From positions 124,001 through 188,000 of the forward strand of contig NZ_QPJM01000009.1 of NCBI RefSeq assembly GCF_003337575.1: DNA of 64,000 nt, written 5' to 3'. A program made the position numbers and the translations under genes. This document shows, piece after piece, positions 1 through 64,000 of this stretch. The notes beneath the pieces were generated by a model. That model saw nothing but the letters and a program-made list of their open reading frames with translations. It had not been told where the DNA came from and did no database searches. Source of the stretch: Phyllobacterium bourgognense. GTDB lineage: Bacteria > Pseudomonadota > Alphaproteobacteria > Rhizobiales > Rhizobiaceae. Positions within the stretch are counted from its first letter, which is position 1. Each line of letters opens with the position of its first letter.

Positions 1-151
1 AGCATTGAAACAAGCTATACGACGAAGTAGAGCCGCGTCAAAGCTGGACGTCGGCTTGCAATGGGCTGTGGCCGCACTTTATGCATCAGATACGCCCCAC
101 ATTTTATAGCATCCTGCACATCGCTAGTATTGCCTGCACGTATCTAGATGT

Positions 152-868
152 TTACAGGCTTACGAACGACGTAAACTCTTCTACCTCAAGTTTCATGTTC
201 GTCATATTATTTTCAGCAAGACTATTGTCTGCGAACCCGAGAGACATGCCGGCTACAACCATGTCCTTGTCTGCGAATCCAAGCTCAGCTCTCAGAAGTG
301 GATTTTGAAGCGACCAGATCTGCTGTGCGCAAGTGTCTATGCCTCTCGCTTTCGCTGCGAGCATAATGTTCTGGAGAAAACAGCCGTAACATATGAAGCT
401 AGCCCACTCCAGTTGACGATCCATCGTGAATATAATGCCAATGGGCGCTTCAAAGAAGCGGAATTGACGTTCCACATCCCGCATCCGGCCATACTTGTCA
501 CTTCGAGGAACACCCACAGCATCACCTAATTGCCCTCGAAATGTGTTAAACCGCCCAAGAAATGGATCGGGAAGTGGTTGAGGAAAAAACGGATATTCTG
601 GAGCTAGTTTTTCGGGTCCAGCACGAAAGACCTCTACCGCCTTGGCGGTAATCCGGTTTTTGCCGTCGCCGCTCAACACGTAGCACTGCCAAGGTTGCGT
701 ATTACTCGAACTGGGAGCAAACCGGGCGACATTCAGAATGTCCTTAACAACCTCTAGAGGCACCGGCTTGTCAAGAAAACCTCTTTTTGCTCGTCGATCA
801 ATCATCACCTGGTCGATATCGAATACGTTCGGCGTATGTCTTACTTCTGTCTCCAAAGCGGTGTGCAT
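152..868 (-). CDS. nitroreductase family FMN oxidoreductase
   Basis: A 238-residue protein of the NAD(P)H-dependent FMN nitroreductase fold. The N-terminal part has the family's basic FMN-contacting stretch (RRAKRGF, about residues 27-33) followed by the ARFAPSSSNTQPW motif that packs on the flavin. A later aromatic segment (ICYGCFLQNIMLAAKARGI) is typical of the dimer-interface helices. Such enzymes reduce nitro groups or quinones; in tcp/had chlorophenol clusters a nitroreductase-like protein acts as quinone reductase beside the monooxygenase. It is the last gene of the minus-strand catabolic run. The ATG at 868 has a GGGGA ribosome site a few bases upstream. The fold is clear; whether the substrate is a nitroaromatic or a quinone is inference. 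Confidence 0.88.
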   Translation of the reverse strand: MHTALETEVRHTPNVFDIDQVMIDRRAKRGFLDKPVPLEVVKDILNVARFAPSSSNTQPWQCYVLSGDGKNRITAKAVEVFRAGPEKLAPEYPFFPQPLPDPFLGRFNTFRGQLGDAVGVPRSDKYGRMRDVERQFRFFEAPIGIIFTMDRQLEWASFICYGCFLQNIMLAAKARGIDTCAQQIWSLQNPLLRAELGFADKDMVVAGMSLGFADNSLAENNMTNMKLEVEEFTSFVSL

Positions 869-1029
869 GATGAATTCCCCTTTTTTAGTTTGATTTTATC
901 AAGCCAGGGAAGTCTATGGGAGAACTGCAAATTGGGAAGACATCCACCTTGTACACATAGTTGCGTAAATCCGAACGATGACCGCGTATGGGTATTACTT
1001 CGAGTTAGTCTTCGACAAATTACAAGCCA

Positions 1030-1632
1030 TCACGTCTGTATTAGTTCAATCCACCCTTCCTGTTGCTTGACGCGAGCCAGCCAGAGCAAAATCGCGGGAA
1101 ACCGTGTCATGTCGTAACCGCCCTGCGAGGCGAGTGCCACATACGCAAATACGCCCAAATCCGCTATGGTATAGCGATCGTCGACGAGCCAATGACGTCC
1201 TCCGAGTCCACGCTCAAGCTTCTCCAGCCCGTTATAGCCATCCGTATGAAATCGCTCTATTTGCTGAGACATACGATCGGCCAGCCCTCGCAAATGATAT
1301 ACCCGCGGCAGCGCGATAGCCCGCTGAAGATCGGCTTGTTCGAAAAACATCCAACTCGTGACTTCAGCCCTTAGATATTGATCATCGGGAAAAAAGGGGG
1401 TGCCGGCAGCCAAGTATTGCAAAATCGCGCCTGATTCAACAATTGTCCGGCCATCCGCCAATTCCAATACGGGCACTCGTGCGAACCGACTAATTTTCTG
1501 GAACTCGGCGCTGTTGGTATCACCCTTTTCGAGGTCGAGTGTGATACGCTCGTACGGCAACTGAAGTTGGTTTAATAGTATGCGGACTTTCCAGGAATTC
1601 CCAGAAAGGCGGCTATCGTAAAGTCGCAACAT
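1030..1632 (-). CDS. glutathione S-transferase family protein
   Basis: A 200-residue cytosolic GST. The N-terminal thioredoxin-like domain (about 1-78) starts MLRLYDSRLSGNSWKVRILL, with Ser near position 9 or 12 as the likely glutathione-activating residue. It holds the cis-proline segment (ARVPVLEL) and the ESGAILQYL motif that binds the gamma-glutamyl group. The C-terminal helical domain keeps the YTIADLGVFAYV N-capping/hydrophobic-staple motif. In aromatic pathways GSTs carry out reductive dehalogenation, ring-opening isomerisation or detoxification. Its place beside a nitroreductase and chlorophenol-type genes suggests one of these, but the substrate cannot be read from sequence. The ribosome site before the ATG at 1632 is weak. 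Confidence 0.88.
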   Translation of the reverse strand: MLRLYDSRLSGNSWKVRILLNQLQLPYERITLDLEKGDTNSAEFQKISRFARVPVLELADGRTIVESGAILQYLAAGTPFFPDDQYLRAEVTSWMFFEQADLQRAIALPRVYHLRGLADRMSQQIERFHTDGYNGLEKLERGLGGRHWLVDDRYTIADLGVFAYVALASQGGYDMTRFPAILLWLARVKQQEGWIELIQT

Positions 1633-1765
1633 CTATCGAGGCCCCGAGATCGAGTGAGCATGGATAGAGGTTAGCTTCGCAATGGGCGTTTGGCTATAGC
1701 AGGCGGCGTTCAGGAACGCCCAAAGCAGACACGGTGACTTTGGCTTTGGCAACCACTGACCATCG

Positions 1766-2194
1766 TCAACCCGCGATATAAGATCGTATGTACTCTGCTT
1801 CGCATTCAATGGCACGAACGTGGTGCTTCACGGCATCTCCGATCGAAATTATTCCAACTAGATGTCCGTCGTTTTCAACCGGGAGATGACGTGCCCGCAG
1901 TGTATTCATCATTTCCATCAAGGTATTAATGCCGGTGGTCGGTTTGCAGCGGTGCACGTTAGTCCACATAAACGATTCAATAGGCTGAGCTAGTGCGACC
2001 ATCCCGTGTTCAGCTATACTGGCTACGATGTCCCTTTCAGTAAAAATCCCCTGAATTCTCCGGTCGCTGTCGACAATCACCAACGCTCCGATATGATGTT
2101 CGTGCAGGACCTTGCAAGCGTCGCTCACCAACATATGCGGTCCAGACGTGACTACATGGGATCCCTTTTCTTCCAGAATAGAACTTACTGACAC
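1766..2194 (-). CDS. tandem CBS-domain protein
   Basis: A 142-residue protein made almost wholly of two CBS motifs, about residues 8-65 and 75-135. Each has the (V/I)GxxT/S-type end of the family (GIFTERDIVASI and GIISIGDAVKHHV). Stand-alone CBS pairs bind adenine nucleotides (AMP, ATP, SAM or NADH) and act as energy or redox sensors. It starts at GTG 2194 behind a good GGAGG site 8 bases upstream. It lies between the amidase and the GST on the same strand and may share their transcript. A link to the aromatic pathway is not evident; related stand-alone proteins are common in Rhizobiales stress regions. Confidence 0.85.
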   Translation of the reverse strand: MSVSSILEEKGSHVVTSGPHMLVSDACKVLHEHHIGALVIVDSDRRIQGIFTERDIVASIAEHGMVALAQPIESFMWTNVHRCKPTTGINTLMEMMNTLRARHLPVENDGHLVGIISIGDAVKHHVRAIECEAEYIRSYIAG

Positions 2195-2265
2195 GCTGTG
2201 GTCCTCCTTCGCGGATACGCCAGTATTCTTCGGCTCAATTTTCCAATCTGACTTTCGTTCGCTCG

Positions 2266-3690
2266 TTAAGGTACCGGCGGAATTTCGATCAAAACTTCGA
2301 CTGGTTGAGTTTCAGACGGGTCCCTGGACAGTATAGCCTCGATATTTCGCGCCAGCGCGATGAGCGCATCGTCTTCATCTCTGCGTCCTACAATTTGCAA
2401 TCCGATGGGTAATCCCGAGCCGAGGACGGGCATCGGGATCGAAATTGCCGGAAAGCCAGCAATATTAAAGGGTGATGTGTAGGTCATCATCGCTTCGCGA
2501 ACGGTTCCCGACCAATCGCCGATCCTAATCATATCGATGCCACGCTTAGGAGCGACGCAAGGTGTAGTGGGCGTCATCAAAAATCTGAAACGCTTCATAA
2601 GCTGATGGAGATCTGTAATGAAATCCCAGCGTGCTTGAAGATTTTGCGCATATTCGCCAACGGTGGATGTTTTGGCCAGTTGGAGGCGCGTCATCGTTTC
2701 ATGGTTATACGAACTAGCCATCAGCTCTAATCTGTTCCGGGAAAAATGGGTAATGCCCCCCTCCATGAGCACTATGCCAGCAAACACCCGAAATTTGTCA
2801 GCAAACAACGGGCATGACCCAATGCGTTCAATTTCAAGATCGCCGGAAAGCAATTCGATTGAATGATCAAATGCCACCGCGACGCATTCCTCAACCGGGA
2901 CATTCGCGATCGTGTCAATCACGCCAATCTGACCGCGCAAAGTCGGCTCATAGCCAGAACTCAGACCAAGGGCTTCTGCTAGAAGCGTCACGTCTCCAAC
3001 GGTCTTACCGAGGATGCCTGGATGGTCCAGTGTGGGCGCAAGGGGAAAAATCCCGTTCGTGGAGAGGCGGGAATACGTTGGTTTGAACCCAACTACGCCA
3101 CATAACGACGCCGGAATCCGAGCCGAGCCGCCCGTATCTGTACCCAGACCACCAGCAATGGCTCCAAATCCAATCGCCGCTGCGGTTCCTCCACTCGAAC
3201 CCCCGGGGATGCAATTCGGATCGTGCGGATTGAGCGTATCACCGAATCTGGGACTAGAGGTCGTTACTCCCCACGCAAATTCGTGGGTTGTCGTTTTCCC
3301 GATTATGATCGCGCCTTTATCCTTCAACACCCGGACAATGTCGGCGTCGTGAGATGGCCGATGACCTATGTAAGCTGCCGATCCATAACGGGTTTCGATG
3401 TTTTCGGTATCAATTATGTCCTTGACCGCTATGGGCAACCCTTCGAGCAATCGAGCCGTACCGTTGCTATAGCGTCTATCGCTTGCAGCAGCGGCCTCCA
3501 AAGCAGTTTCGGTGGCGATTACCGAGTATGCATTGAGAGCGACACGGCTACGTTCGGCTTCATCCAGTGCAAGTCGAGTTAGCGCTACGGCCGTTGTCCG
3601 GCCGGTGTCGAGTTCCTCCCGCATTTCATGGAGGGTTTTGGCACCTCGTCTGAAGTCTGGGGCTAGTCTGTGTGAATGTTTCGTCACCAC
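2266..3690 (-). CDS. amidase signature (AS) family hydrolase
   Basis: A 474-residue amidase-signature enzyme with its Ser-cisSer-Lys triad visible: Lys90 in GLPIAVKD, Ser165 in the GGSSGG loop and Ser189 in TDTGGSARIP. The 24-residue gap between the two serines fits the family. Members hydrolyse aryl or alkyl amides, and relatives include indoleacetamide hydrolase, aryl-acylamidases and GatA. It starts at GTG 3690 (or the next GTG), 7 bases inside the end of the upstream reductase gene, with GAGGG just before it, so translation is probably coupled. Its position inside a phenol/hydroquinone pathway suggests release of an aromatic or ring-fission acid from an amide; that is inference. GatA itself is unlikely, since no gatB or gatC is nearby. 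Confidence 0.9.
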   Translation of the reverse strand: MVTKHSHRLAPDFRRGAKTLHEMREELDTGRTTAVALTRLALDEAERSRVALNAYSVIATETALEAAAASDRRYSNGTARLLEGLPIAVKDIIDTENIETRYGSAAYIGHRPSHDADIVRVLKDKGAIIIGKTTTHEFAWGVTTSSPRFGDTLNPHDPNCIPGGSSGGTAAAIGFGAIAGGLGTDTGGSARIPASLCGVVGFKPTYSRLSTNGIFPLAPTLDHPGILGKTVGDVTLLAEALGLSSGYEPTLRGQIGVIDTIANVPVEECVAVAFDHSIELLSGDLEIERIGSCPLFADKFRVFAGIVLMEGGITHFSRNRLELMASSYNHETMTRLQLAKTSTVGEYAQNLQARWDFITDLHQLMKRFRFLMTPTTPCVAPKRGIDMIRIGDWSGTVREAMMTYTSPFNIAGFPAISIPMPVLGSGLPIGLQIVGRRDEDDALIALARNIEAILSRDPSETQPVEVLIEIPPVP

Positions 3691-4796
3691 ATGCCCTCTA
3701 GTAGCGTATTCAGCTTCTCGGAAGGGTCGATGCCTAAGTCCGAAACTTCGTTCGCGTAGTTGGACGTCAGCAAGGATGCGACTTCTGAAAGTTTTGACCG
3801 CTCAAGACCAAAATCACGGAGCCGACTTTGAAGTTTGAGAGTTTGGACGAGAAGCGATATTTGGTTGGCTAGCGCAGATGCCGGATCGATTGCACCCGGA
3901 GTAAAAACTCGAAGCTTATCTCCGTAAAAATCAGAGCAAGCCCTTACTACGGGTGCTAGAGTGATGCACGAGGTGGCACTGTGAGGAAGGCCAAATGTCC
4001 CGCCAAGAATGTGCCCAATTCTGTGACTCAACCCATAGATGACAGAGGCAGGATAAAAATAGCATTGCCAAGCTGCGAGTTGTAGTTGAATTAGATCGTC
4101 GGCTGTGACCAAGCCCCGCTCAAGCGCAACGTTTGTCTCGTGTTGGTCGGGCCATGTCATAAGAACGGAAAAAAATCGCTTCACTCCGCTCGCGGCCATT
4201 ATCGCATGCGGATGGTCCTTATCGATCTTTCGCATACCTTCTACTGCATGATCGATGCTTTTGATCGCAGAAGATAAAAGTAGCAATCGTGGGGTGCCCT
4301 GAATAAGGACGGGATCCATGACGACTAGCCGGGGGACCGTTTCCCGGACCGCGTAACTTCGTTTGAACTTCTGAGGACCGTTTGTCTCGGTGATTCCGAA
4401 GTAGTGCGAAAACTCCGAGCCGGAAAGTGTCGTGGGCAAAGCAACAATTGGCAGATATCGGCCGGTCTTTCGCTGGTGGAAGTGTGATACCGCCTTCGCG
4501 GCATCCAGAACAGACCCTCCACCAAGCGCGATTATGGAGTCAGCATCATTCGCGAAGCACGAATCGAGTGCCTGCTGTACGGCAAAGTCTGGAACGTGTG
4601 GTGGCAGGTCGCTGAAGAGACCTGCACCATTTTCAACATTTGGTTCGATATGGGTGCGGTACAGCGCCTCCAGCGGCTCAACAGTGAAGGTTATGGGCCG
4701 TTTCATGCCGTAGTCATGCAGTTTAGCGATGGATTTCGCCAGAATGTCGGTGCCCCAAACCACATAGTCTTGGGGCAGGCATTTCAACTCATTCAT
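3684..4796 (-). CDS. iron-containing alcohol dehydrogenase family protein, divergent maleylacetate reductase-like
   Basis: A 370-residue member of the group III dehydrogenase / maleylacetate reductase family. The dinucleotide loop GGGSVLDAAKA (92-102), the PTTLSGSE segment (121-128) and the three C-terminal histidines His258, His262 and His272 are present. The residue that is Asp in iron enzymes and Asn in most maleylacetate reductases (second half of the SGMNAxAHAVEA motif) is Lys179 here, followed by His183. It sits directly downstream of the VOC dioxygenase, as PcpE follows PcpA, so reduction of maleylacetate or a related ring-fission product with NAD(P)H is likely. It is clearly less typical than the second copy at 8321-9397. 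The ribosome site is weak (GGGATC). Confidence 0.8.
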   Translation of the reverse strand: MNELKCLPQDYVVWGTDILAKSIAKLHDYGMKRPITFTVEPLEALYRTHIEPNVENGAGLFSDLPPHVPDFAVQQALDSCFANDADSIIALGGGSVLDAAKAVSHFHQRKTGRYLPIVALPTTLSGSEFSHYFGITETNGPQKFKRSYAVRETVPRLVVMDPVLIQGTPRLLLLSSAIKSIDHAVEGMRKIDKDHPHAIMAASGVKRFFSVLMTWPDQHETNVALERGLVTADDLIQLQLAAWQCYFYPASVIYGLSHRIGHILGGTFGLPHSATSCITLAPVVRACSDFYGDKLRVFTPGAIDPASALANQISLLVQTLKLQSRLRDFGLERSKLSEVASLLTSNYANEVSDLGIDPSEKLNTLLEGMW

Positions 4797-4865
4797 AAGA
4801 CTGATCCCACATGAACAATTAAAAACCGACTAGAATTATTGTGACTGCAATGGCTAGAACTAACC

Positions 4866-6029
4866 TTACTCAAGCACTGGAACGGGCGCGGGCCGGAATG
4901 CCAAGTGGCGTTCAATTGACGTTCTGTTTTGTTCGTTCTTTTCCGAAAGACAGAGCTTTTCTCCAAGCGCCGCAACATCTTCGTCTACAGTGAAGTCGCT
5001 GGGTGTCGAGAGCGCACAAATATGGCCATCAGGATCTCGGAAATGAAATAATTGCGAATAAATCGAGTCCTGAATCGAAGAGACATCAATTCCGAGTCGT
5101 TTTAGCCGGGCGTGCTCACTTTTCAGTGCTGCATCATTCTCCACTTGCAGGCTGAAATGGTGCGATAGACCAGTACCCAAGCGTCCGGAGGTGTACCCTG
5201 GAAGCCCGAAGAAAGTTAGAACCGAGCCTGGCGAGATATTGTCGTCGCAAGCATAGTAGTAGTGGGTTCCACCCTTCTCATCGAGATAGTCCGTCTTCTT
5301 GATCAGATGCAAACCTACCGTGTCGACAAAGAACTTCTCGGTCCGCTCTGCATCACTTGAAATGGAAGTGATGTGATGGAAACCACGCAATGCGAAATCT
5401 GGAGTCACGGTGGGTACCGGGTTTGGCCAAGTTTCGGCCGCGACTAATATTTCATCTCTTCCACCGATAAGATTCTCTTTTGGCTGCGGTCGGTAGCCCG
5501 AGCCCAGCACGGTTTCATCATGACCGAAGCCTGGCTCGGAAGTGGCAATTTCGATGATCGCCCCATCCGGATCGCGGAGATAAATGGCGTGAAAGTAATG
5601 ACGGTTATATGGACCTGTAACATGAACGCCGAGATCAGTAAGGCGGCGCTTCCATTTTAAAAGCCCGTTGCGATCCGGGACATGAAGAGCCAGGTGATGA
5701 TTTGTTCCTGCACCCCACCGTCCCTTTGGATCACCTACACGCGGTGAGGCTACACCGCGAGCAGTCTGATCTGCTTCTACAAATCCCTTCTCCGGAATCA
5801 TATAAAAAATGGGGTTCCACTCGACATAGGTTATGGATTCACCGCGAATGCCCTCGTTGGGAAACCTGCGGAAGCCAAATGTGGTGACGGGGAGACGCTC
5901 GTCGAGGTGATGAACGGTGCGCTTGACCACGGGCAATCCCAACGCTTCTGTATAAAAGCGCTCAGTGCGCGTGAGGTTCGCGGTTATGAAAGTCTGGCTG
6001 TTGACGCCGCTGACGACCATCTGATTCAT
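4866..6029 (-). CDS. VOC-family ring-cleavage dioxygenase with halves in swapped order
   Basis: A 387-residue vicinal-oxygen-chelate protein of four beta-alpha-beta modules, related to the hydroquinone dioxygenases PcpA, LinE and MhqO. In those proteins the iron ligands are His in module 1 and His plus Glu in module 4. Here those places are Ser11 and Ala339, with only His291 kept. The complementary set is intact instead: His112 and Glu160 in module 2 (GTNHHLAL and IIEIATSEPG) and His219 in module 3 (GFHHIT). The N-terminal half ends with the EIATxxPGFxHDE motif that closes the canonical proteins. The likely reaction is Fe(II)-dependent cleavage of a (substituted) hydroquinone beside its hydroxyl, giving the substrate for the adjacent reductase. 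The start is supported by AAGGTG upstream of the ATG at 6029. About 30 extra residues follow the last module. Confidence 0.85.
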   Translation of the reverse strand: MNQMVVSGVNSQTFITANLTRTERFYTEALGLPVVKRTVHHLDERLPVTTFGFRRFPNEGIRGESITYVEWNPIFYMIPEKGFVEADQTARGVASPRVGDPKGRWGAGTNHHLALHVPDRNGLLKWKRRLTDLGVHVTGPYNRHYFHAIYLRDPDGAIIEIATSEPGFGHDETVLGSGYRPQPKENLIGGRDEILVAAETWPNPVPTVTPDFALRGFHHITSISSDAERTEKFFVDTVGLHLIKKTDYLDEKGGTHYYYACDDNISPGSVLTFFGLPGYTSGRLGTGLSHHFSLQVENDAALKSEHARLKRLGIDVSSIQDSIYSQLFHFRDPDGHICALSTPSDFTVDEDVAALGEKLCLSEKNEQNRTSIERHLAFRPAPVPVLE

Positions 6030-6319
6030 GTTTCACCTTCATGTTTCATTAAAAGAGCTGCCCATGTCACGCTGTGTAGTCATAGGGACGGTAGTCCGAT
6101 TATGCGGGTCGCAGAAGCTGCCATGGGGCAAACGGAGCGTCCAAAAATTTGGACGCACTTGGATTTGAAATTTAGGCTAACGCTCCCAAACGCTGCAGGC
6201 GATAAAACTTCCAATAAGAGTGCGGAGTGGAGTGCGTTCCAAAGACCTGTTGAGCCGTATGCCCCACCTTGCAAGGGATTAGTCCGCTCGCGCGACTGCG
6301 CAAAAGCGGACTGTTTTTG
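6030..6319. other. intergenic gap, about 290 bp
   Basis: This gap separates the wrbA stop from the VOC dioxygenase start; both genes are read on the minus strand. Short frames on either strand show no family resemblance. It is long enough to hold a separate promoter for the dioxygenase-reductase-amidase group, but no convincing -35/-10 pair or palindrome stood out. Confidence 0.4.
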
Positions 6320-6949
6320 TTATACTGCTGCGCCAATAAATTGCGCATCTCGCAAACCTCGTGCCACGGACGTGACCCGCCGGCCTTGGAAGTTGGCTAC
6401 AGCAAGATGAGCCTCGTCAGGTCGCAACGAGTCTTGAGCGGATACGTGGGTTGCACCGTACGGCGTTCCTGCCCCGAACATAGACGGATCAGCGTAACCA
6501 AGTGGGACGATAATAAGCCCGAGGTGAGCCAATGTCGTATAGATAGACAAAAGTGTCGACTCGTTGCCGCCATGCTTCGAAGAAGTGGAGCCGAAAACAG
6601 AACCCACTTTGCCGTTAAGTTTTCCCTGAAACCAAATTCCCCCCAAACTGTCGATGTATGCCTTGAGCTCCGAGGAGATGGAGCCGAACCTTGTGGGTGT
6701 GCCAAATACAATGGCATCGGCCCAGTCTGCATCGTCTTCGGTTGGAGCTTCATAGAGAGCATTCATTTTGTCTGCGCTTTCTTGCCAGCCTAATACTTGC
6801 GCCATGACTTCGGACGTCACGAATTCTCTAGCGCGCCGCAGGCGAACTTCAGCACCCAGTTGGCGCGCGCCGTCCGCAACTGCGTTGGCCAGAGTTTCTG
6901 TCGAGCCGTTTCTTGAGTAGAATGCGATAAGAATCTTGGGTTTGGTCAT
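6320..6949 (-). CDS. wrbA: NAD(P)H:quinone oxidoreductase, type IV (WrbA-like flavodoxin fold)
   Basis: A 209-residue flavodoxin-fold protein. The N-terminal phosphate-binding loop YSRNGSTETLA (about 11-21) binds FMN phosphate. The central FGTPTRFGSISSELKAYID segment and the later HGGNESTLLSIYTTLAHLGLIIVPLGY stretch are the WrbA hallmarks. These tetrameric enzymes reduce quinones by two electrons. In this cluster the natural role is to reduce a (chloro- or nitro-derived) benzoquinone made by the FADH2 monooxygenase to the hydroquinone used by the ring-cleavage enzymes, as PcpD or the tcp/had quinone reductases do. The start ATG at 6949 has a GAGG site 6 bases away. Confidence 0.92.
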   Translation of the reverse strand: MTKPKILIAFYSRNGSTETLANAVADGARQLGAEVRLRRAREFVTSEVMAQVLGWQESADKMNALYEAPTEDDADWADAIVFGTPTRFGSISSELKAYIDSLGGIWFQGKLNGKVGSVFGSTSSKHGGNESTLLSIYTTLAHLGLIIVPLGYADPSMFGAGTPYGATHVSAQDSLRPDEAHLAVANFQGRRVTSVARGLRDAQFIGAAV

Positions 6950-7412
6950 TTTGACGCCTCACATGAAATTTCAGCCCTGCGTGTACGGAAATTGCTACAG
7001 GGCCGGATGCGAGCGAGTTTGGCCGAAGTGATAATCGATCAACAGCTAGCAATTGCTGGAATGAATGTCCGAGAATTTGGACGATGCCCTCTCGCTCCCG
7101 ATACCGGAATACAGCGAAGCTCGATATGGTTAAGCCAACACAGAAACTAATTGCTGGTGGCCGCACATTGGGCCGTCGGGATGGCCAGGCCTTTTGAATA
7201 AAAAAATATGCGGCCAGTTATATAGCTCGATTTGAGCGAGTTCACCCGTTGAGGGCTCGAGAGTTGCTTCAACACGGTTCAATTCCCTTTCAAGAAGGGC
7301 GTGCATAATTTTGCAGCTATGAATAGTACCCTCCAGAGTCCTCTAAGCTTGAATATTAGCGGCGCGAGCTCTCCATGACGGAGCGGCCGCGCAAATCCCT
7401 TTGTACGGCGCG
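6950..7412. other. intergenic gap, about 460 bp, probable promoter region for wrbA onward
   Basis: No frame here resembles a protein family. The gap follows the stop of the hydroxyquinol dioxygenase gene and precedes wrbA on the minus strand. By position it may hold a terminator of the first unit and a promoter of the second. A GAGCGAG / CTCGAG-rich stretch near 7228-7262 has some dyad character but no clear operator. Confidence 0.4.
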
Positions 7413-8297
7413 TTATGTCGAAGCTTTTGCGAGGACGAAGTTCTGCTTTATCTCCCAGAATTCTGTATTGAACCCGTATTCGGCCGCGCGAGATTCATCG
7501 TGCGTGCGTTTAAATTCAGCGAGCAAACTCTCTTTCACGCCGAATACTGCATCCGAGGAGATGTAGGGATCATCGCGATCAAAGATGTGCGTGATAAGTG
7601 TTTCGAAACCGTCCGCCTTTATCAGATAATGAAGATGAGCCGGTCGATAGGGATGGCGACCTAAAACTCCCAATAGCTGACCGACGGGGCCATCATTCGG
7701 TATTGGATAGAACTTTGGTCGTACAGCTCGAAACCAGTATCGACCGTCTTCTCCCGTTCTGAAAACACCCCTTAGATTGAAATCGGGTTGCAGGCCTTTC
7801 TGCTGTACATCATAAAAACCCTCGTCATTGGCCTGCCAGACGTCGATCGTCGCATTATTTATCGGTGCGCCCTTTGTATCCGTGATGCGTCCATGCACGA
7901 ATGTCTCTTCACCCTTGGCGTCGAGGCAAATGTTCTCGCCCATCGATCGTTCTGGAGCACCCTCTACGTGAAAGGGACCAAGCACTGTGCTTTCTGAGGC
8001 ACCGTTAGGTTTGCGATGATTAATTGAATCAACCAGCATTGAAACACCCAGAACATCAGAAAGAAGAATGAATTCCTGACGCGACTGATCACACATTTGT
8101 CCCGTTCGAGTGAGGAAAAGGATAGCTTGCATCCATTCCTCATGCGACGGTTCTATCTCTTTAACAGCCTCGTGCAGTTTCCGGGTCACAACTTCCAGAA
8201 TGGTTTTAAGACGTTCACTTTTGGCGTCATGATTCCTTCCCGTAACCAATTCGATGGAGTTATCTTCCGAAAAGTAGTGTTTTTGATCGGCTGTCAT
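7413..8297 (-). CDS. hydroxyquinol 1,2-dioxygenase (intradiol ring cleavage)
   Basis: A 294-residue intradiol dioxygenase. Non-haem Fe(III) ligands are identifiable as Tyr162, Tyr197 (in KFYPIP), His221 and His223 (in PAHLHYLI). The N-terminal 100 residues form the helical linker domain that dimerises in catechol and hydroxyquinol 1,2-dioxygenases, and GPFHVEGAPE precedes the beta-sandwich as in this subgroup. The reaction converts (chloro)hydroxyquinol plus O2 to maleylacetate. It lies directly downstream of a maleylacetate reductase gene (24-base gap) and the monooxygenase, the arrangement of tcpA-C-D and hadA-C. GGGAGAG precedes the ATG at 8297. Catechol dioxygenase is a possible alternative; the context favours hydroxyquinol. 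Confidence 0.93.
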   Translation of the reverse strand: MTADQKHYFSEDNSIELVTGRNHDAKSERLKTILEVVTRKLHEAVKEIEPSHEEWMQAILFLTRTGQMCDQSRQEFILLSDVLGVSMLVDSINHRKPNGASESTVLGPFHVEGAPERSMGENICLDAKGEETFVHGRITDTKGAPINNATIDVWQANDEGFYDVQQKGLQPDFNLRGVFRTGEDGRYWFRAVRPKFYPIPNDGPVGQLLGVLGRHPYRPAHLHYLIKADGFETLITHIFDRDDPYISSDAVFGVKESLLAEFKRTHDESRAAEYGFNTEFWEIKQNFVLAKAST

Positions 8298-8320
8298 TTC
8301 TCTCTCCCTGGATTAGTCTC

Positions 8321-9397
8321 TCAGCTTCCGTTTTGCGTTCGTAAATTGCCTGTCCACGCGTTTTGGAGCAGCGAGCGAATTGACTCGATTTCGATTGTAC
8401 GAGGGTTCCAATATTGATTTTGGCTTGCCACCTGGGCCGCCTGCTCCAGATCGTCGAGGCTCATGGATCCGGCAATCTCGGCAAGGCTTGTTTTTGCTCC
8501 CAGTCTATCTGCCAGGTCGAACAGCGCAGCGGCGGGATCTGTCGTTCGCAACGCGTCCTTAAGGCGCTCAATAGCATCGGGAACGGCCGGAGCGTTGTAT
8601 GCCAATACATGAGGAAGGATTACAGCGTGGGTGTCCGCGTGTGGCAGGTCGAAAAGGCCACCCAGCACATGACATAGTTTATGATGCAGCGCCATTCCCA
8701 CAGAGCCGAGGCAAATACCCGATAGCCAAGCTCCATAAAGAGCGTCTGCTCGAGCGTCTTTGTCTAGGGGGTTGTCTATCACGCGCGGTAGCGCAAGTGC
8801 CAATGTCTTAACGGCATCTGTCGCTATTAAACTAATGACAGGATTTCTGTCCTTGGCATACATCGCCTCGACGGCGTGGGCCATGGCATTCATCCCGCTG
8901 GTTCCAGAAACAGATGCGGGAAGAGTCATGGTGAGATCTACGTCATAGATGACCACTTCGGGCAGTATTCTGGTGCTGCTTTTCGTATGTTTCTGTCCCT
9001 CGTGAGTCTCTCCAAGGATCGGGGTCATCTCTGACCCTGCATACGTCGTGGGTATAATGATTTGCGGCAGATCGGTCCGGTAAGCCAAAGCTTTTGAAAG
9101 ACCCGTGGTCGACCCGCCACCGATGGCAACGAAGCCATCGATGTTTCGGTCACGTACTACTGCCAATGCGTCGTCAGTTCTCGAGACCGGGGTGTGCATT
9201 GTAGCATGCGGGTACAGCCCTGCGGACAGTTTTCCGAGCCGATCACAAATTCCACGAGCGTCCGCTTCCTGTGCCGGTGCGGATAGAACGAGTACACGTG
9301 AGAGACCGAGGCGGTCTACCTCCGACGGCAAATCAGCGATCGTTCCCGAGCCAAAGATTACTCGCGCGGGCAGACCGTTGTAAACGAATGAAAGCAT
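8321..9397 (-). CDS. maleylacetate reductase
   Basis: A 358-residue iron-containing-ADH-family protein close to classic maleylacetate reductases. GGGSTTGLSKA (93-103) binds the dinucleotide. SGMNAMAHAVEA (167-178) carries Asn170 where true iron enzymes have Asp, as expected for this family. His238/239, His243 and His253 form the substrate pocket (HHKLCHVLGGLFDLPH). It reduces maleylacetate to 3-oxoadipate with NAD(P)H and can remove a 2-chloro substituent. The frame is open to 9469, but the start is placed at ATG 9397, where the usual N-terminus MLSFVYNGLPxxVIFG begins behind an AGGAACG site. It lies between the monooxygenase and the hydroxyquinol dioxygenase and probably shares their message. 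Confidence 0.94.
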   Translation of the reverse strand: MLSFVYNGLPARVIFGSGTIADLPSEVDRLGLSRVLVLSAPAQEADARGICDRLGKLSAGLYPHATMHTPVSRTDDALAVVRDRNIDGFVAIGGGSTTGLSKALAYRTDLPQIIIPTTYAGSEMTPILGETHEGQKHTKSSTRILPEVVIYDVDLTMTLPASVSGTSGMNAMAHAVEAMYAKDRNPVISLIATDAVKTLALALPRVIDNPLDKDARADALYGAWLSGICLGSVGMALHHKLCHVLGGLFDLPHADTHAVILPHVLAYNAPAVPDAIERLKDALRTTDPAAALFDLADRLGAKTSLAEIAGSMSLDDLEQAAQVASQNQYWNPRTIEIESIRSLLQNAWTGNLRTQNGS

Positions 9398-9474
9398 CGG
9401 CGTTCCTAATTTTGGGCGAGCAAGCGGCGTGTTTTTGCTCACGCCGCCGGTCCGCGACGACGTGAGCAATGGAG

Positions 9475-11058
9475 TTAATGTTTCGCGATGTTGCCAATGT
9501 ACCCTTCGTGGACATCCTGGTCTCGCGCGTATTGCGGTTGGAAGCGTACGTTCGCATAGTGCGAAAGTTTTTCCGCCTCTTGAGCCCGCTTCCCAAGATC
9601 CGCCGTGTCGCCGAAGCCCAGCACATCACGTGCCAATTGAGTCAATGGTCCATCGACGTGGTACTCGGTGCGCTGCAACGTCAACAGATTGATGAGATAG
9701 AGTGGCGTTCCATTGAATTTTTCGAACATTTCATGGCGAGTTCCCCATTCCGTTAGGAACCGTTCGCTGATCTGCCGGAAAATCTTGATGCGATCGACGG
9801 CGCTAATTTCAGAACCACGTAGTGCCTCGGCCAACTTTGGTCCGATGTATGGATCATCCATTTCACGCTTGGTTGGCTGTAGAACAACGCCACGGCCACA
9901 AAACTCGATCAGCATGTTGACCATCCGATGCTGATTTTCAAGGTAATGAGCACGGCCGAAATCGATGTAAATATTGTTCGGTTTGAACAAGCCTCCCGGC
10001 GTGGCAAACCCTGTTTCTTCGGCAGCCAACATGAAAGCGGTACATGTTTCCCGAAACCGGATCATTTCGGCGAGCTGTGATTGTACGACCGGATTTGAAC
10101 TTGTGCCCAGTGATTGGGTCAGCAGGAGAGCAAGTCCAACCATTAGTTCAGCATGCACGCAGTGCCTGATTTGTGTTTCAAGATGCACCCAGTCAAATTG
10201 ACGTTGAGGATACCACTTGGCGTGATCAGGATTGCCAATGTGTTGAACCTGAGACCAGGGTATCAACACGTCATCAAAGTAGACCATGGCGTCGAGTTCA
10301 TCGCCGATCGTAGCCAACGGTCGATCATAGGGATCGGCATCAGGTTCCGCTCGCGATTCTCGAGCGACAACGGTAACACCCGGTGTCGCGACAGGAACCA
10401 GCGCATAGATTGTTTGCTCCGGTGTCTGCCCCGGCCGCCAAAGGTTGCCAACAAGAATGTGGTTCACGAAAGGCACGGAAGTTCCGATAGCTTTCCAACC
10501 GCGTACCAAAATTCCGTCATCGCGTTCCTCGACAATACTAAGCATTGGAGTTTCCCCCAAAGCATCAGTCCGTCCGCGATCGTATTGAACATCGACAAAC
10601 ATCGGCGAAATTGCCAAGTCTTTCGTGGTCACTTCATCCCATTGCCGCTGAATATTGCCTGTAAGATCGCGCTCGGCTCCTTTAAAACGAGAGTTCTCTG
10701 CCCAAGGTGCTTGATCGTCCACCTGGGTGTACATAACCACGTTCATACCGGCTGGCGGGCGAGTAAAAATACCTCCTTGGAAATGCCTAAAGATGAAATC
10801 GGCGTACTTTCGGCGGCGGATGGTGTCTTCCTTTGATCTCGGCAAAAACCAGTGCATGGACTGGCGGTTGCCTTTCTCGTCGATGAACGTTGTTATGTCT
10901 TGGTGTTCAGGGTCGAGGTGAAGATCGTAGTACTCTGCAATTGCTTGCGCATAGCCCCGCGTTTTGGGGTGACTGGTAATGTCCTCGATTATCTCACCAC
11001 CAACATATACTTTGCGGCCATCCCGCAACGAATCCAAATACTCTTTACCTGTTCTCAT
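9475..11058 (-). CDS. FADH2-dependent aromatic monooxygenase (HpaB / TcpA / HadA family)
   Basis: A 527-residue acyl-CoA-dehydrogenase-fold monooxygenase of the 4-hydroxyphenylacetate 3-hydroxylase family. The N-terminal domain starts with RTGKEYLDSLRDGRKVYVGG. The mid-domain DWVHLETQIRH segment holds His292, close in position to the phenol-deprotonating His of HadA as I recall it. The C-terminal part has the conserved WGTRHEMFEKFNGTP stretch. Enzymes of this type use free FADH2 to hydroxylate halo- or nitrophenols with loss of chloride or nitrite. The partner flavin reductase is two genes upstream, and the product-processing genes follow downstream. A strong GGAGG site is 5 bases before the ATG and the start overlaps the SnoaL-like gene by 14 bases. 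The substrate (chlorophenol or nitrophenol) is inference. Confidence 0.93.
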   Translation of the reverse strand: MRTGKEYLDSLRDGRKVYVGGEIIEDITSHPKTRGYAQAIAEYYDLHLDPEHQDITTFIDEKGNRQSMHWFLPRSKEDTIRRRKYADFIFRHFQGGIFTRPPAGMNVVMYTQVDDQAPWAENSRFKGAERDLTGNIQRQWDEVTTKDLAISPMFVDVQYDRGRTDALGETPMLSIVEERDDGILVRGWKAIGTSVPFVNHILVGNLWRPGQTPEQTIYALVPVATPGVTVVARESRAEPDADPYDRPLATIGDELDAMVYFDDVLIPWSQVQHIGNPDHAKWYPQRQFDWVHLETQIRHCVHAELMVGLALLLTQSLGTSSNPVVQSQLAEMIRFRETCTAFMLAAEETGFATPGGLFKPNNIYIDFGRAHYLENQHRMVNMLIEFCGRGVVLQPTKREMDDPYIGPKLAEALRGSEISAVDRIKIFRQISERFLTEWGTRHEMFEKFNGTPLYLINLLTLQRTEYHVDGPLTQLARDVLGFGDTADLGKRAQEAEKLSHYANVRFQPQYARDQDVHEGYIGNIAKH

Positions 11059-11476
11059 GACCTGCCTCCACAGTTGGAATGTTCAATTGTTTTTGGAACG
11101 TTGCAGCGTCCCAATAGTCATCGCTGCGAAAGATCAGACCGTCCAATAGGTACAAGACTTGAATTCCACGCAGCGATATTTTTTGTCCTTGAGGACGATA
11201 AGGACCCATTTGAGTTTGGAGTGTCGCGCTCAGCACATACGGAATCGCGATTGTGCCATTGTCATCCGCAATGCTTGGTGCCGGTTGCCAACGGGCATCT
11301 GGAAACCAGCCAAAAAACGTCGCAAGACCGTCAGCAATTGCCCGTCTGCCATGTTTAGCACGGCCATGTGCTACATCCTCATGCGTTGCATTTTCCGAAT
11401 ATAGTTTGGCCACACCATCACAATCGTGATTGTTGTAGGCAGAATAAAGCAACTCGTCGACCGAAGCTGAACTCAT
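11045..11476 (-). CDS. SnoaL-like / NTF2-fold small protein
   Basis: A 143-residue single-domain protein with the NTF2/SnoaL pattern: the N-terminal helix VDELLYSAYNNHDCDGVAKLYSENATHED, then FFGWFPDARWQP, and beta strands ending in the GLIFRSDDYWDAATF segment. The fold occurs in polyketide cyclases, ketosteroid isomerase and ring-hydroxylating dioxygenase small subunits. It is interlocked in the operon: its ATG overlaps the flavin reductase stop by 4 bases, and its end overlaps the monooxygenase start by 14. Tight coupling to the two-component monooxygenase argues for a job on that enzyme's substrate or product, for example tautomerisation of a quinone or dienone. No catalytic residue can be assigned with confidence. 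Confidence 0.85.
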   Translation of the reverse strand: MSSASVDELLYSAYNNHDCDGVAKLYSENATHEDVAHGRAKHGRRAIADGLATFFGWFPDARWQPAPSIADDNGTIAIPYVLSATLQTQMGPYRPQGQKISLRGIQVLYLLDGLIFRSDDYWDAATFQKQLNIPTVEAGHENR

Positions 11477-12075
11477 GCCAGGGCTCCTTCGCTCAATACT
11501 TGATCAACGGAAACGCCGTGCATGTATTGGCCATCGCCATACAGCAAAGGCAACTTCGCTGCCGGGGCTAGTATTGAATCCACGGAAGCGATGAGAACTA
11601 AGTGGCTCTTTACGAGGAATTCGCAGTTGACCTTGCAATCGAAGGTCACCAATGAGTCACGCAGCACCGGCATCTTAATACGATCAGGCAGCTCATCTTT
11701 TGGAATTTCAAAATCCTCGATGAATTTGTCGGAGCCGGCTCGCGAGCAATGTTGCGATATGTTTACCTGTTCCTGGCTCAGCACGTTGACCGCAAAACGC
11801 GCGTCCGCGGTGATATTTGCAGCTGTAATGGTGTTTCGGTTAACGCATACGATTAGCGTGGGAGGGTCCATACATGCGGGTGCAAAAGCACTGACCGTCA
11901 TTCCCCAAGGCCGATTCTCGTGCCTTGTCGTTATGACCGTTACCCCACCTATGAATCGCCGCATAGCGGTTCGGAACGTTATCGATTCGGATCCACTGTC
12001 CAAATCCCAATGTGGAACCGCCGGAGTATTTTCAGTCCCGAGCATAGGTAAGATTGTGGGTGATTTGATGAACAT
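11473..12075 (-). CDS. flavin reductase (partner of the FADH2 monooxygenase)
   Basis: A 200-residue FMN-binding split-barrel protein of the HpaC/TcpX/HadX family. Typical segments are FRTAMRRFIGGVTVITT near residue 35, the flavin-binding MTVSAFAPACMDPPTLIVCVNRN stretch, and AANITADARFAVNVLS. It reduces FAD (or FMN) with NAD(P)H and supplies the reduced flavin to the monooxygenase by diffusion. It is the first gene of the minus-strand operon, with an excellent AGGAGG site 6-7 bases before ATG 12075, and faces the LysR gene across a 160-bp divergent promoter region. Confidence 0.93.
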   Translation of the reverse strand: MFIKSPTILPMLGTENTPAVPHWDLDSGSESITFRTAMRRFIGGVTVITTRHENRPWGMTVSAFAPACMDPPTLIVCVNRNTITAANITADARFAVNVLSQEQVNISQHCSRAGSDKFIEDFEIPKDELPDRIKMPVLRDSLVTFDCKVNCEFLVKSHLVLIASVDSILAPAAKLPLLYGDGQYMHGVSVDQVLSEGALA

Positions 12076-12142
12076 AAATCCTCCTTTCTGAAAAGAATAA
12101 GATTCTCTTCAGCTTCACGTTGTTTAATTCCCGATTATTATT

Positions 12143-12157
12143 GTTCTTGACAAGAAC
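12143..12157. promoter_or_regulatory. 15-bp perfect palindrome in the LysR / flavin reductase divergent promoter
   Basis: GTTCTTG-A-CAAGAAC is a perfect 7-bp dyad around a central A, midway between the two divergent starts. Its core contains TTGACA on the plus strand and TTGTCA on the minus strand, so it would overlap -35 regions. A second smaller dyad, AGAAT-N3-ATTCT, lies at 12094-12106 close to the flavin reductase start. A LysR regulator acting at such a site is the natural reading; binding is inferred from position and symmetry only. Confidence 0.5.
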
Positions 12158-12235
12158 TTGACGTTCCTGCGGTATTATGTCCAATCGATAATTGCGAACT
12201 CTGCTATCTGTCACATCGATACATGGACGCGCTCA

Positions 12236-13168
12236 ATGAACCTTCGGAACATAGACCTCAACCTCCTCGTCGTTCTGGATGCTCTTTTGGAAGAGCAGAA
12301 CGTTAGTCGAGCCGGACAGAGGATCGGTCTTAGTCAATCGGCGACAAGTGCAGCACTTGCCCGTCTAAGAGATATTTTTCACGATCCCTTGTTGGTTCGG
12401 GTAGGGCGGCAACTCGCATTAACCGAGAATGCGGAGAAGTTGATCGAGCCATTGCGTGATGCACTCACTCGCGTCGAACAAACTTTCATGCTGCAGACGG
12501 GATTCGATCCGTCTACCGACTCTCGGACATTCACAATCAGTGCATCTGACTACGCTGTGCTGGTTTTGCTGGAGCCATTCTTCACAAAACTGGCGACCGA
12601 TGCCCCAAACATCACGTTTCATCTTTTACCTCGATCAAGACACGCCGAGAGCATGTTGCAGAAAGATCAGGTCGACATCGTTATTGAACCCAGTGAGTTG
12701 TTGATGAACAGTGATTACCCGTCGACAGAGCTCATGGCAGATAGGTGGCTATGTGCAATCGATGAGAACAATCCCCATGTTGCATCTATAGAGGTCATGA
12801 CAATTGCTGAGTTTGGTTCGCTTCCGCATGTTGCGTACGGTATCGGACCTGACCGGCAGTTTAATCTTGCGGATCAACATCTGGCGAAATTAGGCATACA
12901 CCGCCAGATTGCGGTGACTGTCGAAAGTTTTCTCCTGGTGCCATTCCTGTTGCAAGGTACGACTATGACCAGTCTCGTGCTTGAGCGCACGATCCGTCGC
13001 CTATCGAAGGCAGCGCGTATTCGCGGCGTGTTACCGCCGGTTGCCCTTCCGCAAATCCATGAGACGATGTATTGGCATTCTCGGCACACAGGTGATCCAG
13101 CTCACAGCTGGTTGAGGCAACGAATTCAGGCCGTTGCAGCCCAACTCGATAGCGCTCCTGACTATTGA
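12236..13168 (+). CDS. LysR-family transcriptional regulator of the aromatic cluster
   Basis: A 310-residue LysR protein. The winged helix-turn-helix occupies about residues 1-65, starting MNLRNIDLNLLVVLDALLEE and running through SRAGQRIGLSQSATSAALARLR, the typical recognition-helix pattern. The rest is the periplasmic-binding-like effector domain (FTISASDYAVLVLLEPFF onward). The DLNLLVxLDALL start is shared with NodD- and LinR-type regulators that sense aromatic inducers. The frame is open upstream to 12158, but ATG 12236 gives the normal N-terminus. It is divergent from the flavin reductase operon and very likely activates it in response to the phenolic substrate or a pathway intermediate, as TcpR and HadR do. 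Confidence 0.92.
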   Translation: MNLRNIDLNLLVVLDALLEEQNVSRAGQRIGLSQSATSAALARLRDIFHDPLLVRVGRQLALTENAEKLIEPLRDALTRVEQTFMLQTGFDPSTDSRTFTISASDYAVLVLLEPFFTKLATDAPNITFHLLPRSRHAESMLQKDQVDIVIEPSELLMNSDYPSTELMADRWLCAIDENNPHVASIEVMTIAEFGSLPHVAYGIGPDRQFNLADQHLAKLGIHRQIAVTVESFLLVPFLLQGTTMTSLVLERTIRRLSKAARIRGVLPPVALPQIHETMYWHSRHTGDPAHSWLRQRIQAVAAQLDSAPDY

Positions 13169-13396
13169 TTGCGGGAATGTAAGTCGCAATCTTTCAGTGG
13201 CTCGAAGCTGAGCGTTCTGACTGTTAATTTCCACCCGGCTCAGTTCCGTGTGGAAATCACCAGTGAAACGTTCCATCTTGATGTCTGTTTTCGTCTAATT
13301 TGCCGCGATGGGAGTACAATGGTCGCACAACTTGCACGGTCAGTTGAAGGGTTTACCGGAACAAGGTCGCCCCGCGCGCTATAGTCTTGGCCACTG

Positions 13397-13510
13397 TATC
13401 TGGATGCCAAACCATGACGCGTCGCGCAGATCAAGATAAGAAACAAGCTCGGCCACATCGCTCGCGTAGCGATCCATATCATGTCGGTTGCTAACTTGGC
13501 TGGAACGTCT
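13397..13510 (-). pseudogene. remnant of a non-haem haloperoxidase / alpha-beta hydrolase gene
   Basis: One minus-strand frame reads RRSSQVSNRHDMDRYASDVA followed by ELVSYLDLRDASWFGIQ. This lines up with the conserved GHGRSSQPW-x-NDMDTYADDLAxLIexLDLrDAVLVG region just before the nucleophile elbow of cofactor-free chloroperoxidases. The GxSxGG nucleophile motif that should follow is lost, and the flanking sequence is not related to the family. I read it as a roughly 40-codon relic of a larger gene. The family assignment is from remembered consensus. Confidence 0.5.
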
Positions 13511-13536
13511 GTGAACAATTCGGCTGCCAAATTGAA

Positions 13537-13566
13537 AAGACCGCCCCCGGCGGGAGGTGCGGTCTT
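13537..13566. terminator. stem-loop AAGACCGC / GCGGTCTT
   Basis: An 8-bp perfect inverted repeat, AAGACCGC at 13537 and GCGGTCTT ending at 13566, encloses a GC-rich 14-base loop that can itself pair (CCC..GGG). There is no T-run, so termination is uncertain. It lies between the converging LysR and serine protease genes, where a bidirectional terminator would be expected. Confidence 0.35.
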
Positions 13567-13771
13567 GGCGGATCTGGTAGATCCGCAGCATCGGAGCGGG
13601 GGGCCGGTGCTCGTTAGCGTCTGGTGCGCTAACCACCTCTGCTTGAGGAAGCGAGGTAACAAGCCAAGCTAGCAGATGTCGTAGGAGGAGGTAGCTATAT
13701 TTTGGTTTGTAAGGTTCCTGCCGAAACGTTGCAGATGTCGGGCAAGCAGGTTCTCCGCATCCGATCGATCG

Positions 13772-15139
13772 TCAGCGGTTTGAATCCGCCGTGCATTGGT
13801 GCCACTTCATCTGATAGCCATACTGGTGCTTTTTGCCGTAGCACCACCCCATCGAATACAGGTTGTCTGATAGGGTTTCCCGGCGCGCACATGCCTTGTC
13901 GGTCTGAGGATCGTTACCCGCGCCACCACGACATTTCGAATTCTCGTCAAACCATGTCGAGATCAAGGATGCGGTCTTCGTATCTGGGCGCTCGTGCTTT
14001 ATCACCGAGCTGCTCTCAGATGTAATCACCTCCAGAGAAGTATCCCAATCGATGGACATGGAGGCGACCCCACTGGGAGTCTTCTTACGTGCGGGGCTAC
14101 CTGCCTGCCAATCTACAAGCGCCTCGACATGACAACTGGTTACCGCACAGGCCACAGTCACGCTGTCCGGCTGGACGACATAATTACGGTTAGGCCACCG
14201 TTCCATGAACTTGCGCTTTTCAGCGAGCACCGCTTCCTTGCTCAGGTATTTTCCGTAGTATGAAACGCTGCCGGAATACGCGCCCTGCATGAACTTCCAG
14301 GCTGTGGCATTATCGCCGGAGAGTGCCTCATGATAACTGATGACGAAATTCCTAACCCTTGTCTCCATTGAGGCTGTCGAGGGTGCTACCGCCATGCTTT
14401 GCCCAGGAGCAGAGGCGGCGGGAGGAACTTCAGTTTTGGCCTTGAAGCAAAACACTTGTTTTACGGAGGGCGAGATTTTTTCGGCCAGATCAGAGGTGGG
14501 TAAGCCGGGGAGGGCAGTCTCAACATTCTGGTAGCTTATTCCTCTTGCTTGAAGGAAGACCTCAAGAACGCTCGCTCGTATGGCAAAATTCACATTCTGG
14601 GCAAGGATTCCGGTTTCCACGGTAAACTTCGTTCCCAAGGTGGCCGTGTTAATGCCAAGGAGGCTTCCCGCCTTGTCGACAAGCGGACCACCGGAATTAC
14701 CCGGTTGAATGGGCGTCGATATCTGCAGGTATCGGCTGTCGTTGCCCAAACCAATCATCGAATTGATATTCCCGGTCGTGATTTTCACGCTGTCCGATAG
14801 GATCTCGGTGAGCGGATAACCAAGGGCGGCCACGTCTTCGCCTAAGCGAGGTGGTGCACGGCGTATTGCTATCGGAGCGATATTAAAACCCGGACCGGAA
14901 ACGCGAACAACGGCTAGATCGTTCTGACTGTCGACAAAGCGTTCGTTAATATCGCCCGAACCGGAAATATTGACTCGGTCACAATCCTCTATGACGTGAG
15001 CATTGGTGACGAGCCACCCGCCATCGTTGATGACAAAACCCGTCCCGGAACTGGTGGCCCGCTCTGCAGACACTGCTGGCAACGCGGGGCAGACCATTAA
15101 CGCAGCCAAAAAAATAGCCAAAGATCTGGTGCTGCTCAT
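13772..15139 (-). CDS. secreted trypsin-like serine protease with NTF2-like and Cys-rich C-terminal regions
   Basis: A 455-residue exported protease. A signal peptide (residues 1-25, ending VSA) precedes an S1C/DegP-type trypsin domain with His48 (TNAHVI), Asp74 (NDLAVV) and Ser149 (PGNSGGP). Unlike DegP there is no PDZ domain. About residues 260-395 instead resemble an NTF2/SnoaL-like module seen in rhizobial proteins (YYGKYLSKEAVLAEKRKFMERWPNR, then a VTVACAVTSCHVEALVDW pair of strands). The end (about 405-450) has several Cys residues and a GWCYGK motif like small periplasmic lysozyme-inhibitor-type tails. It is divergent from the exported protein at 15412. The natural substrate is unknown; periplasmic protein quality control is one possibility. 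Confidence 0.85.
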   Translation of the reverse strand: MSSTRSLAIFLAALMVCPALPAVSAERATSSGTGFVINDGGWLVTNAHVIEDCDRVNISGSGDINERFVDSQNDLAVVRVSGPGFNIAPIAIRRAPPRLGEDVAALGYPLTEILSDSVKITTGNINSMIGLGNDSRYLQISTPIQPGNSGGPLVDKAGSLLGINTATLGTKFTVETGILAQNVNFAIRASVLEVFLQARGISYQNVETALPGLPTSDLAEKISPSVKQVFCFKAKTEVPPAASAPGQSMAVAPSTASMETRVRNFVISYHEALSGDNATAWKFMQGAYSGSVSYYGKYLSKEAVLAEKRKFMERWPNRNYVVQPDSVTVACAVTSCHVEALVDWQAGSPARKKTPSGVASMSIDWDTSLEVITSESSSVIKHERPDTKTASLISTWFDENSKCRGGAGNDPQTDKACARRETLSDNLYSMGWCYGKKHQYGYQMKWHQCTADSNR

Positions 15140-15411
15140 TGCCTGTCCCCAGCAGAAATTATGTCAAGCGCGATGGATTTCAGAATACTAGTGAGAAAAC
15201 CTAAGCATACGCTTAATCGTCGACGTCATTCGGGATAATGTTACTGGATAGTTTGGTACTGCGAAATGACTCACCCAATCAGCATTCTTCCGCGGAGATA
15301 CTACTGGATGAATTCGGTTTCCGGTCGGCAAGCTCGAGAGCGCGTCTCGATGAACGTCCCGCATGGCGTTTGCTGATCGTCGATTTGACCGTGTTACGAT
15401 GAGGCGGCATT

Positions 15412-16263
15412 GTGGAAAATAAAATCGGGAGTGCGTCCATTTTGAAGCGCTTGTCTTTCTCCATAATCTTCGGCTGTGCGGCACTGATGATGACGAGCGC
15501 GAATGCTGAGCGTTTTGAGCTGAAGATGTTCGGACACGAGGTATTCGTTGCGTCTGGCGGTCCCGAAGGCGACATCCTCAAAATTGATGGACGCGAGGTC
15601 CACAAGAATCAGATCATCACCTTCGAGGAACTGGTTACAGTGGATGGAGTCGCGGTTCTGATCGGCAGTTCAGCCAAGGGAGGCAACAGCTGTGACGGAG
15701 CGCCTTTCGTTGTTTCATTCCCGGCAAACTCTAACCCGCGCATCGATGGCCCGCTTGAGACATGCTACCCGACGACAATGGCTGCTTCGCCATCACAACT
15801 GGAATTCTCTACTGCGGCGCAACCCGGAAGCGATGGTGAAAAGTGGATATGGACCCCGGCTGATGGCTTCAAGCAAGTCGCGGGCGAGAAGTTTGCGGCA
15901 ACCAGCAGCAAAGGCTGGGCGCAACTACGCGAGCGCACGGTAACTCATCCAAACGAACTCCTCGGTTACAAAGAGATTGCCGATGAAATAAACCGGATTG
16001 CCGGTTCCAACAGGAAAACTTTCGAAACCATGATTGGTGGGGTCGGAAGTGCTGAGTCCACAGGGGACCTGTTCGTCGGCACGAGTTGCACGCCGCATAA
16101 TTGCGATGCCGAAGCTGCTATTCTTATCGCCTCAATTCCTGACAAGAGGGTTTACCTGGCATGGAAACCAGAAACCGAGAAGATCGTCGTCCTTCCGCCC
16201 GTCAAGCAGTGGCCGCAGAATGCCAAGAATGCATTGTTGAACTGGTCGCGGAAATGGAAATAG
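15412..16263 (+). CDS. exported protein of unknown function
   Basis: A 283-residue protein with a signal peptide: a basic start, the hydrophobic core LSFSIIFGCAALMMTSA, and likely cleavage after ANA at 32. The first 100 residues after cleavage are beta-rich, with two Cys about 24 apart (SCDGAP and ETCYPT) that could form a disulfide. The C-terminal half (SKGWAQLRERTVTHPNELLG..., then CTPHNCDAEAAILIASIPDKRVYLAW) resembles periplasmic inhibitor-like or lipocalin-like rhizobial proteins, but I do not recognise a named family. It starts at GTG 15412 with GAGG upstream and is divergent from the serine protease, so the two may be co-regulated and act together in the periplasm. Confidence 0.75.
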   Translation: MENKIGSASILKRLSFSIIFGCAALMMTSANAERFELKMFGHEVFVASGGPEGDILKIDGREVHKNQIITFEELVTVDGVAVLIGSSAKGGNSCDGAPFVVSFPANSNPRIDGPLETCYPTTMAASPSQLEFSTAAQPGSDGEKWIWTPADGFKQVAGEKFAATSSKGWAQLRERTVTHPNELLGYKEIADEINRIAGSNRKTFETMIGGVGSAESTGDLFVGTSCTPHNCDAEAAILIASIPDKRVYLAWKPETEKIVVLPPVKQWPQNAKNALLNWSRKWK

Positions 16264-17310
16264 CAGTTCGCTATCCCTTGGTCGTGACGGCGCTTCTGCT
16301 CTTGAGAGCGGCGTAGGGAATGCTTTGGTAGGTGCGTATTTGACTTCACCAAAAATGCCGTGGCTTTTTTAGACTTCTGCCAAGCCTAACAGCATAAATT
16401 GGCTTGACTATAGCCGCCACCATGGCCTGGATGCCTGCACAGCGGTGGTCCGCCTTTCCAGTCATATCCCTGAGCCTTGGCGGAGAAATAAAGTTAGTAA
16501 CTTCCGTCCATTTGAACACCAGATCGCGTCGAGGCCGAGCATGAAGGGCATAGAGCGATCTCTTCACGGCAAGCCACTGGGGAACCTTATGAAATTGGCT
16601 TTGAGCTCACCGTGCATGGGTATAGTTCGAACTCGCTGATCTCAGGACTCTCGTCAGTCACCTTGTTTGGTCGAGGTTTGCAGTCATATTGTGCCACCCG
16701 GGTACGTAGGTATCGTGTGTGAACGCGCTCGAGCAATATCGGGATGTTGGTTCACCCACTTCTTCGACGCGGTCCACGCTGAGCTCTCTGTAAAGGTCCG
16801 GGCATGCCATCGGCCAGCCGAATTCCTGGAGACAGTGTCCACATCATCATCTGCAAATCGCGACAGCACTATGCGTGGCTCACGGTCTTTGCAGATAGCA
16901 TAATAGTGTCGGTTATCCGGTTCTAAAATTTCGAGCGCACTGCCAATTGGCGACTCGCCGGCGCAATTGGCCCGGTGTATCGGTGTCGTGACGATGCTTA
17001 CCGATCGCTCGATGATTACCCGCCGATGTTGCTAGCGCGGCTCTGGTACGACGGCGGGCTATAAGAAATAGCTCTCGCATTTAAGTCGATAACGCACTCA
17101 GAAATTGAGCCTTGATGGCAGCCGGGTCCCCTAGCACCGCTGCAGGATATTGGGGGCAGCTGACACTTGAACCATGGTTCGCTTCCCGTGACTGCAGCTT
17201 CCATTGCTAGATTTGCCAGTTCCATTGCGCCGGCGGACAAAATGAACGACTCTAAGGAGTCGCCTACTACCACGCGACAGTTGTAGTGGTTAGAATGGAG
17301 AACCGTTGTA
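16264..17310. other. 1-kb stretch without a convincing gene
   Basis: Only short frames (about 60-130 codons) on both strands, mutually overlapping, none with a ribosome site plus recognisable family pattern. Base composition is mixed. The stretch may be decayed accessory DNA near the edge of the low-GC region. I see no transposase, integrase or tRNA-like sequence in it. Confidence 0.4.
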
Positions 17311-17781
17311 ATGCAGTCCCAAAATCTTGAGGACGTTTTGCCAGAAACACCATATGGAGACTGTGCCAGGAGTGCGCTCGAGGGCGATGTCGCTTGTGTA
17401 GATTTCATCTCAACCGCACTCGGTAATTGGTTGAGTAATCGTCAGCAAAGGTATCCACACGAACTGCGACACGCTGTAGCCCCGACACTGATCCGGGCCT
17501 ATAGCCAATGTCCCCTTGAAGTGAAATCGGAACAAGAATTCAGCAGTGAGTTAGGCCCCTTGCCCCTTCCGACTGGGCCAGTGTTGGAAGTCATGCTCGC
17601 TGCAAACGCCCATATCCTTATCGCGTTGAGCCACTTAATCTTATCCGAGATCAGCTCGTCAATATCGGAGTCTAAGCCTGAGGCATCTGCCTACTGTGAG
17701 ACCCTTTGCTACTATTCCAGATTTGGTCGTGCGCTGAGTGTTAAAATGAGACGAGCTTTGGGATCGTGCCGACGCGGTTAA
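17311..17781 (+). CDS. possible small protein of unknown function
   Basis: A 156-codon frame starting at ATG 17311 with GGAG about 10 bases upstream. The predicted protein is acidic in its first half, with a hydrophobic helix-like stretch around residues 91-113 (GPVLEVMLAANAHILIALSHLIL) and a basic tail. I do not recognise a family. The competing minus-strand frame (17016-17408) looks less protein-like. It stands alone in a gene-poor stretch, so it may be a chance frame. Confidence 0.35.
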   Translation: MQSQNLEDVLPETPYGDCARSALEGDVACVDFISTALGNWLSNRQQRYPHELRHAVAPTLIRAYSQCPLEVKSEQEFSSELGPLPLPTGPVLEVMLAANAHILIALSHLILSEISSSISESKPEASAYCETLCYYSRFGRALSVKMRRALGSCRRG

Positions 17782-18333
17782 GGACAGCAAACAAAAGCGC
17801 TAGCGTGTCGTCTGCGATATGATACGGGTTCCGACAGCTAATTGGAATCAAGCAAATGCCAGCTACATTGAAATCAACCTTCGTTGAAGTCCTTACAAAC
17901 GCTTCCGAAGTGGAAATGCGTGGCGGTCGTATGCCATAAGCATCCGTGTCTTTCCGTCTGCGCGGCTTATGAAGCGCGCTCGAATGCTGCTACCAAGGAA
18001 AGCAGATATCTATGTCTGAGCGGACGCACAAAATCATCGAGCGAGCGTGATTAGGTTCGGTTAATCGATAGATCGTTGACGTTCAGCAAGTCCGATCCTG
18101 CAGTTGCGGTCCAAGAGTCGCTAACTAACAGATATTTCAATGAATTACTTTGAACCAATATGGGTGCGGGGCACTGTTAGGTGCAATTGCGGGGTTTTAG
18201 CTGGAAATTCGCCCCAACTATGGGGGTAGTTACATTTTAGTCGGGACCGCCAATTTTTTTCCCATCAAAACCACTCAAAAAGAGTTGCACACCTCATTTC
18301 GCTGTTCTAAACTTTAGGCGGAGGAGAATTCTC
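17782..18333. other. intergenic stretch before the sugar operon; composition boundary
   Basis: About 550 bp with no supported gene. The sequence changes from the AT-richer accessory region to the GC-rich core at its right end. It must contain the promoter of the LacI-led operon. AT-rich runs around 18235-18300 are plausible, but no palindromic LacI operator or clean -35/-10 pair is obvious. No tRNA or integrase was seen at the boundary. Confidence 0.45.
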
Positions 18334-19359
18334 GTGGGGAAGATGACGCTCGAAGACGTCGCCCGAGAAGCCGGTGTCAGTTTAGCAACGGTCGATCGTG
18401 TCGTGAACGGAAGGATTGGTGTGCACGCGCGCACCATCGAACGCGTCAATGCGGCCATCAAACAGCTTGGCTTTCTACCTGATCCACATGCATCCCGGCT
18501 CGCTCGCGGACGCGACTATGATTTCCGCATCATCCTGCCGACCGGCGAAAATGAATTCATGATGGCCCTGGGCGCCGAATTCCGTGCCACGCGCGAGCGG
18601 CAATTGCAGGAACGTGTCCGCCTGTCGATCCAGCACGTCGATACGTTCGACGGCGAGGCACTCGCGGCGGCCCTCGAAAGGCTCCCCTCCGGCATCGACG
18701 GTGTCGCCGTCGTTGCGCTCGATCATCCCGCTGTCACCGAGGCGATCAACGCCTTGGCGGACGCCGGTGTCGTTGTACTTACCCTCGTATCGGACGTACC
18801 GAATTCACGGCGGGCGCATTATGTCGGCATAGACAACTTTGCCGCCGGACGGACAGCCGCCTCGCTGATCGGCCGCTTCGTCGGGCGGCGCAAGGGCAAG
18901 GTGGGCATGATCGCCGGGTCGCTGGCATTGCGCGATCACGTCGAGCGCCAGTTCGGTTTCGAACAGATCCTCTCGCGCGAATATCCAAATCTCGAAGTGC
19001 TTCCCGTGCGTGAGGCGCGCGACGAGAACGCACGCGTTGAGGCCGTCACCCGCTCGCTGCTGCGGGACCATCCGGACCTTGTGGCCATCTACAATGCCGG
19101 CGGCGGGCAAGCAGGGGTCATCGCTGCGCTCGAAGCGACAGACCACGTTTCCGACGTCATCTTCGTGGCGCACGAACTAACCGCCTCGACGCGCCGGCAT
19201 CTTGTGCGTGGTACAGTGGACGCACTTATCAATCAGGATGCAGGTCATATGGCGCGCAGCGCTGCCCGCATCCTGACTGCCTTGCGCGAGGGACGCCCGA
19301 TCGTGCCGGGTCAGGAACATATTCGCATCGATATATTTCTCAGGGACAACATGCCGTGA
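18334..19359 (+). CDS. LacI-family transcriptional regulator
   Basis: A 341-residue LacI/GalR repressor. The N-terminal MTLEDVAREAGVSLATVDRVVNGR is the canonical helix-turn-helix and hinge start. The remainder is a periplasmic-binding-protein-like sensor domain with the family's HYVGIDNFAAGRTAASLIGRF and VIFVAHELT segments. The GTG at 18334 has GGAGG nine bases upstream; an internal ATG at 18343 is an alternative. It leads a same-strand cluster of a sugar isomerase, a dehydrogenase and an ABC sugar importer, and most likely represses that cluster until the sugar or a derivative binds. Confidence 0.93.
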   Translation: MGKMTLEDVAREAGVSLATVDRVVNGRIGVHARTIERVNAAIKQLGFLPDPHASRLARGRDYDFRIILPTGENEFMMALGAEFRATRERQLQERVRLSIQHVDTFDGEALAAALERLPSGIDGVAVVALDHPAVTEAINALADAGVVVLTLVSDVPNSRRAHYVGIDNFAAGRTAASLIGRFVGRRKGKVGMIAGSLALRDHVERQFGFEQILSREYPNLEVLPVREARDENARVEAVTRSLLRDHPDLVAIYNAGGGQAGVIAALEATDHVSDVIFVAHELTASTRRHLVRGTVDALINQDAGHMARSAARILTALREGRPIVPGQEHIRIDIFLRDNMP

Positions 19360-19387
19360 CGGCAAAATCTGGAATTGGAGGATTGAC

Positions 19388-20443
19388 ATGAAGACGATCA
19401 AGGGACCGGCCATTTTTCTCGCGCAGTTCGCGGGCGATGCAGCACCGTTCAATTCGCTTGATGCCATGTGCGGGTGGGCAGCAGGGATGGGCTACAAGGG
19501 TATCCAGATACCGGCTTGGGATGGACGGCTCATCGATCTGAAGAAGGCTTCGGATTCGAAGGACTATTGCGACGAGATCGCCGGTGTCGCTGCTTCGCAT
19601 GGCCTGACCATTACGGAGCTCGCGACACACCTTCAGGGCCAGCTCGTAGCGGTTCATCCGGTCTACGACGAGTTGATGGACGGCTTTGCCGCACCGGAAG
19701 TGCATGGCAATCCGAAGGCGAGGCAAGAGTGGGCAGTGGATCAGCTCAAGCGGGCGGCGCGTGCCTCAAAACACCTCGGCCTCAAAGCAATACCGACCTT
19801 CTCCGGCGCACTCGCTTGGCCGTTCCTGTATCCGTTTCCGCAGCGTCCGGCGGGTCTCGTCGAGGCGGCATTCGATGAGCTGGCGAAACGCTGGATACCG
19901 ATCCTCAACTATTTCGACGAACACGGTGTTGACGCTGCCTATGAGATTCATCCCGGGGAAGATCTGCACGACGGCATAACTTACGAGATGTTCCTGGAGC
20001 GGGTGAAAAATCATTCCCGCGCCAATCTCCTCTATGATCCGTCGCATTTCGTCCTGCAGCAGCTCGATTATCTTGATTATATCGACATCTACCACGAGAG
20101 GATCAAAGCCTTCCATGTCAAGGACGCCGAGTTCAATCCAACCGGACGGCAGGGCGTTTATGGCGGCTACCAGTCATGGGTCGATCGTGCAGGCCGTTTC
20201 CGCTCGCTCGGTGACGGGCAGGTTGATTTCGGTGCGGTCTTCTCCAAGCTGACCGCCTATGATTTCGATGGCTGGGCAGTGCTTGAATGGGAATGCGCCT
20301 TGAAGCACCCGGAAGACGGCGCACGCGAAGGTGCGCAGTTCATCGACGCGCACCTGATCCGCGTCACCGAGCGCGCTTTCGATGATTTTGCCGGTTCTGG
20401 TACCGATGACGCGGCCAATCGCCGTATTCTTGGCCTGAAATAG
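19388..20443 (+). CDS. sugar phosphate isomerase/epimerase (xylose isomerase-like TIM barrel)
   Basis: A 351-residue AP-endonuclease-2-type TIM barrel. Candidate divalent-metal ligands follow the family order: Glu186 (AAYEIHPGE), Asp217/His220 (LLYDPSHF), His243 (KAFHVKDAE) and Glu300 or Glu302 (VLEWE). Such enzymes isomerise or epimerise keto sugars, inosose or 3-keto-glycosides. It is followed 11 bases later by a Gfo/Idh/MocA dehydrogenase, a pairing typical of pathways that first oxidise a sugar to a keto form and then isomerise or open it. The substrate is not determinable from sequence. Confidence 0.88.
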   Translation: MKTIKGPAIFLAQFAGDAAPFNSLDAMCGWAAGMGYKGIQIPAWDGRLIDLKKASDSKDYCDEIAGVAASHGLTITELATHLQGQLVAVHPVYDELMDGFAAPEVHGNPKARQEWAVDQLKRAARASKHLGLKAIPTFSGALAWPFLYPFPQRPAGLVEAAFDELAKRWIPILNYFDEHGVDAAYEIHPGEDLHDGITYEMFLERVKNHSRANLLYDPSHFVLQQLDYLDYIDIYHERIKAFHVKDAEFNPTGRQGVYGGYQSWVDRAGRFRSLGDGQVDFGAVFSKLTAYDFDGWAVLEWECALKHPEDGAREGAQFIDAHLIRVTERAFDDFAGSGTDDAANRRILGLK

Positions 20444-20454
20444 AGGATCGAATA

Positions 20455-21626
20455 ATGGCTATTGGAGCATCCAAGGAGAAATCCGCGAGCCGCCGCATCC
20501 GTATCGGCATGGTTGGAGGCGGGCAGGGCGCCTTCATCGGCGCTGTCCACCGCATTGCACTGCGCATGGATGATCAGTATGAGCTCGTCGCAGGCGCGCT
20601 CTCTTCCGATCCGGCGCGCGCCAAAACTTCCGCGAAGGAAATCGGCATCGCCGAAGATCGCGCCTACACTTCGTTCGAGGAGATGGCCAAGGCCGAGGCC
20701 AAGCGCGCCGACGGCATCGAAGCGGTTTCCATCGTCACGCCAAACCACATGCACGCTCCGGCGGCAAAGGCATTCCTAAAAGCAGGTATCCACGTCATCT
20801 GCGACAAGCCGCTGACCACCACGGTCAAGGAGGCCAAGGAACTGGTGTCGCTGGTCAACAAGACCGGCAAGCTTTTCATCGTCACGCATAATTACACCGG
20901 CTATCCAATGATGCGGCAGGCGCGCGCCATGGTGGCAAAGGGCGTGCTTGGCGACATTCGCGTCGTGCAGGCCGAATACCCGCAAGACTGGATGACGGAG
21001 AAAACCGAAGCCACAGGCAACAAGCAGGCCGAATGGCGCATCGATCCGAAGCGTTCGGGTGCGGGCGGTGCCATTGGCGATATCGGCACGCACGCCTATA
21101 ATCTTGCCTGCTTCGTTTCAGGTCTCAAGCTCAAGCAACTCTGCGCCGAGCTCACCAGTTTTGGCGAGGGCAGGGTGCTCGACGACGATGTGCAGATTCT
21201 CATGCGTTTCGACGGCGGTGCCAAGGGCATGATCTGGGCGAGCCAAGTGGCGCCAGGCAATGAGAACGGCCTCAAGCTGCGCATCTATGGCACAAAGGGC
21301 GGGCTGGAATGGACACAGGCCGACCCTAACTATCTCTGGTACACGCCTTTCGGCAAGCCAAAGCAATTGCTGACGCGCGGCGGTGCCGGCGCATCGCCGG
21401 AGGCAGCGCGTTTGACCCGCGTTCCGTCCGGCCATCCGGAAGGCTATCTCGAGGGCTTCGCGAATATCTACTCAGAGGCTGCGCAGGCCATCATCGCTGC
21501 GCGTAGCGGAAAAAAACCTCCGAAGGATGTGATTTTTCCGACTGTGGACGATGGGCTTGCGGGGATGGAATTCATCGAGGCTGCGGTGAAGTCGTCCAAG
21601 GCGGGCGGCATTTGGACGAAGGTGTG

Positions 21627-21627
<1 letters not shown>
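20455..21627 (+). CDS. Gfo/Idh/MocA-family NAD(P)-dependent sugar dehydrogenase
   Basis: A 390-residue oxidoreductase with an N-terminal Rossmann fold (GMVGGGQGAF near residue 18, the GxGxxG variant). The family's catalytic-site motif appears as CDKPLTTT, with Lys in place of the usual EKP context. The GGAIGDIGTHAYNLACF segment supplies the Asp and His catalytic pair. The C-terminal alpha/beta domain binds sugar or cyclitol. It is co-directional with the isomerase, and its stop TGA overlaps the ATG of the ABC ATPase (TGATG), so it is translationally coupled to the transporter. The probable role is oxidation of the imported sugar; the identity is unknown. Confidence 0.9.
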
Positions 21628-23170
<1,543 letters not shown>

Positions 23171-23174
<4 letters not shown>

Positions 23175-24181
23175 CCGACACGAAAACAATCACCGACACA
23201 CGCGGTTTTGGCCGCAAGCTGGCGGATCTCGACAAGACGGCCGTAGCGCCATTCCTGGCGCTTGCCGCGTTGTTCGTTCTCGGGGCGCTGGTCAATCCAA
23301 ATTTCCTGTCGATCGACAATCTGCTCAACGTCCTCACCCGGTCATCCTTCATTGCCATCATTGCGATTGGCGCGACATTCGTCATCTCAGCCGGCGGTCT
23401 CGATCTGTCGGTTGGCTCCATGGCGGCGCTTGTCGCCGGCATCATGATCCTGTTCCTGAACTCGGCCTCCATAGACGGTGACGTGGCCATGCTGGCCACG
23501 GGCATTGTCGTTGCGCTCGGTGTCGGCGCTCTTGCGGGACTGCTTAACGGCGCCGTTATCACCATCGGCAAGATAGAGCCCTTCATCGTCACGCTGGGCA
23601 CCATGGCGATCTTCCGGTCGGTCACGGTCTGGCTGGCGGATGGCGGTTCGATCGCGATGAAATCCATCGCGATGCGCAATATGTTCCGCCCGGTTTACAC
23701 CGGGGTGTTTCTCGGCCTGCCAATACCGGTCTGGATCATCATTGCAGCCGGTCTGCTCGGTGCTTTCATTCTCTACAAGACATCGTTCGGGCGGCACGTT
23801 ATTGCCGTTGGCTCGAACGAGGATGTGGCAAAATATTCGGGAATCCACGTCAATCGCGTCCGCGCCATGACCTACATCATTCAAGGCATCTGCGTCGCCA
23901 TTGCCGTCGTCGTCTACGTCCCGCGCCTCGGCGCCGCGACCACGACGACAGGCATGCTTTGGGAACTCCAGGCGATCACCGCAGTGGTCATCGGGGGAAC
24001 AGCACTGCGTGGCGGTGTCGGCCGCATCTGGGGTACGATCTGCGGTGCATTCATGCTGGAGATCGTCGGCAACATCATGGTGCTGTCGAATATCGTCAGT
24101 GAATATCTGATCGGCGCGGTGCAGGGCACGATCATCATTATCGCCATGCTGGTGCAGCGCACCCTGCAAAAGAAGAAATAG
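23171..24181 (+). CDS. sugar ABC transporter permease (RbsC type)
   Basis: A 336-residue inner-membrane protein with about ten hydrophobic helices. The family hallmarks ISAGGLDLSVGSMAAL and GALAGLLNGAVI near the middle and WELQAITAVVIGGTALRGGVG near the end are present. The true start is ATG 23171, which overlaps the ATPase stop as ATGA, although the frame is open further upstream. CUT2 permeases form a homodimeric channel working with the duplicated ATPase and the binding protein that follows. Confidence 0.95.
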
Positions 24182-24292
24182 TCGGCAGACTATACACATA
24201 AGGGGCGCGAGGCTGCTCCTTCTAAGGGAACGGGGGGAAAGGGCCACCCACCGAGCCGCAATCAAGGCCCGAGCAAAATTGGGAGAAACCAA

Positions 24293-25237
24293 ATGCGTAA
24301 ACTTTTGATCGGTCTTGTCGGGGCGGCGCTCGCTTCGACCATGACCTTGGCCTACGCGCAGGACAAAGAGGTCAACATCGCCGTATCTATACCTGCAGCA
24401 GATCATGGTTGGACGGGCGGTGTTGTCTACCACGCCGAACGGGCCGCCAAGCTGCTTGAGGCTGCTCATCCGGGCCTCAAGATCACTATCAAAACTTCGC
24501 CTGATGGAGCATCGCAAGCGAACGCACTTGAAGATCTGACGACGCAGGGCATCGACGCACTCGTTACCCTGCCACACAATTCCGACGAACTGACCGATCC
24601 ATTGCGTCAGGTCAAGGAAAAGGGCGTATTCGTCACCGTGGTTGACCGCGCTCTGTCCGATCCGACGATTCAGGATCTTTACGTTGCCGGTAACAATCCC
24701 GAGCTCGGCCGCGTCGCCGGCGAATATCTCAAGGACACGCTGAAGACCGGTGACGTCGTTGTTATCCGTGGTCTGCCGATCGTCATCGACGAAGAGCGGC
24801 AGAAGGGTTTTGACGATGCAATCGCCGGCAGCGGCATCAAGGTTCTCGACAAGCAATTTGGCAACTGGTCACGCGATGATGCCTTCAAGATCATGCAGGA
24901 CTACCTGACCAAGTTTCCCAAGATCGACGCCGTATGGTGCCAGGATGACGATATGGCTGTCGGCGTGCTCGAGGCCATCGATCAGGCCAAGCGCACCGAC
25001 ATCAAGTTGGTCATCGGTGGCGCCGGTATGAAGGACATGATCAAGCGCGTTGCCGACGGTGATGCGATGACACCGATCAACGTGCTTTATCCGCCTTCAA
25101 TGATTGCGACGGCAATGGAGCTCACGGTCGCAAACTTCTATGACCAGGTCCCTGTGCGCGGCAAGTACATCCTCGATGCCACACTGGTTACCAAGGACAA
25201 CGCCAAGGAATTCTATTTCCCGGATTCGCCCTTCTAA
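24293..25237 (+). CDS. sugar ABC transporter periplasmic binding protein
   Basis: A 314-residue RbsB-like protein with a signal peptide (MRKLLIGLVGAALASTMTLAYA, cleavage after residue 22) and two Rossmann-like lobes. The mature start VNIAVSIPAADHGWTGGVVYHAERAA is the ligand-contacting region of this class. It is the last gene of the operon, separated from the permease by about 110 bp that may give it extra expression. GGGAG precedes the ATG, and a strong terminator follows at 25261. The ligand is unknown; the accompanying isomerase and dehydrogenase suggest a sugar or polyol that is oxidised after import. Confidence 0.93.
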   Translation: MRKLLIGLVGAALASTMTLAYAQDKEVNIAVSIPAADHGWTGGVVYHAERAAKLLEAAHPGLKITIKTSPDGASQANALEDLTTQGIDALVTLPHNSDELTDPLRQVKEKGVFVTVVDRALSDPTIQDLYVAGNNPELGRVAGEYLKDTLKTGDVVVIRGLPIVIDEERQKGFDDAIAGSGIKVLDKQFGNWSRDDAFKIMQDYLTKFPKIDAVWCQDDDMAVGVLEAIDQAKRTDIKLVIGGAGMKDMIKRVADGDAMTPINVLYPPSMIATAMELTVANFYDQVPVRGKYILDATLVTKDNAKEFYFPDSPF

Positions 25238-25260
25238 GATCAGCTATCCAACTTCAAACG

Positions 25261-25286
25261 AAAGGGCCCGCAAGGGCCCTTTTTTG
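25261..25286 (+). terminator. rho-independent terminator of the sugar operon
   Basis: AAAGGGCCC-GCAA-GGGCCCTTT is a 9-bp perfect stem with a tetraloop, followed by a T-run, 24 bases after the stop of the binding protein gene. This is a textbook intrinsic terminator. Confidence 0.92.
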
Positions 25287-25534
25287 TTTGGCCAGGGTTG
25301 GCGCCGGGGGGACTCTAACCCCGACGCCACCCTGTTGCGGCAAGCAGGAATATGGCTGTAACAGCGGTCATGCTATGGCCAAGGCTTGCTGCAAATTGAC
25401 AGCTCTTTTTAACTTGAGTTGTTGACTCTTGTTTCAATTGAGTAATAAAGATGAATAAGATAGTCAAGTTTAAATAAGAGGGATAATGCGAGCAGCGCTG
25501 TCCCGGACAAAAGGAACAGAAAAGGCCCACTGCC

Positions 25535-25744
25535 ATGTCCCCACGTCAAATCATCGATATGCAGGTGCGTCTCCCCAACACTACGCCGGTGCGCGCCAAT
25601 TTTTCCGCGCCGATACAAAAGGACATCCGCGTCTACGGTAGCGACATCCTTTTCGACGGCACCAATGAAGTTGGCATTGAACACGCTGGCTCGCTCTACC
25701 GACTCAAAATCACCCGGCAGGGCAAACTGATCCTCAATAAGTAA
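25535..25744 (+). CDS. hmuP: haemin uptake protein HmuP/HemP
   Basis: A 69-codon protein whose C-terminus (GIEHAGSLYRLKITRQGKLILNK) is the conserved HemP/HmuP signature. In Bradyrhizobium HmuP is a co-activator, acting with Irr, of the haem receptor gene. It starts the hmuPSTUV run, 22 bases before hmuS. The upstream AT-rich region holds TTGACT at 25422 followed by TAATAAAG, and a 7-bp dyad AACTTGA...TCAAGTT (25411-25417 / 25474-25480). I see no clean Irr (ICE) or RirA box. The start ATG is the only sensible one for the length. Confidence 0.88.
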   Translation: MSPRQIIDMQVRLPNTTPVRANFSAPIQKDIRVYGSDILFDGTNEVGIEHAGSLYRLKITRQGKLILNK

Positions 25745-25766
25745 TTCCCATCAGCAGGCTAGAAAC

Positions 25767-26825
25767 ATGACTGACGCAGTAAAACCAACACCCGAGGCAA
25801 TTCGGCAGGCGAGGGCTGAGAACCCGAAAATGCGCGAGCGCGACCTTGCGCAGCAGCTGCAGATCTCGGAAGCCGAGCTGGTGGCCGCCTATTGCGGGAT
25901 CAATGTCGTTCGTATCAACCCGCACATCGAAACCTTTCTGACTGAAATCGAATCGCTTGGCGAAGTGATGGCGCTCACCCGCAACGAGAGCGCCGTCCAT
26001 GAGAAGATCGGTGTTTATGACAAGCCGATCGTCGGCAAGCACGCCTCGATGCTGCTCGGCGAGCAGATCGATATGCGGCTTTTTCCCAATGCCTGGGCAC
26101 ATGGCTTTGCCGTCGAAAAGCCGGACGGCGAAGACGTTCGCCGCAGTCTGCAATTCTTCGATGCAGCCGGGGAGGCCATCCACAAGATCCACCTTCGCCC
26201 AGCCTCCAATCTGGAAGCCTACCAGGCTCTCGTCGCCAAACTTCGTCTTGATGATCAATCACAGTCTGTGCAACTGACAGCCCTGCCGAAGCCGGAGGAA
26301 AAGACCTTCGAGCTTGACGAGCTCGACGCTTCAGGCTTGCGCGACCGCTGGACCCAGATGAAGGATGTCCACGAATTCTTCGGCATCCTGCGTTCGTTGA
26401 AGATGACACGCCATCAGGCGGTGCAGGTAATCGGACAGGATTACGCGTGGCAACTCGACACGGCCGCATTGACAACAATGATGCACGACGCCGCGCAGGA
26501 GCAACTGCCGATCATGTGCTTTATCGGCAATCGCGGCTGCATCCAGATTCATTCGGGACCCATTCAAAACGTGAAGCCAATGGGTCCGTGGATCAACATC
26601 CTCGACGAAACCTTTCATATGCATCTGCGTACTGATCACATCGCGGAGTTGTGGGCCGTGCGCAAGCCTACCAAGGACGGGCATGTTACCTCGCTCGAAG
26701 CCTATGGCGCAGAGGGCGACATGATCGTCCAGTTCTTCGGCAAGCGCCATGAAGGCTCCGGCGAACGTGGCGATTGGCGACAGCTCGTCGAAACGCTGCC
26801 ACGCCTCATGCGTGCTGCGGCATAG
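25767..26825 (+). CDS. hmuS: haem-degrading / haem-trafficking factor HmuS
   Basis: A 352-residue cytoplasmic HemS/ChuS-family protein built from two similar halves, about 1-170 and 180-350. The second half carries the family motifs NRGCIQIHSGPIQNVKPMGPWINILDETFHMHLR. Members bind incoming haem and either degrade it or pass it on. An N-terminal helix-turn-helix-like stretch (RERDLAQQLQISEAELVAAYCG) is usual for the family. It is the second gene of the haem operon and is followed 2 bases later by hmuT. Confidence 0.94.
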   Translation: MTDAVKPTPEAIRQARAENPKMRERDLAQQLQISEAELVAAYCGINVVRINPHIETFLTEIESLGEVMALTRNESAVHEKIGVYDKPIVGKHASMLLGEQIDMRLFPNAWAHGFAVEKPDGEDVRRSLQFFDAAGEAIHKIHLRPASNLEAYQALVAKLRLDDQSQSVQLTALPKPEEKTFELDELDASGLRDRWTQMKDVHEFFGILRSLKMTRHQAVQVIGQDYAWQLDTAALTTMMHDAAQEQLPIMCFIGNRGCIQIHSGPIQNVKPMGPWINILDETFHMHLRTDHIAELWAVRKPTKDGHVTSLEAYGAEGDMIVQFFGKRHEGSGERGDWRQLVETLPRLMRAAA

Positions 26826-26827
26826 GA

Positions 26828-27712
26828 ATGACAATGAACAGATTCCCCCTCATGGTGGCAGCGCTCGGCATTCTGGCGCTGCCAGCCGTTGCGATGGCAG
26901 AAGAGATTTCCGGCCCCATTCCCGATGCAAGCCGTGTAGTCTCCATCGGCGGGTCGATCACCGAAATCATCTATGATCTGGGTGAGGAGGGGCGGCTGGT
27001 CGGTCGCGATACCACCAGCGTTTTCCCCGAAGCTGCGCACAAGATTCCCGATGTCGGATACATGCGTGCGTTGTCGCCGGAAGGCGTCCTGTCGATCAAC
27101 CCGACTGCGATCATTGCCGTTGAGGGTTCAGGCCCGCGTGAAGCCATCGACGTATTGAAAAAAGCCAGCGTACCTTTCGTGTTCGTTCCGGAAAACTACA
27201 CGGCCGAAAGCGTGTCGGAAAAAATCCGGATCGTCGGCAAGGCACTCGGCGTCGATGACAAGGCCGAGAAGCTATCTGCCAAAATCGAGCAGAAATTGGC
27301 GGCGGCGAAAGCCGAAACCAAAGATATCAAGACCCGCAAACGTGTGCTCTTCGTCCTCAGTACAACAGGCGGAAAAATCATGGCAGCAGGCACCAAGACG
27401 GCTGCCGACGGCATCATCGAACTTGCAGGCGCTGACAACGTCGTCACCGGGTATTCCGGCTACAAGACAATGACAGAGGAAGCGATCCTCACGGCGCAGC
27501 CGGATGTCATTCTCGTGATGGATATCCACGGGCCGCGCGCTACAACCGACGCGGATCTTCTCGCCAACAAGGCGATTGCAGCAACGCCTGCCGGTCAAGC
27601 AAAGAACATTGTGCGCATGGGCGGGCAGTATCTGCTCGGCTTCGGACCACGAACGGCAGAGGCTGTGCACGATCTTGCCAAGGCATTCTACGGATCTGAA
27701 GTGAGCCAATGA
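26828..27712 (+). CDS. hmuT: haemin ABC transporter periplasmic binding protein HmuT
   Basis: A 294-residue class III binding protein. The signal peptide (MTMNRFPLMVAALGILALPAVAMA) is followed by the first lobe RVVSIGGSITEIIYDLGEEGRLVGRD, the PhuT/ShuT-type haem-site start. The frame is open upstream inside hmuS, but the ATG at 26828 (GGA just before) gives a proper export signal. It hands haem from the outer-membrane receptor to HmuUV. Its stop overlaps the hmuU start as ATGA. Confidence 0.94.
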   Translation: MTMNRFPLMVAALGILALPAVAMAEEISGPIPDASRVVSIGGSITEIIYDLGEEGRLVGRDTTSVFPEAAHKIPDVGYMRALSPEGVLSINPTAIIAVEGSGPREAIDVLKKASVPFVFVPENYTAESVSEKIRIVGKALGVDDKAEKLSAKIEQKLAAAKAETKDIKTRKRVLFVLSTTGGKIMAAGTKTAADGIIELAGADNVVTGYSGYKTMTEEAILTAQPDVILVMDIHGPRATTDADLLANKAIAATPAGQAKNIVRMGGQYLLGFGPRTAEAVHDLAKAFYGSEVSQ

Positions 27713-28824
27713 GCGAGTCTGTGTTGGTGAGGCCTGTGGCTCTTCGGTCGGGACAAGGCAAAACCCGTGCGGACGGCGACCGTTCATTTCTGGCGAAGGG
27801 CGTTATCGTCGTGCTGGGTTTCGCACTGCTGGCGACGATGCTGTTCAGTCTTACGGCCGGCGCATCCGACGCTTCGGTCATATCTGTTGTCCACGCTTTG
27901 ATTCGAGGCGCAAGCAGTGACGATAGTGTCCTTTCCCTGCGGGACAGCATCATCATCTGGGATATAAGGTTGCCGCGCATTATTCTCGGCGCGATGATCG
28001 GAGCGTCGCTTGCTGTCTCCGGTGCGGTGATGCAGGGATTGTTTCGCAATCCGCTTGCGGATCCCGGCATTGTCGGCGTCTCCGCGGGTGCAGGTCTTGG
28101 CGCTGTCAGCGTTATTGTCCTTGGCACGACGGTTCTCACACCGTTCATTTCGACCTTCGGTATATTTGCCCTGCCGATTGCCGCCTTTATCGGCGCCCTG
28201 GTTTTCACGCTCATTCTCTATGGCGTCGCCACGCGGCGCGGACAAACCTCCATCGCGACAATGCTCCTGGCCGGTATTGCACTTGGCGCCATGGCCATGG
28301 CGTACATAGGCCTCCTGACATTTCTCGCCGATGACAGGCAGCTCCGCGATCTGACATTCTGGACACTGGGTTCACTCGCCGGTTCCAATTGGACCAAGAT
28401 GTCTACGGCTGGTCCCTTTATCGTGTTGGCGCTGCTGGTTTCTCCCTTTCTTGGGCGCGGCCTCAATGCTCTCGCACTTGGTGAAGCCTCGGCAAGCCAC
28501 CTTGGCATTCCGGTCCAGCGTTTCAAGCGCGTGGCCATCATTGTGGTCGCTGCCGCAACGGGTGCTTCCGTTGCCGTCAGCGGTGGCATCGGCTTCGTCG
28601 GCGTCGTCGTGCCGCATCTGCTTCGGCTGGTCATAGGACCGGACCATCGCTATCTGCTCCCGGCATCCGCACTTCTGGGTGCGAGCCTGCTGCTGCTCGC
28701 GGACGCCGTCAGCCGCACCATCGTCGCACCTTCGGAATTGCCGATCGGCATCGTTACGGCCGCCGTCGGTGCGCCCTTCTTCCTGTGGATATTGCTGCGC
28801 CGCCGCGGCATTGTGGATCTTTGA
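27709..28824 (+). CDS. hmuU: haemin ABC transporter permease HmuU (FecCD family)
   Basis: A 371-residue FecCD-type permease with about ten transmembrane helices after a 30-residue hydrophilic N-terminus. Typical segments are WDIRLPRIILGAMIGASLAVSGAVMQGLFRNPLADPGIVG and, near the end, GGIGFVGVVVPHLLRL, the coupling helix to HmuV. It starts at ATG 27709 overlapping the hmuT stop and ends 2 bases before hmuV. It transports haem across the inner membrane. Confidence 0.95.
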   Translation: MSESVLVRPVALRSGQGKTRADGDRSFLAKGVIVVLGFALLATMLFSLTAGASDASVISVVHALIRGASSDDSVLSLRDSIIIWDIRLPRIILGAMIGASLAVSGAVMQGLFRNPLADPGIVGVSAGAGLGAVSVIVLGTTVLTPFISTFGIFALPIAAFIGALVFTLILYGVATRRGQTSIATMLLAGIALGAMAMAYIGLLTFLADDRQLRDLTFWTLGSLAGSNWTKMSTAGPFIVLALLVSPFLGRGLNALALGEASASHLGIPVQRFKRVAIIVVAAATGASVAVSGGIGFVGVVVPHLLRLVIGPDHRYLLPASALLGASLLLLADAVSRTIVAPSELPIGIVTAAVGAPFFLWILLRRRGIVDL

Positions 28825-28826
28825 CC

Positions 28827-29618
28827 ATGATCAGCCTTTCCGACGTCAACGTCATGCTTGGACGCAAGGCCATCGTCAAAGATGCGAGTTTCGATGCTCA
28901 GGCGGGGGAACTGACTGTCATTGTCGGCCCGAACGGTTCTGGCAAGACGACGCTGATGCGGGCGCTTTCCGGCGATCTGCCTTTCACCGGCCGCATAACG
29001 ATCAACGGGCACTCGCTCGGCCATCTGAAACCATGGCAGATGGCCGCCATGCGGGCGATCCTGCCGCAATCGACCTCGCTGTCCTTTCCGTTCACCGTTC
29101 GCGAGATCGTCAGGCTCGGGCTTACCAGCGGCCGTTCCGGCGCGACACATGATGTCGTCGAAAACCTTCCGGACGAGGCGCTGGCGCTCGTCGATCTTGC
29201 CGGCTTTGGCGGCCGTTTCTACCAGGAGCTTTCCGGGGGCGAACAGCAGCGCGTACAACTCGCGCGGGTTCTCTGTCAGGTCTGGCAACCCGTTCTCGAT
29301 GGTCAGCCGCGCTTTCTCTTCCTCGACGAGCCCGTCTCCAGTCTTGATATCAAGCACCAGCTCATCATCATGCAGATCGCCCGCGCATTTGCCACGCGTG
29401 GCGGCGGGGTGATCGCAATCCTGCACGATCTCAATCTGACGTCGATGTACGCGGATCGCGTCGTGGTCATGCACGGTGGCACTATTGATAGCGTGGGTAC
29501 ACCCGCGGAGGTCCTTACAGACGACCGTATCCTGCGTGTCTATGAGTGTGCCCTGAAAGTAGGCGCCTTGCCCGACAAGCATGTGCCGTTTGTCCTGCCG
29601 CAGTCGGCGGCGATGTGA
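28827..29618 (+). CDS. hmuV: haemin ABC transporter ATPase HmuV
   Basis: A 263-residue ABC ATPase: Walker A GPNGSGKTT (34-42), signature LSGGEQQRVQLARVL, Walker B FLFLDEPVSSLD, and the switch His in ILHDLN. The usual HmuV pattern, including the WQP insertion before Walker B, is present. The frame opens upstream, but ATG 28827, 2 bases after the hmuU stop, gives the normal N-terminus. It is the last gene of the haem operon. No outer-membrane haem receptor or TonB gene lies in the window. Confidence 0.95.
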   Translation: MISLSDVNVMLGRKAIVKDASFDAQAGELTVIVGPNGSGKTTLMRALSGDLPFTGRITINGHSLGHLKPWQMAAMRAILPQSTSLSFPFTVREIVRLGLTSGRSGATHDVVENLPDEALALVDLAGFGGRFYQELSGGEQQRVQLARVLCQVWQPVLDGQPRFLFLDEPVSSLDIKHQLIIMQIARAFATRGGGVIAILHDLNLTSMYADRVVVMHGGTIDSVGTPAEVLTDDRILRVYECALKVGALPDKHVPFVLPQSAAM

Positions 29619-29637
29619 CTCCTGGATCGCTGCCCGT

Positions 29638-30099
29638 CTATAAAAGTCTCGGGTCGAGCGTGAACGGCTCCAATGTGAGCACTTTGATCTCCGCCGCCAG
29701 CCGGTGCGAATGATTGATCAGCACGTTGATATCGGGCGAACCGGCAATAGGAACAATCGCTGACGGCACCATCAGCAGTGGCGTTGATTTGGCCTTGTGC
29801 CAATTGTCGCCCATGCCTTGGGTCAGGCCCTCCCACCGTCGCCAGTCCGATGGCAAGGATTGCACCGCGATGTTCTGGACGGGCATATCGTCCGGCACCT
29901 CATAGGTCACCATAACGAGCTCCGGCAAAAGTGTCGGATCTTCAACATGCACCAGCTTTTCAAGGACGCAAAGGGCGGGCGACGTCGCGCAATAGGTCAC
30001 CGCATGGCCAACGCTGTTCCAGCGGCCATTGAACAACAGTCCATAGCCGCCGTCCAAAGTCTCCGCATGCTGCTTGCCGGATAATCGCCAAAGCCGCAT
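29638..30099 (-). CDS. RES-domain toxin
   Basis: A 153-residue RES-family protein, named for the conserved Arg-Glu-Ser triad: Arg26 in FNGRWNSVG, Glu47 in CVLEKLVHV, and a Ser in the C-terminal half. Characterised members (ParT, MbcT) modify or degrade NAD+ or ADP-ribosylate targets and arrest growth. It is the second gene of a minus-strand pair, 8 bases after its antitoxin gene, and converges on hmuV 19 bases away. Confidence 0.93.
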   Translation of the reverse strand: MRLWRLSGKQHAETLDGGYGLLFNGRWNSVGHAVTYCATSPALCVLEKLVHVEDPTLLPELVMVTYEVPDDMPVQNIAVQSLPSDWRRWEGLTQGMGDNWHKAKSTPLLMVPSAIVPIAGSPDINVLINHSHRLAAEIKVLTLEPFTLDPRLL

Positions 30100-30107
30100 T
30101 AGAGCCT

Positions 30108-30593
30108 CTAGGCGGCTGCACCCCAGGCGATCTTGCCAAGAATGGTTTCAATGACGCGTGCGCCAGCTTCCGTCTGGGCAATCACCAGCGGCGTTTCGCC
30201 GCCAAGTTCAGCCAGCGTTCGACGCAGCCAGCGGTTGGCTTTTTCCTTGTCGCCAAACGTTTCTTCAGCCAGTGTCTGGATACGCATCAAACGGACCGTC
30301 CTGTCGGACTCGTCAACAGTCAGCGGTTGCTTCTTGTCGGCGCGGTGCCGCCTTGTGCGCTGAGGAATAACGAACTGCTCGATTTCCTGATTGGTCAGTC
30401 CAGCAAGGGTCAAGCCTTTCAGAGCACTCAAAGGCAAACGATTGCGAACAGCCATGGCGAGATCCGCCTGCGAGCGAACTTCAGATCCGAGTACCGGCGT
30501 CCCACCGAGCTTTCGGGCAACTTCCTCGACAATGACTTTTGACATCCACGTGCTCCAGGCCTTTGCGGCAACTTGCTTGAATATAGACGGCAT
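30108..30593 (-). CDS. Xre/MbcA/ParS-type antitoxin of the RES pair
   Basis: A 161-residue protein with an Xre-like N-terminal DNA-binding domain (about 50-105, with LSALKGLTLAGLTNQEIEQFVIPQRTRRHR) and a C-terminal DUF2384/MbcA-ParS toxin-binding domain (about 106-161, with FGDKEKANRWLRRTLAELGGETPLVIAQTEAGARVIETILG). It would neutralise the RES toxin and autoregulate the operon. An internal ATG near residue 17 is an alternative start. Confidence 0.92.
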   Translation of the reverse strand: MPSIFKQVAAKAWSTWMSKVIVEEVARKLGGTPVLGSEVRSQADLAMAVRNRLPLSALKGLTLAGLTNQEIEQFVIPQRTRRHRADKKQPLTVDESDRTVRLMRIQTLAEETFGDKEKANRWLRRTLAELGGETPLVIAQTEAGARVIETILGKIAWGAAA

Positions 30594-30665
30594 ATTGCCG
30601 TTTTACAAGTCCGCGCGACCACCACAACTGCGACATATCATGCCGCCAACAGAATTGACTTGTTG

Positions 30666-30685
30666 ACATAAAGATATCTTTATGT
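30666..30685. promoter_or_regulatory. 20-bp perfect palindrome upstream of metH
   Basis: ACATAAAGAT followed by its exact reverse complement ATCTTTATGT. A consensus -35 box TTGACA (30663-30668) overlaps its left edge, so a bound protein would block transcription. The ATAAAG-N4-CTTTAT core resembles sites I associate with ArsR-type SAM/SAH-responsive regulators of methionine genes in alphaproteobacteria; that link is from memory and no such regulator gene is in the window. The site lies between the divergent antitoxin and metH genes, about 190-210 bp before metH. Confidence 0.6.
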
Positions 30686-30747
30686 GACCCTCACACCTCG
30701 GGTGTATTTGAGATTTTTTGCTATGACGCTCCGAAAATAGTGGTTTC

Positions 30748-30796
30748 GAGCACCGGAGCGCAGCGTACATTTTGGTACGTGAGCACCGGAGCACAG
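30748..30796. repeat. short intergenic repeat with paired GAGCACCGGAGC units
   Basis: GAGCACCGGAGCGCAG at 30748-30763 is repeated with one change at 30781-30796. The spacer forms a small hairpin (CGTAC-N6-GTACG, 30764-30779), and GCTCCG at 30729-30734 can also pair with the first unit. Similar sequences recur between genes in Brucella/Ochrobactrum-type genomes as far as I remember. It lies in the leader region before metH. Confidence 0.5.
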
Positions 30797-30876
30797 AAAA
30801 ACGCCGTTTGCAGGTCGTCAAAGCGTGAATATCAATACACCTCATCCGGTTTGTGGATCATGAGGCGTGCCAAGTT

Positions 30877-33800
30877 ATGAATATTGCGGTTGATAATCTG
30901 TTCGGTCCCATGGGTTCTCCTCGGGACGGCTCCGAAGTTTTTACAGCTTTGACCAAGGCGGCGAAGGAACGGATACTGATTCTCGACGGCGCCATGGGTA
31001 CGCAGATTCAAGGCCTTGGCCTGAATGAGGATGACTTTCGTGGCGATCGCTTTGCGGATTGTTCCTGCCACCTGCAAGGCAACAATGATCTCCTGATCCT
31101 GACGCAGCCACAAGCCATCGAAGATATCCACTACGCCTATGCCATGGCGGGCGCCGATATCCTTGAGACCAACACATTTTCCTCCACTACGATCGCCCAG
31201 GCTGACTACAGCATGGAAGAGGTCGTGTACGAGCTTAACCGCGATGGTGCGCGGCTTGCCCGCCGTGCTGCGTTGAAAGCCGAGCAGAAAGATGGCCGCC
31301 GCCGCTTCGTCGCCGGAGCGCTCGGCCCGACAAACCGCACGGCATCGATTTCGCCTGACGTCAACAATCCCGGCTATCGCGCTGTCACTTTCGACGACCT
31401 GCGCACCGCCTATGGGACCCAAGTGCGTGGCCTCATCGATGGCGGCGCGGACATCATCCTTATCGAGACCATCTTCGACACACTCAACGCCAAGGCAGCA
31501 ATCTTCGCCACGAACGAAGTATTCGAAGAGAAGGGCATCACTCTTCCGGTGATGATCTCCGGCACGATCACAGACCTTTCCGGCCGGACGCTTTCTGGTC
31601 AAACCCCGACGGCTTTCTGGCATTCGGTCCGCCACGCCAAGCCCTTCACCATCGGATTGAACTGCGCCCTCGGTGCCAACGCAATGCGGGCGCATCTCGC
31701 CGAGATTTCCAGCGTTGCCGATACATTCGTCTGCGCCTATCCCAATGCGGGCCTGCCCAACGAATTCGGCCAGTACGACGAGAGCCCGGAAGCGATGGCG
31801 GCGCAGCTCGAGGGTTTCGCCAGCGAAGGCCTGCTCAATATCGTTGGCGGCTGCTGCGGTTCAACTCCGGAGCATATCAAGGCGATTGCCGAGGCAGTCG
31901 GCAAATACAAGCCGCGCGAGATTCCCGAGACGGAAACGCATATGCGCTTGTCGGGCCTCGAACCCTTCACGCTGACCAAGGATATTCCCTTCGTCAATGT
32001 CGGCGAGCGCACCAACATCACCGGCTCCGCCAAGTTCCGCAAACTCATCACTTCGGGCGATTTCGCCACGGCGTTGGATGTGGCGCGCGATCAGGTGGCG
32101 AACGGCGCGCAGATCATCGACATCAACATGGACGAGGGCCTGATCGACAGCGAAAAGGCCATGGTCGAATTCCTGAACCTGATCGCGGCAGAGCCGGATA
32201 TCGCCCGGGTCCCGGTGATGATCGACAGTTCGAAGTGGGACGTCATCGAGGCGGGCCTGAAGTGCGTGCAAGGCAAGCCACTGGTCAACTCGATCTCGAT
32301 GAAGGAAGGCGAACAGGCCTTTCTCGATCACGCCAAGAAGGTGCGCGCCTATGGTGCCGCCGTCGTCGTCATGGCCTTCGATACGGACGGACAGGCCGAT
32401 ACGCTGGAGCGGAAAGTTGCGATCTGTACGCGCGCCTATGAACTCCTGACCAAGGAGGCAGGCTTCCCGCCCGAAGACATCATCTTCGATCCAAACGTCT
32501 TTGCTGTTGCAACCGGTATCGAGGAGCACAATGGCTATGGCGTCGCCTTTATCGAGGCGACGAAGCAGATCGTCGAAACACTGCCGCACGTGCACATCTC
32601 CGGCGGCATCTCAAATCTCTCCTTTTCGTTCCGCGGCAATGAACCGGTGCGTGAGGCGATGCACGCAGTCTTCCTCTATCATGCCATCCAGGTTGGCATG
32701 GATATGGGCATCGTCAACGCGGGCCAGCTCGCGGTCTATGAATCGATTGATCCGGAACTGCGTGAGGCCTGCGAAGACGTCGTGCTCAACCGCCGTGATG
32801 ATGCGACAGAGCGACTGCTTGATCTTGCCGAGCGCTACAAGGGTTCCGCCGGCAAGGAAGCACGTGAACGCGATCTCGCCTGGCGTGAATGGAGTGTCGC
32901 CAAACGCATCGAGCATGCCCTGGTCAACGGCATTACCGAATTCATCGACGTAGATACCGAGGAAGCGCGCAAGGAGGCAGAGCGCCCGTTGCACGTCATC
33001 GAAGGGCCGTTGATGGCAGGTATGAACGTCGTCGGCGATCTGTTCGGCGCCGGCAAGATGTTCCTGCCACAGGTCGTGAAATCCGCCCGGGTCATGAAGC
33101 AGGCCGTGGCCCTGCTGTTGCCCTTCATGGAGGCGGAAAAGCTTGCCAATGGCGGCACAGGGGAGCGGACAAGCGCCGGCAAGGTGTTGATGGCAACCGT
33201 CAAGGGCGACGTCCACGATATCGGCAAGAACATCGTCGGCGTCGTGCTTGCTTGCAACAATTACGAGATCATCGATCTCGGTGTCATGGTTCCCGTGACC
33301 AAGATCCTGCAGACGGCCCGCGAACAGAACGTCGATATTATCGGCCTCTCGGGCCTGATAACGCCGTCGCTCGACGAAATGGTGCATGTAGCCTCGGAGA
33401 TGGAGCGCGAGGGTTTCGACATTCCGCTGCTGATCGGTGGCGCAACGACCAGCCGCGTGCACACGGCGGTCAAGATCAACCCGCGCTACAATAAGGGGCA
33501 GACGATTTATGTCACCGATGCGAGCCGTGCGGTTGGTGTTGTATCCAATCTTCTGTCCAAGGAAACCAAGCCGGGTTACGTCGAAGCCATCGAGGCCGAA
33601 TACATCAAGGTCGCGGACGCGCATGCCCGTAACGAGGCCGACAAGCAGCGCCTGCCATTGGCCAGGGCGCGCGCCAATGCGCACAAGATCGACTGGACCT
33701 CGTACAAACCGACCAAGCCAGGTTTCATCGGGACGCGCGTCTTCGAAAACTACGATCTTGCCGAGATCGCCCGCTATATCGACTGGACGCCGTTCTTCCA

Positions 33801-34653
33801 GACCTGGGAGTTGAAGGGTCGCTATCCTGCCATCCTCGAAGACGAGAAGCAGGGCGAAGCCGCGCGTCAATTGTTCGACGATGCGCAGGCAATGCTGAAG
33901 AAGATCATCGCGGAAAAATGGTTCAATCCGAAAGCTGTCATCGGCCTGTGGCCAGCGGGCGCGGCGGACGACGACATTCGCGTCTTCGCTGATGAGGCGC
34001 GCAAGGAAGAGCTCGCGACCTTCTACACCCTGCGCCAGCAACTGTCGAAACGCGATGGCAGGCCGAATGTGGCCCTTGGCGATTTCGTAGCGCCCATCGA
34101 CAGCGGCGTTCAGGATTATATGGGAGCTTTCGTTGTCACCGCCGGTATCGAGGAAATCGCCATCGCCGAACGCTTCGAACGTGCCAACGACGATTATTCC
34201 TCCATCCTCGTCAAGGCGCTGGCGGACCGTTTTGCCGAAGCCTTTGCCGAGTTGATGCACGAGCGCGTGCGCAAGGAATTCTGGGGTTATGCACCTGACG
34301 AAGATCTTGCGCCGGAGGAACTCATCGGTGAACCCTATCGCGGTATCCGCCCGGCGCCAGGCTATCCGGCGCAGCCCGATCACACTGAAAAAGCGACGCT
34401 TTTCCGCATCCTTGACGCGGAAGCCAGGATCAACGTCAGCCTGACCGAAAGCTTCGCCATGTGGCCGGGCTCGTCGGTGTCGGGCATCTACATCGGCCAT
34501 CCGGAAAGCTATTATTTCGGCGTCGCCAAGGTCGAGCGCGACCAGGTGGAAGATTATTCGGAACGCAAGCAAATGCCGGTCGGTGAGGTCGAGCGCTGGC
34601 TTGGGCCGATCCTCAACTACGTGCCGGGGCCAAGGGTTCAGGCGGCCGAATGA
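30877..34653 (+). CDS. metH: cobalamin-dependent methionine synthase
   Basis: A roughly 1258-residue four-module MetH. The homocysteine methyltransferase barrel begins [12 protein letters not shown] and carries the zinc Cys residues in GLNCALGA and GGCCGST. The pterin-binding barrel starts [13 protein letters not shown]. The cobalamin domain has the [15 protein letters not shown] motif, whose His ligates cobalt. The C-terminal SAM-dependent activation domain ends [15 protein letters not shown]...[17 protein letters not shown]. It methylates homocysteine to methionine using methyl-tetrahydrofolate. The ATG at 30877 (GAGG about 12 bases upstream) is preferred over the GTG at 30853. Its 3' end overlaps the convergent AraC gene by 16 bases. 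Confidence 0.96.
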
Positions 34654-35465
34654 AGGTAATGCCTCGGCGGCGCGCCGAGCATGCGCTTGAACATGGTCGT
34701 GAAAGCCGGCACGCTGTTATAGCCGAGATCCAGTGCGACGCTGGTCACCGGCTCACCCTTGGTCAGGCGCGGCAGTGCTGACAAAAGGCAAGCCTGCTGG
34801 CGCCACGTTGAAAGGCTGAGGCCGGTTTCGCGGCGAAATGTCCGCGTGAACGTACGCCGGCTCATTCCAAGCCGATCCGCCCAGTCGTCGATATCTGTGT
34901 GGGGCGAGGGGTTCTCGAGGAATCCACGGCACAGTGCCGCCAGCCGCCGGTCTTCCGGGAATGGCAGGCCGAGTGGTCGTTCCGGAAGGTTGGGGATTTC
35001 ATGCAGCAGCAACCCCATGACAAACGTCGTCCGTGGATCGGCGTGAACGTCGGCAGGCGCCGCAACCGCCTCGCGGATCAGGTTGTCCATCAAGGGCGTC
35101 AGTCCCACCACGTGCAAATGCCGTTTCAACCCCGCCACTGCGTCCGGCCGCACATAGATTGAATGCATCGAGACATCGCCCAGCATATCCACCGCATGCT
35201 CCGTTCCGGCAGGCAACCATAGGGCATGATGTGGCGGCACCATCCAGCGGCCAAATTTGGTCGTGACCATGGTAACGCCGCTGATGGCATGCAGGAGCTG
35301 CGATTGGCTGTGATGATGGTCGGGAATGTGAAATCCCGATGGATAGACCGTCGCCAACGCGAAAACGTCGCCTTCGGCTTGCTCAAGCCAGTTGAGCCGC
35401 ACCTTATGCAGCTCCTCAAGCCGCAGGCCCGCAGCGTTCCGGGCAGCAAATGTTTGATAGCGCAT
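34638..35465 (-). CDS. AraC-family transcriptional regulator
   Basis: A 275-residue regulator with an N-terminal cupin sensor ([25 protein letters not shown] and [19 protein letters not shown], three His in the metal/ligand position) and a C-terminal double helix-turn-helix (about 190-270, with [32 protein letters not shown]). This is the subtype usually beside MFS pumps. The frame opens to 35504, but ATG 35465 gives the usual N-terminus. It is divergent from the MFS gene at 35595 and probably controls it. Confidence 0.92.
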
Positions 35466-35545
35466 TGTTTTTGGCCCACACTCGAAAGAACTGGACCAAA
35501 CCACGAAAGCAGGATGCGCGCAACAGGTATATCAGATGCGCAGGA

Positions 35546-35572
35546 AGGGTGACCGCCTGGGCGGTGCACCCT
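35546..35572 (+). promoter_or_regulatory. hairpin in the leader of the MFS gene
   Basis: AGGGTG...CCGCC-TG-GGCGG..CACCCT forms an 11-bp stem broken only by a small bulge, followed by CTCTTTCTTC. It lies just before the MFS start at 35595. It could act as an attenuator or a weak terminator for antisense or leader RNA; no coding leader peptide is seen. Confidence 0.4.
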
Positions 35573-35594
35573 CTTTCTTCGATGGACGCACACC

Positions 35595-36815
35595 ATGACC
35601 GATACAGCCTTGCCTGCTCAGCGGACTTCCGCCGAAACAACCGTTTTCGCCATCATTTTTGCCGTCAGCTTCTGCCATTTTCTCAATGACATGATGCAAT
35701 CGCTGCTTGCAGCTATCTATCCGATGCTCAAGGAGAACTATGGCCTCAATTTCAAGCAGATCGGTTTCCTGACGCTGACATTCCAGGTCACAGCCTCGCT
35801 GCTGCAGCCGGTCGTCGGCACCTATACCGACAAGCGACCGATGCCGTATTCGCTGCCTGTCGGCATGGCCTTTTCGCTGGTCGGGCTCGGCTTGCTTTCC
35901 ATCGCCACGCATTATGTCATGTTGCTCGCCGGTGCCGCTTTCATCGGTATCGGTTCGTCGATCTTCCACCCGGAATCCTCGCGTGTGGCCCGTCTCGCCT
36001 CGGGCGGGCGCCATGGTCTGGCGCAGTCGTTCTTTCAGGTCGGCGGCAATTTCGGCACGGCGCTCGGGCCCCTGCTGGCAGCGTTCATCGTTTTGCCGCG
36101 CGGCCAGCAAAGCATTGCCTGGTTCTCCGCTGCCGCTCTGATCGGCATGATCATCCTTTATCAGGTCGGCAACTGGTACCAGCGCTATCGCATCGCCAAT
36201 GCAAACAAGCCAGCCGCGAGCAGGGTCCTGAAGCTGCCGCGCAAAAAGGTCATTACATCGCTGCTGATCCTGACGCTGCTTGTCTTCACCAAGAACATCT
36301 ACCTTGCCAGTATCTCCAGCTATTACACGTTCTACGTCATCCACAAATTCGGCATTTCGGTGCAGCAATCGCAGATGATGCTGTTCCTGTTCCTCGGTGC
36401 CGCTGCTGTCGGGACTATTCTTGGCGGCCCGATCGGCGACAAGATCGGCACCAAGGCCGTCATCTGGTTCTCGATCCTTGGCGTCCTGCCATTCACGTTG
36501 ATGATGCCCTACGCCAATCTGCTCTGGACAGGTGTGCTCACAGTCTTCATCGGCTTCATCCTCTCGTCCGCCTTTCCCGCGATTGTGGTTTTTGCCCAGG
36601 AGCTGGTACCCGGCCGGGTCGGCATGATAGCCGGTATCTTCTTCGGCTTCGCCTTTGGCATGGCCGGTATTGCCGCTGCGGTACTTGGCTTCGTCGCCGA
36701 TGCCAAGGGCATCGACTATGTCTATATGATCTGTTCCTACCTGCCATTCCTCGGATTGTTGACGATCTTCCTGCCAAGCATGCGGGAAGTCCGGGGCGAA
36801 CCGGCCACGGCCTGA
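35595..36815 (+). CDS. MFS transporter, fosmidomycin-resistance (Fsr) type
   Basis: A 406-residue major facilitator with 12 predicted helices. The N-terminal [52 protein letters not shown] and the [21 protein letters not shown] segment are diagnostic of the Fsr/NarK-like drug efflux subgroup. The partner AraC gene is divergent 130 bp upstream. Likely substrates are antibiotics or metabolites such as fosmidomycin. A terminator follows at once. Confidence 0.93.
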
Positions 36816-36820
36816 ACAAC

Positions 36821-36848
36821 AAAAGCCCGGCAATGCCCGGGCTTTTTT
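36821..36848 (+). terminator. rho-independent terminator after the MFS gene
   Basis: AAAAGCCCGG and CCGGGCTTTT form a 10-bp stem with a six-base loop, followed by T residues, 6 bases past the MFS stop. Confidence 0.92.
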
Positions 36849-37012
36849 GCCAGTTCTCCTTCGGCAACGCTGCTGACGTCAATTGTCAGGAATGCCGGTT
36901 TGTAAAACGATATCCAACCCCATATAAGGAACACCATTCTCACGGGCGCGCCTGCGCCTCAGATTTGTTCCGCCAGATACGTCCAGACCGAAATTCCTTT
37001 CCAGGTAAATTC

Positions 37013-37939
37013 ATGTCCTCAGCTATCTCCGTCTCCAGCCTTTACAAAACCTACTCAACCGGTTTCGAAGCGCTGAAGAATATCAATCTCGACATTCGCC
37101 ATGGCGAGATATTCGCGCTGCTCGGCCCAAACGGCGCGGGTAAAACCACGCTGATCTCGACAATTTGCGGCATCGTCAATCCGACATCGGGAACGATCCT
37201 CGCCGACGGCCACGATATCATCAAGGAATATCGCGCGGCCCGTAGCAAGATCGGTCTCGTACCGCAGGAACTGACGACAGATGCCTTCGAGACGGTGTGG
37301 AATACGGTCAGTTTCAGTCGCGGTCTCTTCGGCAAGCCGGCCAAACCGGCGCATATCGAAAAGATCCTGAAAGAACTCTCGTTGTGGGACAAGAAGGATT
37401 CAAAGCTCATGACCCTCTCCGGCGGCATGAAGCGCCGGGTGATGATCGCGAAAGCTTTGTCGCACGAACCGGAGATCCTGTTTCTCGATGAACCTACGGC
37501 CGGCGTCGACGTCGAGCTCCGGCGCGACATGTGGAATGTCGTCCGGGCACTGCGCGAATCCGGCGTCACCATCATCCTGACCACGCATTATATTGAGGAA
37601 GCCCAGCAGATGGCCGATCGCATCGGCGTCATCAGCCATGGCGAAATCATTTTGGTCGAGGAGAAGGCTGAACTGATGCGCTCGCTCGGCAGGAAGCAAT
37701 TGCGGCTGTTTCTACAGGAAAAACGTGACGAGGTACCGGAGGCGTTGGCCCAGTATGAGCTCGAACTATCGTCCGACGGCTGCGAGCTCATTTATCACTA
37801 CGACACGCAGAAGGACCGCACCGGGATTACAGCCTTGCTGAAAGATCTCGACAAGGCTGGCGTGCGCTTCAAGGATATCCAGACGCGCGAAAGTTCATTG
37901 GAAGAAATCTTCGTGAATCTCGTGAGGGAACGCAAATGA
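37013..37939 (+). CDS. ABC-2 type exporter ATPase
   Basis: A 308-residue ATPase of the drug/polysaccharide/NodI-type export family. Walker [12 protein letters not shown] lies near residue 40, signature [15 protein letters not shown] and Walker [13 protein letters not shown] follow, and the switch region is [16 protein letters not shown]-terminal extension (about 230-305) after the nucleotide domain is usual for DrrA/NodI-like proteins. The frame opens upstream into the previous terminator; ATG 37013 with AGG upstream is chosen. Its stop overlaps the permease start (ATGA). Confidence 0.92.
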
Positions 37940-38697
37940 ACCTCTATGCCATCAAGGCGATCTACCTGTTCGAGATGCACCGCACATGGCGCACGATCAT
38001 GCAGAGCGTCATTTCGCCTGTCGTTTCGACGAGCCTCTATTTCGTCGTCTTTGGTTCGGCCATCGGCGGACGCATTCCTGAAATCAGCGGGGTCAGCTAT
38101 GGCGCGTTCATCGTGCCCGGTCTGATCATGCTGTCGCTGTTGACGCAGAGCATTTCCAACGCATCCTTCGGCATCTATTTTCCAAAGTTCGTCGGAACAA
38201 TCTACGAGCTTTTGTCGGCACCCGTGTCCTATCTGGAGATCGTCATCGCCTATGTCGGGGCCGCAGCGACCAAATCCATCATTCTCGGGGTCATCATTCT
38301 GGCCACAGCCGCCCTGTTCGTACCGTTGCGGATTGAACATCCCTTCGTCATGCTGCTCTTCCTGGTGCTGACCGCAGTTACATTCAGCATGTTCGGCTTC
38401 ATCATCGGCATCTGGGCCGACGGCTTCGAAAAGCTGCAGCTCGTCCCGCTGATGATCATCACGCCGCTAACTTTCCTCGGAGGCAGTTTTTACTCCATCG
38501 ACATGCTGCCGCCTTTCTGGCAGAAAGTGACGCTGTTCAACCCGGTCGTGTACCTGATCAGCGGTTTCCGCTGGAGCTTCTTCGGCCTGTCGGACGTGCA
38601 CATCGGCACCAGCCTCGCCATGACGGCGCTGTTCCTCATCGCCTGCATTCTGATCCTGCGCTGGATCTTCACGACGGGGTATAGATTGAAGAGTTAA
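37936..38697 (+). CDS. ABC-2 type exporter permease
   Basis: A 253-residue six-helix membrane protein of the ABC-2/NodJ family. It has a typical amphipathic start ([32 protein letters not shown]), the conserved FGxAIGGRI turn, and [47 protein letters not shown] core elements near the end. With the overlapping upstream ATPase it forms an exporter of unknown substrate. Its stop codon TAA is part of a TTAA that also supplies the stop of the convergent vapC. Confidence 0.93.
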
Positions 38698-39110
38698 GGG
38701 TCTTTCGACCAGTCTTCCACTTGGAGACCTTCGACATGGCGGAACGCTGCATCGTTTGACACCAAAATCGCATTTGCAGCGATTGCGTGAGCAGCAATCA
38801 ACAAGTCCAGACCTATGATGGCCTTTCCGCGCTGCTCCAACTGCGCGCGCAATGGTCCATAGCGAGCAGCTACGGTGCTATCAAGCGGCAGGCTATTCAC
38901 GCGCTTTAGAAACTCATGAATTCGACTGGCGAGCCTTGTAGCTGCAGGCCGCTTCGCAAGCCCGAAAAACAGCTCTGCCTCTGTGACAACAGAGATGCAT
39001 ATTGATGCCATTGGAACATCGACCATGCGCTTGACAGTGGCGGCATTACCCTTGATCGCTTGGCTGACAGCGTTGGTATCAAGCATGAAAAGTGGGCTCA
39101 CTCCTCCCAA
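38694..39110 (-). CDS. vapC: VapC-type PIN-domain ribonuclease toxin
   Basis: A PIN-domain protein of 138 residues if started at TTG 39110, or 130 from ATG 39086. The first acidic residue is in MLDTNAVSQ; further Mg2+-binding acids lie in the middle ([11 protein letters not shown]) and in [12 protein letters not shown], with a final [11 protein letters not shown] segment. It cleaves RNA, often tRNA or rRNA. It overlaps the end of the antitoxin gene in the usual vapBC arrangement, with GGAGGAG within the overlap. Confidence 0.92.
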
Positions 39111-39358
39111 CCCTCAAATGGATCGGCGTCACTGCCGGAAAGATTGCGCTCTTCCCTGCTCAGGAAATCGGCAGGTACGTCTCCATCTCTAAGCGCTGCG
39201 AGAAATCCATCCCAGTTGTCAGGTTTGCTCGACAGGATGACATCACCCGTTACCTCGTCCCGGCGAATAAATACCTCGCTGCTGTCGAACCGATAGGCTG
39301 CAGGAAGGCGCACTGCTTGACTGCGCCCATTCGTAAAAATCTTTGCCGTCTGGGTCAT
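39098..39358 (-). CDS. vapB: VapB-type antitoxin (AbrB/SpoVT-like)
   Basis: An 86-residue protein with the swapped-hairpin AbrB DNA-binding start AKIFTNGRSQAVRLPAAYRF and an acidic, Trp-containing tail (FLSREERNL...DPFEGWEE) that would wrap the VapC active site. The frame is open to 39415, but ATG 39358 gives the standard N-terminus and lies just downstream of a good promoter. It overlaps vapC by 13 bases when the toxin is started at TTG. Confidence 0.92.
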   Translation of the reverse strand: MTQTAKIFTNGRSQAVRLPAAYRFDSSEVFIRRDEVTGDVILSSKPDNWDGFLAALRDGDVPADFLSREERNLSGSDADPFEGWEE

Positions 39359-39376
39359 GAATAGGGTCCTTCCCTT

Positions 39377-39405
39377 GATATATACCAAGATATATATTCT
39401 GTCAG
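39377..39405 (-). promoter_or_regulatory. vapBC promoter with repeated GATATATA operator
   Basis: On the minus strand CTGACA (39405-39400) and TATATC (39382-39377) are spaced by 17 bases, a good sigma-70-like pair 18 bases before the vapB ATG. GATATATA occurs twice, 12 bp apart (39377-39384 and 39389-39396), across the -10 and spacer, as expected for VapB autoregulation. Confidence 0.5.
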
Positions 39406-39424
39406 AAATAATCAACCCACAAGG

Positions 39425-39877
39425 TCATGCCTGGTTGTAATACTTCTCCAACGCAGCCAATCCAGCTTTCAGCTCATTCTCGCCTCGCTTACCGAGATGG
39501 GAAAGCAACTCAGCCTCGAATATGTGTGCCACGTTGGCCAGCTCAGTATAGGCTTTGCGCCCTGCGGATGTGAGTTCCAGATTCTCGATGCGCCGGTCGA
39601 TATCATCACGCTTGCGACTTAGCCATCGGCGCTTTTCCAGCGTGAACACTGCCCTCGAAACCTTCGTCTTGTGCATGGAGGAATGCGCACCGATCGCCGT
39701 GGCGGTCAAAATACCGAATTGGCCCAACGTCGCCAGGGTGCGCCATTCGGGCCGCGTCAACCCGTATCGATCGCGATAAATGCTGGCAAAGCGCTGGCTG
39801 ACGGCCTCCGCCGCCTTGTTCAGCCGGTAGGGAAGGAAATCTTCCAATATCAGTGGCTGTGTCGTCTCGGCTGTCAT
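39425..39877 (-). CDS. MarR-family regulator of the homogentisate operon (HmgR-like)
   Basis: A 150-residue winged-helix MarR protein. The DNA-binding part is ATAIGAHSSMHKTKVSRAVFTLEKRRWLSRKRDDIDRR, with the beta-wing at the DxR motif. It is divergent from hmgA across an 83-bp promoter region, so control of tyrosine/homogentisate breakdown with homogentisate as likely effector is the natural inference. The ATG at 39877 is the best start. Confidence 0.88.
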   Translation of the reverse strand: MTAETTQPLILEDFLPYRLNKAAEAVSQRFASIYRDRYGLTRPEWRTLATLGQFGILTATAIGAHSSMHKTKVSRAVFTLEKRRWLSRKRDDIDRRIENLELTSAGRKAYTELANVAHIFEAELLSHLGKRGENELKAGLAALEKYYNQA

Positions 39878-39903
39878 CGGCGTAAAAGAATCCTGTTTTC
39901 ATG

Positions 39904-39940
39904 TTGATAGTTACAAAATAGATCGTCACAATTGCAACTA
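39904..39940 (+). promoter_or_regulatory. hmgA promoter with TAGTT...AACTA dyad
   Basis: TTGATA (39904-39909) and CACAAT (39927-39932) are separated by 17 bases, with the hmgA ATG 28 bases further on. The same stretch is flanked by TAGTT at 39908 and AACTA ending at 39940, an inverted pair that may be the MarR site. The AGAGGAGG ribosome site follows at 39946-39953. Confidence 0.5.
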
Positions 39941-39960
39941 AATTCAGAGGAGGTATCGTC

Positions 39961-41295
39961 ATGGCGGCTGTCAACTACATGCCTGGCTTCGGCAATGATT
40001 TCGAAACGGAGTCTCTGCCTGGCGCTCTTCCGCAGGGGCAGAACTCACCGCAGCGTTGCGCCTATGGGCTCTATGCGGAGCAATTATCGGGTTCGCCCTT
40101 CACCGCACCGCGCGGGATCAACGAACGTTCCTGGCTCTATCGTATCAGGCCTTCGGTCAAGCACAGCGGCCGGTTCACGCCGGCAAAACGCGAACACTGG
40201 AAGACCGCGCCCAACCTTGATGATCATGAATTGCCAATCGGCCAATTGCGCTGGAATCCGACGCCGATGCCGCAGCAACCAACGAGTTTCATCGATGGCA
40301 TCCGCACCATGACCACGGCCGGCGATGTCCATGGCCAGGCGGGGATGGCGGCGCATGTCTATGCATTCAACCGCGATATGGAAGACGACTACTTCTTCGA
40401 TGCCGATGGCGAAATGCTTTTGGTGCCGGAAAAGGGAAGGCTCCGTATCTTCACCGAAATGGGTATCATCGAGATCGAACCTTCGGAGATCTGCGTCATC
40501 CCGCGCGGCATGATGTTCAAGGTTGCGGCCCTTAATGGCGCGGCGCGCGGCTATATCTGCGAGAACTACGGCGCGAAATTCTCATTGCCGGATCGCGGTC
40601 CGATCGGCGCCAATTGCCTGGCCAATCCGCGTGATTTCAAAACACCTGTTGCGGCCTTCGAAGAAAAGGAAATTCCTTGCCGGCTGCATGTGAAATGGTG
40701 CGGCAAGTTCTATCAAACGACGCTCGATCATTCGCCTCTCGACGTCGTTGCGTGGCACGGCAACTATGCGCCTTACAAATACGATCTGCGCACCTTCTCA
40801 CCTGTCGGCGCTATCCTGTTCGATCACCCGGACCCGTCGATCTTCACCGTGCTGACCGCTCCCTCCGGCGAAGAGGGCACGGCCAACGTCGATTTCGTGA
40901 TTTTCCCGCCGCGCTGGCTGGTGGCAGAACACAGTTTCCGCCCGCCCTGGTACCATCGCAACATCATGTCCGAATTCATGGGTCTGGTATATGGTCAGTA
41001 CGACGCCAAGGAGGAGGGGTTCGTGCCGGGCGGCATGAGCCTGCACAATATGATGCTGGCACATGGTCCCGACGCGATGGGTTTCAACAAGGCCTCGACG
41101 GTGGAACTCAAGCCGCAACGCCTTGAGAACACTCTGGCGTTCATGTTCGAGACGCGTTTCCCGCAACATCTGACCCGTTTTGCCGCAGAACTCGAATCGC
41201 TGCAGGACAATTACGCGGATTGCTGGAAAGACCTGAAGAAGCGGTTCAACGGAACGCCCGAGGGCGACTGGTCAGAGGAGAACAAAAACAAATGA
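39961..41295 (+). CDS. hmgA: homogentisate 1,2-dioxygenase
   Basis: A 444-residue cupin dioxygenase that opens homogentisate to maleylacetoacetate using Fe(II) and O2. The family pattern is complete: the N-terminal [26 protein letters not shown], the [34 protein letters not shown] iron-binding segment (His and Glu ligands), and [14 protein letters not shown] with the final His. It follows the divergent MarR gene with a strong ribosome site and overlaps the fumarylacetoacetase start as ATGA. Confidence 0.97.
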
Positions 41296-42311
41296 AGCTA
41301 GCCTCCCTGGACAACGGTACCCGCGACGGCAAGCTCGTTCTTGTCTCCAAGGATCTGACCCGCTTTACCGACGCTTCGTTTCTCGCGCCGACCCTGCAAT
41401 CGGCGCTCGACGATTGGGCGCGTATAGCACCGCATCTGGAAGCGCTTGGCAAAAGTCTCGAGCTTGGTGCGGTCCCCACCGGCCGCTTCCACGAACATGA
41501 GGCAATGGCGCCATTGCCACGCGCCTATCAGTGGGCGGACGGCTCCGCCTATGTCAATCATGTCGAACTGGTTCGCAAGGCGCGCGGCGCCGAGATGCCA
41601 CAGAGCTTCTGGACCGATCCTCTGATCTACCAGGGTGGTTCCGACGGTTTCCTCGGGCCACGCGAACCGATCCGCATGGCGGACGAGGCCTATGGGATCG
41701 ACATGGAAGGGGAGGTCGCCGTTGTTGTCGATGACGTGCTAATGGGTGCAAGTGTCGACGAGGCACGTGATACAATCCGTCTTGTCATGCTGGTCAATGA
41801 TGTCAGTCTGCGTGGTCTGATCCCGGCGGAACTCGCGAAAGGTTTCGGCTTCTTCCAGTCCAAACCATCATCGGCGTTTTCGCCCGTTGCCGTGACCCCC
41901 GATGAACTCGGCGATGCCTGGGACGGAAGTAAGGTGCACCTGCCGTTACATGTCAACCTGAATGGGAGGCCGTTCGGCCGCGCCAATGCCGGTATCGACA
42001 TGACCTTCGATTTCCCGACTCTGATCGCCCATGCCGCCAGGACGCGGCCGCTTGGTGCGGGTACGATCGTCGGCTCCGGCACTGTCTCCAACAAGCTCGA
42101 CGGCGGACCGGGCAAGCCCGTCGAGGAGGACGGTGTGGGCTACTCCTGCATCGCAGAACTCCGCATGATCGAGACGATCAATGAAGGCGCTCCGCAGACG
42201 CCATTCCTGCGTTTCGGCGACCTAGTGCGGATCGAGATGAAGGACCCCTATGGTCATTCGATCTTCGGTGCCATCGAGCAGCAAGTTATCAATTACGGAC
42301 GTGAAGCATGA
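41292..42311 (+). CDS. fumarylacetoacetate hydrolase family protein (fumarylacetoacetase)
   Basis: A 339-residue FAH-fold hydrolase, shorter than the eukaryotic enzyme as usual in Rhizobiales. The metal-binding carboxylates lie in [15 protein letters not shown] (EGE pair) and nearby Asp residues, and [17 protein letters not shown] and GTVSNK are conserved. It splits fumarylacetoacetate to fumarate and acetoacetate, the last step after HmgA and MaiA. The frame opens upstream in hmgA; ATG 41292 overlapping the hmgA stop is chosen. It overlaps maiA by 4 bases. Confidence 0.94.
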
Positions 42312-42946
42312 ACGGCATCATCCTTTACGACTACTGGCGCTCATCGGCCAGCTACCGGGTACGCATAGCGCTCAACCGTCTAGGTCTCGAATATGAAACC
42401 GTGCCGGTCAATCTTCTCAAGGACGAACACAAAGGCGCCGACAATCTCAGCCGTAACCCGCAAGGTCTCGTTCCAACGCTCGCCATGGACGGGCGGATGA
42501 TGACCCAGTCATTGGCAATCATCGAATATCTTGACGAGATCTATCTGGACGCAGGCTTCCTGCCGCAGGAACCGGCCGGAAGGCAGCGGGTGAGGGCGCT
42601 TTCCTATGCCATAGCCATGGACACACATCCTGTCTGCAACATGGGTGTGATGGCCCACATCCTGTATCTGACCGAAGGTGGTGACAAGATCCGCATCGCC
42701 TGGATGCGCAAGTTCATCGCCGAGGGCCTTTCCGCATTCGAGGCCATGCTGGACCATCCGGATACGGGGAAATTCTGCCAGGGCAACGCGCCCGGCATGG
42801 CAGATTTCTGCCTTGTTCCCCAAGTTTACAATGCCAAGCGGTGGGGTGTTAAGACGAGCGGCTTCAAACGCATAAGTACAATCGTCAAACGGTGCAGGGC
42901 TATCGACGCCTTCGCAGCGGCGCATCCGGACAAGGTTAAGGTCTGA
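42308..42946 (+). CDS. maiA: maleylacetoacetate isomerase (zeta-class GST)
   Basis: A 212-residue zeta-class glutathione transferase starting LYDYWRSSASYRVRIALNRLGL, whose SSAS-YR motif corresponds to the SSCS-WR glutathione-site signature. The QSLAIIEYLDE and PGMADFCLVPQVYNAKRWG segments complete both domains. It isomerises maleylacetoacetate to fumarylacetoacetate with glutathione as cofactor. It is translationally coupled to the fumarylacetoacetase and ends the hmg operon. Confidence 0.95.
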   Translation: MNGIILYDYWRSSASYRVRIALNRLGLEYETVPVNLLKDEHKGADNLSRNPQGLVPTLAMDGRMMTQSLAIIEYLDEIYLDAGFLPQEPAGRQRVRALSYAIAMDTHPVCNMGVMAHILYLTEGGDKIRIAWMRKFIAEGLSAFEAMLDHPDTGKFCQGNAPGMADFCLVPQVYNAKRWGVKTSGFKRISTIVKRCRAIDAFAAAHPDKVKV

Positions 42947-42973
42947 TCGCGGGAGCAAGCGCCGCGGCACGGT

Positions 42974-43798
42974 TCACTCGATGTACTGATCCCACTCGGG
43001 GCCGAGGTCATCGAAATCTTCCGATATCCTTACCGCGCCCTTCATTGTGCCGATCAGGCTGCGCATCTCTTGTGGCCAAATACGCTTTACTTCCGCGGTT
43101 ATCGCTTTGACAGCTCGTACCGTATCGTTTCTCTCCATTTGCAGAACGTCACTTGCGTGTCGCAATTCGTCTACGCCATGAAGTTTGTAAGCTGCCCATG
43201 CGAGCTTGCGCGGAACGTCCTCACCGTAGGCGTTCAATCCATTGGCAATCGCCTCGTCTGGAATATTGCCAAACCCGATCACAAGCATGCCAAGATCAAT
43301 CGCATCGCGGTAGGCAACAGAACGGTCATGGCACCGGTCAGCATTGGCAAGCAGCTTTTCCGCAAAGAGATCCTGCACGACCAGCGTGGGCAACCCCAGT
43401 TGTTCGTCCATGTGTCCTCTCAACTGAATTCTGGCTTCGCGAATAATTTCAAACTTAATTATCTGGCCATGCAGGCCAAGCGCTGTCCGCAAGCCGTATT
43501 GATCAGACTTGAAACCCCGCACCGTTTCCACGGGTTCCGGAAAAAAACCCCGGACGCCACGTTCCACCGCTGCACTGCGAAGTGCCCGGTATCCGTCCAC
43601 ACTGGAGCAAAGAAAATCAACATCAAGCGACTGGCGATATTCGCCTAGCTTAAGGACGATTGCTGTCCCCCCACCAAACCAGCAGCCGTTGGCGACAAGA
43701 AATTCATGATCCATGAGCCTTAGAGCCTCAAGGATGACGCGATGTTCATTGAGTTTGATTTTGATCACGATTTTCCGTCTCGACTGCATATCCCACAC
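42974..43798 (-). CDS. AbiEii/AbiGii-like nucleotidyltransferase, possible toxin
   Basis: A 274-residue protein with the minimal nucleotidyltransferase motif: GGGT at 42-45 (FGGGTAIVLKLGEYRQSLDVDFL) and the Asp59-x-Asp61 pair. The following VVQDLFAEKLLANADRC region with conserved Lys matches AbiEii-type toxins, some of which transfer nucleotides to tRNA. The frame starts at GTG 43798; ATG 43789 is an alternative. It follows a small gene on the same strand (28-base gap) that probably acts as its partner, and it separates maiA from hpd. Confidence 0.85.
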   Translation of the reverse strand: MWDMQSRRKIVIKIKLNEHRVILEALRLMDHEFLVANGCWFGGGTAIVLKLGEYRQSLDVDFLCSSVDGYRALRSAAVERGVRGFFPEPVETVRGFKSDQYGLRTALGLHGQIIKFEIIREARIQLRGHMDEQLGLPTLVVQDLFAEKLLANADRCHDRSVAYRDAIDLGMLVIGFGNIPDEAIANGLNAYGEDVPRKLAWAAYKLHGVDELRHASDVLQMERNDTVRAVKAITAEVKRIWPQEMRSLIGTMKGAVRISEDFDDLGPEWDQYIE

Positions 43799-43826
43799 TA
43801 TGCAGGAGCACTTGCGAAACGAAAAG

Positions 43827-44051
43827 TCAGGAAATTAGAAGTACACCATTCCCGAAAGCATTCGTCAGTTCTTTGATGAGCTTGGCTTCACACGGCGTCA
43901 GATGCTCCGCATCGACAAATCGCCAGTTCCGTTCATAGAGCTCAAATGCTTCTTCTGCGGGGATGGGGCGCGCAACGTCACGGTTCCACGCGAGCAAAGT
44001 CAGCTCGGGGAAATCTGCCGGTACAATCGTGGTTCCATAGGTCGCGGTCAT
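43827..44051 (-). CDS. small partner protein of the nucleotidyltransferase (possible antitoxin)
   Basis: A 74-residue acidic protein starting MTATYGTTIVPADFPELTLLAWNRD and ending LTPCEAKLIKELTNAFGNGVLLIS. The pattern ALYERNW-RFVD (here ELYERNWRFVD) is one I associate with small genes next to nucleotidyltransferase toxins in Rhizobiales; no DNA-binding motif is evident. The frame opens 6 codons further upstream, but ATG 44051 is the more usual start. An antitoxin role rests on the tandem layout alone. Confidence 0.75.
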   Translation of the reverse strand: MTATYGTTIVPADFPELTLLAWNRDVARPIPAEEAFELYERNWRFVDAEHLTPCEAKLIKELTNAFGNGVLLIS

Positions 44052-44091
44052 GTGCCATATATAATGCACTATTCATGCAGTTTACAGCCTC

Positions 44092-45204
44092 CTACTCCGC
44101 TGCTGCGATTTTTATCACACCGCGCCGGATTTGGTCTTCCTCGATCGATTCGAACAAAGCGCGGAAATTGCCTTCACCAAATCCTTCGTCACCCTTGCGC
44201 TGGATGAACTCGAAGAAAATCGGGCCGATTACGGTCTTTGAGAAAATCTGCAGCAAAATCTTCGTCATGCCGCCATCGACGACGCCTTCGCCATCGATGA
44301 GAATGCCGTGCTTCTTCATACGCTCGATCGGCTCGTCATGGCCGTTTACACGGGTCTGCGATTTTTCGTAATAGGTCTCGGGCGGTCCGGGCATGAATTT
44401 GAGCCCGTTATCGGCGAGCTTGTCGGTCGCGTCATAGATCGCCTCCGTCCCGACAGCGATGTGCTGGATGCCTTCGCCCTTGTACTTGCGCAAATACTCC
44501 TCGATCTGACTCTTGTCATCTGTCGATTCATTCAGCGGGATGCGGATCTTGCCGCAAGGCGAGGTAATCGCGCGGGAAACCAGACCCGTAAACTTGCCGG
44601 CAATATCGAAGAAATGAATTTGCTTGAAGCCGAAGAGTTCGCGATAGAACGCCCACCATTTATCCATATTGCCGCGATAGACATTATGGGTGAGGTGATC
44701 GAGATAATAGAAACCGACACCTTCCGGCTTCGGATCGCGCTCTCCCAGCCACTCGAACTCCGCATCGTACACCGAGCCCTTATCGCCGTAGGTTTCGATG
44801 AAATACAGCATTGATCCGCCAATGCCGACAATCGCCGGAACATCGAGTGTCTTGTCGTCGCCCTCATAGGGCGTCGCGCCCTTGGCAACCGCATGGTTGT
44901 AGGCGTGCTTGGCATCGACTACCCGCCAGGCCATGGAAGGGGCGCAGGGGCCATGCTTGTCGACGAACTTCGTCGCGTGCGAACCCGGCTCGGCGTTGAT
45001 GATGTAATTGATGTCGCCCTGGCGCCAGACGGTGATGTTCTTGCTCTTGTGGCGGGCCACAGGCACATAACCCATGCGCGCAAACAGCTCTTCGAGCTGC
45101 TCCGGCTCCGGGTGGGAGAATTCAACGAATTCGAAACCGTCCGTTCCAGCGGGGTTATCCTTGCTGATCGTGGCTTTCGGTGCGTCGTGCGGAAACGGGC
45201 CCAT
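44092..45204 (-). CDS. hpd: 4-hydroxyphenylpyruvate dioxygenase
   Basis: A 370-residue VOC-fold Fe(II) dioxygenase converting 4-hydroxyphenylpyruvate to homogentisate. Iron ligands are the His in LDHLTHNVY, the His in GEGIQHIAVGT and the Glu in PIFFEFIQRKG near the C-terminus; the GVVDGG turn and the gating helix FGEGNFRALFESIE are kept. The frame is open to 45417, but the ATG at 45204 has GGAGG five bases upstream and gives the normal N-terminus MGPFPHDAP. It feeds homogentisate to HmgA 4 kb away, and its promoter faces the Lrp gene. Confidence 0.96.
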   Translation of the reverse strand: MGPFPHDAPKATISKDNPAGTDGFEFVEFSHPEPEQLEELFARMGYVPVARHKSKNITVWRQGDINYIINAEPGSHATKFVDKHGPCAPSMAWRVVDAKHAYNHAVAKGATPYEGDDKTLDVPAIVGIGGSMLYFIETYGDKGSVYDAEFEWLGERDPKPEGVGFYYLDHLTHNVYRGNMDKWWAFYRELFGFKQIHFFDIAGKFTGLVSRAITSPCGKIRIPLNESTDDKSQIEEYLRKYKGEGIQHIAVGTEAIYDATDKLADNGLKFMPGPPETYYEKSQTRVNGHDEPIERMKKHGILIDGEGVVDGGMTKILLQIFSKTVIGPIFFEFIQRKGDEGFGEGNFRALFESIEEDQIRRGVIKIAAAE

Positions 45205-45292
45205 ATCATCCTCCATGCGGTAGCCGCCATTATCGCGCAAACCGCCTGCAATGTGCTTGCATTTCAACGCTTCATAACCACATACTTTGCAT

Positions 45293-45309
45293 GTTTCATG
45301 CATAGAAAC
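45293..45309. promoter_or_regulatory. GTTTC-N7-GAAAC dyad between hpd and the Lrp gene
   Basis: A 17-bp near-perfect palindrome (GTTTC, then ATGCAT, A, GAAAC) ends 16 bases before the Lrp start and about 90 bp from the hpd start. The length and spacing suit an Lrp/AsnC dimer site, so it may serve both autoregulation and hpd control. Confidence 0.5.
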
Positions 45310-45325
45310 GATATAGGATGCACAT

Positions 45326-45787
45326 ATGCCGCAACTTGATCCATCTGACCGCAAAATTCTCATGTGCCTGCAGGAAGACGGGCGGCTGACCAACAATGAG
45401 CTTTCCGAGCGGATCAACCTCTCGCCGTCGCAATGTTCACGCCGCCGCTCACGGCTGGAGGAAGAGGGATATATTCGCGGCTACCGGGCGGAGATCGACC
45501 GGGAAAAGCTTGGCCTCGGTATCGTCAACATTATCTCTGTGACACTGGCAACGCACAACCGGGACAACGCGCAACGCTTTTCAGAACTCATCTCGAAACT
45601 GCCTCAGGTCATGGAAGCCCATGCTCTGACTGGAGAGATGGATTATTTCATCAAAGTGGTGACACCGGACCTGCGCGGACTTTCGACATTCGTCAATGAG
45701 GTTCTGCTGCCGCATGAATCCGTCCAGCATGTCAAAACCGCTATCGTACTTGATACGCTGAAGGAAGACGGGCGATTGCCAATATAA
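45326..45787 (+). CDS. Lrp/AsnC-family transcriptional regulator
   Basis: A 153-residue feast/famine regulator. The N-terminal helix-turn-helix LDPSDRKILMCLQEDGRLTNNELSERINLSPSQCSRRRSRLEEEG is followed by the RAM effector-binding domain (about 70-150), with GEMDYFIKVVTPDLRGLSTFV. It is divergent from hpd, and in Rhizobiales such genes commonly activate hpd in response to tyrosine or phenylalanine; that is inferred from context. Confidence 0.93.
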   Translation: MPQLDPSDRKILMCLQEDGRLTNNELSERINLSPSQCSRRRSRLEEEGYIRGYRAEIDREKLGLGIVNIISVTLATHNRDNAQRFSELISKLPQVMEAHALTGEMDYFIKVVTPDLRGLSTFVNEVLLPHESVQHVKTAIVLDTLKEDGRLPI

Positions 45788-45811
45788 ATGGTGCTAGATG
45801 GACGAGAACCG

Positions 45812-46528
45812 TTAAAGAAACAGGGCCTTCCTGACCATCGGATAGACCCGGGCATGACCGAGCATATAGGCGGTAATTGTTTGTGCGTCGAACAATCCGT
45901 GAAACGCCCGGCCGAGAATATTCATTCCGCCCGCATAAGCGCCGAACGCCGGCATGATCAGACGCGAGCGGTCGCTGACGAAGCAGCGCCGCTGCACTGA
46001 TTGCCCGCGCCGCACCACCTTGGCCGCCGGGTGCAAATGTCCTGCGATCTCGCCGGAGCAAGGTGCTTTCGACGGTTCGTGCCGGAAGACAAGATTGCCG
46101 AGCGCCAGTTCAGTGAATGTCTCGCCCGGCAAGTCCGCCGGGTGTTCCGGGTCATGGTTGCCGGTGATCCATATCCACTCGCGCCCCGCCATCAGTGTGG
46201 CGAGTTCCGCCGCGTATACCGCGGGCAGCCGCGCTGCCGCTTGACCATCGTGAAAACTGTCGCCGAGGCTTATCACGCAGAGGGGGTTGTAGCGCGCGAC
46301 GATCTTCGCAAGCGCGGCAAGCGTCGTTGCCGTGTCGTATGGCGGCAGCATCATGCCGCGCCGGGCAAATGACGAGCCCTTTTCGAAATGCAGATCCGAC
46401 ACGACGAGAATCCGGTCGCTTTCAAGATACAGCGCACCTGACGGATCGCAAACGCCGCTGTGCCCGGCAACCATCACTTCGGCTGCGCCATGTAAGGCTG
46501 TCTTGATCGTCTGAAACACCGGCGTCAT
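45812..46528 (-). CDS. pdeM: ligase-associated DNA damage response endonuclease PdeM
   Basis: A 238-residue calcineurin-like metallophosphoesterase with all metal motifs: SDLHFEKGSSFARRG, GDSFHDG, GNHD and AGHLHPAAK. Genes of this type cluster with an Lhr-like helicase, an MBL exonuclease and an ATP-dependent ligase, as here. Its ATG overlaps the helicase stop as ATGA, so the two are made together. Confidence 0.94.
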   Translation of the reverse strand: MTPVFQTIKTALHGAAEVMVAGHSGVCDPSGALYLESDRILVVSDLHFEKGSSFARRGMMLPPYDTATTLAALAKIVARYNPLCVISLGDSFHDGQAAARLPAVYAAELATLMAGREWIWITGNHDPEHPADLPGETFTELALGNLVFRHEPSKAPCSGEIAGHLHPAAKVVRRGQSVQRRCFVSDRSRLIMPAFGAYAGGMNILGRAFHGLFDAQTITAYMLGHARVYPMVRKALFL

Positions 46529-49059
46529 TTATGATCCATCATTTCCCGGGTCAGTTCGTCGGCGATCTCTTCCAGGAGCGTCTCATGCGCTTCACCGGGA
46601 ACACGTTCCTTGCCTATCTCCATCATCACGGGAACGGCAAAAGGCGAGATCTGGTCGAGGTTCTTGTGAACGATATGACCCTTGATTCGGCTTAGCATAT
46701 CGCTCAAACGCCGAATGTCGAGAAGACCCGTTGCGGCATCGGCGCGCGTCGCCTGGATCAGGATGTGATCGGGCTCGTGCTCGCGCAGCACGTCGTAGAT
46801 CAGGTCGGTCGAAACCGTCACTTGCCGTCCGGATTTTTCCTGTCCGGGATGACGTTTTTCAACCAGGCCGGAGATAAGCGCGCAGTTGCGGAAGGTGCGC
46901 TTCAGCATGAAGCTCTCCGACAGCCAGGTTTCGAGATCGTCCCCCAGCATATCCTCGTCGAAGAGCTCCGACAGCGGCAGTTCACCATTTTTGAACATCC
47001 GCCCCATGTCGCGCAGCCCCCAGATCGATACGGCGTAGTCGGTGGCGATAAAGCCGAGCGGCCGCGCCTTGGCGCGTTCCAGCCGACGGGTGAGCAGCAT
47101 GCCCAGCGTCTGGTGTGCCAGCCTGCCCTCGAACGGATAGATCACCATGTAGGATCGCTCGCCGCGCGGGAACGTTTCGACAAGCAGGCTGCCCGGCTGC
47201 GGCAGCACGGATTTCTCCTTCTGGATACGCAGCCAGTCACTGACCTGATCAGGCAATGCTCCCCAGCGCGCGGGGTCTGCCAGCATGGCCCGAACCTGGC
47301 TTGCAAGATAGGTAGACAAAGGAAATTTACCTCCTTCATAGGATGGTATCTTGGCGTCGAACCCTTCAGCGTTCGTGACAATGCATTCGTTCTCGCGAAT
47401 ACCCTCGAAGCGCAGCACGCGGCCGGAAAAGAAGAAGGTCTCGCCTGGACTGAGCGACTCGACGAAATACTCCTCTACCTTGCCGAGCACCGGCCCCCCT
47501 CTGTTGATACTGGCACGCACATTGCCGCCCTTGCCGCGCTGGCGGGTGAGCCGCACATTGAGGCTTGGCGCCTCGATAATGGTGCCGACATTCAACCGGT
47601 ATTGCTGGGCAAAGCGCGGGTGGGTCACACGCCAGGTGCCATCCGCGGTCTGCTTGATTTTGGCGAAACGTTCATAACTTTTCAACGCATACCCGCCGGT
47701 CGCGACGAAATCGACGATGCGATCGAAAGTCTCGCGTGGCAGCGCCGCATAGGGCAGGGCGGTGGTCACTTCTGCGTAGAGATCGTCCGCCCGGAACGGC
47801 TCGGCGCAGGCCATGCCGAGCACATGCTGCGCCAGCACGTCCAGCGAACCGTCACCCAGTGGCGGGGTATCCTGCGCGCCGATATAATTGGCGTCCAGCG
47901 CCGCCTGGCATTCCATCACCTCAAAGCGGTTGGCCGGAACGAGGATCGCGCGCGAAGGTTCGTCCATGCGGTGGTTGGAGCGGCCGATACGCTGCGCAAG
48001 GCGGCTTGCGCCCTTGGGTGCCCCGACATGGATGACGAGGTCGACATCGCCCCAGTCGATGCCGAGATCGAGCGTCGACGTCGCGACCACGGCCCGCAAG
48101 GCATTGGCCGCCATCGCCTGCTCCACCTTCCGGCGCTTGCCAACATCGAGCGAGCCATGATGCAGCGCAATGGGCATATTGTCGTCATTCGCCATCCACA
48201 GATCGTGAAACAGCCGCTCCGCCTGGCTGCGGGTGTTGACGAAGATCAGCGTTGTGCCATGCCGCTTGATCGCATCGTAGATACCAGGCAGCGCGTACAC
48301 CGCCGAATGCCCGGCCCATGGCACATGATCGTCCGATTCGAGAATCGTGATGTGCGGTTTTGCGCCGCCTTCCACGGTGACAAGACTGGCCATTGGCGCA
48401 TCGCTGGTCTGCGGCAAGAGCCAGCGCCGCAACCCATCCGGGTCGGCGACTGTGGCCGAAAGTCCGATGGTCTGCACCCCGGGCTGCAGGCGCCGCAGCC
48501 TTGCCAGCCCGAGTGACAACAGATGGCCCCGCTTGGACGTAACGAGGGAATGCAATTCATCGAAGATCACATAGCGCAGGTCCTCGAAGAAGCGCCCGGC
48601 ATCCTTGGCCGCGATTAGAAGTGCCAGCTGTTCTGGCGTTGTCAACAATATATCCGGCGGCGCCAGTTTCTGCCGCTGCCGTTTATAGGCGGGCGTGTCG
48701 CCGGTGCGCGTCTCGAGCGAGATATCCAGGCCCATCTCCGAGATGGGCTTTTCGAGGTTGCGATGAATATCGACAGCCAGCGCCTTCAGCGGCGAGATAT
48801 ACAGCGTATGGATGCCGCGGCTCGAAGCATTGCTCTTGCCGCGCTGTGCCAGGTCGACCAGCGCCGGCAGAAATCCAGCCAGCGTCTTGCCCGCGCCTGT
48901 CGGCGCTATCAGGAGGGTCGAGTTTCCCTGTTGCGATTCCTGCACCAGCGCCAGTTGATGCGCGCGGGGCGACCAGCCCTTCGACTGAAACCAATTCAGG
49001 AAGGACGGCGGCAGAAGAGGGGTGCCAATATCGGCCAGGGGTGATTTTCTGGTGCTCAC
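46525..49059 (-). CDS. ligase-associated DEXH-box DNA helicase (Lhr family)
   Basis: An 844-residue superfamily 2 helicase. Motif I is APTGAGKTLAGFLPAL, motif II FDELHSL (a DELH box), motif III GLSATV; the second RecA domain has LDLGIDWGDVDLVIHVG and RIGRSNHRMDEPSRA. The C-terminal Lhr winged-helix and DUF regions (about 420-810) contain GETFFFSGRVLRFEG. The frame runs open far upstream on the antisense of the exonuclease gene; GTG 49059 (VSTRKSPLAD) matches the family start but has a weak ribosome site. It acts in the ligase-associated repair pathway with PdeM. Confidence 0.93.
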   Translation of the reverse strand: MSTRKSPLADIGTPLLPPSFLNWFQSKGWSPRAHQLALVQESQQGNSTLLIAPTGAGKTLAGFLPALVDLAQRGKSNASSRGIHTLYISPLKALAVDIHRNLEKPISEMGLDISLETRTGDTPAYKRQRQKLAPPDILLTTPEQLALLIAAKDAGRFFEDLRYVIFDELHSLVTSKRGHLLSLGLARLRRLQPGVQTIGLSATVADPDGLRRWLLPQTSDAPMASLVTVEGGAKPHITILESDDHVPWAGHSAVYALPGIYDAIKRHGTTLIFVNTRSQAERLFHDLWMANDDNMPIALHHGSLDVGKRRKVEQAMAANALRAVVATSTLDLGIDWGDVDLVIHVGAPKGASRLAQRIGRSNHRMDEPSRAILVPANRFEVMECQAALDANYIGAQDTPPLGDGSLDVLAQHVLGMACAEPFRADDLYAEVTTALPYAALPRETFDRIVDFVATGGYALKSYERFAKIKQTADGTWRVTHPRFAQQYRLNVGTIIEAPSLNVRLTRQRGKGGNVRASINRGGPVLGKVEEYFVESLSPGETFFFSGRVLRFEGIRENECIVTNAEGFDAKIPSYEGGKFPLSTYLASQVRAMLADPARWGALPDQVSDWLRIQKEKSVLPQPGSLLVETFPRGERSYMVIYPFEGRLAHQTLGMLLTRRLERAKARPLGFIATDYAVSIWGLRDMGRMFKNGELPLSELFDEDMLGDDLETWLSESFMLKRTFRNCALISGLVEKRHPGQEKSGRQVTVSTDLIYDVLREHEPDHILIQATRADAATGLLDIRRLSDMLSRIKGHIVHKNLDQISPFAVPVMMEIGKERVPGEAHETLLEEIADELTREMMDHK

Positions 49060-49146
49060 TGCAACGAATGTAGTTGCGCGAGGTCGACGCGCCAAGACAT
49101 TGTTTGTCAGGATTGCGCGGAGCCAAATGCGGCCTATGTTCGTTAG

Positions 49147-50184
49147 GTGGTAAACCCGAGGAACGTCTTGCTGAAACGTCCCGAAGCCCTGCTGTGTTCG
49201 ACGCCTGCCGGCCTCTATTCCCCGGCCGGTGATTTCCATATCGATCCGGTTCGTCCCGTCGAGCGTGCATTGATCACCCATGGCCATTCCGATCATGCCC
49301 GCTCCGGTCACCGCAAGGTGATGGCAACGCAGCAGACACTCGACATCATGGGCTTGCGCTACGGCGCGAATTTCGCCGGCGAAACACAGGCTGCAGAGCT
49401 TGGCAAATCCATCGAAGTCAATGGTGTCAGCGTCAGTTTTCACCCGGCCGGCCACGTGCTTGGATCGGCGCAGATCGCTGTGGAGAAGGATGGCATGCGT
49501 ATCGTCGCCTCCGGAGACTACAAGCGCCGCGCCGATCCGACATGCCTCGGTTTTGAACCCATCGCTTGCGACGTCTTCATCACCGAAGCGACCTTCGCGC
49601 TCCCCGTATTCCGCCATCCCGACAGCCGCGACGAAATCGCCAAGCTGCTCAAATCGGTCGAACAGTTTCCCGAACGATCGCATCTCGTCGGCGCCTACGC
49701 CCTCGGCAAGGCACAGCGGGTCATCCGCATGCTGCGCGATGCAGGCTATGACCGGACAATCTACATCCACGGCGCCCTTGAGAAGCTCTGCGACTACTAT
49801 CAATCGCAAGGCATTGATCTCGGATCTTTGGCACCTGCGACCACCGAGACAGGCAGCGTGCAGGATTTCGCCGGCGCTATCGTCATCGGGCCGCCCTCGG
49901 CCTTTCTCGATCGCTGGGCGAGGCGTTTTCCCGATCCGGTCTCGTGCTTTGCCTCGGGCTGGATGCGCATTCGCCAGCGGGCGCGCCAAGGTGGTGTCGA
50001 ACTGCCGATCATACTTTCGGACCATTGCGACTGGGACGAGTTGACCGGCACGATCACCGAGCTTGGACCGGCCCAAGTTTGGGTCACCCACGGACGCGAG
50101 GAAGCTTTGGTGCGCTGGTGCGAGCTGAACGATTTCGCCGCACGGCCATTGCATCTCGTTGGCTACGAAGACGAGGGCGATTGA
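49147..50184 (+). CDS. ligase-associated DNA exonuclease (metallo-beta-lactamase / beta-CASP)
   Basis: A 345-residue MBL-fold nuclease with the metal motif THGHSDHARSGH near residue 44, FHPAGHVLGSAQI, ASGDYKR and, in the beta-CASP part, FASGWM and ILSDHCDW. This is the RNase J/CPSF-like exonuclease of ligase-associated clusters. It starts at GTG 49147, divergent from the helicase across about 90 bp, and its stop overlaps the ligase ATG (TGATG). Confidence 0.94.
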   Translation: MVNPRNVLLKRPEALLCSTPAGLYSPAGDFHIDPVRPVERALITHGHSDHARSGHRKVMATQQTLDIMGLRYGANFAGETQAAELGKSIEVNGVSVSFHPAGHVLGSAQIAVEKDGMRIVASGDYKRRADPTCLGFEPIACDVFITEATFALPVFRHPDSRDEIAKLLKSVEQFPERSHLVGAYALGKAQRVIRMLRDAGYDRTIYIHGALEKLCDYYQSQGIDLGSLAPATTETGSVQDFAGAIVIGPPSAFLDRWARRFPDPVSCFASGWMRIRQRARQGGVELPIILSDHCDWDELTGTITELGPAQVWVTHGREEALVRWCELNDFAARPLHLVGYEDEGD

Positions 50185-51809
50185 TGGAAGAATTTGCACA
50201 ACTCCTTGATCGGCTAGTCCTCACTCCGGCACGCAACGGCAAGTTGACGCTCCTTGTAGACTATTTCCGCGACACACCAGATCCGGACCGGGGCCTTGCG
50301 CTTGCCGCCATCACCGGTGATCTCAACATCGCCAACGTCAAGCCTGCGATGATCCGCGCCTTAATTGCCGAGCGCATGGACGAGCAGCTTTTCGCTTATT
50401 CCTATGATTACGTCGGCGATCTCGCTGAAACCATCTCGCTGGTCTGGTCAACGGATGAACCGCTGCGTGCCAATGCCGTGCCGACGCTCGGCGATATCGT
50501 CACTTCTCTGGAACATGCCTCGCGCAGCGACGCGGTGCGCCTGGTTGAAAAATGGCTGGACCAGCTCGATGCCTCCGCCCGCTATGCGCTGCTGAAACTT
50601 GTTACCGGCGGCATGCGCATCGGGGTTTCGGCCCGGCTTGCCAAACAGGCGCTGGCACAATTCGGCGAAGTCGATGTCACCGAGATCGAAGAGCTATGGC
50701 ATGGGCTGAAGCCGCCCTACCAGCCGTTATTCGCCTGGCTTGAGAAGACTGCCGACAAGCCGGAAAGCCTTGCCGCTGCACCATTCCGCCCGGTGATGCT
50801 GTCGACACCGCTCGAAGAACCGGACTATGCCAGAATCAATGCGGAGGATTACGCAGCCGAGTGGAAGTGGGACGGCATTCGCGTGCAACTGACGGCTGAG
50901 GGCGGAAAATGCCGTATCTATTCGCGCACCGGCGACGATATCTCCCATGCCTTTCCCGACATTGCGGATTTCATGAGTTTCGAAGGCACGCTCGACGGCG
51001 AATTGCTCGTCGCGCGCAGCGTCGATGCCGCTATCGAGATCGGCGCTTTCGGCGACCTGCAGCAACGCCTCAACCGCAAGACCGTCTCGGCAAAGCAGCT
51101 GGAAAGCCACCCCGCCTTTGTCCGGCTCTACGATCTGCTTTTTGACGGCAAGGAGGATATCCGCGCATTTTCGTTTGCGGAACGGCGCACCCGCCTCGAA
51201 TTCTTCGTCAAACAGCTGGAGCCGACGCGCTTCGACCTTTCGCCGCTGGTTCCTTTCGAAAACTTCGAGGACCTCGTCGAACTGCGCAAGAACCCGCCGC
51301 ATCCGATCATCGAAGGGTTGATGCTGAAGCAGCGCTCGTCGGCCTATGTGCCGGGTCGGCCAAAAGGTCCGTGGTTCAAGTGGAAGCGCGATCCCTTCAT
51401 CATCGATGCCGTGCTCGTCTATGCCCAGCGCGGCCACGGCAAGCGTTCGAGCTATTATTCGGATTATACCTTCGCCGTCTGGACAGGACCGGAAAGCGAG
51501 CCGCATCTGGTGCCGGTCGGCAAGGCCTATTTCGGCTTCACCGATGAAGAGTTGAAACAGCTGGACGCGTTCGTGCGCAACAACACGACCGAGCGTTTCG
51601 GCCCGGTGCGCTCGGTGCGGGCCGAGCCCGAACATGGCCTCGTGCTTGAGGTCGCGTTCGAAGGCCTCAACCGCTCCAAGCGGCACAAATCCGGGGTCGC
51701 CATGCGGTTCCCCCGCATTTCGCGCTTGCGCTGGGACAAGCCGCCTATCGAAGCCGACCGGCTGGAAACCCTCGAAGCCCTGCTGCGTGATTCAGAAACA
51801 GCGGAATAA
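50184..51809 (+). CDS. ATP-dependent DNA ligase (LigB/LigC-like, cluster ligase)
   Basis: A 541-residue ligase. An N-terminal helical DNA-binding domain (about 1-200) precedes the adenylation domain with catalytic Lys228 in AEWKWDGIRVQL, then FEGTLDGELLV, LYDLLFDGKEDIR, IIEGLMLKQRSSAYVPGR and FKWKRDP. The OB-fold (about 420-535) has PVGKAYFGFTDEE. It seals nicks after processing by the neighbouring exonuclease, endonuclease and helicase. The frame opens upstream; ATG 50184 is coupled to the exonuclease stop. Confidence 0.95.
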   Translation: MEEFAQLLDRLVLTPARNGKLTLLVDYFRDTPDPDRGLALAAITGDLNIANVKPAMIRALIAERMDEQLFAYSYDYVGDLAETISLVWSTDEPLRANAVPTLGDIVTSLEHASRSDAVRLVEKWLDQLDASARYALLKLVTGGMRIGVSARLAKQALAQFGEVDVTEIEELWHGLKPPYQPLFAWLEKTADKPESLAAAPFRPVMLSTPLEEPDYARINAEDYAAEWKWDGIRVQLTAEGGKCRIYSRTGDDISHAFPDIADFMSFEGTLDGELLVARSVDAAIEIGAFGDLQQRLNRKTVSAKQLESHPAFVRLYDLLFDGKEDIRAFSFAERRTRLEFFVKQLEPTRFDLSPLVPFENFEDLVELRKNPPHPIIEGLMLKQRSSAYVPGRPKGPWFKWKRDPFIIDAVLVYAQRGHGKRSSYYSDYTFAVWTGPESEPHLVPVGKAYFGFTDEELKQLDAFVRNNTTERFGPVRSVRAEPEHGLVLEVAFEGLNRSKRHKSGVAMRFPRISRLRWDKPPIEADRLETLEALLRDSETAE

Positions 51810-52106
51810 GGTTCTGTTCAGGATTAGTCCGCAGATGCCGCTGCGCGCAAAGTCCTAAACCCGTATTCCATCGGTTTTCCACAAATTCCGATATGACTGT
51901 CATACGAGTCGAGAATGCCGCATTTCAAGCCAAAAACGGCGCTAAATCTCGCTTTGGTCCATATAGTGCAACAATTCGTTGACGTTACCGTAATCCCCTC
52001 TTCGAAAAAATATTACTACGAAAGCATTAGCCCCTGCTTGCGTTTGGCCATTTTTTGGCCTTTGTTCATGCCTTCGCAATTCTCTTAGAGGGGAAGGAAC
52101 AGAAGA
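51810..52106. other. intergenic stretch before the peptide transporter operon
   Basis: About 300 bp with no gene. TTGACG occurs at 51979-51984 and AT-rich sequence (AAAAAATATTACTAC) follows at 52004-52018, but the -10 spacing is not standard. GGCC-N7-GGCC near 52046-52061 may form a weak hairpin. A strong purine-rich ribosome site (AGGGGAAGGAAC) ends the stretch. Confidence 0.4.
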
Positions 52107-53705
52107 ATGACCCTAATGAAACTCAATCTCCGTGCGGCATTGCTGCTCGGATCGCTGATGCTGGGCGCAAGCCCCGCCTTGGCCGAAATGGTGCTCCATC
52201 GTGGCAATAGCGGCGAGCCGCAGACCCTCGACCAGTCGCAGACCTCCATCGATATCGAAGCTTTCATCGTCAAGGACCTCTATGAGGGCCTGACCGTCTA
52301 CGATGCAAACGGCAAGATCGTGCCGGGCGCAGCCGAAAGCTGGACCGTTTCGGATGATGGCACGGTCTACACCTTCAAGATCCGCGACAACGCCAAATGG
52401 TCCGATGGATCGCCAGTGGTTGCCGAAGACTTCATCTTCTCGATGCGCCGCGTCGAAGATCCGAAGACCGCAGCCGGCTATGCGAACATTCTCTATCCCA
52501 TCAAGAATGCCGAAGCGATCAACAAGGGGACAGTTCCCGTCGATCAGCTTGGCATGAAGGCAATCAACGACAAGACGCTCGAGATCACGCTGGAGCGCCC
52601 GACCCCCTTCTTCATCGAACTTCTGTCGCACCAGACAGCGCTGCCGATCAACAAGGCAAGCTTCGAAAAGAACGGCGCTGATTTCGTCAAGCCGGGCAAG
52701 CTCGTTGGCAATGGGGCGTTCAAGCTTACCGAACACGTGCCGAACGATCACCTGACCGTGGTCAAGAACGAAAACTACTGGGACGCCGCCAACGTCAAGC
52801 TCGACAAGGTCATCTTCTACCCGCAGGAAGACCAGGCTGCCGCTGTCCGCCGTTATGAAGCCGGTGAACTCGACCTCGTCTATAACTTCTCCACCGATCA
52901 GATCGACCGCTTGCGCAAGGCGAATGCAAAACAGGTTCATGTGACACCTGCCTTCGCCACATACTACTATCCTTTCGATACACGCACCGAGCCTTTCAAC
53001 GATGTCCGTGTTCGTCGGGCCCTTTCCATGTCGGTCGATCGCGAGTTCCTCTCGCACGATATTTTCAACGACTCGAAAATGCCGATTTATTCGCTCGTTC
53101 CTCCGGGTCTCGAAAACTACGGCGAACCCTCGAAGGCCGATTTTGCCAGCATGTCCCAGCTTGATCGTGAAGACAAAGCAGTGGAGCTGATGAAGGAAGC
53201 CGGATATGGCGAAGGCGGCAAGCCTTTGAATATCGAAATCCGCTACAACACCAATCCGAACCACCAGAAGGCAGCAACCGCCGTTGCCGACATGTGGAAG
53301 AAGACCTTCGGTGCCAATGTAACGTTGACGAATCTCGACATCAGCGCCCATTACGCCTACCTGCAGGAAGGCGGAAAATTCAATGTCGCGCGCGCCGGCT
53401 GGACTGCCGACTATGCGGATGCCGAAAACTTCCTCAACCTTAATGTCAGCAGCAACAAGACCTTCAATTACGGACACTATGAAAATCCGGAATTCGATGC
53501 GCTGATGAAGAAATCCTACGAGGAACGCGACCCGGCAGCCCGCTCGAAGATCCTGCACGAAGCCGAAGCTCTGCTAATGCGCGACCAGCCGATTGCTCCG
53601 CTGGTCAACGACGCCAATTTCTGGCTCGTCGCCGACAAGGTTCAAGGCTGGGGCGACAACGGTAACAACGAACATCTGAGCAAGTATCTGAGCATCAAGG
53701 AATAA
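52107..53705 (+). CDS. oligopeptide ABC transporter periplasmic binding protein (OppA type)
   Basis: A 532-residue family 5 solute-binding protein. The signal peptide (LRAALLLGSLMLGASPALA, cleavage near 26) is followed by HRGNSGEPQTLDQSQTSIDIEAFIVKDLYEGLTVYDANG, the OppA-type start. The later DKTLEITLERPTPFFIELLSHQTALP segment is also typical. It captures peptides in the periplasm for the permeases and ATPase encoded downstream; a hairpin and a 240-bp gap separate it from them, consistent with higher expression of the binding protein. Confidence 0.95.
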   Translation: MTLMKLNLRAALLLGSLMLGASPALAEMVLHRGNSGEPQTLDQSQTSIDIEAFIVKDLYEGLTVYDANGKIVPGAAESWTVSDDGTVYTFKIRDNAKWSDGSPVVAEDFIFSMRRVEDPKTAAGYANILYPIKNAEAINKGTVPVDQLGMKAINDKTLEITLERPTPFFIELLSHQTALPINKASFEKNGADFVKPGKLVGNGAFKLTEHVPNDHLTVVKNENYWDAANVKLDKVIFYPQEDQAAAVRRYEAGELDLVYNFSTDQIDRLRKANAKQVHVTPAFATYYYPFDTRTEPFNDVRVRRALSMSVDREFLSHDIFNDSKMPIYSLVPPGLENYGEPSKADFASMSQLDREDKAVELMKEAGYGEGGKPLNIEIRYNTNPNHQKAATAVADMWKKTFGANVTLTNLDISAHYAYLQEGGKFNVARAGWTADYADAENFLNLNVSSNKTFNYGHYENPEFDALMKKSYEERDPAARSKILHEAEALLMRDQPIAPLVNDANFWLVADKVQGWGDNGNNEHLSKYLSIKE

Positions 53706-53714
53706 GAACGAACA

Positions 53715-53742
53715 TGCGCAATCCGGATTATCCGGGTTGCGC
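53715..53742 (+). terminator. hairpin after the peptide-binding protein gene
   Basis: TGCGCAATCCGG and CCGGGTTGCGCA form a 12-bp stem (one G-T pair) with a four-to-five-base loop, followed by only three T. It starts 9 bases after the stop. It may be a partial terminator or an mRNA-stabilising hairpin that sets the binding protein to permease ratio. Confidence 0.6.
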
Positions 53743-53942
53743 ATTTCACCTGCTCAGGCCCATGTTTTCGCTTTCCGCCAGACAAATCAGATCAAGACTA
53801 TGCTCCCGCCCCCTCTCGTCATGAGACGGGCGAATGGAAGTTCTTGAAGTTTGCAACGGAACGCAGTTCTCTGGGGATTATCGTGTGAGCGCGCCTAGGG
53901 TCAGGACCCTGACGGGCACGTCAACAGGAAGAGTTAAACTCG

Positions 53943-54866
53943 ATGTTCCATTTTGTCCTTCGCCGCTTGGCGAGTGCAGTGCCGACGCTGTTCATTGTCG
54001 TCACGCTATCCTTCTTCCTCATGCGTTTTGCGCCAGGAGGCCCCTTCAATCTGGAACGGCCGCTGCCGCCGGCGACGATGGAAAACCTGATGAAGGCCTA
54101 CCATCTCGATCAGCCGCTGTGGAACCAGTATCTGCAATATCTCAAGAATGCGGTCACCGGCGATTTCGGTCCAAGCTACATCTACAAGGACAACACCATC
54201 GCTGAACTGATCGGCAAGGGTTTGCCATACTCGATCACGCTCGGTTCCTATGCGCTGTTGCTGGCGCTTTTTGGTGGCGTGTTTATCGGCACGATTGCCG
54301 CCCTCCGGCAAAACAGTTTTCTCGATTTCCTCATCATGTCCATCGCAACAGTCGGCGTTACGGTGCCGAACTTCGTTGTCGGTCCGGTCCTCACGCTGGT
54401 TTTCGCCGTGCTGCTGTCGTTGCTGCCCGCAGGTGGCTGGGGTGACGGCTCCTGGCGCTTTCTCATCCTGCCGATGATTGCCCTTGCCCTGCCGCAGCTC
54501 GCCGTCTTTGCAAGGCTGACGCGCGGCTCGATGATCGAGGGGCTGCACACGGATCACATCCGCACCGCACGCGCCTATGGACTACCGCCAAGAGTAGTCG
54601 TCATCACCCACGCCATGCGGGGTGCGCTGCTTCCGGTGGTATCGTATCTTGCGCCATGCGCCGCGGCGCTGTTGACGGGTTCTGCCGTGGTTGAATCGAT
54701 CTTCACCATTCCCGGCGTCGGTCGATATTTCGTCCTGGGCGCGATCAATCGCGACTACACGCTCGTCATGGGAACCGTCGTTCTCGTCGCGATCTTCGTC
54801 ATCGTCTTCAATCTTCTGGTCGATATTCTCTACGGCCTTCTTGACCCGAGGGTTCGTCATGACTGA
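53943..54866 (+). CDS. oligopeptide ABC transporter permease (OppB type)
   Basis: A 307-residue inner-membrane permease with six helices. It starts with the typical MFHFVLRRLASAVPTLFIVVTLSFFLMRFAPGGPF, and its EAA coupling loop lies in RTARAYGLPPRVVVITHAMRGALLPVVSYL. It has AGGAAGAG as ribosome site and overlaps the next permease by 8 bases. Confidence 0.95.
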   Translation: MFHFVLRRLASAVPTLFIVVTLSFFLMRFAPGGPFNLERPLPPATMENLMKAYHLDQPLWNQYLQYLKNAVTGDFGPSYIYKDNTIAELIGKGLPYSITLGSYALLLALFGGVFIGTIAALRQNSFLDFLIMSIATVGVTVPNFVVGPVLTLVFAVLLSLLPAGGWGDGSWRFLILPMIALALPQLAVFARLTRGSMIEGLHTDHIRTARAYGLPPRVVVITHAMRGALLPVVSYLAPCAAALLTGSAVVESIFTIPGVGRYFVLGAINRDYTLVMGTVVLVAIFVIVFNLLVDILYGLLDPRVRHD

Positions 54867-55998
54867 TCTGAGCGGTATCCCTACCACAATCATCCCGCCG
54901 GAAGAGTCCAAGGGGCGCAGCCTGTTTCAGCTCGCGGTTATTCGTTTCCGCCGCAATTATGCAGCCATGGCCGGCTGTGTGGTGCTGTTGCTGATCACCC
55001 TGTTCTCCTTCTTCGGACCCTATGTCATCAGTCATAAGTATGACGAGGTGTTCCCCTCCTACGTCAACGTCCCACCTAGCCTGGAGCCCTTGCCGAGGGC
55101 AGACACTCTCGGTGACGTGATGAAGGGTGTTGCCGATCGGGCCCGCGTCGAGCTGCGTGAGTTTGCCGTGGATGGCAATACGTTCACGGCGACGATCCAC
55201 GCGGACAAGGCCATCGATCCGCGCTCGACCCGCTATTTCGACCGCGCCAACGAATTCGACAATACACAGGTCACCGCCACCGAAGAGGACGGCAAGACGC
55301 TCAAATTGACGGGCGACGTCAAGCGCGAATATTTCCTTTTTGGCACCGATCAAAATGGCCGAGACCTGATGGCCCGTGTCATGCTTGGTGGACAAATTTC
55401 GCTCACCATTGGCTGCCTCGCCAGCCTCGTATCGCTGTTCATCGGCGTCATCTATGGCGCCATATCCGGCTATCTGGGCGGACGGGTCGACAATGTCATG
55501 ATGCGTCTCATAGAAATCCTCTATTCGCTGCCATTCGTCTTCCTCGTTGTGGTTCTGGTGGTGTTTTTCGGCCGGAGTTTCATTCTGATCTTTCTGGTGA
55601 TCGGCGCAGTTGAATGGCTGGACATGGCACGTATCGTGCGTGGCCAGACGCTCGCCTTGAAGCGCCGCGAATTCATCGGCGCGGCGCAGGCACTCGGTTT
55701 GACGGACTGGCAGATCATCCGCCGGCACATCATTCCTAATACGATTGGACCGGTCGTTATTTTCGTCACGGTGGTCGTGCCGAAAGTGATCCTGCTCGAA
55801 AGCTTCCTGTCTTTCCTCGGCCTTGGCGTCCAGGAGCCACTTACCAGTTGGGGTGCACTGATCTCGGCGGGTGCCGACAAGATGCAGTCTTCGCCATGGT
55901 ATCTGATTTTCCCCGCCATCTTCTTCGTCGTTACGCTGTTCTCGCTGAATTTCATCGGCGACGGCTTGCGCGATGCACTCGACCCGAAGGACCGCTGA
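54859..55998 (+). CDS. oligopeptide ABC transporter permease (OppC type)
   Basis: A 379-residue permease. After the first helix (about 31-53) comes a periplasmic insertion of about 120 residues, larger than in many OppC proteins. The NGRDLMARVMLGGQISL entry segment and the EAA loop (GAAQALGLTDWQIIRRHIIPNTIGP) follow. The frame opens upstream inside OppB; ATG 54859 is the proper start. It ends 1 base before the ATPase start. Confidence 0.94.
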   Translation: MTDLSGIPTTIIPPEESKGRSLFQLAVIRFRRNYAAMAGCVVLLLITLFSFFGPYVISHKYDEVFPSYVNVPPSLEPLPRADTLGDVMKGVADRARVELREFAVDGNTFTATIHADKAIDPRSTRYFDRANEFDNTQVTATEEDGKTLKLTGDVKREYFLFGTDQNGRDLMARVMLGGQISLTIGCLASLVSLFIGVIYGAISGYLGGRVDNVMMRLIEILYSLPFVFLVVVLVVFFGRSFILIFLVIGAVEWLDMARIVRGQTLALKRREFIGAAQALGLTDWQIIRRHIIPNTIGPVVIFVTVVVPKVILLESFLSFLGLGVQEPLTSWGALISAGADKMQSSPWYLIFPAIFFVVTLFSLNFIGDGLRDALDPKDR

Positions 55999-55999
55999 G

Positions 56000-57601
56000 A
56001 TGGATATGCGAGCCAATGTCCTTTCCGTACGCGGCCTCAAGGTCGACTTCACCACGCCGGACGGCGACGTCAAGGCGGTCAAAGGTATCGATCTCGATGT
56101 AAAGCCGGGTGAGACGCTTGCTGTCGTGGGCGAATCCGGTTCCGGCAAGAGCCAGACCATGATGGGTATCATGGGCCTCCTGGCCAATAATGGCCGCGTC
56201 ACCGGCTCGGCCAAATATCGTGGCCGGGAGCTGATCGGTCTGCCGCTCAAGGGATTGAACGAGGTGCGCGGCGCCAAGATCACCATGATCTTCCAGGAGC
56301 CGATGACCTCGCTCGATCCGCTCTATACGATCGGGCGGCAGATCGCCGAGCCCATCGTCCATCACAAGGGGGTGAGCTTCAAACAGGCGAAGGTTCGCGT
56401 GCTTGAATTGCTCAAGCTCGTCGGCATTCCCGATCCCGAGCGCCGCATCAATTCCTATCCGCACGAAATGTCCGGCGGCCAGCGCCAGCGTGTCATGATC
56501 GCCATGGCGCTCGCCAATGAGCCGGATCTTCTCATCGCCGATGAGCCCACCACGGCTCTCGACGTGACCATCCAGGCGCAGATCCTCGATCTGCTGCGAG
56601 AATTGCAGAAGCGTTTTGGCATGGCGATCGTGCTCATCACCCACGATCTCGGCATTGTAAAACATTTCGCCGATCGTGTCGTCGTCATGCGTCGCGGCGA
56701 AGTCGTGGAGCGCGGCAATATCGAGCAAATATTCGAGCATCCAAAGGAAGACTATACGAGGATGCTGATTGATGCCGTGCCGAGCGGCGCCAAGGAGCCG
56801 CCGGAGGACAGCGCACCGATCATCCTCGAGGGCCGCAATGTGGCGGTGGATTTCGCCATTGGCGGCGGGTTCTTCACCAGGGCGACCAAGCTCTTCCGGG
56901 CCGTCGATGGCGTTACGGTCCGGCTGAAACGCGGACAGACCATCGGCATCGTCGGCGAATCCGGTTCCGGCAAATCGACACTTGGGCGCGCGCTTCTACG
57001 GCTGCTGCCAAGCAGCGGCCACTATCATTTCGGCGACAGGAACATCTCGAATTTCGACCGCTCGGCCATGCGGCCACTGCGCAAGGAATTGCAGCTGGTG
57101 TTCCAGGATCCCTATGGGTCCTTGTCGCCGCGGCAGACTGTCGGCGAGATCATCACCGAAGGTCTACGTATCCACGAGCCGCAATTGTCACGTGCCGAAC
57201 GGGACAAGCGCGCCATCGCGGCGCTGAAGGAGGTCGGGCTCGATCCGGCCGCGCGCAACCGCTATCCGCATGAGTTCTCCGGCGGTCAGCGCCAGCGCAT
57301 CGCCATCGCCCGCGCTGTGATTCTGAAGCCGAAAGTCGTCATCCTTGACGAGCCAACGTCAGCGCTGGACAGATCGGTGCAGGGGCAGGTGATCGAGCTC
57401 TTGCGCGATCTGCAGGAGAAGCATGGTCTTTCCTACATCTTCATCAGCCACGATCTCGCGGTCATCAAGGCGATGTCGGACTATGTGATCGTGATGAAGA
57501 ACGGCAAGATAGTCGAGGAAGGCGAAACCGAGGATATCTTCGATACGCCGCACGACACCTATACCAAGACCCTTATGGCGGCTGCGTTCGATCTGGAATG
57601 A
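56000..57601 (+). CDS. oligopeptide ABC transporter ATPase, fused OppD-OppF
   Basis: A 533-residue protein with two complete nucleotide-binding domains. Domain 1 (about 1-260) has Walker [24 protein letters not shown] and DEPTTALD; domain 2 (about 275-530) has GESGSGKS again, [15 protein letters not shown] and [10 protein letters not shown]. The fusion replaces separate OppD and OppF, as in YejF/GsiA-like systems. The frame opens into OppC; ATG 56000 is chosen. It powers peptide uptake. Confidence 0.95.
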
Positions 57602-57639
57602 TTTGCTCTTGCATTACTCAAGAACCAAGTCCACAGTTT

Positions 57640-57657
57640 CGTCTATACGTATAGACG
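57640..57657. promoter_or_regulatory. 18-bp palindromic operator of the second vapBC
   Basis: CGTCTATAC and GTATAGACG form a perfect dyad 12 bases before the vapB start. A further GTATAG half-site lies at 57663-57668, over the ribosome site. This is the expected autoregulatory site for the VapBC complex. Confidence 0.65.
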
Positions 57658-57669
57658 CGGAGGTATAGA

Positions 57670-57909
57670 ATGGCGTTTTCTGTGAAAGACAAAGCGACTG
57701 ACGAAGCCGTCAGGCGCTTGGCAAAATTGAAAAATACCAGCCTGACAGAGGCCATCCGCGAAGCCGTCGTTCACGAGTATGATCGTGCCAAGAAAGAAAC
57801 TCCGCTGCAAGAAAAGCTGTCGAAGATTTTTGAAGAGTACCGAAAGTACCCAAAGACCGGCCTCGAAGCGGATAAGGCTTTCTTTGACGACCTTTCGGGT
57901 AATGAATGA
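57670..57909 (+). CDS. vapB: VapB-type antitoxin (ribbon-helix-helix, PSK-factor class)
   Basis: A 79-residue protein with a short N-terminal DNA-binding region (MAFSVKDKATDEAVRRLAKLKNTSLTEAIREAVVHEY), the Rv0623-type VapB fold, and an acidic tail for toxin binding. The ATG at 57670 is preceded by GGAGG. It overlaps vapC by 4 bases (ATGA). Confidence 0.93.
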   Translation: MAFSVKDKATDEAVRRLAKLKNTSLTEAIREAVVHEYDRAKKETPLQEKLSKIFEEYRKYPKTGLEADKAFFDDLSGNE

Positions 57910-58304
57910 TCTTTGTTGATGCATCGGCCCTGATCGCCATCGTCGATGGCGAAGACGACGCGGTTTCGCTTGCTGCCCGCCTGGCGGACGACTCGTCTGT
58001 CTATATCTCACCCATGGTGGTTTACGAATCCATAACCGGTCTTGCGCGCAAAAGGGCTTGTACGATCGAGGTCGCTGAACGAGCAATCGATATCTTCATC
58101 GATCAGACCGACGCTCAAACCCTCGACATCACCGCCGAGATCGGCAGAAATGCCGTCCAGGCGTTCAACACCTTTGGACGCGGGCGGCACAAGGCCGCTC
58201 TCAACATGGGCGATTGCTTTGCCTACGCCTGCGCCAAGGCGCATGACCTGCCGCTATTGTGCAAAGGCAGCGATTTTCCCTTTACGGATATCGAAATAGC
58301 CTGA
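57906..58304 (+). CDS. vapC: VapC-type PIN-domain ribonuclease toxin
   Basis: A 132-residue PIN protein. The acidic residues of the Mg2+ site are in MIFVDASALIAIVDGE, in PMVVYESITGLARK, and in LNMGDCFAYACAKAHDLPLLCKGSDFPFTDIE, the classical order. It overlaps its antitoxin gene and converges on the sugar kinase with a 1-base gap. Confidence 0.94.
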   Translation: MIFVDASALIAIVDGEDDAVSLAARLADDSSVYISPMVVYESITGLARKRACTIEVAERAIDIFIDQTDAQTLDITAEIGRNAVQAFNTFGRGRHKAALNMGDCFAYACAKAHDLPLLCKGSDFPFTDIEIA

Positions 58305-58305
58305 A

Positions 58306-59238
58306 CTAAAGCTCCTCCCGCCACGGCGGATTGGCGCCAGCGCGCGAAACTGTCACTGCCGCCGCCTTGACACCCAAGGTCAATGCATCGCGGATCTGCG
58401 CTTCGGTCAGGGTAGTCAGGGCGGATTTCACAAGCACCCCGGCCTCTTGCAGCGAGGTCAAAACGCCGGCGGTGAAGGTATCCCCAGCGCCGACCGTATC
58501 GACGACCGGTACGCGTTGCGCTGCGACATGCACCGTGAGATCGGCGGTATAGCCGGTCACGCCATCCGCGCCATGGGTGACGAGGATCAGCTTTGGTCCC
58601 TGCTGGTTGGCCGGGACGATCCAGCGGCGGGCAATCTCGTCCATGGTGCCGCTTTCGCCGAACCAGCGCATGTCCTCATCGGAAATCTTGACGATATCGG
58701 TCATGGCAATCATGCGGCGCATGCGCGCAAGGTGTTTCTCCTTGTCGGGAATGAACCCTGGCCGGATGTTCGGATCGAGGATGATCACGCGCTTTTCATG
58801 CTCGCGCGCCATCAGCGCCTCATAGGTCGAGCCGCACGGCTCCGGGATCAGGCTGATCGCCCCGAACTGCAGGGCAGTGACATTGTCGTCGAGCGCGGGC
58901 AGGTGTTCGATTGCGAGCGAGCGCCCCGCGCTGTTCTCGTCATAGAACATGTAGCTCGCCTGGCCATCGGTCAGGCGTACGAAGGCAAGCGTGGTGGGCT
59001 GCTGTGAGATATGCGCATAATGCGTGCCGACATGATTGGCGGTCAGGCTGTCCAGCAGCATCTGGCCAAAGAAGTCAGAGGAAATCCCCGAGAAGAATTC
59101 GGTCGGAACGCCAAGCCGTCCCAGCGCGATTGCCGTATTGAACACGGCGCCGCCGACATAGGGTGCAAAGGCAGGTTCGCCCTCGGCGCTCTTCCGCTGC
59201 AACATGTCGATAAGAGCTTCACCACAACACAAAATCAT
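58306..59238 (-). CDS. PfkB-family sugar kinase (fructokinase, FrcK-like)
   Basis: A 310-residue ribokinase-fold kinase starting MILCCGEALIDML, with the substrate motif AVFNTAIALGRLG and the anion-hole/catalytic motif DTVGAGDTFTAGVLTSL near residue 250 (Asp is the catalytic base). In Sinorhizobium the fructose transporter operon ends with the kinase frcK; here the kinase is on the opposite strand, beside the mutarotase and ROK regulator. Phosphorylation of fructose is the most likely role. Its start overlaps the stop of the mutarotase gene by 4 bases. Confidence 0.9.
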   Translation of the reverse strand: MILCCGEALIDMLQRKSAEGEPAFAPYVGGAVFNTAIALGRLGVPTEFFSGISSDFFGQMLLDSLTANHVGTHYAHISQQPTTLAFVRLTDGQASYMFYDENSAGRSLAIEHLPALDDNVTALQFGAISLIPEPCGSTYEALMAREHEKRVIILDPNIRPGFIPDKEKHLARMRRMIAMTDIVKISDEDMRWFGESGTMDEIARRWIVPANQQGPKLILVTHGADGVTGYTADLTVHVAAQRVPVVDTVGAGDTFTAGVLTSLQEAGVLVKSALTTLTEAQIRDALTLGVKAAAVTVSRAGANPPWREEL

Positions 59239-59678
59239 TGATCAATCTTTCCTGGATAAATGACACCCTTGCGGATGATGATATTGGCATAAAGCCGTGG
59301 CTCGCCCGTCGCAATGATGGTGTGAGCGTTTTTCACACGCGCATAGAGCGCATCGCCATCGAGCGCAACCAGCGCAAAGCCCGGCACGCGCCGGGCGCAC
59401 ACCGCTTCCATTTCATCGTGGACTGGATCGGCAAGCGGAGCGTTACCCTTCACCGACGCACGAAACAGCGCCTGCGGCACAAAGTCATCGACCGGCAGCA
59501 CCTGCAATATGGCATCGAGCAACGGGATCAGAGGCAGGCCGTCAGCACGGATCAGCCGGCGCGCGTGCTCCAGCGCGGGATAGTTGGCATCGACGAGCGC
59601 GATCTCGTCGCCGTGCCCCATGGCGCGCAATGTCGCCAAGAGATCAGGGCCCAGCATGGGCGGAATGCCGATCAACAC
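59235..59678 (-). CDS. RbsD/FucU-family sugar mutarotase
   Basis: A 147-residue protein of the RbsD/FucU fold. GHGDEIALVDANYPALEHAR carries the conserved His and Asp of the active site near residues 22-28, and a Tyr near the C-terminus (EPRLYANIIIRKGV) completes it. Members interconvert sugar anomers or pyranose/furanose forms (ribose, fucose). Placed between a fructose-type kinase and its regulator, it may feed the furanose form to the kinase. It starts at GTG 59678 next to the regulator stop. Confidence 0.9.
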   Translation of the reverse strand: MLIGIPPMLGPDLLATLRAMGHGDEIALVDANYPALEHARRLIRADGLPLIPLLDAILQVLPVDDFVPQALFRASVKGNAPLADPVHDEMEAVCARRVPGFALVALDGDALYARVKNAHTIIATGEPRLYANIIIRKGVIYPGKIDQ

Positions 59679-60905
59679 TTAACTACCCTTCCTGAAAAGC
59701 TTTTGTCCGAGAAGATACCGGTCCGACAAGGGCAGACTGGCAGCACCGAGTGCTCGCGCGTGAATGCCGACCGTTCCTTCGAAGATCGCCGGCAATTGAA
59801 TGCCTTCCAGATCGAATGTTTCGACATGTCTGCGCACCGCGTCGACAATCCGCGCCCGCACGCTTGCCGGCATCCAGCCATCGATGATGGCCGCCTCGAA
59901 GTCCACCACCGAGGACGACGCGATAACGGCTTGCGCGATCGCCCTGCCGGCACGGTCGATCCACGCGTCGAGCTCTGGCCCCATCTCGCCCCAGTCTTCG
60001 GGCGAAGCCCAGAGCGGCGAGGGGTCCCGGCCAAGCTCGGTAACATCCCGCTCCAGAGCGGTGATCGACGCGATGTCGATCAGCTGGCGCGCGGCACCGT
60101 CCGGTCCGGGCACCGGCATCGAACCCAGCGCACCGGCATTGCCGCTGCGGCCCGCATAAAGACTGCCATTGATGACGATGCCGCCACCGATAAAGGAGCC
60201 GATGTAGAAATAGACGAAATCATTGATGTCCTTGGTCTGGCCGAACACAAGTTCAGCCCCGCAGGCGGCGGTCATGTCGTTCTGCAGATAAACCGGAAAT
60301 GAACAAAGCGCCGCAACCGTCTCGCGAATATCGCAGTCGCGCCATTCGTCCATGACCGCCTGCGGTGCACCCACCGTATCGGCCCACTTCCACAATTCGA
60401 AGGGGGCTGCAATGCCAATTCCTGCGATCCGTTCGCGCTGTTTTGGCGCCAGCGCCTCCATCATCTGCGCCATGCCCGTGGCAGCGAAGCTGAAGATCGG
60501 TTCCGGCATTGGATAATCATAAGGCATGTGCAGCATGGAACGAATGCGGCCGATAAAGTCGATCAGCACCAGGTCGGCACTGCGGCGTCCGATCTTTAGC
60601 CCGAAGAAGAATGCGCCTTCCGGATTGAGTGACATCGGAATCAATGGCTGGCCGATGCGTCCACGCAGCGGCTCCTCTCTCGACAGGAGCTCGTCAGCTT
60701 CCAGCATGCGCATGATGATCGAGCTTGTCTGCGCCGAAAGCCCGGTCATCCGGGCGATAGCGGTTTTTGCCAGGCTGCCGTGCTGGCGCAGAAGCGAAAG
60801 CACCACGCGCTCATTATGATCGCGCATGCCACTTTGATTGGTACCGTGATGAAGCGTCAGCCTGGTTCCTCCCGTGCCGGAACGCTCCGATACTCGAATA
60901 CTCAA
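59679..60905 (-). CDS. ROK-family transcriptional regulator (FrcR-like)
   Basis: A 408-residue NagC/XylR-like regulator. The N-terminal winged helix-turn-helix (NQSGMRDHNERVVLSLLRQHGSLAKTAIARMTGLSAQTSSIIMRML) is followed by the ROK sugar-binding fold with YIGSFIGGGIVINGSLYAGRSGNAGALGSMPV. The kinase phosphate loop is degenerate (GLKIG instead of DxGGT), so it should sense sugar without phosphorylating it. The TTG at 60905 has GGGAGG 9 bases upstream and is preferred over the TTG at 60962, which would lie in the operator. It faces frcB. Confidence 0.88.
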   Translation of the reverse strand: MSIRVSERSGTGGTRLTLHHGTNQSGMRDHNERVVLSLLRQHGSLAKTAIARMTGLSAQTSSIIMRMLEADELLSREEPLRGRIGQPLIPMSLNPEGAFFFGLKIGRRSADLVLIDFIGRIRSMLHMPYDYPMPEPIFSFAATGMAQMMEALAPKQRERIAGIGIAAPFELWKWADTVGAPQAVMDEWRDCDIRETVAALCSFPVYLQNDMTAACGAELVFGQTKDINDFVYFYIGSFIGGGIVINGSLYAGRSGNAGALGSMPVPGPDGAARQLIDIASITALERDVTELGRDPSPLWASPEDWGEMGPELDAWIDRAGRAIAQAVIASSSVVDFEAAIIDGWMPASVRARIVDAVRRHVETFDLEGIQLPAIFEGTVGIHARALGAASLPLSDRYLLGQKLFRKGS

Positions 60906-60956
60906 GGACTTGGTCCTCCCATGAATATGGCGGACAATGGAGATATTGAGGAATGC

Positions 60957-60994
60957 TGTCAATATTAAATCAGAGTGATTTATTAATGTTGACA
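60957..60994. promoter_or_regulatory. ROK-type operator between frcR-like gene and frcB
   Basis: TGTCAATATTAA...ATCA and TGATTTATTAATGTTGACA form a long imperfect inverted repeat, TGTCAAyATTAA on both arms, ending in TTGACA on the plus strand. Such TTnACA/TGTnAA dyads are typical of ROK/NagC sites. It sits 50 bases before the regulator start and 130 before frcB, so it could control both. Confidence 0.6.
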
Positions 60995-61122
60995 GGTCGC
61001 GACGAGTGGTATTTGCTACGCCCTAACACTTGGCCGGAGGACTGTCTGAGGTGTTTACGAGGAACAGGGCGCGACTAGTGTCGGCCCGTCGCGCCGTTGC
61101 GCGATTTTTGGGAGGAAGTGAC

Positions 61123-62157
61123 ATGCGTAGAAGCATCTATCTGAAATCGACTATCTTTAGCGCCGCCGCTGTGGCCATCGCCGCCTTGGCTGCTCCGGCA
61201 CAGGCCGCCGGCGTCGGCGCATGCCTCATCACCAAGACCGATACCAACCCGTTTTTCGTCAAGATGAAAGAGGGTGCCTTGGCCAAGTCGAAGGAACTCG
61301 GCGTTGACCTGAAAACCTACGCCGGCAAGATCGACGGGGACAGCGAAAGCCAGGTAGCAGCCATCGAGACCTGCATCGCCGATGGCGCCAAGGGTATCCT
61401 GATCACTGCATCCGATACGGCCGGCATCGTTTCCTCGGTCAAGCAGGCACGCGATGCGGGCCTCCTTGTCATCGCTCTCGACACGCCGCTCGATCCGGCC
61501 GACGCGGCTGACGCTACTTTCGCCACCGACAATCTCCTTGCCGGCGAACTGATCGGCAAATGGGCTGCCGGGACACTCGGCGACAAGGCCAAGGACGCCA
61601 AGATCGCCTTTCTCGACCTGACACCGTCGCAGCCGACCGTCGATGTTTTGCGCGACCAGGGCTTCATGAAGGGCTTCGGCATCGATGTCGTCGATATCAA
61701 CAAGATCGGCGATGAAAAGGATCCGCGCATTGTCGGCCACGACGTGACAAACGGCAATGAAGAAGGTGGCCGCAAGGCGATGGAAAACCTTCTGCAGAAG
61801 GACCCGAGCATCAATGTCGTTCACACGATCAACGAACCGGCTGCTGCCGGTGCCTATGAAGCTCTGAAAGCCTTTGGCAAAGAAAAGGACGTCCTTATCG
61901 TTTCCGTCGATGGCGGTTGCCCAGGCGTGAAGAACGTCGAGGCCGGCGTGATCGGTGCAACCTCGCAGCAGTACCCTCTGCTGATGGCGTCGCTCGGCAT
62001 CGAAGCGATCAAGAAGTTTGCCGACACCGGCGAAAAGCCGAAGCCGACCGAAGGCAAGAACTTCTTCGACACGGGCGTTTCGCTCGTTACCGACAAGCCT
62101 GTTCAAGGTCTTGAGTCTATCGACGTCAAGACCGGCACGAGCAAGTGCTGGGGCTAA
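61123..62157 (+). CDS. frcB: fructose ABC transporter periplasmic binding protein
   Basis: A 344-residue sugar-binding protein with a signal peptide (cleavage after PAQA, residue 28). The mature start [35 protein letters not shown] is characteristic of FrcB-type proteins, as are [22 protein letters not shown] and TSKCWG at the end. The frame opens upstream; ATG 61123 follows GGGAGGAAGTGAC. It is the first gene of frcBCA and is expected to bind fructose (also ribose or mannose in relatives). Confidence 0.93.
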
Positions 62158-62167
62158 TTCAATCAAG

Positions 62168-62328
62168 TCACCCCCCTCTGCCCTGCCGGGCATCTCCCCC
62201 GCAAGGGGGAGATCGAACCGTCAGGAAGATCTGTGCTATTCTTGCAGCGGTGGAATTGAGCAAAAACTGTATTGAAAGCTGATCTCCCCCCTTGTGGGGG
62301 AGATGTCCGGCAGGACAGAGGGGGGTGA
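62168..62328. repeat. RIME-like intergenic palindromic element between frcB and frcC
   Basis: Two 47-48 bp arms, 62168-62214 and 62281-62328, are inverted copies of one another (TCACCCCCCTCTG... and ...CAGAGGGGGGTGA) and flank a 66-bp centre. Each arm contains its own hairpin (ATCTCCCCC-N4-GGGGGAGAT). Two large palindromes of this type are the hallmark of Rhizobium-specific intergenic mosaic elements. The element lies inside an operon, just after the frcB stop. Confidence 0.8.
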
Positions 62329-62379
62329 GCGGCCGTGTTCGCTCGTCTCAAGATACAAATTTTCTCCGGAGGTCACATT

Positions 62380-63459
62380 ATGACAGACACACAGCAAACG
62401 CCGCGAACACCTCAAGACTTCGAAAGCGCGGTGGCACGGGAAACTGCTGTTGCCAGCTTCGACACCCATGAGAAAAGCCCTCTCGAAAGGATAAGGCATT
62501 TCCTTCATTCCAGTCCGGCTTCCGTTCCCCTAATCGTTCTGGTGCTGTCTCTGGTGATCTTTGCGGTCATCGTCGGCTCCCGCTTTTTCACTCCGTTTGC
62601 GCTGTCGCTCATCCTGCAGCAGGTGGCGATCGTCGGCATTGTCGGCGCTGCACAAACCCTGGTCGTTCTCACCGCAGGTATCGACCTTTCGGTCGGCGCC
62701 ATCATGGTGCTGACGTCGGTCATCATGGGACAGTTCACTTTCCGCTATGGCATGCCTGTCGAATTGGCCATCGCGTGCGGGCTCGCGCTTGGCGCGCTGT
62801 GCGGCTTTATCAACGGTGTCCTCATCGCTTATCTGAAGCTGCCACCTTTCATTGTCACGCTCGGCACCTGGCAGATCTATCTGGCGACGACCTATATCTA
62901 TTCGGCAAACGAGACGATCCGTGCCCAGGATATCGAGGCGAATGCCAAGCTCCTGCAATTCTTTGGCGAGAAGGTCCCCATAGGCGGCGCCACCTTCACC
63001 TATGGCGTCTTCATCATGATCGTTTTGATCGCGATCCTATGGTACGTGCTCAACCACACCGCCTGGGGCCGCCATGTCTACGCCATCGGCGATGATCCGG
63101 AGGCGGCAAAGCTCTCCGGCGTCAGCACAAAGCGCGTGCTCATTGCTGTCTATGTCCTCGCCGGTCTCATCTGTGCGCTGGCCGGCTGGGTTTCGATCGG
63201 ACGCAACGGCTCGGTTTCCCCGCAGATCGGCCAGTTCGCCAATATCGAATCCATCACCGCCGTGGTGATTGGCGGCATGTCGCTCTTCGGCGGACGCGGC
63301 TCCATCATGGGCATGCTCTTCGGCGCATTGATCGTCGGCGTCTTCTCCTTCGGCATGCGCATGTACGGTACCGACGTTCAATGGACGTATCTCATCATCG
63401 GTGTATTGATCATCCTGGCCGTCGCTATCGACCAGTGGATCAGAAAGGTAGCAGGCTGA
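62380..63459 (+). CDS. frcC: fructose ABC transporter permease
   Basis: A 359-residue CUT2 permease with a 45-residue hydrophilic N-terminus, then about ten helices. Hallmarks are TAGIDLSVGAIMVLTSVIMG, GALCGFINGVLIAYLKLPPFIVTLGT and IESITAVVIGGMSLFGGRGSIMG. The frame opens upstream; ATG 62380 has CCGGAGG 8 bases before it. Its stop overlaps the frcA ATG. The length and the PFIVTLGTWQIYLATTYIYS segment match the FrcC group. Confidence 0.93.
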   Translation: MTDTQQTPRTPQDFESAVARETAVASFDTHEKSPLERIRHFLHSSPASVPLIVLVLSLVIFAVIVGSRFFTPFALSLILQQVAIVGIVGAAQTLVVLTAGIDLSVGAIMVLTSVIMGQFTFRYGMPVELAIACGLALGALCGFINGVLIAYLKLPPFIVTLGTWQIYLATTYIYSANETIRAQDIEANAKLLQFFGEKVPIGGATFTYGVFIMIVLIAILWYVLNHTAWGRHVYAIGDDPEAAKLSGVSTKRVLIAVYVLAGLICALAGWVSIGRNGSVSPQIGQFANIESITAVVIGGMSLFGGRGSIMGMLFGALIVGVFSFGMRMYGTDVQWTYLIIGVLIILAVAIDQWIRKVAG

Positions 63460-64000
63460 TGTCAAGAGAACCCATCCTTACCGCCCGCGGACTGGTCAAG
63501 CGCTACGGCCGCGTCACAGCACTCGATTACGCGGATTTCGATCTTTATCCCGGCGAAGTGCTGGCAGTGATCGGCGATAACGGTGCCGGCAAATCATCGC
63601 TGATCAAGGCGATTTCCGGTGCAGTGCATCCCGATGAAGGTGAAATGACGCTGGAAGGCAAGCCGATCCATTTTCGCTCGCCCATGGAAGCACGCGACGC
63701 CGGTATCGAAACCGTCTACCAGAATCTGGCACTCTCACCGGCGCTGTCGATTGCCGACAACATGTTTCTTGGCCGCGAAATCCGCAAGCCGGGCGTCATG
63801 GGCAGCTGGTTCCGCATGCTCGACCGCAAGGCGATGGAAACGAAGGCGCGGGACAAGCTCACCGAGCTCGGCCTGATGACCATCCAGAACATCAGCCAGG
63901 CAGTGGAGACACTCTCCGGCGGTCAGCGCCAGGGTGTGGCGGTGGCGCGTGCCGCCGCCTTTGGCTCGAAGGTCGTCATCATGGACGAGCCGACGGCGGC
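63459..64000 (+). CDS. frcA: fructose ABC transporter ATPase, 3' end outside the window
   Basis: The reading frame starts at ATG 63459, overlapping the frcC stop (TGATG), and runs open to the window edge, giving about 180 residues. The single-domain FrcA features are visible: Walker A GDNGAGKS, Q-loop VYQNLALSPALSIADNMFLGRE, signature LSGGQRQGVAVARAA and Walker B VVIMDEPTAA at the very end. About 80 residues should lie beyond the window. It energises FrcBC. Confidence 0.93.
   Translation, partial: MSREPILTARGLVKRYGRVTALDYADFDLYPGEVLAVIGDNGAGKSSLIKAISGAVHPDEGEMTLEGKPIHFRSPMEARDAGIETVYQNLALSPALSIADNMFLGREIRKPGVMGSWFRMLDRKAMETKARDKLTELGLMTIQNISQAVETLSGGQRQGVAVARAAAFGSKVVIMDEPTA

Follow-up and report, generated by a model that had tools for sequence, protein, structure and literature searches.

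The 64,000-nucleotide stretch of Phyllobacterium bourgognense DNA analysed here, which we call the window, encodes on its minus strand (4866..6029) a 387-aa protein that is probably an Fe(II)-type hydroquinone ring-cleavage dioxygenase: a single-chain, four-module VOC protein that keeps the chain order of the canonical PcpA/LinE/MhqO type, has its catalytic set in the inner barrel and takes the place of MnpC in an mnp-type gene cluster. Such a fold would hold two pseudo-equivalent barrels, an outer one made of modules 1 and 4 and an inner one made of modules 2 and 3. Known relatives work with the outer barrel, whereas the window protein would work with the inner one, its outer barrel being without a full set. 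The predicted site would comprise three iron ligands (His112, Glu160 and His219) and five second-sphere residues (His111, Arg143, Tyr150, His218 and Thr221). Proteins of this form are termed mirror-type below.

The minus-strand reading frame is real, and a purine-rich stretch lies immediately 5′ of its ATG. Among the Pfam models, the general Glyoxalase (VOC) model matches two stretches of the protein and Glyoxalase_6 is the only other one passed; no NCBIfam model reached its cutoff, and no specific Pfam or NCBIfam family was assigned. The closest solved relatives in a PDB search are MhqO (3oaj), 1zsw and PcpA (4huz), with which the window protein shares the four-module VOC chain, the C-terminal tail and the types of ligand and second-sphere residues; the difference is that the catalytic residues lie in modules 1 and 4 in the known type and in modules 2 and 3 here. 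A literature search over titles and abstract openings found the window protein described nowhere, and annotated homologs are named just “VOC family protein”.

To compare the two forms, we aligned 27 mirror-type sequences (the window protein, five plasmid copies and 21 of 22 loci from a genome scan, an interrupted copy, L066, being excluded) and 46 canonical proteins, the distinct ones among 48 PcpA/LinE/MhqO-type ORFs. The canonical ORFs were chosen by an N-terminal piece matching the C-terminal half of the query, excluding ORFs incomplete at the end of a locus as well as the distant L006; since the set was selected by that crossing, crossed matches in these 46 proteins are not independent evidence. 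By alignment, His112 (5694..5696, minus strand), Glu160 (5550..5552, minus) and His219 (5373..5375, minus) fall on PcpA chain residues 227, 276 and 11, which we take to be the iron ligands of PcpA. Likewise, PcpA positions 10, 13, 226, 259 and 266 are presumably second-sphere. A review gives two His and one Asp as the iron ligands of PcpA (PMC3727088), against which the residue aligned to the PcpA carboxylate ligand is Glu in all 46 canonical proteins.

The first-pass annotation had reported Ser11, His112, Glu160, His219, His291 and Ala339 from the translation, and all six are where it put them, as are the motifs EIATSEPGFGHDE at 160-172 and HHIT at 218-221. Across the mirror-type alignment, His112 and Glu160 in module 2, His219 in module 3 and His291 are invariant (27/27), position 11 is Ser in 21 sequences and Asn in six, and position 339 is Ala in 26 and Arg in one; in none of the 27 are the ligands of modules 1 and 4 complete. 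Canonical proteins have His in module 1 and His plus Glu in module 4 in 46 of 46 cases, which bears out the outer-barrel pattern stated earlier for the PcpA/LinE/MhqO type, and none of the 46 has His at the ligand position of module 2 or module 3. Glu is found at the module 2 ligand position in seven of them (e.g., L069, L070 and L073, and including LinE and a PcpA-like protein), the inner His being gone; this inner Glu is a possible relic of a second site.

Second-sphere residues follow the same exchange. Canonical H10, T13, H226, R259 and Y266 are each present in 45-46 of the 46 proteins, and their counterparts H111, R143, Y150, H218 and T221 stand at the swapped sites in all 27 mirror-type sequences. 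In the outer barrel of the mirror-type set, position 10 is His in 2/27, position 13 Thr in 20/27, position 290 His in 27/27, position 322 Arg in 0/27 and position 329 Tyr in 5/27. The outer barrel is thus degenerate yet not blank, since His290 and His291 are kept throughout and Thr13 in 20 sequences. From module 1 to module 4, pairwise identity averages 0.703, 0.914, 0.870 and 0.695 in the mirror-type set (n=27) and 0.541, 0.358, 0.296 and 0.525 in the canonical set (n=46), a reciprocal pattern expected if catalysis takes place in modules 2 and 3 here and in modules 1 and 4 there. Ligand and second-sphere homology together with this module-wise conservation support the earlier proposal that the active barrel would be built from modules 2 and 3. 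A non-catalytic or regulatory VOC protein would fit the fact that literature and database searches gave no activity or structure for any mirror-type member, but a complete and strongly constrained catalytic set, along with the MnpC-slot pattern described below, makes this very improbable.

An inner-barrel site is already known for this topology from the solved toxoflavin-degrading enzyme TxDE (TflA; 3oul, 3pkv). In the structural report, the motifs of TxDE pair 1-4 and 2-3 with the metal in the 2-3 domain, the ligands being His-60 (beta 5), Glu-113 (beta 8) and Glu-138 (beta 9); motif 2 supplies the His from its first strand and a Glu from its last, motif 3 supplies the remaining ligand from its first strand, and the closest structure to TxDE is 1ZSW (PMC3143149). 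This precedent agrees with an active barrel in modules 2 and 3, but the window protein does not belong to the TxDE/TflA type as described there: the third ligand is Glu in TxDE (a 1-His-2-carboxylate set) and His219 in the window protein, TxDE has 221 aa against 387, and there is no significant sequence match between the two (~11 bits, E ~1). Two-domain glyoxalases, according to two further papers, have one active and one cryptic site (PMC5412262, PMC12490080). The plant two-domain glyoxalase I (5d7z, 6bnn) resembles the window protein in its tandem VOC arrangement with one working and one cryptic site, and differs in its chemistry, with a similarity to the window protein of ~28 bits.

AlphaFold models of the window protein are of low confidence, with a mean pLDDT of 47.9 for the full length and 39.4 for modules 2-3, and although Foldseek ranked 1zsw and 3oaj first for the full-length model, the TM values were just 0.17-0.18. 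As both models are poor, we make no claim from geometry, and iron binding and the arrangement of the barrels are what we infer from the alignments.

How the chain is ordered is a separate question. A single-sequence search gives crossed matches, with residues 215-335 of the query matching MhqO 7-124 and residues 102-175 matching MhqO 208-281. Plasmid homologs and those from related genomes match the C-terminal half of the query with their N-terminal half, and the C-terminal half of most of them pairs with query residues ~100-180; it pairs collinearly instead in L012, L026, L045 and 1zsw. Ligand and motif positions had led the first-pass annotation to a permuted or half-swapped protein, and the best local matches, crossed against MhqO and most of the selected canonical proteins, are indeed what a circular permutant with canonical modules 3-4 placed ahead of 1-2 would give, its active barrel being the same in substance. 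In a 3-4-1-2 permutant, module 1 should resemble canonical module 3, module 4 should resemble canonical module 2, and the tail should lie in mid-chain.

We compared the 27 mirror-type and 46 canonical sequences module by module as profiles with hhalign. Module 1 (residues 6-82; 5784..6014, minus strand), with Ser at ligand position 11, scores 60.6 against canonical module 1 and 28.7 against module 3. Module 2 (residues 102-170; 5520..5726, minus), which holds H112, E160, H111, R143 and Y150, scores 136.7 against canonical module 4 and 37.4 against module 2. Module 3 (residues 213-282; 5184..5393, minus), with H219, H218 and T221, scores 109.9 against canonical module 1 and 29.3 against module 3, and module 4 (residues 282-349; 4983..5186, minus), where H291 is kept and the Glu position is Ala339, scores 81.2 against canonical module 4 and 41.7 against module 2. 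The order by profile is canonical 1, 4, 1, 4 and not 3, 4, 1, 2. With E-values of 1.7e-29 for module 2 against canonical module 4 and 5e-23 for module 3 against canonical module 1, these resemblances are beyond chance. The ranking did not change when the columns around the ligands were masked (56.6 vs 19.9 for module 1, 87.0 vs 29.5 for module 2, 82.8 vs 14.4 for module 3 and 64.0 vs 37.2 for module 4), and convergence at the ligand motifs alone was rejected as an explanation on this ground. What the first-pass annotation had missed is that module 1 is canonical module 1-like too, and that module 4 and the tail are like canonical module 4 and its tail.

The C-terminal tail (residues 349-387; 4869..4985, minus) is homologous to the canonical C-terminal tail (E 8e-12), and a tail HMM matches the C-terminus of all 27 mirror-type sequences and no other place. 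For the inner segment after module 2 (residues 170-199; 5433..5522, minus) the canonical tail is the best comparison, but with E 0.015, a probability of 3% and no tail HMM match it is doubtfully tail-like. The canonical linker, searched as an HMM, yielded 26 matches, of which 23 start at residues 195-209, the collinear place; these are weak (mean ~7 bits, best E 0.18), and leaving out the last residues reduced the matches to five. Against PcpA, the family profile aligns PcpA 142-316 collinearly with residues 201-379, from linker to tail, and against MhqO it gives weak collinear linker and tail pieces alongside the crossed ones. The HMM built from the canonical N-terminus, a stretch that closes with the HHVTS motif, has its 18 matches at the start of module 3 rather than module 1. 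Profiles, tail and PcpA alignment thus all give the module and tail order of the PcpA/LinE/MhqO type, the linker does so weakly, and the N-terminus HMM speaks against it.

Modules 1 and 4 are unlike canonical 3 and 2, also when masked, and the tail is C-terminal in 27 of 27 sequences and mid-chain in none, so the permuted or half-swapped protein first proposed is not supported. As a test that would count against permutation, it had been suggested that the N-terminal half should best match the canonical N-terminal half; this is what module 1 does, and module 2 does the opposite. Collinearity with PcpA from linker to tail and of the C-terminal half in 1zsw, L012, L026 and L045 also weighs against permutation, and the crossed matches themselves would equally be expected if active modules that evolve slowly are simply each other's best matches. 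Module identity and the place of the tail rule against circular permutation as the simplest reading. It is left formally possible by a tree of the barrels, in which active barrels group with active ones at 85/60, and the N-terminus HMM match to module 3 also speaks for it; taken together, we regard it as distinctly unlikely. The best reading of the sequences is that the window protein has the PcpA/LinE/MhqO chain order with catalysis in the inner barrel.

The barrel tree contained 25 canonical and nine mirror-type representatives with two barrels each (68 rows, 142 columns), and all four groups formed separate clades. The support of 85/60 slightly favours the permuted grouping, but the alternatives stand, collinear orthology with a p-AU of 0.394 and a duplication of the lineage's own with 0.296. 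Because long degenerate branches could pull together in such a tree, the history was judged by module order and tail, and with moderate confidence. The simplest history would start from an ancestor whose two sites were equivalent, with each lineage retaining a different one. We tentatively extend this to a broader proposal, a little short of an even chance, that a PcpA/MhqO ancestor carried two iron sites, that its descendants kept opposite ones, and that the resulting mirror-image enzymes interchange at one step of mnp-type pathways.

Another possible origin is an independent duplication, in which a one-barrel unit of module 1, module 4 and tail was doubled in the mirror-type lineage apart from the canonical one. 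Every module being 1- or 4-like speaks for it, as do the strong likeness of the two halves (Smith-Waterman score 130, 21.6 s.d. above 200 residue shuffles), the compatible tree (p-AU 0.296) and the existence of a single-unit homolog, PDB 9u42, with a match running into the tail. On the other side, modules 1 and 4 are closer in score to their canonical counterparts than to the chain's own modules 3 and 2, and the interdomain linker pattern agrees, weakly, with the canonical one at the same place. We give this origin roughly one chance in four, and prefer the loss of opposite sites from a common two-site ancestor. PDB 9u42, a 182-aa single-unit VOC protein called a homogentisate dioxygenase in its entry title, aligns with modules 3-4 and a portion of the tail, and it is a candidate outgroup for a one-unit ancestor.

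The gene lies in a run of seven that extends from 152 to 6949 of the window in one direction. On the minus strand these are an MnpA-like nitroreductase (152..868; Pfam), a glutathione S-transferase family protein (1030..1632; Pfam GST_N/GST_C), a CBS-domain-type small protein named from an annotated Sinorhizobium homolog (1766..2194), an MnpE-like amidase (2266..3690; Pfam Amidase) that in the ORF list overlaps the next gene by 7 bases, an MnpF-like, maleylacetate-reductase-like iron-containing dehydrogenase (3684..4796; best PDB match named MAR1), the dioxygenase gene itself and a WrbA-type NAD(P)H:quinone oxidoreductase (6320..6949; NCBIfam above cutoff). A cluster in Cupriavidus pinatubonensis HN-2 holds a nitroreductase, a ring-cleaving dioxygenase, WrbA, an amidase, an iron-dehydrogenase and a GST. 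Identity to the HN-2 proteins is 69% for the nitroreductase, 53% for the amidase, 64% for the reductase and 76% for WrbA; there is no significant match between the two GSTs, and the two dioxygenases share no more than a 31% match over 121 columns.

A second co-directional unit follows at 7413-12075 of the window, with a catechol/hydroxyquinol 1,2-dioxygenase-like protein, a distant second iron-dehydrogenase of the maleylacetate reductase type, an HpaB-type monooxygenase, a flavin reductase and, by sequence reading, a small SnoaL-like protein. The two units would meet at maleylacetate. Monooxygenase and ring-cleavage neighbours were seen in one (L061) of 27 fetched mirror-type loci.

For the Cupriavidus mnp genes, the published work describes a nitroreductase MnpA, an aminohydroquinone dioxygenase MnpC and a GST-type MnpD, with the amidase MnpE and the maleylacetate reductase MnpF named by BLAST; C1-C2 cleavage by MnpC with an amide as product was proposed, and in vitro MnpC is also active on hydroquinone and chlorohydroquinone (PMC5604080). 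For these two substrates a product that absorbs near 320 nm is reported. MnpC (homolog at L082:9225-10175) is like the window protein in having nitroreductase, WrbA, amidase and maleylacetate reductase genes as neighbours and in its reaction, which on the side of the window protein is predicted. It is unlike it in its outer-barrel ligands and its 316 aa, and its matches to the window protein and relatives are partial (~28-41%), some crossed and some collinear. By analogy, a nitroreductase route and a mutase would lead to aminohydroquinone, the mirror-type enzyme would cleave this between C1 and C2 to an amide, the amidase would presumably hydrolyse the amide to maleylacetate, and the reductase would convert maleylacetate to 3-oxoadipate.

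We searched 72,556 plasmids with the reductase, the amidase and the mirror-type protein of the window and with MnpC. For the reductase, 17 top-ranked records match over the full length at 57.8-66.4%, the next among the matches listed being at 27-33%, and the amidase at E up to 1e-60 recovers 17 records with the very same accessions. Thirteen of these carry the mirror-type protein and four a canonical MnpC; MnpC at 78% or more is confined to these four records, its identity elsewhere staying below 60%. Mirror-type protein and MnpC occur together in no plasmid record of the 72,556 at the cut-offs used, in a test that covered plasmids and in which canonical homologs of lower identity are common. 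The 13 mirror-type plasmids (60-80% identity) come from Sinorhizobium, Rhizobium and Ensifer, and because nine of them are from the one species Sinorhizobium medicae the number of independent cases is smaller.

We further inspected 27 fetched mirror-type loci, which include L066 and five of the 13 plasmids and exclude the window. As flanks extended to 8 kb at the most and less where a contig ended, neighbour counts are lower bounds: reductase in at least 24, amidase in at least 24, GST in at least 17, nitroreductase in at least 14, the CBS protein in at least 13 and WrbA in at least 12. The three loci where reductase and amidase were not found are from Bradyrhizobium, and no MnpC match above 64.7 bits occurs in any of the 27. 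Taken together, the mirror-site enzyme probably replaces MnpC as the aminohydroquinone dioxygenase of these clusters.

The substrate may vary, given that a nitroreductase was found in 14 of the 27 loci and that the three Bradyrhizobium loci have neither reductase nor amidase. The same catalytic site might serve hydroquinone, chlorohydroquinone or another diol rather than aminohydroquinone, as would agree with the in vitro activity reported for MnpC itself (PMC5604080) and with the 13 of 27 loci, with their short flanks, in which no nitroreductase was found. But the amidase, which an amide product explains, is present in 24 of the 27 loci and in all 17 reductase plasmids, and we hold another substrate to be possible, at somewhat under one chance in three, with aminohydroquinone as the preferred one.

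The 22 loci of the genome scan include Rhizobiaceae and other rhizobia, Bradyrhizobium, Inquilinus, Leisingera, Ruegeria and an Aurantimonadaceae MAG (L066), and a Solirubrobacterales MAG locus holds a mirror-type protein at 53%. The Aurantimonadaceae copy (L066:172-1304) is interrupted, as the length of its match is not divisible by three and a 265-aa ORF covers the later part alone. Ahead of the mirror-type gene in Leisingera (L056:1008-5058) we read 3-oxoadipate CoA-transferase subunit-like, thiolase-like and amidohydrolase-like ORFs, which fit a route from maleylacetate to 3-oxoadipate because such a route would need them. Elsewhere in the genome of the window (contig C13, L002-L005), two canonical-type dioxygenase homologs lie close together on opposite strands.

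Beyond the window's own genome, no full ortholog was found in overlapping sets of 385 genomes from the class, 397 from the order and 398 from the phylum, which count the own genome and were scored for the few best candidates of each genome; partial matches turned up in four other genomes of the phylum set. Among 98 related genomes the best match to the window protein has E 9.9e-21, and the matches listed are partial ones. The reductase was found in 1/349 (phylum) and 1/20 (genus) genomes, both times the window's own, and scanned viral contigs held one canonical locus and no mirror-type one. The mirror-type gene appears to be a rare accessory one, known to date from rhizobia and other Alphaproteobacteria plus the one Solirubrobacterales MAG.

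If the reading given here is true, the window protein would be a naturally occurring example of an entire active site, with its three ligands and five second-sphere residues, placed in the other of two symmetric barrels, with both barrel forms serving the same pathway step. It would bring a second kind of ring-cleavage enzyme into mnp-type clusters and give a function to genes annotated just as “VOC family protein”, and the loss of single sites in tandem-duplicated enzymes would become directly testable.
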